Source: Bacteroidales bacterium
GTDB lineage: Bacteria; Bacteroidota; Bacteroidia; Bacteroidales; VadinHA17
Length of the DNA: 39,160 nt
Assembly (NCBI GenBank): GCA_017882345.1
Contig: JADGPT010000006.1
Coordinates: 1 to 39,160 of the forward strand
Direction of reading: 5' to 3'
Shown here: piece by piece, positions 1 to 39,160 of the stretch
Numbering within the stretch: the first letter of the stretch is position 1
How the letters are laid out: the number at the start of each line of letters is the position of its first letter
Translations under genes and position numbers: made by a program
The notes under the pieces: generated by a model
Databases searched by the model: none
What the model was told of the DNA's origin: nothing
Seen by the model: the letters and a program-made list of their open reading frames with translations, nothing else

Positions 1-1
1 A

Positions 2-265
2 AATAACCAGGCATTTGATGTTAGCGGCCTGAAATGGTTTTATGGAGTAGGAGGACATATTGGATTCTACAACGGAGATTATGTTTATTGGGGAAGATCT
101 GGTACAACATATACCGTAGTTGGAATTGATGGAATATTAGGTCTTGAATATACATTCACTGAGATTCCCATTAATATAGGTATTGACTGGAAACCAGCTC
201 TTAACCTCGTGGGATATGAAGGTTTATGGTCGGAAGGAGCACTTTCAGTCAGGTTTGTTTTTTAG
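2..265 (+). CDS. C-terminal part of a small beta-barrel outer membrane protein (5' truncated)
   Basis: The frame is open from the window edge to a TAG at 263-265, giving 87 residues. The sequence is made of alternating hydrophobic/aromatic strands separated by Gly/Asn/Asp turns and ends in VRFVF, the terminal-Phe signature of an outer membrane beta-barrel recognised by BamA. Segments such as ILGLEYTFTEIPINIGIDWK resemble the small porin-like barrels common in Bacteroidota, whose ligand is usually unknown. The start and N-terminal half lie outside the window, so no substrate can be proposed. A hairpin follows 35 bases after the stop, and the next gene (GH172) is on the same strand about 107 bases downstream. 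Barrel identity is fairly sure; the function is not known. Confidence 0.75.
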   Translation, partial: NNQAFDVSGLKWFYGVGGHIGFYNGDYVYWGRSGTTYTVVGIDGILGLEYTFTEIPINIGIDWKPALNLVGYEGLWSEGALSVRFVF

Positions 266-299
266 GAAGTCATTTTTATCGAAAAAAATATTTGAGTAA

Positions 300-327
300 A
301 TCAGGGTTAGAAAGTCCCTGATAATTT
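300..327 (+). terminator. Candidate terminator after the beta-barrel gene
   Basis: ATCAGGG (300-306) and CCCTGAT (316-322) are perfect 7-bp inverted arms with a 9-base loop, followed by an A/T-rich AATTT stretch. It lies 35 bases after the barrel stop codon. The T-run is short, so termination strength is uncertain. Confidence 0.45.
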
Positions 328-367
328 ATAATTTTAGATTTAATTTTAAATTAAATCTAAAATTATA
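327..367. promoter_or_regulatory. 41-bp A/T palindrome touching the GH172 start codon
   Basis: Arms 327-346 and 348-367 are perfectly complementary around a single central base at 347. The repeat ends 4 bases before the ATG at 372. Transcribed, it would put the whole ribosome-landing region into one long A-U hairpin; as DNA it could be a dimeric operator. Only two G/C pairs occur in the arms (around 337 and 357). Function is inferred. Confidence 0.6.
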
Positions 368-371
368 TAAG

Positions 372-1559
372 ATGAAAAGATTAACAACATCAGTTTTAAT
401 TATCTTCCTTCTTCCATTCATTATGTCTGCCCAGAATAAATTTAACGGGCTCGATATGAGTATGGGAAATCTATATCGTTTATCCGATGCTAAAACCCGT
501 TCAATAAGTCCTGAAAACTTTTCAGGTGAAAAAGGCAAAGCCGGTATGGCAGATCCTGCAAACAAGGACAAAGCCAACACTGCGAATGCGTCTAATGCTG
601 CCCGCGATCTTGGTCAGGGGTGGAAAGTTAACCCTTATGTCAGAATAAATCCCGGTGAAACTTTCACCATGGCTGAGGTTGATGGGCCAGGCGCCATACA
701 ACATATCTGGATGACACCTACAGGAAAATGGAGGTTCTCTATTTTAAGAGTTTATTGGGACAATGAAACGGAGCCTTCAATAGAATGCCCTGTAGGCGAC
801 TTCTTTGGAATGGGATGGAATCAGTATTCACCTCTGGTCTCTTCTGCTATTTGCGTAAATCCCGGAAGCGCTTTTAATTGTTACTGGGTTATGCCTTTCC
901 GGAAAAAGTGCAGAATCACCATGGAAAATGTTAACGATGCAGAGGCAATGTCTCTGTATTACCAGATCGATTATACATTGACCGAGGTACCTGTCGATGC
1001 AGCTTATTTTCATGCACAATTCCACCGTATAAATCCAAATGAGACTTCCATATACAATATAGCAGATGGTATTAAAGGAAAAGGTCAATATGTTGGAGTT
1101 TATCTGGCATTGGGAGTTAATAATAATGGCTGGTGGGGAGAAGGTGAAATTAAATTTTATATTGACGGAGACACCAAATTTCCGTCTATCTGTGGAACAG
1201 GCACCGAAGATTATTTCTGCGGCTCCTATGATTTTGATACCAGGAAGAAAAATGCAGCCGGAGTTGAGGAAACTGCCTATACCGAATTCTGTACACCCTA
1301 TTCAGGACTGCACCAGGTAATCCGCGGTGATGGGCATTATAATGTAATGCAACGCTTTGGCCTTTATAGATGGCACATCATGGATCCAATTCGTTTCGAT
1401 ACCGATTTGAAAATTACCATTCAGGATCTCGGATGGAGGCAGGGTGGACGTTACCTGAAACAGCAATCAGATATTGCTTCAACCTGTTTCTGGTACCAGA
1501 CTGAACCTCATGCTAAGTTCCCTAAACTACCTGATTGGCAGAAGCTTGAAGTAAATTAA
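372..1559 (+). CDS. GH172 family glycoside hydrolase (DUF2961), secreted
   Basis: This 395-residue protein begins with a signal peptide (residues 1-20, ending FIMSAQN) and is otherwise a complete DUF2961 domain, now GH172. Characterised members act on fructofuranosides and arabinofuranosides, including difructose dianhydride I and D-arabinan. The family core is visible as DGPGAIQHIWMT (about residues 104-115), a GEGEIKFYIDGD strand with E257/E259, and the hallmark GTGTEDYF with E279. A Glu in each of these last two segments is the likely catalytic pair. An Ala/Asn/Lys-rich insertion at about residues 54-76 is unusual. The ATG at 372 is chosen because the signal peptide starts there. The GH116 gene follows on the same strand after about 184 bases, so the two may work on the same glycan. 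The furanoside substrate is inferred from the family, not shown. Confidence 0.85.
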   Translation: MKRLTTSVLIIFLLPFIMSAQNKFNGLDMSMGNLYRLSDAKTRSISPENFSGEKGKAGMADPANKDKANTANASNAARDLGQGWKVNPYVRINPGETFTMAEVDGPGAIQHIWMTPTGKWRFSILRVYWDNETEPSIECPVGDFFGMGWNQYSPLVSSAICVNPGSAFNCYWVMPFRKKCRITMENVNDAEAMSLYYQIDYTLTEVPVDAAYFHAQFHRINPNETSIYNIADGIKGKGQYVGVYLALGVNNNGWWGEGEIKFYIDGDTKFPSICGTGTEDYFCGSYDFDTRKKNAAGVEETAYTEFCTPYSGLHQVIRGDGHYNVMQRFGLYRWHIMDPIRFDTDLKITIQDLGWRQGGRYLKQQSDIASTCFWYQTEPHAKFPKLPDWQKLEVN

Positions 1560-1743
1560 TTTTTTCAGTTGAGAATCTTCCAGTCTCTTTTTAATGCTGT
1601 TTTTTTCACAATACTCTTTTAACACAACAGCCTTCTATTCGCCAAAGCAGTGGTGACCAACAGGCCGTACTGTCAAAAGTCCGCTATTAACTTCAAGTTC
1701 CGATTTGATCTCTCAACTATTAAATCTTGTTTATAGTCATATA

Positions 1744-4317
1744 ATGAAAAACAAAAATGAAATTACCCGTCGCCGGTTTATTACGAATTCCACTTTGGCC
1801 GGTATAGGGACAATCGGCTCTGCCAATCTCATAACTTCCTGTAAAAGTAATAGCACTGAACCGGAGAGGAAAAATAAGACGGAGCTACATGATTATAATA
1901 GTTTCTATTCAGGAAAATATCTTGATCGTATTGCATTTCCTATTGGAGGGATTGGTGCAGGAATGTTCTGTTTAGAAGGTGCCGGAGGGATATCGCATAT
2001 GTCTATACGTAACCATCCGGATGTTTTTAATGAGCCATGCATGTTTGGAGCAATATCTGTGAAAGGACTGAAAAATGGAACCAAAGTACTGGAAGGTCAG
2101 GTTCCGGACTGGAAGAAATTCGGACAGCCGGATTCAGCAAATGGATCAGGGGGGGCAAGTTATGGATTTCCGAGGTTTCAGATTGCAAAATTTACTGCCA
2201 GGTTTCCGTTTGCTGTTATAGAGCTGAAGGATGACGATATTCCGATTGAGATACAGATTACAGGATGGAGTCCTTTCATCCCAACTGATGCTGACAATTC
2301 AAGTCTTCCGCTTGGAGCATTGGAATATTCCTTCAAAAATACCGGTACTTCAAAGATTGAAGCTGTTTTCTCTTACAATTCCAGGAATTTTATGAGCCAG
2401 GCAAATGGTTCAAATAGAATACTCCCTGTCTCAAATGGATTTATTCTTTCCGAAGAAGGGGTAAAAGATAAACCTGAGACTAAAGGAGATTTTGCGATAT
2501 TCACCAGTGAGCCAGGTACAATCGTTGATCATTGCTGGTTCAGAGGAGGATGGTGGGATCCCCTTACAATTACCTGGGAAACAATAATAAAAGGTGAAAC
2601 ACGACAGAATGATCCGGTAGAAATAGGGGCACCCGGCGCATCCTTATTCATTCCCTTAACGTTGAATCCGGGAGAAACAAGGTTGATAAAGATAATGATG
2701 GCCTGGTATATACCCGATACGGATCTTAAGTACGGAAAAGATTCGGAAGAAAAAGGTGAGGAGAAGTGCGATCAGGCAAATTGTTCCTGTAAAGATCCAT
2801 ATTATAAACCCTGGTATTCCGGGAAATTTAAAGGGGTAGATGAAGTTATAAGCTTCTGGAAAACAAGTTATACTGATCTTCGTAATAAGTCCGTATTATT
2901 TAAAGACTCTTTCTATAAAACTACACTTCCTGTCGAAGTAATAGAAGCTATTGCTGCCAATCTCGCGATACTTAAATCTCCAACTGTGTTAAGACAACCT
3001 GACGGGAAGCTATGGAGCTGGGAAGGATGTGGCGACAACTCGGGCTGCTGTGCAGGTTCCTGTACACACGTCTGGAACTACGCACAGGCAATCCCACACC
3101 TCTTTCCGAAACTTGAACGGACACTCCGGGAGACTGAGTTTTTACCAAGTCAGGACAAGGAAGGCCATCAGACTTTCAGATCTGCACTCCCAATAAGACC
3201 TATTGCCAGTAATTTCTATGCTGCTTCTGACGGGCAGCTCGGTGGAATAATGAAAATGTACCGCGACTGGAGGATAAGCGGGGATACCCAATGGTTGAAA
3301 AAAATGTACCCGAAGGTGGTAGAAAGTTTAGAATATTGTATCAGGACATGGGACCCAAAAATGACAGGGACTCTGGAGGAACCACACCATAATACTTATG
3401 ATATAGAATTCTGGGGTCCTGATGGTATGTGTACAAGTTTCTATCTGGGCGCATTAAAAGCCATCACTGAGATGGGGAAATTTCTTGGAGAAGATATTCA
3501 GAGCTATCAGTCCCTTTATGAAAAAGGCAGAAAAGCCATGGAGTCAGAACTATATGATGGTGAGTTCTTTATACAGAAAATTAAATGGAAGGGCTTAAAT
3601 GCCCCTGATCCTGTGGCAGCATCTAAAGGTGCCTGGAATACTGAATATTCAGAAGAGGCAAGAGAACTATTACAGAAAGAGGGACCAAAATATCAGTACG
3701 GTAAGGGATGCCTGTCTGACGGAGTTCTGGGAGTATGGATTTCTGAGGTGTGTGGTTTGAAAAATGTTATTGATCCCATTAAGGTTGCCAGCCATCTTAA
3801 ATCCGTATTTAAATACAATTTTAAATCCGATCTGTCTGATCATTCAAATCCCCAACGTCCTTCCTTTGCCCTTGGAAATGAAGGTGGCCTTCTTTTATGT
3901 ACCTGGCCTAAAGGAGAGATGCTTTCTCTGCCTTTCGTTTACAGCAATGAAGTCTGGACTGGTATCGAATATCAGGTTGCCTCTCACCTGATGCTTATTG
4001 GTGAAGTGGAGAAAGCGCTTGAGATAGTTCGTACTTGTCGCGACAGATACGATGGCAGAATCAGAAATCCATTTGATGAATATGAATGCGGACACTGGTA
4101 TGCCAGAGCTATGTCGAGTTATGGTATGTTACAGGGACTAACCGGAGTAAGATATGATGCCGTAACTCAGGAAATGTTAATAGATTCCAAGATTGGTGAC
4201 TTTATCAGTTTTATATCGACTGAAACAGGGTTCGGTAACATAGGTTTGAAAAATGGTAAGCCATTTCTGGAGACTGCTTATGGAGATATAACAGTGAAGA
4301 AATTCGTCATAAAATAG
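1744..4317 (+). CDS. GH116 family glycosidase (GBA2/DUF608 type), Tat-signal lipoprotein
   Basis: The ATG at 1744 is preferred over the longer frame from 1705 because it places a twin-arginine motif (RRRFI, residues 9-13) at the right distance from the N terminus. The signal also contains a lipobox-like LITSC with C33, so export by Tat and lipid anchoring are both possible. The N-terminal Glyco_hydr_116N domain starts with FPIGGIGAG and SIRNHPDVF; the C-terminal (alpha/alpha)6 DUF608 domain carries WSWEGCGDNSGCC followed by CTHVWNYAQ (about residues 420-450) and NTYDIEFWGPDG (about 547-558). These contain the conserved acidic residues of the family. GH116 enzymes hydrolyse beta-glucosides, glucosylceramide or beta-xylosides. 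In a xylan-rich neighbourhood a beta-xylosidase is plausible, but the sequence does not decide it. Length (857 aa) is normal. Confidence 0.85.
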   Translation: MKNKNEITRRRFITNSTLAGIGTIGSANLITSCKSNSTEPERKNKTELHDYNSFYSGKYLDRIAFPIGGIGAGMFCLEGAGGISHMSIRNHPDVFNEPCMFGAISVKGLKNGTKVLEGQVPDWKKFGQPDSANGSGGASYGFPRFQIAKFTARFPFAVIELKDDDIPIEIQITGWSPFIPTDADNSSLPLGALEYSFKNTGTSKIEAVFSYNSRNFMSQANGSNRILPVSNGFILSEEGVKDKPETKGDFAIFTSEPGTIVDHCWFRGGWWDPLTITWETIIKGETRQNDPVEIGAPGASLFIPLTLNPGETRLIKIMMAWYIPDTDLKYGKDSEEKGEEKCDQANCSCKDPYYKPWYSGKFKGVDEVISFWKTSYTDLRNKSVLFKDSFYKTTLPVEVIEAIAANLAILKSPTVLRQPDGKLWSWEGCGDNSGCCAGSCTHVWNYAQAIPHLFPKLERTLRETEFLPSQDKEGHQTFRSALPIRPIASNFYAASDGQLGGIMKMYRDWRISGDTQWLKKMYPKVVESLEYCIRTWDPKMTGTLEEPHHNTYDIEFWGPDGMCTSFYLGALKAITEMGKFLGEDIQSYQSLYEKGRKAMESELYDGEFFIQKIKWKGLNAPDPVAASKGAWNTEYSEEARELLQKEGPKYQYGKGCLSDGVLGVWISEVCGLKNVIDPIKVASHLKSVFKYNFKSDLSDHSNPQRPSFALGNEGGLLLCTWPKGEMLSLPFVYSNEVWTGIEYQVASHLMLIGEVEKALEIVRTCRDRYDGRIRNPFDEYECGHWYARAMSSYGMLQGLTGVRYDAVTQEMLIDSKIGDFISFISTETGFGNIGLKNGKPFLETAYGDITVKKFVIK

Positions 4318-4343
4318 AAAATCCACAAACCGCTTAAATTATG

Positions 4344-4376
4344 AATGAACTCACCTCGATGGGGGGTTAGTTCATT
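4344..4376. terminator. Bidirectional terminator between convergent genes
   Basis: AATGAACT (4344-4351) pairs perfectly with AGTTCATT (4369-4376). A further inner helix (ACC with GGT, 4353-4355/4365-4367) closes a short loop. It sits midway in the 78-base gap between the convergent GH116 gene and the beta-propeller gene, with A/T-rich flanks on both sides. Confidence 0.55.
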
Positions 4377-4395
4377 ATTTCTAAAAGATAGAATA

Positions 4396-5937
4396 TTATT
4401 TATCTGCCTTCGTTATAACCCCTGAATTACTTACAAATGCAATCTGCTTACTGTCAGGTGACCAGGAAGGAACATTGATAGTTCCCTGTCCGCCATAGAG
4501 GTAAGCTAATACTCTTGGCTCTCCACCTGAAACCGGCATTATTCTTAACATGACACGTTTATATGACGGGTGACTATTCGGGTCAACATCAGGGGCGAAA
4601 GAAATCATAACTATCCACTTTCCATCAGGTGAGATATGCGGGAACCAGTTATTGTAATTATCGGATGTTAACTGTTCCTTGCCCGATCCATCAGGTTTTA
4701 TACGCCATATTTGCATTGTACCGGTATAATGTCCGTTATAATAAATGAACTTACCGTTGGGGGAATATTCACAACCGTCAACATGTTCTCCGGCTTTAAT
4801 GTCAGTAAGAGCAACTTCTTTTCCTCCTTCAATAGAATTTCTGTAGATATTATAAACAGTCTTACCGTTACGCATTGCGACATACACTACCTCTTTATTA
4901 TTAGGTGCCCATCCATGCCAATATGAAGGAGTATTCTCAGTAATCAATTTTGGAACACCACCTTCAAGAGGGAGAATATAGACAGTTGAGCCCCCTCCGG
5001 GTAAACCCTGTCGTGAATGGCTTATAGCAAGTAGCTTACCATCAAATGAAATGCCATGGTCATTATTGATATTATTTGCAAAAGCTGTGTTAAGTTTTTC
5101 AGTCTCTCCGCCATCGACAGGAATTTTAAATAATGAACCATCCATATTAAAAAGAAGTTTTTTACCGTCAGGCATCCAGTTTGGCGCTTCAAACCTGCCA
5201 GGTTTTTCGAAAATGACTTTCCTTTTTCCATCCGATACATTCATTGTCTCCATCCTGCAACCTAAATATCCTGATTTCCCGGGGTCATAGTTATCGGCAA
5301 CAGGCTTGTCAATCCTTACATTCCATACTTTTACCGCTTCTACTATATTAGAATCGTGTGAACAGATAAATGGTCCTACCAGAACTTCATCTGGCATATT
5401 TTCCATTTCATGGGAGCCAATTGTCTCAAGTGGTTTGCCGTTATGTGCCGCACGCATTGTAATTTTCTTTGCTACTCTTTCAATCTGGATAACATTAAAA
5501 GCTGAATCTTTGGCAAATATCTCATCCTGAGGGTCTCTCATGGGAACTCCTTTAGAAACTCTCCATTGAAGAACGGTTAATCCGCTGCCATGAAGTGTAG
5601 CAGAAATATGAGATGATTTTTCATCTGTTGTTTCCCGTACCATCCATCCTGATTTCCTGTGCGGGTTAGTACCTTTTCCCACAAATTCGAAATTTGCAGT
5701 CAGTATAAAATCTCCTTTTATTTTATTGAATAAATAGTGAAATTCATCTCTTTCGAACCAGATGTTATACCCGGCGCCTTTTAATGTATAACTCTGGTCA
5801 GCCTTATCATAAACTGCTGAACCGGTTTTTTTAGGATTTCCTATATCGGAATTAGCCTGGAATATTCCAATAGGATTATTCTGTGCTGATGCGATATTTA
5901 ATATACTACTTAGCATAAGGATAATTAGTGATTTCAT
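4396..5937 (-). CDS. Secreted TolB-like PD40 beta-propeller protein with N-terminal lectin-like domain
   Basis: This 513-residue protein has a signal peptide (cleavage near IASAQN, residue 19). Residues about 20-210 look like a concanavalin-type beta-sandwich (DUF1349-like): GDFILTANFEF, KSGWMVRE and WNVRID. Residues about 215-513 contain six PD40/WD40-like repeats recognisable as WMPDGKKLLF, SFDGKLLAIS, WAPNNKEVVYV, YSPNGKFIYY, ISPDGKWIVM and WSPDSKQIAF. Such proteins are annotated as biopolymer transporter TolB, but here there is no Pal, TolA or TolQR nearby. A secreted glycan-binding or accessory role is more likely. It is transcribed away from SusC pair 1 and may share its regulatory region. 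No catalytic motif is seen. Confidence 0.75.
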   Translation of the reverse strand: MKSLIILMLSSILNIASAQNNPIGIFQANSDIGNPKKTGSAVYDKADQSYTLKGAGYNIWFERDEFHYLFNKIKGDFILTANFEFVGKGTNPHRKSGWMVRETTDEKSSHISATLHGSGLTVLQWRVSKGVPMRDPQDEIFAKDSAFNVIQIERVAKKITMRAAHNGKPLETIGSHEMENMPDEVLVGPFICSHDSNIVEAVKVWNVRIDKPVADNYDPGKSGYLGCRMETMNVSDGKRKVIFEKPGRFEAPNWMPDGKKLLFNMDGSLFKIPVDGGETEKLNTAFANNINNDHGISFDGKLLAISHSRQGLPGGGSTVYILPLEGGVPKLITENTPSYWHGWAPNNKEVVYVAMRNGKTVYNIYRNSIEGGKEVALTDIKAGEHVDGCEYSPNGKFIYYNGHYTGTMQIWRIKPDGSGKEQLTSDNYNNWFPHISPDGKWIVMISFAPDVDPNSHPSYKRVMLRIMPVSGGEPRVLAYLYGGQGTINVPSWSPDSKQIAFVSNSGVITKADK

Positions 5938-6016
5938 AGTTCATAGCTGGTTAAAAACTTTAAATATTTCTTTTTAATTATTGATGGACCTCTTTATATT
6001 AGAGAGATTTAAAGAT

Positions 6017-6034
6017 ATGTAATTTGGATTACAT
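6017..6034. promoter_or_regulatory. Inverted repeat ATGTAAT-N4-ATTACAT
   Basis: Two perfect 7-base arms separated by TTGG, 80 bases upstream of the beta-propeller gene start on the - strand. The size suits a dimeric regulator site, but I cannot name the regulator; it could also be a hairpin in the leader of that gene. Confidence 0.35.
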
Positions 6035-6120
6035 CATTGCTAACGATAGATCAAAAAAATAATATTGACTAAATTCCGGGTAATTAATTGAGTCATATCA
6101 AAGACTGCATAAAAAAACTC

Positions 6121-6134
6121 TGCAATCGGTTGCA
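6121..6134. promoter_or_regulatory. LacI-family operator upstream of SusC pair 1
   Basis: TGCAATCGGTTGCA fits the pseudo-palindromic pattern of LacI/GalR-family operators (TGNAANCGNWWNCA) and is nearly identical to the two sites in front of the lacI-type gene at 27257-27293. Its right half overlaps the -33 element of the promoter for SusC pair 1, which suits repression by steric blocking. Regulator assignment is inferred from shared sequence. Confidence 0.65.
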
Positions 6135-6160
6135 TAATTTAAAAATTAGTTATAAATTTG
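6129..6160 (+). promoter_or_regulatory. Bacteroidota-type promoter for SusC pair 1
   Basis: A -7 element TAAATTTG (6153-6160) matches TAnnTTTG exactly. GTTG at 6129-6132 is placed as the -33 element with a 20-base spacer. Transcription would start near 6167, leaving about 195 bases of leader before the SusC start codon. Confidence 0.55.
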
Positions 6161-6269
6161 ATATTTCCTGGTCATTATACACAAGATTTACCCAAACGGA
6201 TGTTCTAAATACTATTGATTTTTAAAATTCAAGCCTATGAAATAGACTAAGAGAAACAGAACTAAACGA

Positions 6270-6287
6270 GAGATGTATCAACATCTC
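6270..6287 (+). other. Leader hairpin of SusC pair 1
   Basis: GAGATGT and ACATCTC form a perfect 7-bp stem closed by ATCA within the predicted 5' leader. It may influence mRNA stability or regulation; no known element is recognised. Confidence 0.4.
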
Positions 6288-6363
6288 CTGAGATTAGAAA
6301 CTAACAATTATTGATGCAAATTGAGCAATATCGTTATTTATTAACCCCTTAAACTACAAATGT

Positions 6364-9300
6364 ATGGTAAAAAAACATCCGGAAAGCATTTTATCTAAGA
6401 AATGCTTCAGAAAAATCATGCTGTTTTTTGGAATTATCAGTCTGCTGGTGATGCAGAACTCATTTCAGGGATTAGCAGCTTCAGGCTTTGACGTCTACAA
6501 GTCAACCGTTATCCAACAAAAGAATGTTACCGGTCGCGTTATTGATGCAAAAAATATTCCTTTAGTTGGAGTAAATATTGTTGAGAAGAGCACCAATAAC
6601 GGAGTAATTTCAGATCTGGACGGAAAATTTTCAATTGCTGTTTCGTCGACTTCTGCAGTTCTTTCTTTTTCTTCTATAGGATATGAAACTCAGGAATTAG
6701 TGGTAGGAATACAAAATAATCTTGAAATTACACTTGCGGAGAGTCTGAAAGGATTGGATGAAGTTGTGGTTGTTGGTTATGGTACCCAAAGGAGAGAAGC
6801 TGTAACAGGTTCAGTTGCTTCAATGGGTGGAGCTGTGATGCGCGATGTGCCATCGTCTAATATTACGCAGGCTTTACAAGGTCGCGTTGCCGGTGTTGAA
6901 ATGTCGCAAACCTCCTCTAAACCGGGCGCTCAAATGCAAATCCGTATTCGCGGTACACGTTCGCTAACTGCCAGTAACGATCCGTTGGTGGTACTCGACG
7001 GTATCCCTTTTGCGGGAAACATCAGTGACATCAACCCGAATGAAATCAAGAGTATAGACATCTTGAAAGATGCTTCGGCAACTGCTATCTACGGATCGCG
7101 TGGCGCTAACGGTGTACTCTTGGTAACAACTAATAGGGGACAAAACGGCCAGAAAGCGAGGATAACCTATAATGGCTACTATGGTGTAAATGAGGTGTTT
7201 TCCAAATTTGACATGATGGACGGAGAGAAGTTTGCTGCGATGCGAGCTTATGCCAATATGCCTGCGTACGTAAATAATACAGCGGATGAAATTCCGGGAA
7301 CAAATACCGATTGGCAAAACTTGTTTTTTAAAACCGGTGCTGTTCAAAGCCATGATGTAGGCGTTTCAGGCGGAACAGATCACGGTGCTTATACCTTTGG
7401 AGTGGGCTATTACAAAAATGAAGGTGTAGTACCCTTGGAAGGGTATAGTCGTATTTCGATGCGTGGCAGCCTTGATCAGGAAGTAGGTAAAATCTTCCGC
7501 TTCGGTTTCACTACCAACAGCAACTACAATGTGACCGAAGGAGCCAGTACGGGAGGATTGTATCAAGTATTACAGAATGACCCGCTTCTCAACCCCTATA
7601 ATGCTGATGGCACTTGGAAAAGAACTGTAGATATGCCGGCAGATAAAGGTATATGGGTCTATACAAGAGATATTGTGGAGGCTAATAAAGACCGTATGCT
7701 TAGCCAAACTAAAGGCTTCGGTTCTTATAATACAATCTATGGCGAAGTGAAAATACCTGGCGTAGAAGGTTTGAAATATCGTGTCAATGTAGGTTTGAAC
7801 TTTCGTACGTCAACCGGAGGAAGCTACACTGGACAAGGAATAAACAACACCTCAGAAACCAATCCTTCTTCAGCTTCTGTCAGTAACTCGTTGACAACCA
7901 ATTGGGCAATTGAAAACTTACTTACCTACGACCGCAACTTTGCCAATAAGCATCAAATAAATGCCGTAGCTATGTACTCCGCCGAGCAAACCCTGTACAA
8001 TCAGTCACGGATGACTGCAAAGGGTGTTGCCGAAAACTTCCAATGGTATAATTTGGGTATGACTGATGGTGAAAGATCTATTCTCCCCGGAGATCAACAA
8101 TATCAGAAGAGCGGCTTGCTTTCGTATATGGGTCGTGTAATGTATTCTTACGACAGCCGCTATATGATCTCGGCTACCGTCCGCTCCGATGGCTCCTCAA
8201 GATTGGCATCCGGACATAAATGGCATACCTATCCGGCCGTATCTGCGGGGTGGAATATAAGAAAAGAAAATTTTATGCAGAATGTATATTGGCTCGACAA
8301 TCTAAAACTGAGAGTAGGCTATGGAGAAACCTCCAATCAGTCCGTTGCTCCCTATGCGACACTAGGGGGGTTGAGTACACGACCTTATAACTTCGGCGAT
8401 GCGAGCGCTAATTTTGTAACAGGTACTTATGTAAGTACACTACCTAACCCCGTATTAGGATGGGAATTTTCTAAAACCTGGAACTATGGTGTGGATTTCA
8501 CCCTGCTGAAAAACCGTCTGTCCGGTACATTTGAGTATTATGTAACCAATACCAAAGATCTTTTGCTAAGTGTAAACCTTCCTCAAACATCGGGCGTGGG
8601 TAGTTACATGGCAAACGTAGGAGCAACTCAAAATAAAGGTTTTGAACTTTCGCTCAATGGCACTATATTGGACAACCTCAATGGTTGGACTTGGACTGCC
8701 GGTATTAACTTGTATACTAACAAAAACAAAATTGTATCCCTTGCTTCAGGAAACCTTATAGACGAGGGTAACGCATGGTTCGTAGGCCACTCAATCAATG
8801 TAATCTATGCCCCCAAGAAGATAGGGCTTTGGCAAGAAGGTGACCCCTATATGGCTATCCTTGAGCCGGGCGGAAACGCAGGTATGATTAAAGTAGAATA
8901 TCTCGGCGACTATTACAAAGAAGGTGATAATATACCGATAGACAGACAAGTAGGAGACCCTGTAAGAGCAATTGATGGAGGAGGTAAAGACCGCCAAGTC
9001 ATTGAAGTAGATCCCGACTTTCAGGGTGGTTTCAACACCACTGTAGAATACAAAGGAATTGACCTGACCGTGATTGGCTCCTTCAAAAGCGGAGGCACGC
9101 TCGTCAGCTCCCTTTATTCTGCCAGCGGTTACCTCAATTTGTTGACAGGGCGCAGAGGACAGGTGAATGTGGACTATTGGACACCGGAAAATACCGGTGC
9201 AAAATATCCGAAACCAGGTGGCTTAATGAGCGGTGACAATCCGAAATACGGTAATACCTTGGCTCTCTTTGATGCTTCGTATTTGAGAGTACGCACCATT

Positions 9301-9555
9301 ACATTGGGATATAACTTCAATCTAAAAGCGGTTAAAGACATTGGTATTCAAAAGTTGCGGCTCTATGCTACTGTACAGAACCCATTTGTGTTGTTCTCAC
9401 CTTACAAGAGAGAAACAGGTATGGATCCAGAAACTAACTCATACGGCGATGAAAATGCGGCGACAGCAGGTTTAGTTAACAGACGTATCCTGACCATAGG
9501 TACCAACTCACCTTCTACGCGCAACTACATGTTAGGTGTTAGTTTAACATTTTAA
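6364..9555 (+). CDS. SusC/RagA family TonB-dependent outer membrane transporter (pair 1)
   Basis: Full-length SusC-type transporter of 1063 residues that imports oligosaccharides across the outer membrane with its SusD partner, energised by TonB. A signal segment lies at about 18-40. A carboxypeptidase-regulatory-like beta domain covers about 54-125 (VTGRVIDAKN to LEITLAES), followed by a TonB-box-like DEVVVVGYGTQ (132-142). The plug (about 147-260) contains LQGRVAGVEM, IRIRGTRS and DASATAIYGSRGANG. The beta-barrel ends in the terminal-Phe strand MLGVSLTF. Arginine is encoded largely by CGT/CGC here, unlike the flanking genes, which suggests a separate origin. It is followed after 19 bases by its SusD. 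A promoter with an overlapping LacI-type operator precedes it. Substrate is probably a xylan-derived oligosaccharide, judged only from shared regulation. Confidence 0.95.
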   Translation: MVKKHPESILSKKCFRKIMLFFGIISLLVMQNSFQGLAASGFDVYKSTVIQQKNVTGRVIDAKNIPLVGVNIVEKSTNNGVISDLDGKFSIAVSSTSAVLSFSSIGYETQELVVGIQNNLEITLAESLKGLDEVVVVGYGTQRREAVTGSVASMGGAVMRDVPSSNITQALQGRVAGVEMSQTSSKPGAQMQIRIRGTRSLTASNDPLVVLDGIPFAGNISDINPNEIKSIDILKDASATAIYGSRGANGVLLVTTNRGQNGQKARITYNGYYGVNEVFSKFDMMDGEKFAAMRAYANMPAYVNNTADEIPGTNTDWQNLFFKTGAVQSHDVGVSGGTDHGAYTFGVGYYKNEGVVPLEGYSRISMRGSLDQEVGKIFRFGFTTNSNYNVTEGASTGGLYQVLQNDPLLNPYNADGTWKRTVDMPADKGIWVYTRDIVEANKDRMLSQTKGFGSYNTIYGEVKIPGVEGLKYRVNVGLNFRTSTGGSYTGQGINNTSETNPSSASVSNSLTTNWAIENLLTYDRNFANKHQINAVAMYSAEQTLYNQSRMTAKGVAENFQWYNLGMTDGERSILPGDQQYQKSGLLSYMGRVMYSYDSRYMISATVRSDGSSRLASGHKWHTYPAVSAGWNIRKENFMQNVYWLDNLKLRVGYGETSNQSVAPYATLGGLSTRPYNFGDASANFVTGTYVSTLPNPVLGWEFSKTWNYGVDFTLLKNRLSGTFEYYVTNTKDLLLSVNLPQTSGVGSYMANVGATQNKGFELSLNGTILDNLNGWTWTAGINLYTNKNKIVSLASGNLIDEGNAWFVGHSINVIYAPKKIGLWQEGDPYMAILEPGGNAGMIKVEYLGDYYKEGDNIPIDRQVGDPVRAIDGGGKDRQVIEVDPDFQGGFNTTVEYKGIDLTVIGSFKSGGTLVSSLYSASGYLNLLTGRRGQVNVDYWTPENTGAKYPKPGGLMSGDNPKYGNTLALFDASYLRVRTITLGYNFNLKAVKDIGIQKLRLYATVQNPFVLFSPYKRETGMDPETNSYGDENAATAGLVNRRILTIGTNSPSTRNYMLGVSLTF

Positions 9556-9574
9556 TAACTTCTAAATAAAGATA

Positions 9575-11527
9575 ATGATGAAAAAGATAAATATAAAAGT
9601 TATTATGGGAGCGCTGATGATGTTGTTCCTGTCGGCGTGTAACGATATCTTGGAAGAACAGCCGCGCGCTACTTATGAACCTGGTTTTTTCACAACCAAG
9701 GAAGGTGTTCAAAGCGGATTGACCTCTATGTACGCTCACTTGCGTTATATATATGGGCAAGGCTATTACTATAATATTACCCTTACCGGTACCGACGAAT
9801 ATACTTGGGCAAATAGTGCCGATGCAAACTTTAAAGATGCCGACATGACCAGTGGCGGGACGATGACGCCATCCACCTCTCGTGCCGATGTGGTTTGGAA
9901 TGCAGCATTCCCGAATATCAACACTGCTAGTGGTGTAATCGAAAATGCAGAAGCGGTAGGTTTGGTTCCTTCTTTGATAGCCGAAGCCCGCTTTTTCCGT
10001 GCATTCGACTATTTTCAGTTGGTGCAAACCTTCGGTGGAGTACCTCTTGATTTGGGTGGAGGCATTCTGAAATTCAACAAATCTACTGTGAGAACATCAG
10101 TGCGCAATACAGTGCCCGAAGTTTATACAATTGGTATATTTCCGGACTTGAAACAAGCGGTAATTGATCTTCCTGACGCTCCTCGTATTGTAGGGGCTGC
10201 TACAAAAACGGTTGCTCGCCTTTATTTGGCTAAGGCTTACCTGACTTATGCATGGTGGTTGCAGAATCCGAATAACGTTCCTACCTATCCTGACGCTGCT
10301 CGTACCGACCCCGATGGACATGATGCAGCCTGGTATTTCCAGCAGGCTTATGATGTATCTACCGAAGCGATCGCTAATCCTGGTCCTTTTGGCTTACAGC
10401 CCACTTACTACAGAGTCCACTTAGCACAAAATGACCGCAACAACGAAATCTTGTTGCTTGCCGACCACACCAATGCAAGTGAACAATATAATGGAGGAAT
10501 TAGTTTTTCTTATGGGAATGGAGAAGCGCCGGATAACTTTGCATCTTGGATGGTAACACCGCAGATGGAGAATCTAAGAAGTGCAAAGAATTCTGATGGA
10601 ACAGGAGCTACAAGTTCTGTTCCACGCGAAGCAGCGCAATGGGGTGGTCGTCCTTGGACACGTATGGCTCCTCCCATTGGTGTCTTTACAAAAACTTTTG
10701 CTGACAAGACCAACGACTCGCGTTATGACGGCACTTTTACAAGCGTTTACCGTGGCAATTGGAATAAGAGTACAAGTACTTCGTCAATTAGTGTTATGTA
10801 TAATGCAAACAAAATGCCGGTAAACGTAGGAGATGCCATATTGTCTTTCTTACCGGATGAAACACTGGCAGGTTCTATTACTTACCATTCATCTGGTAAA
10901 AGCAACATTGGCGCTGGTGAAATTCCAGGAAGAGCCGATTATGTAATTTCTCCACGGGGTATAAACCGACAGTATTATCCGGGACTTTGGAAAATTGGAA
11001 CGTATCGTACCGACAATGGCACCGGATTAGGAACTCCTAATGGTAGTACTTGTCGCCCGTTCGACGTCGCTAAATTCTCTGAACTCTACTTGGTAGCTGC
11101 CGAAGCGGCTGTAGAAGGTGCCACCACTAAAGCGGGTCAAAGTGCAAGAGAACTGGTCAATGTACTTCGTGCAAGAGCCGGGAAATGGAGCTTTAGCAAT
11201 GCTGACAATGCGGCTAAAGTAGAAGACCATAGCGCTGAAATGATTGCGGCCACTCCGGCTACAATAGATATTAATTATATCCTGGCTGAACGTTCACGCG
11301 AGTTTTTTGGCGAAGGTTATCGCTGGTTCGACTTGGTGCGTACACAAAAGTGGGAAGAAATTGCCGGTACGTACGAAATCGCTGATGCGGGAACCCATTC
11401 TGCCAAAACGTTTACTCGTACTATCAACAAGGCGGTTCATTATCTGCGCCCTATTCCTCAAGGACAAATTGATAGATTAGACATGAGCGATGCAGAAAAA
11501 GCTGCTTATCAGAACCCGGGATATTAA
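9575..11527 (+). CDS. SusD/RagB family surface glycan-binding lipoprotein (pair 1)
   Basis: This 650-residue lipoprotein starts with a signal peptide and lipobox FLSAC (C22), then NDILEEQP, the typical SusD N terminus. TPR-like helices follow, with the conserved segment AEARFFRAFDYFQLVQTFGG (about residues 132-151). The C-terminal half has AERSREFFGEGYRWFDLVRT, the usual SusD family signature, and the end NPGY is standard for the family. SusD proteins cap the SusC barrel and bind the incoming oligosaccharide on the cell surface. Either of two adjacent ATG codons (9575, 9578) could start it. It is co-transcribed with the SusC gene and closed by a strong terminator. Confidence 0.94.
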   Translation: MMKKINIKVIMGALMMLFLSACNDILEEQPRATYEPGFFTTKEGVQSGLTSMYAHLRYIYGQGYYYNITLTGTDEYTWANSADANFKDADMTSGGTMTPSTSRADVVWNAAFPNINTASGVIENAEAVGLVPSLIAEARFFRAFDYFQLVQTFGGVPLDLGGGILKFNKSTVRTSVRNTVPEVYTIGIFPDLKQAVIDLPDAPRIVGAATKTVARLYLAKAYLTYAWWLQNPNNVPTYPDAARTDPDGHDAAWYFQQAYDVSTEAIANPGPFGLQPTYYRVHLAQNDRNNEILLLADHTNASEQYNGGISFSYGNGEAPDNFASWMVTPQMENLRSAKNSDGTGATSSVPREAAQWGGRPWTRMAPPIGVFTKTFADKTNDSRYDGTFTSVYRGNWNKSTSTSSISVMYNANKMPVNVGDAILSFLPDETLAGSITYHSSGKSNIGAGEIPGRADYVISPRGINRQYYPGLWKIGTYRTDNGTGLGTPNGSTCRPFDVAKFSELYLVAAEAAVEGATTKAGQSARELVNVLRARAGKWSFSNADNAAKVEDHSAEMIAATPATIDINYILAERSREFFGEGYRWFDLVRTQKWEEIAGTYEIADAGTHSAKTFTRTINKAVHYLRPIPQGQIDRLDMSDAEKAAYQNPGY

Positions 11528-11556
11528 GTATTGTTAGTTATGTTTTAAATTAGATG

Positions 11557-11604
11557 ATGAAAACTGAGGCCTCCTGTAAACAGTCAGCCTCAGTTTTCAT
11601 TTTA
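11557..11604 (+). terminator. Strong intrinsic terminator after SusC/D pair 1
   Basis: Arms 11557-11570 and 11587-11600 are perfectly complementary over 14 bp, including the GC-rich core CTGAGGC/GCCTCAG. The loop is 16 bases and a TTTTAT tract follows. It closes the susCD transcript and separates it from the corrinoid genes. Confidence 0.85.
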
Positions 11605-11691
11605 TATGTTTCTTTAAATCATTGCGATTGGAGATAAGTAAAAAAATAATTATCCTTGCATGTTAACTAATGTTTGAAAATTCAATTCCTT

Positions 11692-12372
11692 ATGGACAAT
11701 TTTCTTGAAAAACTTGCTTATTGTATTGAAAACGGGAAGATTAACAAAACTTCTCCCTATCCGCCGAATATGAAAGATCAGGATGGCGCTGATGAATTGG
11801 CAAAGAAAGCACTTGAAGTGGGAATAAAACCTGATGAAATTCTTGAAAATGCACTCATCCCGGCAATGGCTAACGTTGGGAATAGATTCAGTAAAAAAGA
11901 GATATATGTTCCACAGATGTTGATGGCTGCAAAAGCAATGAACAGTGCTATGATGCATCTGAAACCATTTTTCCAGTCTGGTGAAACAAAAAGAAAAGGG
12001 AAGTTTATTATAGGTACCGTTTCAGGCGACCTGCATGATATTGGAAAAAACCTGGTTGCAATGATGATAGAAGGAGGCGGGTGGGAAGTAATAGATCTGG
12101 GAGTAGATGTAGGTGCAGAAAAGTTTCTGAAAGCCATTGATGAGCATCCCGATGCGATTGTTGGTTTATCGGCATTGCTTACAACCACAATGGAAAATAT
12201 GAAAAAAATTGTAACAGCAATAAAAGAAAAGCATTCCACTTCAAAAATTCTGGTCGGCGGCGCTCCGGTAACTATGGAATACTGCGAGAAAATAGGCGCT
12301 GATTTCTATTCTCCTGATCCACAGGGAGCAGTTAATTATCTGAAGCAACTTGTTTCATTAAGGAAGAACTAA
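11692..12372 (+). CDS. Corrinoid (B12-binding) protein of the MtaC/MtbC methyltransferase type
   Basis: A 226-residue cytoplasmic protein. The ATG at 11692 is preferred over the TTG at 11674. Residues about 1-90 form the four-helix B12-binding cap (KKALEVGIKPDEILENALI, MLMAAKAMNSAM). Residues about 103-226 form the Rossmann-like cobalamin domain with the His-on motif DLHDIGKN (D113-x-H115-x-x-G118), in which H115 ligates cobalt, plus GLSALLTTTM and ILVGGAPV. Such proteins carry a methyl group between a substrate-specific methyltransferase and a second methyltransferase. The next gene is a probable partner (MetH activation domain). No methyltransferase subunit is present in the window, so the methyl donor is unknown. 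Confidence 0.88.
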   Translation: MDNFLEKLAYCIENGKINKTSPYPPNMKDQDGADELAKKALEVGIKPDEILENALIPAMANVGNRFSKKEIYVPQMLMAAKAMNSAMMHLKPFFQSGETKRKGKFIIGTVSGDLHDIGKNLVAMMIEGGGWEVIDLGVDVGAEKFLKAIDEHPDAIVGLSALLTTTMENMKKIVTAIKEKHSTSKILVGGAPVTMEYCEKIGADFYSPDPQGAVNYLKQLVSLRKN

Positions 12373-12419
12373 GCCGGATGTAACATACTGATAATACGAG
12401 CTTAAAATCTTAAATATTT

Positions 12420-13121
12420 ATGACAAGTTCAACATTCCAATTTGATTTTAAAGATCTGAAAATAAACTCTTCCCGGATTGAGACTGTTTTAGGGTATAAA
12501 GAGGGGGAAGACCGTGAGCTTGTCTCAGGTCTTATAGAAGAGATATTGACTGAATCGAAGGAGATTAGCAACATCAAAGCTCAATATGCTATCTTCCATG
12601 GTGTTCTGTTTGATAATGACACCAAATCGGTTGAGATCAATAATAGCAGTTTTCATATAAAAAAAATTGTCTTTGGGCAGATAAAAAAATCTGATTCTGT
12701 GGCAATCTTTCTTTGTACTGCCGGGGAGGAGATTGGAATCAGGAGCAGAAAGGCTATGCAGGAGAGAGATCTGTTAAAAGGTTATATCTATGATGTAATA
12801 GGCAGTGAGATAGTTGAAGCAGCGGCGGACCTTATGCAGGCAGAACTTGAAAAATCAATGCTCGGTTCCGGTAAAAAAATTACTAACCGCTATAGTCCGG
12901 GATATTGCGGATGGGATGTAGCAGAACAACATAAATTATTTCAGCTTATTCCTGATAATTTTTGTAGGATCAGGTTAACGGAATCAGCTCTTATGGATCC
13001 CGTGAAATCTGTAAGTGGTATTATAGGTATCGGAAAGGATGTTAAAAGCAATCCATATACTTGCAGGATATGCGATTTGAAAGACTGTATTTACCGGAGG
13101 GCTAAGGAAAAGAAGGCTTAA
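12420..13121 (+). CDS. MetH-activation-domain-like protein, partner of the corrinoid protein
   Basis: This 233-residue protein resembles the S-adenosylmethionine-binding reactivation domain of B12-dependent methionine synthase. The core is visible as NRYSPGYCGWDVAEQHKLF (156-174) followed by LTESALMDPVKSVSGIIG (186-203). In MetH the RxSPGY-type motif binds AdoMet for reductive methylation of cob(II)alamin. A stand-alone copy 47 bases after a corrinoid protein suggests it reactivates that protein. The C terminus has a CxxCx4C cluster (C215, C218, C223), absent from MetH itself, which might hold a metal or Fe-S centre supplying electrons. No signal peptide; cytoplasmic. The assignment is good, the cluster role is inference. 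Confidence 0.82.
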   Translation: MTSSTFQFDFKDLKINSSRIETVLGYKEGEDRELVSGLIEEILTESKEISNIKAQYAIFHGVLFDNDTKSVEINNSSFHIKKIVFGQIKKSDSVAIFLCTAGEEIGIRSRKAMQERDLLKGYIYDVIGSEIVEAAADLMQAELEKSMLGSGKKITNRYSPGYCGWDVAEQHKLFQLIPDNFCRIRLTESALMDPVKSVSGIIGIGKDVKSNPYTCRICDLKDCIYRRAKEKKA

Positions 13122-13124
13122 CGG

Positions 13125-13271
13125 TTCAAAAGCCTTCAGGTGTGTTCCGGCCAGACGTACAACGACCAGCACGGCTTTGCCAGCCGGCAACTTGATGCTG
13201 ACGTTACCGCGTTCTCCTTTTGCCAGGTATCGTTTTGAGACTATATCAAACAAGTCAAAGCTGTTATCCGA
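13125..13271 (-). pseudogene. Relic of a secreted protein C terminus, possibly a glycoside hydrolase
   Basis: On the - strand a frame without a usable start, opened by a TAG at 13274-13272, encodes about 49 residues including FDIVSKRYLAKGERG and IKLPAGKAVLVVVRLAG. This alternating beta pattern resembles the final beta-sandwich strands of secreted glycoside hydrolases. It abuts the stop codon of the MetH-activation gene and lies downstream of SusD pair 2 on its strand. It is best read as a leftover of a gene lost by rearrangement. I cannot name the family, and the exact ends are approximate. Confidence 0.45.
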
Positions 13272-13322
13272 CTAATAGGTTACAGTCCTGGCTTCTATTC
13301 AATGCCGTTTACCAAACAAATT

Positions 13323-14801
13323 TTAATAACCAGGATTCTGTGTTATGCTACCACCTGATTTATCAATTTCACCCTGTGGAATTGGATAGAGATAATTTTT
13401 GTCCTGGAAATTCTTACCCAGACCAGATAAAAAACTTTTAGCTAAATTCCAGCGTTTAAGGTCATTGAATCGTTGCGACTCGAAACCTAATTCAACTCTT
13501 CTTTCCTGTATGAGCCAATCTTTTATCTGAGCTTTATCCGTGGAAGCAATGTTTCTGTCAGGTAGTGTACCAGCAGGGGGAATATTACCGGTCGCTGTTA
13601 CCGTTTGCCTTGCGCGTTGCCTTACACTGTTGATGAGTGCAATTGCTTCAGGAAAGGCGCCTGTCTCATTTAATGCTTCTGCTTTCCAAAGCATCACATC
13701 CGCCCAGCGAATATATATTTTGTTGCTGGGTGCATCGTCGTTCCCTTTATTGTTGTCATTTAATTCACCAAAAAATTTGTACACATTTTGACTGGTAACA
13801 TCAACGGTATAATCTAATCTTGGATCGTTGGCTTCAAATGCACTGATGAAATTAGTAGTGGGTGCAATAAAGCCCCATCCTGCCAAAGCGCAAAGACCAT
13901 TGCCGCTTCTTGGAGTTGTTAACGACTGGTGATCATAGGCAAAAATTACTTCATTCTCGACAAATTCCTTTTCAACTCTAAAGTTGTCGAAATAATTGGC
14001 ATTCAAACTATAATAGTTCAATCCTTCCATTTCAGTTATAATACTGATCGCCTCTGACCATTTTTGATTATATAATGCTACTTTTGCCTGCAGTGCCATC
14101 ACTGCCCCTTTAGATACTCTCCATTTTTCTGTAGCATCTGAATATTTGCCGTCTGGCAGCAAAGTTTTAGCTTCGTCAAGATCTTTGCTAATTTGTATAT
14201 ACACGTTGGCCTTAGTTTCACTTTTTGCTACACCATAAGCATCAGCAAAATTTTTCAATGGAGTTAATAATAATGGAATATCGCCATATAAATTCACCAA
14301 ATCGAAATAGTAAAAAGCCCGTAAAAAATAAACCTGACCTAACAGATATTTCCTGGTAGGTTCATCAAAAGCAAGACTAGTTGTTAGGGTAGCATCCGTT
14401 AGATAACTTATAGCAGAATTCGACCTTGATATACCGTCAAAGTCATAACTCCATTGACCATTAATACCCGCATTGGAGGCAGTAAAACTAAAATCGGAAA
14501 ACTGATCCATCCATGCCTGGTCGCCATCCGGATTCCATTTTTTTTGCATATCGCCGGAAGCAATATCCTGCAAAATAAAATCGTTGCGAAGTACAGTGCC
14601 ATCATCCCAGCCCCACTCGCCAATGATATTAAGTGTACTGGATAGTAGCTGGTAAGAAGACAATACTGAATATATAACCGATGCATGGGTTGGAGGCACA
14701 CCCTCCGTTATTATACCTATCGGGGTTTCATGCAGGTCTTTTTTACAACTGACAGTGCAAATTATAAGTAATGCCGCCAGTATTTTACAAATTGATTTCA
14801 T
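13323..14801 (-). CDS. SusD/RagB family lipoprotein (pair 2)
   Basis: SusD-like glycan-binding lipoprotein. The start at 14801 is chosen because it begins a lipoprotein signal peptide, KILAALLIICTVSC, with the lipid-modified Cys at residue 19. The frame stays open up to 14891, and that ATG has an A-rich leader, so a 30-residue longer form is possible but would bury the signal. Family signatures are LGQVYFLRAFYYFDLVNLYG and, near the end, QERRVELGFESQRFNDLKRW; it ends in NPGY. It follows its SusC partner on the - strand and completes the operon begun by the 824-aa enzyme. The short N-terminal signal and CKKDLHE start are more like Sphingobacteriia/Chitinophagia SusDs than pair 1. Confidence 0.92.
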   Translation of the reverse strand: MKSICKILAALLIICTVSCKKDLHETPIGIITEGVPPTHASVIYSVLSSYQLLSSTLNIIGEWGWDDGTVLRNDFILQDIASGDMQKKWNPDGDQAWMDQFSDFSFTASNAGINGQWSYDFDGISRSNSAISYLTDATLTTSLAFDEPTRKYLLGQVYFLRAFYYFDLVNLYGDIPLLLTPLKNFADAYGVAKSETKANVYIQISKDLDEAKTLLPDGKYSDATEKWRVSKGAVMALQAKVALYNQKWSEAISIITEMEGLNYYSLNANYFDNFRVEKEFVENEVIFAYDHQSLTTPRSGNGLCALAGWGFIAPTTNFISAFEANDPRLDYTVDVTSQNVYKFFGELNDNNKGNDDAPSNKIYIRWADVMLWKAEALNETGAFPEAIALINSVRQRARQTVTATGNIPPAGTLPDRNIASTDKAQIKDWLIQERRVELGFESQRFNDLKRWNLAKSFLSGLGKNFQDKNYLYPIPQGEIDKSGGSITQNPGY

Positions 14802-14914
14802 CCGTGAATTATTTGATTTTTTATGGTCGGATGGAACTCGCATGAGATTGTTCTCACTTAGGTTTGAGTTTTGTGAATATGCTTGTTTCATATTTTTGTT
14901 TTTTAACAGGTGAA

Positions 14915-17900
14915 TTATAACTTAATATTGATGCCAAATAAAAATGCTTTTGACTGAGGATAAGTACCTTGATCCATTATATTAACTGATTCCGGATCTA
15001 ACCCCGTATACTTAGTCAAAGTAAACAGGTTTTGAGCAGATACATATATTCTTACATTCTTCAATGTGGCATTTGATTTTCCGAATATAGAAAGTAGCGT
15101 GTAACCGATCTCCAGATTTTTAAGCCTTAAATAAGAGGCATCTTCTACAAATATACTCGACACCCTGCTGCTTCCATTATCATTAAAAGTAGAACGTGGT
15201 ATGGTATTACTGGTGCCTTCGCCATGCCATGTATTTAATGTTGAGGTGGAGTGGTTAAATGGACGGGTATCATAATCAATGATTTTTTTAAGATCGTTGT
15301 ACCTTTCAACACCTTTCACTCCCTGGAAAAAAAACGCAACATCGAATCCTTTATAATTAGCCGAAAAATTCAAACCATACGTAAGTCTTGGGTTTGGATT
15401 ACCCAAATAGGTACGGTCATTATCATTGATAATACCATCATTGTTCAGATCATTAAATTTAATATCTCCTGGTTTAATTTCGGGATGAGGTGCACCGGTT
15501 AAATAAGTATCAATCTCGTTTTGGTTTTGATAAATGCCGATCATTTGAAATCCGTAATATGCATTTAAAGGATGACCAACTTCTGTTTTTGTAACCTGCC
15601 CATAAATGCTTGGTAAATTGGGATGTAATTTATCAACCCTATTTGTTACAGTAGCAATATTCCCATTTATGTTATATTTGAATGCATGGTCATTGTTTTT
15701 AAAACCAAGGGTCAGTTCAAATCCCTTATTACTTACTTCCCCTGCGTTTACAATAGTTGGCTGTACATCCCCAACCAATTTTGGTAAATTTAATGGCAAT
15801 AGAATGTCAGTTGTAGTCTTTTCAAAATAATCTACCGATAGAGTAATTTTGTTTCTATCCAAGCCCAAATCAATTCCTATATTATTTTGATTAGTAGTTT
15901 CCCATTTCAAATCAGGGTTACCATAACGTAATAAAGTACCTAAAGGATTATAAATTGCCAGAGAATTATAATTATTAAGCCCCGATTGGTTACCCAATTT
16001 TCCTGTACTTGCTCTTAATTTAAGGTCGGAGATCAAACTTATATCCTGCATAAATTTTTCCTGCGATATTCTCCATCCAGCAGAAAAGGACGGAAAAAAT
16101 GCCTGCTGGTTATTTTCTGCGAACTGACTTGAAGCATCCTCTCTAATGCTGGCGGTTACAAAAAAACGATTATCGTAATTATAATTTACCGAACCAAACA
16201 GTGAGAATAGTGCCCATTGCGATGCCCCGCCTCCATTCCAAAGATCCAGAGGATAAGCACCAAAATCAATGTACTGAAAAGCTGGAGTTGTATAACCATA
16301 CCTTGCCCTGGAAGCACTCAAACCAGAAGCATGATTGGTAATAAATTCGCTGCCCATCAAGGCGCTCAAAGAATGCTTATTAATTATCTTGCTGTAATTC
16401 AATGTATTGGTCCAGGTAATAGTGGTTTCCTGCGCTCTTTCTTCAGCCAAATTAGTAGGGCGATTTTGACGGCCGGTACCCTTGTCGATATCAGCACCAC
16501 CACCATCATCATCTCCAAAATTTTGATTGAATGCTTTATTATGCGTCATATTTAAATCAACCCCCAAATTGGTTTTTAGCTTTAATTCCTTATCTTTTAA
16601 AAAAGCATATTCAGCATATACACTACCAAAGGTTTTAAGGTTAATTCGCTTATCATTGGTGAAATAAGCAAGAGCAATTGGGTTGGAACCAAGCTCATAT
16701 TTGTTTGCACCTCCATTCCAGCTACCGTCATTTGCCGCAACATTTTGCGAATAAAAAGGAAGATCGGTATAGGGATCTGCTGCAGTATATGTTGGGTCAG
16801 TTTTATCTTTAAAAACTGCGATTACCGGTGGGCGTATAAAAGCATGACGGATAACACCCGGTGCATCACCGCTAGAGGACATTTTATCCTGTAGACTATT
16901 AGAAAATTGGAGGTTAGTTCCTACAGTAAAACGTTCGGAAATGTTGGCATTTATATTTGTTCTAAAATTAAGACGCTGAAATTGGTCATTATTATAAATT
17001 ACAATTCCATTCTGGTTATAGTATCCACCGGAAATAAGGTACTGCACTTTATCTGAACCACCACTGGCAGATACTTGCATGTTTTGTGATTTACCCAGTA
17101 CAAATAATTCATGCAGCCAATCGGTATTAGCAAGGTCAGTTCTTGATTTATCTGCAGTGTAAGGATTTGTTCCTTCATAGCCCGAATTGTTCCAACTTTC
17201 TTCCATTTTATTCATATACTGGGTTGCATTGAGCATTTTAGGAAGATTGGCAACTTTTTGAATTCCGCTATAATAGTTAATATCCAGATTGGATTCCCCT
17301 TTTTTACCGGTCTTAGTTACAATTACTATTACGCCACCAGCAGCTCTAGCACCGTAAATAGCGGCTGCGGCGGCATCTTTTAACACCGTCATCGATTGTA
17401 TATCTGCGGGGTTTAAAAAGGAGATATCAGTGGTAGGCAAACCATCTATAATATAAAGTGGGTCGCTGCTGCTGCCAATTGTTCCTACCCCTCGGATAGT
17501 GACATTGATACCATCGCCCGGCGCACCAGTGTTTTGGGTTACCTGGACACCAGCAACTTGTCCTTGAAGAATCTGGGCTACAACCGGCACTCTTCGTTGT
17601 TCCAGATCAGCCATGTCGACTGTACCAACGGCTCCTGTTAATGCCGATTTTTTTTGAGATGTATAGCCCATTACCACAACTTCACTCAGCGCAACTGGTT
17701 CCTCTTTTAAGACAACATTAATAACAGAATTTCCCGTATAGGGAACTGTTTGCTGTAAAAATCCGATAAAAGAAAACTTGAGTGATTGTGCACCTGCGGC
17801 ACTTAATGTAATTGAATAATTACCCTGGGCATCCGTAAGAACACCATTTTGAGTATTTAACTGTAATACCGTTGCTCCCAGCACAACATTCCCATTTGAA

Positions 17901-18001
17901 TCCTTAACGCTTCCTGTAATCTTCGTCTGAGCAAAAAGACCTTGACTCGTTAAGGATAGAACGAGCAGCAAAAGCCATAGATAACTGAATTTTGATTTCA
18001 T
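14915..18001 (-). CDS. SusC/RagA family TonB-dependent outer membrane transporter (pair 2)
   Basis: A 1028-residue SusC homologue. Signal peptide 1-25 (ends GLFAQT); carboxypeptidase-regulatory-like domain about 27-98 (ITGSVKDSNGNVV to INVVLKEE). A TonB-box-like SEVVVMGYTSQ (106-116) precedes the plug with LQGQVAGVQV, VTIRGVGTIG and DAAAAAIYGARAAGGV. The barrel ends in FLFGINIKL. It lies 39 bases after the 824-aa enzyme gene and before SusD, so the three form one operon on the - strand. Its sequence is clearly different from SusC pair 1, so the two pairs probably import different oligosaccharides. The substrate should be the product of the neighbouring uncharacterised enzyme. Confidence 0.95.
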   Translation of the reverse strand: MKSKFSYLWLLLLVLSLTSQGLFAQTKITGSVKDSNGNVVLGATVLQLNTQNGVLTDAQGNYSITLSAAGAQSLKFSFIGFLQQTVPYTGNSVINVVLKEEPVALSEVVVMGYTSQKKSALTGAVGTVDMADLEQRRVPVVAQILQGQVAGVQVTQNTGAPGDGINVTIRGVGTIGSSSDPLYIIDGLPTTDISFLNPADIQSMTVLKDAAAAAIYGARAAGGVIVIVTKTGKKGESNLDINYYSGIQKVANLPKMLNATQYMNKMEESWNNSGYEGTNPYTADKSRTDLANTDWLHELFVLGKSQNMQVSASGGSDKVQYLISGGYYNQNGIVIYNNDQFQRLNFRTNINANISERFTVGTNLQFSNSLQDKMSSSGDAPGVIRHAFIRPPVIAVFKDKTDPTYTAADPYTDLPFYSQNVAANDGSWNGGANKYELGSNPIALAYFTNDKRINLKTFGSVYAEYAFLKDKELKLKTNLGVDLNMTHNKAFNQNFGDDDGGGADIDKGTGRQNRPTNLAEERAQETTITWTNTLNYSKIINKHSLSALMGSEFITNHASGLSASRARYGYTTPAFQYIDFGAYPLDLWNGGGASQWALFSLFGSVNYNYDNRFFVTASIREDASSQFAENNQQAFFPSFSAGWRISQEKFMQDISLISDLKLRASTGKLGNQSGLNNYNSLAIYNPLGTLLRYGNPDLKWETTNQNNIGIDLGLDRNKITLSVDYFEKTTTDILLPLNLPKLVGDVQPTIVNAGEVSNKGFELTLGFKNNDHAFKYNINGNIATVTNRVDKLHPNLPSIYGQVTKTEVGHPLNAYYGFQMIGIYQNQNEIDTYLTGAPHPEIKPGDIKFNDLNNDGIINDNDRTYLGNPNPRLTYGLNFSANYKGFDVAFFFQGVKGVERYNDLKKIIDYDTRPFNHSTSTLNTWHGEGTSNTIPRSTFNDNGSSRVSSIFVEDASYLRLKNLEIGYTLLSIFGKSNATLKNVRIYVSAQNLFTLTKYTGLDPESVNIMDQGTYPQSKAFLFGINIKL

Positions 18002-18040
18002 TTGGTTAATTTATTAAAGTTTGAATTCGTAATAATTGAG

Positions 18041-20515
18041 CTATTTAATTTTTATATAATCAGGATCCATTTCAGGAGTTCTCAATCCGGCCACTTCATC
18101 TGCCACCAGGATAAAAACATTCCAGCACAATCCTCTGGTTGATGGCCACCAGCTGTCTGTTGTAGTCCATTTTGTCGGTGTAAATTCTTTACTGAAGGGC
18201 CATTTTGGATTAAGGTAAATCTCTGCCCATACCCTGTTTTCCATCAATATGTTTGCTTTGGTCCAGCCGTGTTTTAATCCCACTACATAAGCACAATATT
18301 CCGCCCTGAACCAACTGCCACCATTATAATAATACCCATCACTTTTGCCGTTGCTGTAATTTTCTTCACCAAATTTTTCAAAGGGCTGATAATCTCCTGA
18401 GAGATAGGCAAAGCCCTTTGTATCCTTTGTTAATCTTATACAGATGGGCGCAGTGGTGCCAAATTCCGGGTGAGGCGAGTTTGGCACTTTATTAAGAACA
18501 GGTATCTGATCTAAATGATTTTTTACCATTTCATCTGTAAGCATTGGCCTTTTGAATAGCCATAAGGAAAAGAATTCCGGTTCCAGGTCAGTAAGGGTAA
18601 TAATGTCGGGAAAATTCCGGTCGAATAATATATGTTTTCTTTTTACATCATAAAAATTCCGGTATTCAGCTTCAGCCTTTTGGATATATGCTTCGGAAAT
18701 ATCAAAACCCAATTCTTTTATTGTTCTTAATGCGATGGCCAGCATACCCTGATTTACACCCAACCGGTCTGTTTCAGGATCAAAATCAACAATATCTACC
18801 TGGCTCAAAGAAAAGTGCGCTTTGCATTTTCCATCTCTGTCGGCATCAAAATTATTCAATATATAATCAACCGCTTTTTTAATTTTTTCCCGCGGAAGTG
18901 TAATGTCGAAACGACGTTTGTTCATCATTGCCCAGATCAGCCATTCGATGGTGGCTTCGTTGTCTTTTGCCTCTACCGATCCCATAAGCGGTGTGATAAT
19001 AGTGCCAATACCGCCATTGGGCGTTTGTGTTTTTCCCCATTGTTCCCAGATGGCAAGGTTCAACTCTTTATTGTAAGAAGCTACAGTAGAAAAAAAAGAA
19101 TCCCTGTTGTACATATCCGGTGCATAATTCATATTGGGCACATTAAACGGAGTAAAATCCTTTACATCTGTGATCCAGGTAAGCATATTGAAGTTGGCAT
19201 ACAACATTTTTTCTATCAATGATCCTTTAAAGCCTTTCCCTTCGGCTAACCGTGACTGTGAAGAGATCATAAATTGTTGATGCGATTTCCATGGTTCAAC
19301 AAAAATATAGGTGGTTTTATCCACTTTTTCGCCAAGCGGAAGTATGTTGTAAGGCTCGTGTTGTGGTTGGTGTTCTACAAATTGCAGATCTTTTATCTGT
19401 AGATTACATTCTTTTCCTGATTGCGTGCCAATAAACATCGATACACTATCATTTTCAATATAAGGCACTAATATACTTCCTTTAAAAAGCGTCCATTCGT
19501 TTTCGACCGAAGGAAAGTTATCAATATACTTTACCCCATCTTCCAGTTCAATGGTTTTTTGCCCGTTCTTAACTCTAAATAGTTTTAATGCCAGGGGTGT
19601 ATTTCCTTTACACAAAAATGAAATGGTGTATACGCTCTGATCTTTAAATGGTGCAATAAATTCTATCCCGGCCCGGCCTCCAGGATGGCCGGTTATTGAA
19701 ATAAGCCCTTTCTCTTTCCTTATTTCTGAATTGCCTTCTATTTTATAGGCATTAGTCGCTTTTAATACAGTTTCTGTCCCTGCATCAAGGTTGTACATTT
19801 CACCAAAAGTTTGTTTGATGTAATGATTATTTTGTGCTCTGTCTGATAAACTGGCAACGGAAAATAAATTAGGATCAGGCAATTTGCGCATACCAATAAA
19901 ACCACCTCCACGTCCGCTAAACCGGCGGCGCGTATTTCTTGTATACTGATTTTTATAACCGGCGTCTGTTAAAAAACCAACTACATTATTACCTGGGGTA
20001 ATAAAGCCTGCTGCAGGAAACATTTCATGTGCAAAGCCACCGGGAAAGCTATCGTATTCAAATGTTACATATCGCTGTGGTATTTCTGCAGGCCTGGCTG
20101 TTTGTTGCAATATATAATACATGTCCGGCATAGATGGCTGAAACAACTCAATCGTCTTTTTTATAATATTAGAACTAACCACCTGATAAGTTACATTAAC
20201 AGACAGATTGGCATCAAACTCTTTTACGTAAGAATCTCTTTTTAAGGTGATACTTTTTTCATTACCTGTCCATTTTTGGCCTTTCCATTGCTGCATGTTT
20301 GCAACGCTACTCAAATCAAGATTAAACATTTGCAGGGAGAATTCTTCCGTATTGGTAATCACCAATTGATTATCATTATATATATCAACATGAAAACCTG
20401 CCTGATCATCGCCTGCAACTTTAAGTGAAAGTTGTTGACTGATGGCTACTGAATAGTTTAATAAAGTAAACAGGGAAAGAAAAAAAACCGGTAACTTATT
20501 ATTACGATTTAACAT
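18041..20515 (-). CDS. Large secreted protein, probable (alpha/alpha)6 six-hairpin glycosidase of unassigned family
   Basis: I do not recognise a named family for this 824-residue protein. It has a signal peptide (about 1-27). Residues about 28-240 are beta-rich. Residues about 250-382 read as a jelly-roll carbohydrate-binding-like module (RAGIEFIAPF, VYTISFLCKGNTPLALKLF, EWTLFKGSILVPY, CNLQIKDLQF). Residues about 430-800 are helical with six-hairpin features: APDMYNRDSFFSTVA (about 465-479), TPNGGIGTIITPLMG, ATIEWLIWAM, GVNQGMLAIALRTIKELG and YYYNGGSWFRAEY. Acidic residues in the NRDSFF segment and in the last region are catalytic candidates. It is the first gene of an operon with SusC/D pair 2, which strongly suggests it acts on the imported glycan. 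A lyase or hydrolase is equally possible. Confidence 0.55.
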   Translation of the reverse strand: MLNRNNKLPVFFLSLFTLLNYSVAISQQLSLKVAGDDQAGFHVDIYNDNQLVITNTEEFSLQMFNLDLSSVANMQQWKGQKWTGNEKSITLKRDSYVKEFDANLSVNVTYQVVSSNIIKKTIELFQPSMPDMYYILQQTARPAEIPQRYVTFEYDSFPGGFAHEMFPAAGFITPGNNVVGFLTDAGYKNQYTRNTRRRFSGRGGGFIGMRKLPDPNLFSVASLSDRAQNNHYIKQTFGEMYNLDAGTETVLKATNAYKIEGNSEIRKEKGLISITGHPGGRAGIEFIAPFKDQSVYTISFLCKGNTPLALKLFRVKNGQKTIELEDGVKYIDNFPSVENEWTLFKGSILVPYIENDSVSMFIGTQSGKECNLQIKDLQFVEHQPQHEPYNILPLGEKVDKTTYIFVEPWKSHQQFMISSQSRLAEGKGFKGSLIEKMLYANFNMLTWITDVKDFTPFNVPNMNYAPDMYNRDSFFSTVASYNKELNLAIWEQWGKTQTPNGGIGTIITPLMGSVEAKDNEATIEWLIWAMMNKRRFDITLPREKIKKAVDYILNNFDADRDGKCKAHFSLSQVDIVDFDPETDRLGVNQGMLAIALRTIKELGFDISEAYIQKAEAEYRNFYDVKRKHILFDRNFPDIITLTDLEPEFFSLWLFKRPMLTDEMVKNHLDQIPVLNKVPNSPHPEFGTTAPICIRLTKDTKGFAYLSGDYQPFEKFGEENYSNGKSDGYYYNGGSWFRAEYCAYVVGLKHGWTKANILMENRVWAEIYLNPKWPFSKEFTPTKWTTTDSWWPSTRGLCWNVFILVADEVAGLRTPEMDPDYIKIK

Positions 20516-20558
20516 ATCAAGTAATTGAAATTTCCTTAATAGTCTGTTCAGTAGATAG

Positions 20559-20566
20559 CAAATTTA
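20559..20566 (-). promoter_or_regulatory. -7 promoter element for the operon of the 824-aa enzyme and SusC/D pair 2
   Basis: On the - strand this reads TAAATTTG followed by C, an exact TAnnTTTG(C) match, about 45 bases upstream of the 20515 start. No good -33 TTTG is seen at the usual spacing, so it is a partial match only. Confidence 0.4.
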
Positions 20567-20631
20567 CATTAAATTTCATCAATTCTGTGTTCGCCCTGTT
20601 CCTGATCTTGTCCGATATAGTACAAAATGAT

Positions 20632-20651
20632 TGAATTTCAGGCAAAATTCA
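20632..20651 (-). terminator. Candidate terminator after the DUF6807 gene
   Basis: TGAATTT (20632-20638) and AAATTCA (20645-20651) form a 7-bp stem with a 6-base loop; on the - strand an ATTTTG stretch follows. It lies about 105 bases after the DUF6807 stop and before the next - strand promoter. The stem is A/T-rich, so this is weak. Confidence 0.35.
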
Positions 20652-20755
20652 GCGGTTTACGGTAAAACTAATCCATCCGATTCCGGCCTGGAGCAGTTCT
20701 CTTTCGGCGATACTTTTAATTTTACGCCGATTTGTTTCTGTAGTCCGAAGTGGTA

Positions 20756-21658
20756 TTATTTCTCGTTTTTATATTTCTCAAAGGCATCAGCGATTTTAGC
20801 CTGGTTACTGTCCCCGGCATGTACAAGTACACGATATCTAAGATCTAAGACAGTGCCTTTCTTCATGACAATATCGGTACCGTTTTCAGGCCAGTACATT
20901 GGCGTGGGCGACATGAAGCCATAATCGCGTGTGAACCAGGGTGAGGGATACCATGGGTTTGAAGGATGCTGGAGAATTGCAAGACCTTCGATAGCCTCAC
21001 CACGTTTTCCGTAATAATCCATCCAGGGGGAATTCTTCCCGAAAGTGTCTTTTTCACTTTTTAACCCTTCTGCATTTATCATTGTGCCACCGTTTTTCAC
21101 CGACAAGTCAGCTGCCATTCTTACACTGAAAAGAGAATGGTTTGTTTTCCTGATAGTCACATCAATAAGCATCTCCATTTTTATTTCCACATCTATCTGG
21201 CTTACAGTTGCTGAAGGTGATGTAATAGTGATTGTACGAGTGTCTTTAACAGGAGATATTGCACCAGGCCGGCTCCATATACATTCATCTGTTATAAGTA
21301 CCGTGTCCCCGCCTTGTTTCACTATTTCAGCATTAACAGAGATAATTCTGCCTCTTTCAAGTCCTTCCTGCCAATAGTTACCGCCATTGACAAGGTCGCA
21401 ACCGAAAAAGAGAGAGCTGTGGTGAGGGTATTCTCCATTACGCATCGATGTCAGGGATCCTCCTGAAACAGGTCCGTTAACGGGATAAAAAAACGGATAT
21501 TTCTCATCATCAGAAAAGATATAACTGGTGAAATATTTATTATCAATGGTGACATTAATTTTTGAACCAACCCTGGCAGCAGTTATCTTAGCAGCAGAAA
21601 TTGGTATTACAATCAGGAGACCGCCAATAATGAGTGTAGCAAATAAAAGTCTTTTCAT
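20756..21658 (-). CDS. DUF6807 (PmoA-family) secreted protein
   Basis: A 300-residue protein starting at 21658, where a signal peptide begins (ends IPISAAKI). The longer frame would overlap the preceding oxidoreductase gene, so it is rejected. Motifs of the DUF6807 family, often annotated PmoA family protein although unrelated to methane oxidation here, are PFFYPVNGPVSGGS, EYPHHSSLFFG, WMDYYGKRG and YPSPWFTRDYGFMSP. The fold is predicted to be beta-rich and resembles a galactose-mutarotase-like barrel; the clustered His residues of YPHHSS are likely functional. The true activity of this family is not established. It is the last gene of the GH10-GH115 / Gfo-Idh operon, with a 19-base gap to the oxidoreductase. 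Confidence 0.8.
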   Translation of the reverse strand: MKRLLFATLIIGGLLIVIPISAAKITAARVGSKINVTIDNKYFTSYIFSDDEKYPFFYPVNGPVSGGSLTSMRNGEYPHHSSLFFGCDLVNGGNYWQEGLERGRIISVNAEIVKQGGDTVLITDECIWSRPGAISPVKDTRTITITSPSATVSQIDVEIKMEMLIDVTIRKTNHSLFSVRMAADLSVKNGGTMINAEGLKSEKDTFGKNSPWMDYYGKRGEAIEGLAILQHPSNPWYPSPWFTRDYGFMSPTPMYWPENGTDIVMKKGTVLDLRYRVLVHAGDSNQAKIADAFEKYKNEK

Positions 21659-21677
21659 TTTATTTTGAATAAAGAAA

Positions 21678-23090
21678 TTACATTTTAATATAGTCGGTCC
21701 CGTAAGGAGAACGCTGAGTACGTGAAAGCATTGAATTGGCTTCATTGTCGTTTATAAATACCTCTTTATCAGGATTCCAGGTAAGTTTTCTGCCCAGTTT
21801 CATTGCTATATGAGTAATCAGACAAATACTACATGCACGGTGACCTTTTTCAACCGGTGAAATGGGTTCTTTACGCGATTTGATGCAATCCAGCCAGTTT
21901 CCGTGCTGGTTATCAATTGTATAGAGATGAATTTCATTTTCTTTGATGACAGATGTCAGTATTTTCGGATCACTTGCCTCAAGCGATTTTGAGTTTTTTC
22001 CTGCTGCAACAGGATCACTGGGAGATGCTGTATAAGAACCTCGTGTTACAAATATCCATCCTTCTGTTCCTTCGTACCTTATTCCGTTAGGATATCCGCC
22101 GCTGGTCAGCATTGTAATTCCATTCTTATACTCTGCTTTTGCCATAAAATCACCATGAACATTCCAGAGACCCGACTTCGGAAATTGTGCAACTGCCTCT
22201 ATGGAAACCGGTCCTGTGAGTTCCGTATCCATACCCCATGCTGCTGAATCGAAATGGTGTTGTCCCCATCCTGTAATCATACCTGCACCGAATTGTTCAC
22301 AACGGAGCCATCCCGGACGATCTGTCATGCTATTCTGCGGGTGGACACGCATTTCGGTATAATACACCTCAGGTGTTGATCCAAGCCAGTCATTGTAATT
22401 CAGATTCTTAGGTAACGGCATTTCATCGGCTTCAGGACCTGAAGGATCGCCGGGTAGACCGATCTTCACTGTTTCAAGTTTCCCTATTCTTCCGTTTCTT
22501 ACAAGTTCCGCAGCAATTCTGAACTGAGACATAGCGCGTTGCTGGGTTCCTACCTGGAGAATGACTTTTTTACGATTTACAACATCTCTCAGCATCTGAC
22601 CCTCTTTGATCGTGAGTGAGGTTGGCTTCTGTACATATATATCTTTACCGGCAAGCGCAGCTTCTATTGCAGGTTGTGCATGCCAGTGATCGGGTGTTGA
22701 TATGATTACAGCATCGATGCTTTTATCAGCGAGAATATCACGATAGTCGCCGTAAGTTTTGACATCAACATACCCTGAATTTCCGGTTTTTTTGGTATAG
22801 TAGTTTTCGATAAACTGTTTCCCTTTTTCAGCTCTGTTTGAATCGAAGTCAGCCACAGCCACAATCCTTGCAATATCATATTTTAATGTTTCGGCAAGAT
22901 CGTGTGTCATGGCAATTCGTCCGAAACCGATCTGCCCGATATTAATTTTTTCACTCGGTGCATTTTTCCCAAACACACTTGAAGGTACAATTGTTGGAAA
23001 TCCGCTGAATGCAACTGATGATAACAGGGTTGCTTTTACTGATGTATCAATGAATTTTCTTCTTGATATTGTTTTATTTTCATTTTTCAT
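21678..23090 (-). CDS. Tat-exported Gfo/Idh/MocA family oxidoreductase
   Basis: A 470-residue protein. The ATG at 23090 is preferred because AAAGAG precedes it and it begins a Tat signal with ISRRKFIDTS (residues 8-17); the upstream frame overlaps the GH10-GH115 stop region. An NAD(P)-binding Rossmann domain (about 48-175) shows GQIGFGRIAM, STPDHWHAQPAIEAALAGK and VQKPTS, the family's EKP-type motif with Gln for Glu. The C-terminal domain has the conserved GQHHFDSAAWGM. Periplasmic members can act as glycosidases or epimerases with tightly bound NAD as well as dehydrogenases, acting on sugars or uronic acids. Its place 28 bases after an alpha-glucuronidase suggests a glucuronate- or xylose-related substrate, but that is inference. 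Confidence 0.85.
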   Translation of the reverse strand: MKNENKTISRRKFIDTSVKATLLSSVAFSGFPTIVPSSVFGKNAPSEKINIGQIGFGRIAMTHDLAETLKYDIARIVAVADFDSNRAEKGKQFIENYYTKKTGNSGYVDVKTYGDYRDILADKSIDAVIISTPDHWHAQPAIEAALAGKDIYVQKPTSLTIKEGQMLRDVVNRKKVILQVGTQQRAMSQFRIAAELVRNGRIGKLETVKIGLPGDPSGPEADEMPLPKNLNYNDWLGSTPEVYYTEMRVHPQNSMTDRPGWLRCEQFGAGMITGWGQHHFDSAAWGMDTELTGPVSIEAVAQFPKSGLWNVHGDFMAKAEYKNGITMLTSGGYPNGIRYEGTEGWIFVTRGSYTASPSDPVAAGKNSKSLEASDPKILTSVIKENEIHLYTIDNQHGNWLDCIKSRKEPISPVEKGHRACSICLITHIAMKLGRKLTWNPDKEVFINDNEANSMLSRTQRSPYGTDYIKM

Positions 23091-23118
23091 CTCTTTGAGA
23101 TTAAGTAAGTTCCATTTA

Positions 23119-26100
23119 TTATTTTGAATTGGTCGGATTGAAATAGCTCTCTGGCGGGCCAAGGTAACTTGGTTTTAAACCACCTGAATTTACAATTATT
23201 TTCTGCAATACAACACCCGGATCAATCATAAATAATTTAAGTGTGTGATAACCAGTCGAATTGATATTATGAGTTGAATGGCTTATACGTACATTATCGC
23301 AGACAGATTTTTCCCAGTCACTGTTTCCATTCCGGGCATTATAATCTTCAGGGACAAGAGTAATTATCTGAGGGGTCTCGTTGTCAAATGAAATAGCATA
23401 TTGTAATGCTCTGCCTGCCATGAAGTTAAGAGTCGGAGAGAAGATAGAGGAAATATCGAATGATCCGGTGCTGAATAAAAACATCTGATATTCGAGACAT
23501 GGAGAGTTTGTTCCGGGAACAGCAGAAGCAGCATCGACTTCAGCATTGGCTCTCATTGCCGACAGTGTGTGTCCATAGTTATCGATCCTGATCCAACGGC
23601 TTGTACCTGCCTCAATTGATCTGGTAAAGTGTTCAGCTTCAATTGAGACATATCCTTCTCCTTCCACAAATCCCCTGAGCGATTCAGTAGTTATCTCTAC
23701 AGGATTAAAAGCATTTATAAGGACGGTTACCTCGTTTCCTGTTCCTGTTATTTTTACCGTACCTCTGCTTTTACCTTTCGGGATTTTGGTCCAATCCACT
23801 GTGACCCGGATACGATCGTCAAATCCGAAGGCGCCTTTTGTTTTGTTAATTATTATCCATTTATTGTCAGTGGTAGCATTAAAATTAAAGGTACCCTTAC
23901 CCCGGTTAAAAACATCAATGCAATGGCTCTGTCGGCTGAAAATATCGAACTGAGGAAGAATGGGATCACTGAGATCGCCTGGCCAGACAGCTTCGGAACC
24001 TTCAACTGAGATACCCATTGATGGTGCGTCAGGAACATTTGACTCTTTAAGATTTATAGCTCTTAGGCTATTAACAGGTGGATCAGCCCAGGTTGTATAT
24101 CCAAGGTGTGACTGGTCCATAAAGTGCTTCCATTTTCCTCCTGCGAACTGACGATTGAAATATCCCATAAGGCTTGTATCATTCCGGAACAATAATCTGG
24201 TCTGATTGGCCATATCAGTAGTGCTGGAGCGACCCTGGCGGGCGTAAAGATTATTTTTTCCTGCAGCCAGATATAACTCATTTACCATAGCACTGGCTTT
24301 TGTCGGGAAAAGTACAAGCTGGTAGAATGCATCGTGCATTTCCTCAGGTAGTTTGTTGAATATCTCATCAGCTTTCGCTGCAAGCGTTTTATACTCCTCC
24401 ACAACTTTCTCCGCTTCATTATAATTGATGAGACTGTAAGTTGATGGAGAAAGCAGCTCAGGTTTTCGACGACCGTTATATTTTGTGTATCCCGATAATA
24501 TTCCGGCTATTTCAGAGGAATATGTCTGCCCAAATTGTCTTGATGCCCACTGTTCAGTGTACTCATTTATGTTTTCATTTGTCTGCCCTTCTGTATTCCA
24601 GGCCAGATCCAGAAAATATTCCATCGGGAGCTCATAACCTTTAAAATGGCCGACATTTACAATCCAGATTCTGTCAGCGCCATACTGTTTAGCAAGAGAC
24701 ATCTGGTCCCAAATCTTTGCAATCGGACTTGTATTTAACCACTGGTAACTTCTCGGTCCTCCATGATAATCGAAATGATAATAGATTCCTGCACCACCGC
24801 TTCTTTTACGTTCTTCAACTGTAGGTAAACGACGGATATTTCCCCAGTTGTCCTCAGCCCAAAGCAGAGTCACATCGTCAGGTACCCTCATACCGGCATT
24901 ATAATAATCCTGAACCTCTTTGTAAAGACACCATAACTGTGGTATTTTGGTTATGTCAGTATTTATCTCATCTGTAAGGATCTTGCGTTGCACATCTACA
25001 ATTTTCTCCAGCATTGCCATATTTGCCTGGGGACCACCCGGAGCCATTTCAGTGTCATTTGCACCTCTTAGTCCTATTGTTACAATGCTTTCATAATTTT
25101 TATTGCGGTTTATTCCATCACGCCAGAACGACTCAAGAGTATCAGGATTTTTAACCCAGTTCCAGGTCCCAATGCTTCTCAGGTAACGGCGGTCCCATTC
25201 TTTTTGCGCTCTGAGCATCGGTTCCTGATGTGAATTCCCCATAACTATTCCGTATTCATCAGCTAATTTTGGATTTTCAGGATCATCCTCATTAAATGCA
25301 TTGTTCCACATTGCGGGCCAGAGATAATTACCCTTAAGCCTTAAAAGAAGCTCGAATAATCTGGTATAAAACTCATGACCATAATTAGCTACCCCGTTAG
25401 GTACCGGAGGATTCGCAGTGAGGGTAACGTAACCGAATTTTTCTCTGATCCAGTTGGTAAGATCAGGAGCTTCGTCATTAAGGAATATTCCCCTGTATCT
25501 GACAGACGGTGAACCTTGTGTGTATCGTCCGGTATTTACATAAATTGCATTCTTCTTTAAAACAGGAACATCAGCCCACCAGTACCAGGGGGAAACGCCT
25601 ATCTGCTTTGAGATTTCATAGATTCCATAAATTGTTCCCCGCTTGTCACTTCCGGCGATTATCAATGCTTTTCTGACTCCGGGAAGAGGTGTGTTAATTA
25701 TCTGAATTAAAAACGTTTCCCATTGACCTTTTATGAGTGTTATGTCAATTTTTTTGTCCTGTACAAGTTTGTCGATGATGGCACTTTTTCCAATAGTTCC
25801 GGCAATAATTATCTCTTTTGCATCTGGTACATTATCAGTATAAAGTTCCGGGACTATTGATGCTGTTTTGCCAATATCAGACTGAAGATCTTTAAAGGCT
25901 CTGATAACTCCGGGCCAGTCATTTGAACTTATTAAAAGGGGTGTTGATTTTCCGGAAGCAGTTATAGCTAATTTGCCTTTCCCATTCTCAGTTGAAATGA
26001 ATGATTCATTAATTGACTTAGCATTCAGGAATTTTATGACTTCCCAATATGCTTTCTTCGGTTTCAGGTTCTGATCAAAAAGAAGCGGGTAGTTTTTTCT

Positions 26101-27156
26101 CCCTTTTACCGGGAAATTATCAAGCCAGCTGCTTTTATCTGAAACATTCCAGAAAGTAACTCCGGTTATAACACTTTTGTAGTCACGGAATACCCTGAAG
26201 ACCATCTTGTATTTTTCTATCTGCATCAATTCCCTTTCAGCAGTAAATATTTTATCAGAAGGATCAGATTCATCTGAAGAATAAACGGATACGTCAAGTT
26301 CGGTTATCTGAATCTTTAAGCCAAGCGAGGAAAACTTTTCAATAGCATCCCTGAGATTTTTTTCAGAAGGATCGTATATATTCCAGTGTCCCTGAAGTCC
26401 AATTCCATGTATGGGCACGCCTTTATCCAGCAGATTCTTCAGCATGCGATACACTTTATCCCTTTTAGCTGGAGATTCAGTATTGTAATCGTTATAAAAG
26501 AGCAGAGCATTTGGATCGGCTTCATGGGCCCACTGGAAGGCTTTAGCGATATACTCTTCTCCACAGATTTTATACCATTCTGTATCACGTAAATATATTG
26601 AATCATTATCATCAATCGCCTCATTTACAACATCCCATGCATATACCTTGTTTTTATATCTTGTCACTACCTGAGTTATATGATCTTTTAACCTTGATAA
26701 CAATACCTCTTTTGAAACAGTATTGCCAACAGGATCTTTAAACATCCATCCAGGTGTCTGTTTGTGCCAGCATAACGTATGTCCGCGCATCAACATACCG
26801 TTAGCCACAGCAAAATTTACAATCTTATCTGCATTATCCCAGTAGTACCTTTTTTCTTCCGGATGTATCAATGCAGGTTTCATTACATTTTCCGCAGTCA
26901 TACTTTGAAAATGTTTTAATATAAGTACTGATTGGGCTCCGGTCAATGAATTTGGTGACACGGACACCCCGACAGGGAAAAAATCTTTGTAATAATCTTT
27001 GAGCCCTTTTATTGAGTCGATATTATTCAGGGAACAGGATCCGGTTTTTCCTGCGAAAGTTTTTTCATAATAACTGAAATTTAAAATCAGAAGGCCTGCA
27101 ACGGATAATGAAATGACTTTTGTAAGCCTTTTTAGAACGTAGAGAAATTTTATCAT
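23119..27156 (-). CDS. GH10 endo-xylanase fused to GH115 alpha-glucuronidase, secreted
   Basis: One 1345-residue protein with two catalytic modules. After an N-terminal export segment (about 1-36), residues about 45-378 are a complete GH10 xylanase: the acid/base Glu is in WDVVNEAI (E179), the nucleophile in ITELDVS (E286), with HTLCWHKQTPGW and TFWNVSDKSSW also present. From about 394 to the C terminus is a full GH115 enzyme, which removes (4-O-methyl)-glucuronic acid side chains: GVSPWYWWADVPV, VRYRGIFLNDEAPDL, YLWPAMWNNAFNEDDP, MGNSHQEPML and LLWAEDNWGN, ending in the GH115 C-terminal beta domain (VEGEGYVSIEAEHF). Joining the two would debranch and cut glucuronoxylan in one step. First gene of a - strand operon, divergent from the LacI-type regulator. 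Confidence 0.92.
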   Translation of the reverse strand: MIKFLYVLKRLTKVISLSVAGLLILNFSYYEKTFAGKTGSCSLNNIDSIKGLKDYYKDFFPVGVSVSPNSLTGAQSVLILKHFQSMTAENVMKPALIHPEEKRYYWDNADKIVNFAVANGMLMRGHTLCWHKQTPGWMFKDPVGNTVSKEVLLSRLKDHITQVVTRYKNKVYAWDVVNEAIDDNDSIYLRDTEWYKICGEEYIAKAFQWAHEADPNALLFYNDYNTESPAKRDKVYRMLKNLLDKGVPIHGIGLQGHWNIYDPSEKNLRDAIEKFSSLGLKIQITELDVSVYSSDESDPSDKIFTAERELMQIEKYKMVFRVFRDYKSVITGVTFWNVSDKSSWLDNFPVKGRKNYPLLFDQNLKPKKAYWEVIKFLNAKSINESFISTENGKGKLAITASGKSTPLLISSNDWPGVIRAFKDLQSDIGKTASIVPELYTDNVPDAKEIIIAGTIGKSAIIDKLVQDKKIDITLIKGQWETFLIQIINTPLPGVRKALIIAGSDKRGTIYGIYEISKQIGVSPWYWWADVPVLKKNAIYVNTGRYTQGSPSVRYRGIFLNDEAPDLTNWIREKFGYVTLTANPPVPNGVANYGHEFYTRLFELLLRLKGNYLWPAMWNNAFNEDDPENPKLADEYGIVMGNSHQEPMLRAQKEWDRRYLRSIGTWNWVKNPDTLESFWRDGINRNKNYESIVTIGLRGANDTEMAPGGPQANMAMLEKIVDVQRKILTDEINTDITKIPQLWCLYKEVQDYYNAGMRVPDDVTLLWAEDNWGNIRRLPTVEERKRSGGAGIYYHFDYHGGPRSYQWLNTSPIAKIWDQMSLAKQYGADRIWIVNVGHFKGYELPMEYFLDLAWNTEGQTNENINEYTEQWASRQFGQTYSSEIAGILSGYTKYNGRRKPELLSPSTYSLINYNEAEKVVEEYKTLAAKADEIFNKLPEEMHDAFYQLVLFPTKASAMVNELYLAAGKNNLYARQGRSSTTDMANQTRLLFRNDTSLMGYFNRQFAGGKWKHFMDQSHLGYTTWADPPVNSLRAINLKESNVPDAPSMGISVEGSEAVWPGDLSDPILPQFDIFSRQSHCIDVFNRGKGTFNFNATTDNKWIIINKTKGAFGFDDRIRVTVDWTKIPKGKSRGTVKITGTGNEVTVLINAFNPVEITTESLRGFVEGEGYVSIEAEHFTRSIEAGTSRWIRIDNYGHTLSAMRANAEVDAASAVPGTNSPCLEYQMFLFSTGSFDISSIFSPTLNFMAGRALQYAISFDNETPQIITLVPEDYNARNGNSDWEKSVCDNVRISHSTHNINSTGYHTLKLFMIDPGVVLQKIIVNSGGLKPSYLGPPESYFNPTNSK

Positions 27157-27231
27157 AAACGCGGATTTAATATTACTTTATCCATTGTTCTAAACTCTGA
27201 TATGCTGTTCCTTCAGGTATGGAAGGTCATA

Positions 27232-27262
27232 TAAAAGTACGCATTTTTACAGATATTGCAAT
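27232..27262 (-). promoter_or_regulatory. Promoter of the GH10-GH115 operon
   Basis: On the - strand TACTTTTA (27239-27232) matches TAnnTTTG in 7 of 8 positions. ATTG (27262-27259) lies 19 bases upstream as the -33 element, inside the operator 27257-27270. The layout matches that at SusC pair 1. Confidence 0.45.
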
Positions 27263-27270
27263 CGGTTGTA
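27257..27270. promoter_or_regulatory. LacI-family operator 1 (GH10-GH115 side)
   Basis: TGCAATCGGTTGTA differs by one base from the site at 6121-6134. It overlaps the -33 region of the GH10-GH115 promoter. Together with operator 2 it forms a larger inverted repeat with 23-bp centre-to-centre spacing, about two helical turns. Confidence 0.7.
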
Positions 27271-27279
27271 TTTAATATA

Positions 27280-27293
27280 TGCAACCGATTGCA
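27280..27293. promoter_or_regulatory. LacI-family operator 2 (regulator side)
   Basis: TGCAACCGATTGCA is the exact reverse complement of the site at 6121-6134. It lies 67 bases upstream of the LacI-type gene, suggesting autoregulation. Both sites share the central CG expected of LacI-family operators. Confidence 0.7.
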
Positions 27294-27312
27294 GATATAA
27301 TAAAAAATTATT

Positions 27313-27341
27313 CTTGAAGTCACTTTTTTTCTTTAATTTTG
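27313..27341 (+). promoter_or_regulatory. Promoter of the LacI-type regulator gene
   Basis: TAATTTTG (27334-27341) is an exact TAnnTTTG match with CTTG (27313-27316) 17 bases upstream. Transcription would start close to the ATG at 27360. An alternative -7, TATTCTTG (27309-27316), pairs with ATTG inside operator 2. Confidence 0.45.
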
Positions 27342-27359
27342 GTAATTATTTGTTAAAGA

Positions 27360-28397
27360 ATGAAGAGTAACAAAGAAGTCACTATCTATGATGTGGCAAA
27401 AGCGTTAAATATCTCCCCCTCAACAGTAAGCAGAGGACTGAAGGATCATCCCCATATTAGGAAAGAGACAAAAAAGAACATTATTGCTGTAGCAAAGGAA
27501 ATGGGATATCAGCAAAACAAATTTGCCAGTAACCTCCGTCAAAAACATACCAATACGATAGGAGTGGTAGTCCCGAAATTGAACAGCTATTTCATGGCCA
27601 CTGTAATAGCAGGAGTTGAAAAAATCACATCACAGAACGGGTATGGTTTGATTATAAGTCAATCGCAGGAGTCATGGAAGAAAGAGATTTCATGTATTTC
27701 CACGTTATTTAACAGCCGGGTAGATGGATTACTGGTCTCTCTGGCATTCGATACTAAGAATCTGGATCATTTCAATATTCTGTTAAATAAAGATATTCCT
27801 GTTGTCTTTTTTGATCGTGTTGCGGATTGTAATGGTTGCATGAGCATAGTAATTGATAATTACAAAGCTGGTTATGAGGCAACATCTCATCTTATTGAGC
27901 AGGGATGTAATCGGATTGTACATATCGGCGGAAACTTAATGAGAAATGTATATTCAGATCGGTTTAGAGGTTATAAGCAGGCTCTTGCTGACAATGGAAT
28001 CGAATTCGATCAGCATCTGGTTATAATCAGCGATATGAATGGCCAGGCCGGAACTGATGCGGCAAAAAAAATATTAAAAATGGTTCCCAGGCCTGACGGG
28101 ATTTTTACTTCTAACGACTCTACCGCTGTATCGGCGATTGTTGAACTCGAGAGAGCGGGAGTCAAAATTCCTGATGAAATAGCTGTTGTCGGTTTTAATA
28201 ACGAACCAATCAGCAAAGTAATTAAACCTAATCTTACTACAATAGATTATCCTGCCAGAGAGATTGGCGAAATTTCTGCAACATCACTCATCAATAAACT
28301 AAAGAATTCACAATCAGCAAATTTCAGTACAATTATATTAAAGCATAAGCTAATCAGCCGGCAATCATCAATAAGAAATGGGAAAAATAAGAATTAA
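27360..28397 (+). CDS. LacI/GalR family transcriptional regulator of the xylan locus
   Basis: A 345-residue regulator. The N-terminal helix-turn-helix is clear: VTIYDVAKALNISPSTVSRG (residues 6-25), followed by the hinge helix region NKFASNLRQK (about 52-61). The remainder is a periplasmic-binding-protein-like effector domain (TIGVVVPKLNSYF, GLLVSLAF, VVFFDR, HIGG, DRFRGYKQAL, PDGIFTSNDSTA, VAVVGFNNEP). Such proteins bind a sugar or sugar phosphate and dissociate from or bind to DNA. Two operators lie directly upstream and one in front of SusC pair 1. It is divergent from the GH10-GH115 operon and upstream of xylB/xylA, so xylose, a xylo-oligosaccharide or a glucuronate derivative is the probable effector. 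A repressor role is inferred from operator position. Confidence 0.93.
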   Translation: MKSNKEVTIYDVAKALNISPSTVSRGLKDHPHIRKETKKNIIAVAKEMGYQQNKFASNLRQKHTNTIGVVVPKLNSYFMATVIAGVEKITSQNGYGLIISQSQESWKKEISCISTLFNSRVDGLLVSLAFDTKNLDHFNILLNKDIPVVFFDRVADCNGCMSIVIDNYKAGYEATSHLIEQGCNRIVHIGGNLMRNVYSDRFRGYKQALADNGIEFDQHLVIISDMNGQAGTDAAKKILKMVPRPDGIFTSNDSTAVSAIVELERAGVKIPDEIAVVGFNNEPISKVIKPNLTTIDYPAREIGEISATSLINKLKNSQSANFSTIILKHKLISRQSSIRNGKNKN

Positions 28398-28400
28398 ACA

Positions 28401-28563
28401 ATGAATGGTCATATAAAGAACAGAATTGCAATAGTCACGGGTGACGCTTCAGGCATTGATTTTGCCATTGCAAAAAAATGAAAAGGCAGCATCTAAATTC
28501 CCGTATACGATGGCAAGGTTGCCTGTTAACAGAAAAACAGATGGAACAATGTTTAACTGGTAA
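28401..28563 (+). pseudogene. Remnant of a short-chain dehydrogenase gene, internally deleted
   Basis: Starting 4 bases after the LacI-type stop codon, an ATG at 28401 encodes 26 residues ending in a TGA at 28479. They include IAIVTGDASGIDFAIAKK, a decayed copy of the SDR cofactor motif TGxxxGIG in which the last Gly has become Asp. From 28480, in another frame, 27 residues (with PYTMARLPVNRKTDG) run to a TAA at 28561 and may be the old C terminus. An intact SDR is about 250 residues, so nearly all of the gene is gone. A sugar dehydrogenase once co-transcribed with the regulator is plausible. Confidence 0.6.
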
Positions 28564-28608
28564 TTTTTATTAAATTTATACCCTTTATTAAGAAAAAATA
28601 AGAACAGT

Positions 28609-28638
28609 CACAGAGTTACGCAGAATAGCACAGAGAAA
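28609..28638. repeat. Degenerate CACAGAG direct repeat
   Basis: CACAGAG occurs at 28609-28615 and 28629-28635 with GCAGAA between, giving a CACAGAG-TTACGCAGA-like pattern. Repeats of this style are scattered through intergenic DNA of many Bacteroidota. A single degenerate copy here, so confidence is low. Confidence 0.35.
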
Positions 28639-28667
28639 CTAATTTGAAATAAAATAACTTTTAAAAT

Positions 28668-30146
28668 ATGTTATTACTGGGAATTGATCTGGGAAGCTCT
28701 TCAGTTAAAGCTTCGGTAATAGATGGTGAATCAGGCAAATGCCTGGCAACGGCATACTCACCTTCAGATGAAATGAAAATTATTGCTTTGAAACCCGGAT
28801 GGGCTGAACAGGATACTGAGATCTGGTGGATTAACCTGAAAGCAGCAATCGCTGAGTGTACTCAAAAGCTTGGACAAAAGAAAAACAATATCGGCGCTAT
28901 AGGTATTTCCTATCAGATGCACGGTCTTGTCGCAGTTGATAATAATAATAAGGTATTACGTCCTTCTATAATCTGGTGTGACAGCAGGGCAGTCGGATAT
29001 GGTGAAAAAGCATTAAAATCTTTAGGTCAGGATTACTGTCTTTCTCACCTTCTTAATTCACCCGGGAATTTTACTGCTTCAAAACTTGCCTGGGTTAAGG
29101 AAAATGAACCCGAACTGTTTTCCAAAATACATAAAGTCATGTTGCCGGGTGATTATATCGCGTTAAGACTTACCGGAGAAATTTGTACATCATTTACCGG
29201 ACTTTCAGAAGGTATTTTCTGGGATTTCTCCCTGAACAAAGTATCAGATAAGCTGATGAATTTTTTTGGTTTTGATTCCGGCCTTTTACCGGAAGCAGCC
29301 TCGTCATTCTCAATAAGCGGACAGCTTCTTAAATCCATAGCAGTAGACTTGGGATTGCCAGAGGGAATTCCTGTTTCATACAGAGCAGGCGATCAGCCAA
29401 ATAATGCTCTTTCACTAAATGTCCTGAACCCGGGTGAAGTTGCTGCTACAGCAGGTACATCGGGTGTTATTTATGGTGTCACTGATAAGAAAAAATATGA
29501 TAAACTGTCAAGGGTAAATACATTTTTGCATGTAAATCACAATAATTCCCAAACACGTCTGGGCGTGCTTTTGTGCATAAACGGAACAGGTATACTAAAT
29601 TCGTGGTTGAAGAGAAACATTGGCAACAGCCTGTCGTATAATGATATGAACAATATGGCTGAAAAAATTTCCCCGGGCTCGGACGGTCTGTACATTCTGC
29701 CATTTGGTAACGGATCGGAAAGAATGCTTGGAAATAAGGATTCGGGAGCAAGGATAGCAGGATTAAACTTTAATGTTCATACCAATGCTCATATGTTTAG
29801 AGCAGCGCAGGAAGGAATTGCGTTTTCATTCAGGTATGGACTTGATATTATGAAAGAGGTCGGAATTGATCCTCAGTTGATAAGGGCAGGGGAAGCAAAT
29901 ATGTTCCTTAGCAAGGTTTTCCGGGAGGTCTTATCAACAATAACCGGAACGGTAATTCATCTTTATAATACTGATGGATCAATAGGCTCCGCAAGAGGAG
30001 CCGGCATAGGATGCGGATATTATAAGTCTGAAAAAGAAGCATTTAACGGGCTAATAACTGTTGGTGTTACAGAACCTGACAAATCACGATCCGGTATCTA
30101 TGAAAATGCATATTTAAAATGGAAAGAATTAGTTTCACAGCTTTAG
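28668..30146 (+). CDS. xylB: Xylulokinase
   Basis: A 492-residue FGGY-family sugar kinase that phosphorylates D-xylulose to xylulose 5-phosphate. The ATP-binding start LLGIDLGSSSVKASVID (residues 3-19) and the xylulokinase-type signatures GISYQMHGLVAVD and PSIIWCDSRA are seen. The substrate-side Asp lies in YRAGDQPNNAL, and the C-terminal domain has EGIAFSFRYGLDIM and GEANMFLSKVF followed by GSARGAGIG. Length and motifs are those of XylB rather than glycerol or gluconate kinases. It is followed by xylA after 107 bases on the same strand, the standard pair for xylose catabolism. No clear TAnnTTTG promoter stands immediately before it, and readthrough from the regulator gene is possible. Confidence 0.93.
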   Translation: MLLLGIDLGSSSVKASVIDGESGKCLATAYSPSDEMKIIALKPGWAEQDTEIWWINLKAAIAECTQKLGQKKNNIGAIGISYQMHGLVAVDNNNKVLRPSIIWCDSRAVGYGEKALKSLGQDYCLSHLLNSPGNFTASKLAWVKENEPELFSKIHKVMLPGDYIALRLTGEICTSFTGLSEGIFWDFSLNKVSDKLMNFFGFDSGLLPEAASSFSISGQLLKSIAVDLGLPEGIPVSYRAGDQPNNALSLNVLNPGEVAATAGTSGVIYGVTDKKKYDKLSRVNTFLHVNHNNSQTRLGVLLCINGTGILNSWLKRNIGNSLSYNDMNNMAEKISPGSDGLYILPFGNGSERMLGNKDSGARIAGLNFNVHTNAHMFRAAQEGIAFSFRYGLDIMKEVGIDPQLIRAGEANMFLSKVFREVLSTITGTVIHLYNTDGSIGSARGAGIGCGYYKSEKEAFNGLITVGVTEPDKSRSGIYENAYLKWKELVSQL

Positions 30147-30163
30147 AAAATTGATTTTTCTGC

Positions 30164-30180
30164 AAGTTTTTGTAAAACTT
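30164..30180 (+). terminator. Weak hairpin after xylB
   Basis: AAGTTTT and AAAACTT form a perfect 7-bp stem around TGT, 18 bases after the xylB stop. It is A/T-rich with only two T residues after it, so it may attenuate transcription or stabilise mRNA rather than terminate. Confidence 0.3.
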
Positions 30181-30190
30181 TTGCATACTT

Positions 30191-30210
30191 TGCATCTGCA
30201 TGCAGATGCA
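30191..30210. promoter_or_regulatory. Perfect 20-bp palindrome upstream of xylA
   Basis: TGCATCTGCATGCAGATGCA is its own reverse complement, 43 bases before the xylA ATG. It may be a dimeric regulator site for xylA or an mRNA hairpin. It differs from the LacI-type operator motif elsewhere in the locus, so a different protein would be needed. Confidence 0.55.
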
Positions 30211-30253
30211 GGGTTAACGGATTTAAAAACAGGTTTAATTAAAAATATTCGCT

Positions 30254-31576
30254 ATGATTTACAAAGGAAAAAAAGAGGCATACCCTGGTATAGGGAAGAT
30301 AGAATACGAGGGTAAAAAATCGAAAAATCCGCTTGCATTCAGATGGTATAATCCGGAAGAAGAAGTGGGCGGAAAACAGATGAAAGATCATCTTCGTTTT
30401 GCTGTTGCTTACTGGCACTCTTTCTGTGGCGATGGTTCGGATCCGTTTGGCAATGCTACAAGATTCTATCCATGGAAAGATGCATCAAATGATGATAAGA
30501 CAAAACAACGACTTGATGCCGCATTTGAGTTTATCACCAAATTAGGGGCAGGGTATTATTGTTTTCATGATACTGATATTGTCGGAGATGGTACAGTTTT
30601 TGAAATTGAAAAGAGACTCGAAAAGATTGTCCCGGTAATGAAAAAGATGCAGGAACAGACAGGAGTGAAACTGCTCTGGGGAACTGCAAACCTTTTTTCA
30701 AATCCAAGATATATGAATGGCGCTGCAACAAATCCTGACTTTACCGTTGTTGCAAATGCGGCAGTACAATTAAAGAATGCGATTGCTGCAACTGTTGCAC
30801 TGGGTGGAGAGAACTATGTATTCTGGGGTGGAAGAGAAGGGTATATGAGCCTTCATAATACAAATATGAAAAAGGAGCTGGAACACATGGGTATGATGCT
30901 CTCAATGGCCCGTGATTATGGCAGAAAAATAGGTTTCGGGGGTACATTTCTTGTTGAACCAAAACCGATGGAACCTTCAAAACATCAGTATGACTTTGAT
31001 GTAGCTACAATAATCGGCTTCTTACGTCAGCATGGACTGGATAAAGATTTCAAGCTTAATATTGAGGTCAACCATGCCACACTTGCCGGACATACTTTCC
31101 AACATGAACTTCAGGTCGCGGCAGATGCAGGTCTTCTCGGTAGCATTGACGCCAACAAAGGCGATTATCAGAACGGCTGGGATACCGATGAGTTCCCTAC
31201 AAATATATATGAGGTAACCGAAGCTATGATGGTTATTCTGCAAGCAGGAGGATTTTCAACGGGCGGTATAAATTTCGACGCTAAAATACGTCGTAACTCT
31301 ACTGATATTGAAGATCTCTTCATCGCTCATGTAAGTGGAATGGATACTTTTGCAAGGGCTCTCGTGATTGCTGAAAAGATCCTGAAAAATAGTGACTACC
31401 TGAAGATGAGAAAGAAAAGATATGAATCGTTCGATAAGGGAGCAGGGAAAAATTTTGCAAAAGGGAAACTTACACTTGCGAAGTTGAGAGATATTGCTTC
31501 AGAGCTTGGAGAACCTGAGACAAGAAGCGGTAAACAGGAGCTCTATGAACAACTGATCAATATGTATCTGGCCTGA
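30254..31576 (+). CDS. xylA: Xylose isomerase (class II)
   Basis: A 440-residue enzyme converting D-xylose to D-xylulose in the cytoplasm. Signatures are [14 protein letters not shown], the catalytic-His segment [24 protein letters not shown], the metal-binding [36 protein letters not shown] and [19 protein letters not shown]. The length and the N-terminal [18 protein letters not shown] extension are those of class II enzymes such as that of Bacteroides. It follows xylB in the same direction. A 20-bp palindrome precedes it and a 12-bp stem terminator follows it. Confidence 0.97.
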
Positions 31577-31590
31577 GCAGAATTTGAGAA

Positions 31591-31635
31591 TTAACCGCAA
31601 AGCACGCTATGATAATTGGTGATCTTTGCGGTTAA
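31591..31635. terminator. Bidirectional terminator between xylA and the OsmC gene
   Basis: TTAACCGCAAAG (31591-31602) pairs perfectly with CTTTGCGGTTAA (31624-31635) over 12 bp around a 21-base loop, in the gap between convergent genes. The arm sequence resembles the ACCGCAAAG repeats dispersed in Bacteroidota genomes, so it may have been recruited from such a repeat. Confidence 0.7.
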
Positions 31636-31649
31636 GTTCTTTGCAACAA

Positions 31650-32039
31650 TTATATTCCAGAGGTAATAACTTCAAAAACAGGCGGATTGGCCATTGTCTT
31701 TTTAACCTTACATAATTCTGCCACGGAGATTAACGCTGCTTTATATTTATCAGGAAAGTCTGAAGGCAGTTTAATATCAAGTTTGATATTGACAGGTAAC
31801 CCCGTTTCTTCGTCATATTCAGCATTCTGAATAATTTTTATGTTATCGGTGGGGATTTTCCGATTGTCACAAAACGATTTTACATATATTCCGGCACATG
31901 TACCTATTGAAGCCAGAAAAAGTTCAAAAGGCGAAGGTGCTGAGTTTTGACCACCACTATGAACCGGCTGATCGGTTTTTATTATATGTCCGTGTGAATG
32001 AGCGGTTACAACTTTGCCTCCGTCGAATGTTATTTCCAT
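31650..32039 (-). CDS. OsmC/Ohr family protein
   Basis: A 129-residue cytoplasmic protein. The ATG at 32039 is preferred because it begins the family's usual MEITFDGG strand. The two conserved cysteines of thiol-dependent peroxidases are in place: C48 in LASIGTCAG, and C110 in SVAELCKVKKTMANPP. C57 is an extra Cys. OsmC-type enzymes reduce organic hydroperoxides, though the YhfA-like branch, to which SAPSPFELFLASIGTCAG also fits, has no proven substrate. Convergent with xylA and not obviously linked to xylan use; it may be part of a general stress set. Confidence 0.85.
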   Translation of the reverse strand: MEITFDGGKVVTAHSHGHIIKTDQPVHSGGQNSAPSPFELFLASIGTCAGIYVKSFCDNRKIPTDNIKIIQNAEYDEETGLPVNIKLDIKLPSDFPDKYKAALISVAELCKVKKTMANPPVFEVITSGI

Positions 32040-32105
32040 TATTTTAAATTTGTTAGAATAAAGTTTGCACAACTGTAACAAATAATTTAGGGAATTGTTT
32101 TAATC

Positions 32106-32201
32106 CTATCTTCTCCTTTCAAGCATTAATTCCAAATCTTCTTTTAGCGCTGTTAAATCTTCTTCGTGTTCAACTTCCTGTGATAAATTATACTCTGACA
32201 T
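32106..32201 (-). CDS. Possible very small acidic protein (31 aa)
   Basis: The ORF starts with MSEYNLSQEVEHEEDL and ends with LELMLERRR. It is rich in Glu and Leu with heptad-like spacing, so it could form a short amphipathic helix or coiled coil. It lies 66 bases upstream of the OsmC gene on the same strand and could be co-transcribed with it. No family is recognised and no strong ribosome-binding site is seen, so it may be spurious. Confidence 0.35.
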   Translation of the reverse strand: MSEYNLSQEVEHEEDLTALKEDLELMLERRR

Positions 32202-32364
32202 TGAAAATAGTTATTAGTCAAAATTATAAATTATTTGTTTATAAATTGCAGAGATAATAAGGTTACAAAAAAATCATAAGCCAGAGCCTCCGTGAAAATT
32301 AACCGCATGCCACGAGCCGCAAACCGTAGAATTAAGACAAAAGTAAAAAGTAAAAAGATAAAAA

Positions 32365-32391
32365 GATTGCTTCGCTTCGCTCGCAATGACA
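32365..32391. repeat. REP-like dispersed palindromic element
   Basis: GATTGCTTCGCTTCGCTCGC followed by AATGACA has ATTGC/GCAAT ends and matches in style the ATTGCGAGCGAAGCGAAGCAAT elements found in intergenic regions of many bacteria and metagenomes. It lies in a gene-free stretch (32202-32474) with A/G-rich simple sequence (AAAAGTAAAAAG) just upstream. Confidence 0.55.
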
Positions 32392-32474
32392 GTGCAAGTA
32401 ATCAAGTTCGGATTTGAACGAGAAACGAGAAACTAAGACGCATAGGGCAAAGATGAATCGCAAGATTTCTAAGA

Positions 32475-33284
32475 CTATTTGATCTTATAATGATCTTCCA
32501 GAATCATTCCAAAAAGTTTCCCTGGTAAAATGTATTTAAGTACCACAGCAAGTTTTTGTTCAAATGATGCTATGATGTATCTCTGACGCGGATTTTTGCA
32601 ACCGACAATCCTGACAAGCTTTTTAGCGAGAACTTGCGGTCCCCATCCACTGGCTTCATCTTTCTCAATTATTGCCAGAGTTTTTAAATATTGTTCATTA
32701 TAAGGATCATTAGCATTAGTTGGAGCCAGAAAATTCCTCCTGTTGGCAGAGTTATTTGTATGAAAATCGCCAGGGTTAATAAGTACAATTTTTATATTAA
32801 ACTGGCTGACTTCCATTCTGAGTGCCTCACTGAAACCTTCAATAGCAAATTTACCAGCAGAGTAAAATGCCTGGAAAGGCAAACCCATCAGACCTCCTAT
32901 GGAACTGAAGTTGATAATTGTACCACCCCCCTGTTTCCTCATTATAGGCAACACTTCTCTGGTAAGATTAACCATTCCAAAGAAATTGGTATCCATCTGG
33001 AGTTTTATGTTTTCAAAAAGTGAAGTTTCTATCGGGCCTCCGGTATGCATTCCGGCATTATTTATGAGGACATCAATTCTTCCCTCTTTTTCGTAAATGG
33101 TAAGTACAGCCTGCCGGATTGAATCAATATTAGTGAGATCGAGTTTTAATCCGGTTATAGCAGAGCTGATTTCAACATCTCTTCTGACTGTACCATATAC
33201 TTTATGTCCTTCAGCAGCCAGGAGTTCTGCAGTTTGTTTACCAAAACCTGATGAGATTCCTGTTATGAGAACTACTTTTTTCAT
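32475..33284 (-). CDS. Short-chain dehydrogenase/reductase (classical SDR)
   Basis: A 269-residue NAD(P)H-dependent oxidoreductase. The cofactor motif TGISSGFG (8-15) and INNAG (74-78) are present. The catalytic Ser at about 127/128 (INFSSIGG) with Y141 and K145 (FYSAGKFAIEG) completes the classical SDR site. TVRRD after the second strand suggests NADP preference. The C-terminal stretch (FEQKLAVVLKYILPGKLFGMIL) is hydrophobic and could contact membrane or lipid. It lies 156 bases after serine palmitoyltransferase on the same strand, so a role in 3-ketosphinganine reduction can be considered, but similarity to generic SDRs does not decide it. Confidence 0.85.
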   Translation of the reverse strand: MKKVVLITGISSGFGKQTAELLAAEGHKVYGTVRRDVEISSAITGLKLDLTNIDSIRQAVLTIYEKEGRIDVLINNAGMHTGGPIETSLFENIKLQMDTNFFGMVNLTREVLPIMRKQGGGTIINFSSIGGLMGLPFQAFYSAGKFAIEGFSEALRMEVSQFNIKIVLINPGDFHTNNSANRRNFLAPTNANDPYNEQYLKTLAIIEKDEASGWGPQVLAKKLVRIVGCKNPRQRYIIASFEQKLAVVLKYILPGKLFGMILEDHYKIK

Positions 33285-33413
33285 TATTGTATTTGATTGA
33301 TTAACAGCAAAATACTCTCTCTGACTGATCTTTGTTGCCCCATCCCAATTCCTTTACTTCGCTTAAGCTACGTGAATGCGAAGAAGTGGAGCAAGTCCAG
33401 ACTCACAATAAAG

Positions 33414-33435
33414 CCCCATTTAGGTTTTTTTGGGG
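33414..33435 (-). terminator. Terminator after serine palmitoyltransferase
   Basis: CCCCA (33414-33418) pairs with TGGGG (33431-33435), giving a short GC stem right after the stop codon of the - strand gene and followed on that strand by CTTTATT. Short but well placed. Confidence 0.5.
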
Positions 33436-33440
33436 TTGTA

Positions 33441-34646
<1,206 letters not shown>

Positions 34647-34659
34647 TTAAAATAGAGTC

Positions 34660-34667
34660 CAAATTTA
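34660..34667 (-). promoter_or_regulatory. -7 promoter element of serine palmitoyltransferase
   Basis: On the - strand it reads TAAATTTG, an exact TAnnTTTG match 32 bases upstream of the ATG at 34628. No clear -33 element at the expected distance. Confidence 0.4.
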
Positions 34668-34830
34668 ATAAAAAAAGAATAAATCGGAAGAAAAGCTACT
34701 CTTTTGAGTTAATAAATTATTAAAAATACCTACATATACCTAATAAAAGTGTCTGGAGGGCATAGCCAATTCAAACTCCAGCTCATGCAATACTTATTAA
34801 TTCTTAATTTGACAAAATAATTTAACATTA

Positions 34831-34862
34831 TTTGGAAAGCTCGGATTTGAAATTTACTTTTG
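34831..34862 (+). promoter_or_regulatory. Promoter of the metal-transport operon
   Basis: TTTG (34831-34834), a 20-base spacer, then TACTTTTG (34855-34862): both Bacteroidota elements match exactly. Transcription would start about 34869, giving a leader of roughly 120 bases that contains the structured element at 34891-34995. Confidence 0.6.
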
Positions 34863-34890
34863 TTCGCGAAATCAATTTTGAGAATTTAAT

Positions 34891-34995
34891 GGACGGTGAC
34901 CCGGCGAATATATTAATCTTAACCCTGATCTAGGAGGATAACCGGTACTGTTGGTCACATCCTTCTTTGTCAGTAAAAGCAAGGAGGTGACAATG
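34891..34995 (+). promoter_or_regulatory. Candidate translational riboswitch: pseudoknot versus Shine-Dalgarno hairpin
   Basis: Structure OFF: GTCACATCCTT (34954-34964) pairs with AAGGAGGTGAC (34981-34991) in 10 of 11 positions. CTTT (34965-34968) also pairs with AAAG (34976-34979), so the Shine-Dalgarno sequence is locked in a hairpin of about 14 pairs. Structure ON: GTGACC (34896-34901) pairs with GGTCAC (34953-34958), and AGGAGGAT (34932-34939) pairs with ATCCTTCT (34959-34966, one G-U). The two helices cross, making an H-type pseudoknot with directly abutting helices, and free the Shine-Dalgarno. The two states cannot coexist. I see no match to Mg2+ M-box, Mn2+ yybP-ykoY, NiCo or fluoride consensus from memory. 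The operon encodes a metal sensor and transporter, so a divalent-metal ligand is the natural guess. Confidence 0.6.
34981..34990 (+). promoter_or_regulatory. Perfect Shine-Dalgarno site, fixes the start at 34993
   Basis: AAGGAGGTGA is fully complementary to the canonical 16S rRNA 3' end and stands 2 bases before the ATG at 34993 (GGAGG to ATG spacing 5). Bacteroidota generally do not use such sites, so its presence inside a sequestering hairpin is notable. Confidence 0.8.
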
Positions 34996-36267
34996 ACATC
35001 ACTCACGACGTTTTATTTAAGCGGAATAATCGGTAAAGTAGCTTTTGGTGCCGATGGTGACGCTATTGGTACAATAAAAGATCTGCTTCTTAACACTATG
35101 CCTTCGGGAAACAGTGACCCAAACCAACAGCTTGTAACAGGAGTAAGGTTAAAAATACAAAAGGAAATCAGGTTTTATTCCTTTAAAAGTTTTATTGTTA
35201 CAAAAGCAAGAGAAGTGCTTAACGTTACCTGTACAGCTCTGGTTGAGCTTGGTGCAGAGGAAATCAATAATGGTCTTCTGCTTGTCGAAAATATTCTCGA
35301 CAAACAAATAGTGGATCTGAATGGCCGCAAGCTGGTCAGGGTTAATGATGTGAGGCTTGCAACGCTGCCAACCGGAACATTCGCCATTGCTGTAGATATT
35401 GGGATTGAAGGTCTCTTGCGCAGAATTGGAATCGCATCACCGATAAAGCGAATACTTTCCATTTTTAAAATAAATATACCCGCTAAATTTATCCTCTGGG
35501 ATGATGTTCAGGCTATCGACCATTCAAATCTTAATATCAGACTTTCAAAAAGTTATGCAAAACTGCATACTCTTCATCCATCGGATATCGCTGATATCCT
35601 TGAAGATATGGGTAAGAAATCGAGCATGTCAGTATTTGCTTCACTCGATGAAGAACAAGCTGCTGATGTTCTTGAAGAGCTTGAGGCCGATGCTCAGATA
35701 CATATTCTTGAAAACCTTCCCGTAAACAAAGCCGCAGATGTGCTTGAAAAGATGCCTGCCGACGAGGTCGCTGATATACTCGATGAGCTCGGAGATGAGA
35801 AAGCCGAAATATTGTTGAAGGAGATGGACAGGGAGTCTTCTCAGGAGGTAAGGGAACTTCTTGAATATGATGATGACAGGGTGGGAAGTATTATGACAAC
35901 TGATTTTCTTTCTTTCAGTGCGACTACGACGGTAGCAGAAGTACTTGTTGAATTGAGAGCCAAAAAACCCGAGTCTGCAGAACTATATAATATGTTCGTT
36001 GTAGAATCAAACGATGAGTTAATCGGAACATTTAATTTGCGCGATCTTGTGGTTTCAGAACCGAATGTGAGTGTCAGTGGCATAATGAAGTCAGGGCCTG
36101 TTTACCTATTCGATGAGCAGAAAGTAGGCGCAATTGCCAGGATAGTCTCCAAATACAATCTACTGGCTGTCCCGGTAGTTGATCAGAATTATCAGTTACA
36201 GGGTATGGTTGTTATTGACGACGTTATTGAAGACCTTATTCGTAAACGGAGGACAAATAAGAGATAA
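34993..36267 (+). CDS. MgtE-like cytosolic sensor protein: PRC-barrel, MgtE_N and CBS pair, no membrane domain
   Basis: A 424-residue soluble protein. The perfect Shine-Dalgarno fixes the start at 34993; a TTG frame from 34951 is rejected. Residues about 8-90 and 100-178 look like two PRC-barrel-type beta domains (GKVAFGADGDAIGTIKDLLL; GRKLVRVNDVRL). Residues about 195-295 are the MgtE N-terminal helical superhelix (HPSDIADILEDM, AADVLEELEADA, AADVLEKMPADEVADILDEL). Residues about 298-418 are two CBS domains starting at VGSIMTTDFLSF. In MgtE these parts sense Mg2+ and gate the channel, but here the channel domain is absent. The adjoining gene, whose ATG directly follows this TAA, encodes an NRAMP-type transporter. 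The protein is probably its Mg2+-sensing regulatory subunit. Confidence 0.85.
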   Translation: MTSLTTFYLSGIIGKVAFGADGDAIGTIKDLLLNTMPSGNSDPNQQLVTGVRLKIQKEIRFYSFKSFIVTKAREVLNVTCTALVELGAEEINNGLLLVENILDKQIVDLNGRKLVRVNDVRLATLPTGTFAIAVDIGIEGLLRRIGIASPIKRILSIFKINIPAKFILWDDVQAIDHSNLNIRLSKSYAKLHTLHPSDIADILEDMGKKSSMSVFASLDEEQAADVLEELEADAQIHILENLPVNKAADVLEKMPADEVADILDELGDEKAEILLKEMDRESSQEVRELLEYDDDRVGSIMTTDFLSFSATTTVAEVLVELRAKKPESAELYNMFVVESNDELIGTFNLRDLVVSEPNVSVSGIMKSGPVYLFDEQKVGAIARIVSKYNLLAVPVVDQNYQLQGMVVIDDVIEDLIRKRRTNKR

Positions 36268-37521
36268 ATGTCGGAGTCAGGGTTCAGTATAAAAAAACTT
36301 CTTAAACAGGTTGCAATCTTTTTTGCAATACTTGGGCCGGGGATTATCACCGGGAGTGTCGATAATGACGCGGGAGGGATCACAACTTACTCAGTAGCCG
36401 GAGCAATATATGGTTATGGGCTTATCTGGACTCTTATTCCATCTTTTGTAGTTCTTCTGATCATTCAGGAGATGAATGCAAGGATGGGAATTGTTACAGG
36501 GAAAGGACTTGCTGATTTGATCCGCGAAAATGCCGGAGTAAAAGTGACTTTTTTCATATTTATCGGGCTACTATTCGCTGATATTGGAAACACAACAACG
36601 GAATTTGCCGGAGTAGCCGGTAGTATGGAGGTATTTGGAATATCCAAATATATTTCTGTACCGGTTGCAGCATTTATGGTCTGGATACTGGTAGTAAAAG
36701 GAAACTACAAGATTGCCGAACGTATTTTTCTGATATTCAGTGTGTCGCTGTTAACTTATGTTATCTCGGCGATGATGGGCAAACCTCACTGGGCTGAAAT
36801 AGGCTCTTCTATTATTCATCCCAGGATGGATGTAAGCACTAAGGGTATTGCCATGGTGATTGGAATAATCGGAACCACTATAGCTCCCTGGATGCAATTT
36901 TATATGCAGTCTTCAGTAATTGAAAAAGGGCTGAAGATGAAAAATTATACTTATACATTAATTGATATCGTTGTTGGATGTGTAGCAACTGTTGTTGTTG
37001 CATTTTTTATTATTGTTGCATGTGCATCAACACTTCATGTAAACGGTATTCAAATTGGAGAAGCAAAGGATGCCGCCCTGGCTCTCAAACCGCTAGCCGG
37101 TAATCTGGCTTCGCAGGTATTTGCTTTTGGATTATTTATCGCATCTATTTTCTCTGCCACAATTCTCCCTCTTGCAACTGCTTTTTACGTATGTGAAGCT
37201 TTTGGCTTTGAAGCAGGTATTGATAAAAAATGGAACGATGCAAAAGAGTTTTACACTTTATACACGGGTATCCTTGTAGTTGCCGCCATTATAATACTAT
37301 TGCCCAATGCTCCCTTGATAAAGATTTCTTTATGGTCCCAGGTTTTAAATGGGTTGCTTCTTCCAGTCGTCCTTGTCTGCATGATAATTCTTGTTAATAA
37401 CAAAAAGATTATGGGAGAACATGTTAACAAACCTATTACTAATTTCATAGGTTGGACAGCAATTGTAATATTGATAGGTCTTTCAATAACCCTTCTTATA
37501 CTTCCTTTTTTCAAAAGGTAA
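36268..37521 (+). CDS. NRAMP-family divalent metal transporter with altered metal site (probable Mg2+ type)
   Basis: A 417-residue membrane protein with about 11 transmembrane helices. Canonical NRAMPs coordinate Mn2+/Fe2+ through DPGN in helix 1 and MPH in helix 6. Here helix 1 has VDNDAGG (residues 31-37) and helix 6 has TTIAPWMQF (203-211), so the Met ligand for soft metals and the His of MPH are missing. Replacement of the Met is the hallmark of the NRAMP-related Mg2+ transporter (NRMT) clade. The partner gene with MgtE_N and CBS domains supports Mg2+. The start codon directly abuts the preceding stop, so the two are translationally coupled and both depend on the structured leader. Mn2+ or other divalent ions cannot be excluded from sequence alone. 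Confidence 0.85.
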   Translation: MSESGFSIKKLLKQVAIFFAILGPGIITGSVDNDAGGITTYSVAGAIYGYGLIWTLIPSFVVLLIIQEMNARMGIVTGKGLADLIRENAGVKVTFFIFIGLLFADIGNTTTEFAGVAGSMEVFGISKYISVPVAAFMVWILVVKGNYKIAERIFLIFSVSLLTYVISAMMGKPHWAEIGSSIIHPRMDVSTKGIAMVIGIIGTTIAPWMQFYMQSSVIEKGLKMKNYTYTLIDIVVGCVATVVVAFFIIVACASTLHVNGIQIGEAKDAALALKPLAGNLASQVFAFGLFIASIFSATILPLATAFYVCEAFGFEAGIDKKWNDAKEFYTLYTGILVVAAIIILLPNAPLIKISLWSQVLNGLLLPVVLVCMIILVNNKKIMGEHVNKPITNFIGWTAIVILIGLSITLLILPFFKR

Positions 37522-37597
37522 TGTGTGATTTTTTAAATTAGAGGCTTTTTTCTGGTTCATTTTTTATAAGTTTGATCATTCTAAAGTAAATAAAGGA

Positions 37598-37711
37598 ATG
37601 ATAAAAAGACTTATTGACTTTTCGGAAGAAGCTCCAGATATGATCCTCCTGAGTTCCGTGTGGAATCCCGAATTTGAATCAGTTTACGGTTCCTGGAGTA
37701 AGTTATTATGA
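37598..37711 (+). CDS. Small ORF (37 aa) upstream of the acyltransferase, possibly a truncated N terminus
   Basis: The ORF encodes MIKRLIDFSEEAPDMI and ends SVYGSWSKLL before a TGA at 37709-37711, with AAAGG just before the ATG. It is in the same frame as the acyltransferase starting at 37742, and only the one stop separates them. It may be a small protein, a broken start of that gene, or chance. No family is recognised. Confidence 0.3.
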   Translation: MIKRLIDFSEEAPDMILLSSVWNPEFESVYGSWSKLL

Positions 37712-37741
37712 GAATTTGAAAATGGGTTTAATATAAGATTC

Positions 37742-38527
37742 ATGCGGAAGGGCTATTTTGATTCAAATACTTACAATACCCGGGAAAAGAAGACTTTTTC
37801 AATTAAAGAGAAATTTCTTCTTAACAACAGGATTTACTTTATATTTAAATATGCTTCAGTGGTGCTACGCACAAGGAAAGAAGCTATCCGGAAAGTGTAT
37901 AATACAAAAGCCTGGACTGATTCGTCGTTTGAAATTCTAAGATTTATTGAAAAGACAGGAGGAATATTTCATATAACCGGTATGGAAAACATAACAAAAT
38001 CACCAGGTCCTGTGCTTTTCATCAGCAATCACATGAGCACTCTTGAAACTATGATCTTACCGTCAATTATTGGTCCGCATAAGGAGCTCACCTTTGTTGT
38101 CAAGGAAAGTCTGGTAAAACATCCGCTCTTCGGAGCTGTTATGAGGTCGAGAAATCCGATCGTAGTTGGAAGAACGGATCCGAGGAAAGATCTTGAAGCT
38201 GTAATGAATGGGGGTGTTGAATTATTACACAATGGAATTTCGATAGTCATTTTTCCCCAGAGCACAAGAAGTGTTGAATTCAAACCTGAAGAATTCAATT
38301 CACTAGGTGTGAAGCTGGCAAAGAAAGCCGGTGTTGATGTTGTCCCAATTGCATTAAAAACTGATTTCTGGGGCAACGGTAAGTTGATAAAGGAAGCCGG
38401 CCCTTTGGACAGTCATAAACCTATTCATATTAAATTTGGTGAACCGATCAGTATTACCGGAAACGGGAAAGTGGATAATCAGAGGATCATAGATTTTATA
38501 CAATCCTCGCTGGAGGAATGGAAGTGA
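37742..38527 (+). CDS. PlsC-type lysophospholipid acyltransferase with atypical motifs
   Basis: A 261-residue protein of the PlsC/LPLAT superfamily, which acylates lysophosphatidate or other lysolipids at the membrane. Motif I is NHMSTLE (N96-E102), so the usual HX4D is HX4E. Motif III is FPQSTRS (171-177) where FPEGTRS is normal. Motif II region PIVVGRTDPRKD (139-150) is present. The substituted catalytic acid and the lost EG suggest an unusual acyl acceptor or reduced activity. There is no clear N-terminal transmembrane helix; a basic, aromatic stretch (IYFIFKYASVVL, 31-42) could bind the membrane. The nearby sphingolipid gene makes a role in sphingolipid or aminolipid acylation conceivable. 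Confidence 0.8.
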   Translation: MRKGYFDSNTYNTREKKTFSIKEKFLLNNRIYFIFKYASVVLRTRKEAIRKVYNTKAWTDSSFEILRFIEKTGGIFHITGMENITKSPGPVLFISNHMSTLETMILPSIIGPHKELTFVVKESLVKHPLFGAVMRSRNPIVVGRTDPRKDLEAVMNGGVELLHNGISIVIFPQSTRSVEFKPEEFNSLGVKLAKKAGVDVVPIALKTDFWGNGKLIKEAGPLDSHKPIHIKFGEPISITGNGKVDNQRIIDFIQSSLEEWK

Positions 38528-38861
38528 CCTGGCGTTTATGATTCCCAGAACCAATTATTTTGTGAAGTCACAATTTATTTAAGTGTAATCTTTACATTTA
38601 AATTAATTTTTATAAATTTGTTGAGAACAAATCGTAATTTCAAGAATTATTTTCTTTGAATTTATTTTAAGTGTATAACACACATTTAAAATTATTATTA
38701 ATATATTTGATTCCAAATCCGTTGAATCTGACTAACATTTAGTGTAGTTAATTGAGGGCCATGCAAAGATCAAACCTGGAACACCTGATTTTGCATTATT
38801 ATAATTAATTTTTTAATATTCAATCTTATAGTCGGTTTTAGATTAACTTAATATTTGCAAT
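38528..38861 (+). other. 334-bp gene-free region upstream of the sugar porter
   Basis: Very A/T-rich with no ORF worth calling. Two exact TAnnTTTG matches, TAAATTTG (38613-38620) and TATATTTG (38702-38709), could be -7 elements for the sugar porter, neither with a convincing -33. An imperfect inverted repeat centred on GTGTATAACAC lies at about 38668-38690. No copy of the LacI-type operator is seen here. Confidence 0.4.
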
Positions 38862-39160
38862 ATGGACAAAGGTAAATCGAAATTCTATCTCATTTTGCTG
38901 ACTTTAACCGCGACCCTCGGTGGTCTGTTATTTGGTTACGACACAGCAGTGATATCCGGAGCAGTGGCATCTTTAAAACAGTTTTTCATAGCTCCTCTGC
39001 TAAATAACCCTGAGGCTGCCTCAAAGGTGATATTTCAGTTTAAATTTATCGGAGTATTAAGCTTCCTGTTTATATATTTTTTAATAATCTCTTTTCTGAA
39101 GAAATTATTTATCGATACAAAAAAAACTATTATATACTCGGTCATTTCCGGAGTATTTAT
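38862..39160 (+). CDS. xylE: MFS sugar porter, XylE-like D-xylose:H+ symporter (3' truncated)
   Basis: The frame opens with MDKGKSKFYLILL and runs off the window after 99 complete codons. Residues 15-33 read LTATLGGLLFGYDTAVISG, the first transmembrane helix signature of the sugar porter family and close to that of Escherichia coli XylE. The following part (about residues 43-99) departs from the E. coli pattern: a long insert with an extra hydrophobic segment (IGVLSFLFIYFLIISFL) precedes where helix 2 would be expected. With xylA and xylB nearby, xylose uptake is the likely role, but arabinose or glucose porters share the same motif. Confidence 0.75.
   Translation, partial: MDKGKSKFYLILLTLTATLGGLLFGYDTAVISGAVASLKQFFIAPLLNNPEAASKVIFQFKFIGVLSFLFIYFLIISFLKKLFIDTKKTIIYSVISGVF

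Follow-up and report, generated by a model that had tools for sequence, protein, structure and literature searches.

A short open reading frame (ORF) with an acidic start lies upstream of a metal-transport operon in the stretch of Bacteroidales DNA analysed here (39,160 nucleotides; hereafter the window), and its end can form one of two competing hairpins that free or hide the Shine-Dalgarno (SD) sequence of the first operon gene. We consider it likely that this leader is a translational attenuator, in which the ribosome making the acidic leader peptide would be destabilised at low Mg2+. Comparison of related sequences supports the existence of the ORF and its conservation as coding sequence, the pair of competing hairpins, and the setting before genes for Mg2+ transporters. 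That the peptide gauges Mg2+ is the most likely reading, given the sequence pattern and its likeness to mgtQ and mgtL.

In the proposed mechanism the sensor would be the ribosome making the leader peptide, whose N-terminal Asp-Asp/Glu-x-Pro stretch would destabilise it at low Mg2+. With enough Mg2+, the ribosome would reach the stop codon at 34931-34933 and cover the 5' arm of an antisequester hairpin; the anti-SD strand could then pair with the SD, and the operon would be off. With little Mg2+, the ribosome would drop off around codons 3-6 and leave the 5' arm free. This arm, transcribed first, would capture the anti-SD strand and leave the SD open, and both the MgtE_N-CBS protein and the NRMT importer would be made. 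The same kind of peptide device is predicted before CorA genes and, in some genomes, before full-length MgtE genes in the same order of Bacteroidota.

The leader reading frame and its conservation

A sequence-only reading of the locus had proposed a ligand-binding riboswitch with an H-type pseudoknot, built from GTGACC (34896-34901), the SD look-alike AGGAGGAT (34932-34939), GGTCAC (34953-34958) and the anti-SD sequence ATCCTTCT (34959-34966). All four strands are present at these coordinates, and the mutually exclusive antisequester/sequester translation switch that it placed before a metal-transport operon was correctly recognised. Not noted there was a short ORF that overlaps its two upstream strands and whose stop codon (34931-34933) overlaps the SD look-alike. 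The features of the locus, all on the forward strand, are as follows.

34831-34862, forward: Bacteroidota-type promoter, with TTTG at 34831-34834, a 20-nt gap and TACTTTTG at 34855-34862 (from sequence)
34889-34933, forward: leader-peptide ORF, ATG to TAG, peptide MDGDPANILILTLI (from coding conservation, frame test and tree)
34925-34939, forward: 5' arm of the antisequester, holding the ORF end, the stop codon and the SD look-alike (from covariation)
34941-34955, forward: inner hairpin of the antisequester, 34941-34945 with 34951-34955 (from folding)
34954-34991, forward: SD-sequestering hairpin, 34954-34958 and 34960-34964 with 34987-34991 and 34981-34985 (from the minimum free energy fold of the window)
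34959-34973, forward: anti-SD strand, forming the 3' side of the antisequester and also some of the 5' side of the sequester (from folds and covariation)
34981-34989, forward: SD AAGGAGGTG of the first operon gene, with its ATG at 34993 (from sequence)
34993-36267, forward: PRC-barrel/MgtE_N/CBS protein of 424 aa, a soluble MgtE-like cytoplasmic domain (Pfam)
36268-37521, forward: NRAMP-related Mg2+ transporter (NRMT-type) of 417 aa (Pfam Nramp)

The TTTG and TACTTTTG elements are named after the Bacteroidota promoter consensus. The stop codon of the MgtE_N-CBS gene directly abuts the NRMT start codon (36265-36270), so translation of the two genes may be coupled, and a single switch may control both.

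Relatives of the first operon gene were collected from genomes of the genus, the order and the phylum and from named genome contigs, of which the best 80 were kept (MAGs of Bacteroidales and Bacteroidota for the most part). The resulting 134 loci gave 102 distinct leaders, after 24 pairs with an identical 120-nt upstream region were merged and eight loci with truncated starts or less than 150 nt upstream were left out (L026, L027, L088, L092, L093, L106, L120 and L122). A regular expression for an ORF with an acidic start and a proline matched 94 of the 102, across homologues 46 to 100% identical. Two further loci from the phylum and the leader L023, which starts with ATA, bring these to the set of 97 leaders used below. 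TAnnTTTG occurs within 80 nt 5' of the upstream ORF in 78 of the 97, and a second TTTG stands 17-25 nt further 5' in 31.

Among these relatives the ORF mostly begins MD[D/E]xPA. Asp2 is present in 96 and Pro5 in all 97 leaders, the third residue is acidic (Asp or Glu) in 89, and the fourth is Gly or Asp in 83. The third codon positions vary, and the invariant proline is written CCT in 48 leaders, CCG in 43, CCC in five and CCA in one. Over codons 2-6, the synonymous share of single-base codon differences is 0.618 in frame versus 0.261 and 0.216 in the shifted frames. A FastTree tree built from 96 of the 97 proteins requires 19 or more codon changes at codon 5, none of which alters the amino acid, and at least seven at codon 2, with one amino-acid change. 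Taken together, the variable third positions, the in-frame synonymous excess and the tree counts identify the conserved 5' block as a peptide-coding sequence, translation itself being predicted. This codon-by-codon conservation counts against the ligand-binding riboswitch of the sequence-only reading. The ORF is 9 to 23 residues long and only loosely conserved after codon 6.

The ORF is absent outright from seven of the 102 NRMT-operon leaders; in an eighth (L023) the same frame has ATA replacing ATG. No leader ORF was found at L039, nor such a leader at L134, a record labelled Deltaproteobacteria, and at L132 a promoter-like TACTTTTG lies merely 40-50 nt before the gene. The regular expression found no match at the distant homologues L138-L154. 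Four loci labelled Akkermansiaceae or Verrucomicrobia (L113, L124, L125 and L126) have GC-rich upstream regions with no such leader and an operon gene 59-61% identical to that of the window, which suggests transfer of the operon without its regulator, or mis-binning.

Two competing hairpins and a modelled ribosome

In the antisequester, the ORF end pairs over 13-15 bp with the anti-SD strand. In the window this pairing (34925-34939 with 34959-34973) is longer than had been described from the sequence and is accompanied by the inner hairpin. The anti-SD arm has an upstream pairing in 96 of the 97 leaders. Against dinucleotide shuffles (60 for each of the 97 leaders), the median z was -2.55 for the antisequester region and -2.50 for the sequester region, and the two alternative anti-SD pairings thus exceed chance. 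The window leader alone folds no better than its own shuffles (z -0.31).

Covariation was scored in two MAFFT alignments, of 43 closer relatives and, separately, of 33 more distant leaders among the 97, the 21 most divergent being left out. The helices scored were written by hand after folds of single sequences, a choice that favours them over slid controls. The antisequester changed on both sides in 13 of 18 pairs in the first alignment and in nine of 13 in the second, and in both its covariation score was reached by none of 500 shuffles, a control that ignores the relatedness of the leaders. Its inner hairpin was paired in 78.1% of cells, with both-side changes in two of five pairs. The sequester helix was paired in 85.4% of cells and showed little covariation, its score being reached by 73 of 500 shuffles among the 43 leaders and by 24 of 500 among the 33. 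This small variation presumably reflects the fixed SD, whose GGAGG columns are invariant or almost so in the 43-leader alignment. RNAalifold on the MAFFT alignments returned a weak or empty consensus.

The helix of GTGACC with GGTCAC, which would close the proposed pseudoknot, was paired in 62.4% of cells versus 62.5% in shuffles, and its covariation score was reached by 167 of 500 shuffles. With pairing and covariation both at shuffle level, this pseudoknot was rejected. Of the covariation expected for three helices in homologous leaders, the part concerning the antisequester was borne out, that of the sequester only slightly, and that of the pseudoknot helix not at all.

The reach of a ribosome was modelled as 15 nt on each side. 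Placed at the stop codon, it would mask half or more of the antisequester partners in 79 of the 96 leaders with the upstream pairing, and less than half in the other 17; placed at codon 5, it would mask that much in none of the 96. In a second calculation, only the RNA downstream of the ribosome was allowed to fold. Median SD openness was then 0.182 after loss at codon 5 versus 0.044 with the ribosome at the stop (n = 97), being higher after early loss in 60 leaders and lower in nine (Wilcoxon p 1.7e-10, an optimistic value because the leaders are related). In this model, complete translation of the leader would correspond to the off state and abortive translation to the on state. Folded separately, the antisequester has the greater stability of the two hairpins in 79 of 97 leaders. 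In the free full leader at equilibrium the SD is mostly paired (median openness 0.135), so the on state would need kinetic capture during transcription, or ribosome binding.

Predicted Mg2+ transporters downstream and the likely signal

Among solved chains, the window NRAMP is closest to 7QIA/7QIC/7QJI/7QJJ (E 3.6e-110), MntH chains reaching 6.5e-25 at best. We take the 7QIA chain to be the Eggerthella NRMT (EleNRMT). NCBIfam returned only generic Nramp/MntH models for the window protein. It carries DAGG and TTIA, which fit the signature DxxG (helix 1) and TxxA/T (helix 6) of Mg2+-transporting NRMTs (PMC8806188). By this signature and its nearest chain, the downstream NRAMP looks like the Mg2+-transporting NRMT type, and most NRMT genes adjoin a gene for an MgtE cytoplasmic domain (PMC4072509).

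CorA homologues were found in 61 of the 295 genomes of the order, and the upstream regions of 60 were inspected, one fragment (G283) being left out. Acidic leader peptides starting MDD, MDE, MEE or MDG precede 50 of these 60 genes (27 of the first 30 loci and 23 of the second 30); the other ten have no acidic leader. In the first 30 loci the regular expression flagged 20, including L237 by way of another ORF, and the rest were recognised by eye; in the second 30, leaders were picked by eye from the ORF listing. Proline stands at position 4 or 5 in 23 of the 50 peptides, and 13 contain none. Seventeen loci (L259, L261-L267, L269, L274, L222, L235, L237-L239, L241 and L243) carry leaders of the type of MDDYHSEY, MDDYHPDS or MDDYHADIFRCN, each followed by a stop codon. 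Among these very short leaders several are without proline, and some have only eight residues; they may be the sensor in its shortest form.

The fold test was applied to the 23 of the first 30 CorA loci with an ORF 70-140 nt upstream; at L214, L215, L217 and L218 the leader ORF lies 161-265 nt upstream. In these 23, the two competing hairpins had median z values of -2.15 and -3.20. Median SD openness was 0.287 after early drop-off versus 0.105 with the ribosome at the stop, higher in 14 leaders and lower in three (p 0.003).

Full-length MgtE genes have an acidic leader ORF at three of 30 loci, namely MDDVPGYIKQVY, MEEDPYRSYSREKETMC and MDEGPYYSRRKLNIKH at L289, L290 and L301, each up to its stop codon. 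Six loci had been flagged, three of which look unrelated, and 27 of the 30 (L291, L312 and L313 among them) are without an acidic leader. P-type ATPases, sought with MgtA, were rejected as further targets, the ORF occurring at none of 15 loci; this is a weak negative, with only four loci over the MgtA cut-off, one of them (L245) with a broken start. Since the same kind of peptide stands before unrelated Mg2+ transporters, the sensor is most likely the ribosome translating the leader peptide. A metal is the likely signal, as the earlier reading had it.

An attenuator of this anatomy might nevertheless answer to something other than Mg2+: the charging of proline or aspartate tRNA, ATP through an EttA-like ABC-F factor, EF-P activity, or Mn2+ acting through translation. 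We regard this as unlikely. The invariant proline at codon 5 of the 97 NRMT-operon leaders would suit such a signal, and in E. coli EttA acts on MgtL and on early acidic residues (PMC11282234); an NRMT relative from Acidobacterium mainly rescued transport of manganese, fully so, and growth at low magnesium only partly (PMC4072509). However, what the peptides have in common is acidic residues, not a run of one amino acid; the 13 proline-free peptides among the 50 CorA leaders speak against a proline signal, and the targets belong to three unrelated families of Mg2+ transporters. This last point also bears on the idea of a constitutive upstream ORF that damps or couples translation and senses nothing. 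Upstream ORFs with SD hairpins can, we infer, simply tune expression, yet three observations make mere tuning very improbable: strong purifying selection acts on the acidic N-terminus while the peptides range from 9 to 23 residues, acidic leaders stand before several unrelated Mg2+ importers, and covariation supports the alternative hairpin.

We give equally little credence to a metal-binding riboswitch with the upstream strand and the pseudoknot as its aptamer. A conserved 5' block ahead of a switching SD hairpin is what such a device might look like, and in C. acetobutylicum a related operon is preceded by an M-box (PMC4072509). Against it stand the codon-by-codon conservation of that block, a pseudoknot helix without covariation and the searches of Rfam. 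In the window these gave no match at gathering scores, the M-box being among the families not found; at relaxed E-values only snR45 (E 7.4) and mir-7094 (E 2.1) appeared, weak matches to non-bacterial families. No match at gathering scores appeared in 20 related loci either, and known families (M-box, mgtA leader, yybP-ykoY, NiCo and others) were rejected, in agreement with the view that no known class has this arrangement. By eye, the two alignments contain no aptamer-like conserved block beyond the ORF start and the SD region. The leader is probably not a riboswitch.

The closest counterpart of the proposed attenuator is mgtQ of the Salmonella mgtCBR operon, a very short acidic ORF (Asp2/Glu5) with mutually exclusive stem-loops, one of which hides the ribosome-binding site (RBS) of the Mg2+ transporter gene mgtB and controls its translation (PMC8092293). 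In that leader, stem 2:3 prevails over 1:2 and 3:4 when a ribosome occupies region 1, and poor translation of the ORF raises that of the transporter (PMC8092293), as is predicted for the Bacteroidales leader. Whereas mgtQ lies inside its operon, between mgtC and mgtB (PMC8092293), the Bacteroidales element is at the 5' end; its peptide is MD[D/E]xPA, its stop codon falls in or near the antisequester arm, and its genes are NRMT, CorA or MgtE. The mgtL leader of E. coli and Salmonella mgtA shares the N-terminal acidic/proline motif, in this case EPDP, at which ribosomes drop off at low Mg2+, efficient translation of the leader keeping the transporter off (PMC11282234, PMC11552253); both behaviours are predicted here. 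Control by mgtL is, however, through Rho-dependent transcription termination (PMC11282234, PMC11552253), whereas the Bacteroidales anatomy is translational, by SD sequestration, with other peptides and genes. A pair of early acidic residues is often insufficient by itself in E. coli (PMC11282234), which weighs against the attenuator proposed here.

The corL ORF, 5' of enteric corA, is likewise short, responds to Mg2+ and is translated inversely to corA expression; it differs in being Rho-dependent, in its UUG start in E. coli and in having fewer acidic and proline residues than mgtL (PMC11552253). The Bacteroidales CorA leaders, unlike corL, mostly start MDD or MDE. The same type of operon, an MgtE cytoplasmic-domain gene with NRMT, is in Clostridium under the M-box, an Mg2+-binding riboswitch (PMC4072509); in Bacteroidales, where an Mg2+ response of the leader is predicted, a translated peptide seems to replace that RNA.

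Like leaders of the mgtL/mgtQ type, the Bacteroidales leader has acidic and proline residues near the start of a short, putatively translated ORF, mutually exclusive RNA structures that overlap the ORF, and downstream genes that are by sequence predicted Mg2+ transporters (NRMT, CorA); its RBS-hiding helix covaries weakly. By anatomy it would work as mgtQ and mgtL do. Because the peptides are very short and the hosts and genes differ, no common descent with either is claimed. Membership of the class of Mg2+-dependent ribosome destabilisation hinges on an Mg2+ response, and by its anatomy the leader is a candidate member.

Titles and abstracts of the open-access literature yielded no RNA or peptide device for Mg2+ control of importers in Bacteroidota. 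A gammaproteobacterial corA motif has been described (PMC6429828), and short ORFs in long 5' untranslated regions of B. thetaiotaomicron have been mentioned (PMC7366714), with no device of the Bacteroidales type in the portions of either account at hand. We lean towards the view that these leaders make up a large and seemingly undescribed class of Bacteroidales Mg2+ sensors that act through the nascent peptide, interchangeable modules that stand before genes of the three unrelated importers NRMT, CorA and MgtE with their own translational switches. Its peptide types would, on balance, comprise MD[D/E]xPA, MDEGPYH, MDDYH without proline, and MDDSNPR. If this is true, ribosome destabilisation as an Mg2+ gauge is no enteric peculiarity, proline is dispensable in the code, and several importer families of Bacteroidales have the ribosome itself as their Mg2+ sensor. 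Dozens of natural peptide variants would then form a library of N-terminal sequences causing ribosome drop-off at low Mg2+; which sequences do so is a question opened by the E. coli work.

Pattern scans in the order and the phylum

Across the phylum, the strict ORF pattern matched in 24 of 395 genomes. Most matches were viewed as match strings only, and the one in G487 is the sole recognised transporter leader; those in G140 and G515 were inspected and are not transporter leaders. In the window's own genome, ten pattern rows correspond to nine sites; the window leader is the one clear case among them. On another contig of that genome (L320 on C32, near 1529), a short ORF encoding MEEDPSRHNSIYGLIYCMKRSC before its stop codon has an acidic start with proline; neither a gene start nor a switch was seen in the adjoining stretch.

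In the 1.47 million nt of loci L001-L134 (both strands, loci partly redundant), the ORF pattern had 112 matches, and all but three belong to leader peptides in the counts above. One leader, at a locus excluded because of a gap, accounts for two of the three; the remaining match stands before a CorA gene in L104. This CorA gene shares its contig with the NRMT operon, is encoded on the other strand and has its own MDDHPAEIKNLN leader, ending in a stop codon, on the minus strand near 3395 of the reverse complement.

When the ORF was combined with an upstream TTTG, this DNA pattern was found at 42 distinct sites in 41 of the 295 genomes of the order. Nineteen are leaders of the NRMT operon, six precede CorA-like genes, which led to the survey of CorA upstream regions described above, and one precedes a gene for an OprB-type porin. 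At the 13 of the other 16 sites that were inspected (all except G210, G265 and G180), no Mg2+ transporter gene was seen by eye to follow. The porin site (L210) is a second leader, MDEGPATRLLTVSMER with its stop codon, on the minus strand before the OprB-family gene at 2232-3611, in a genome (G099) that also has an NRMT leader, a possible sign that the regulon includes an outer-membrane route.
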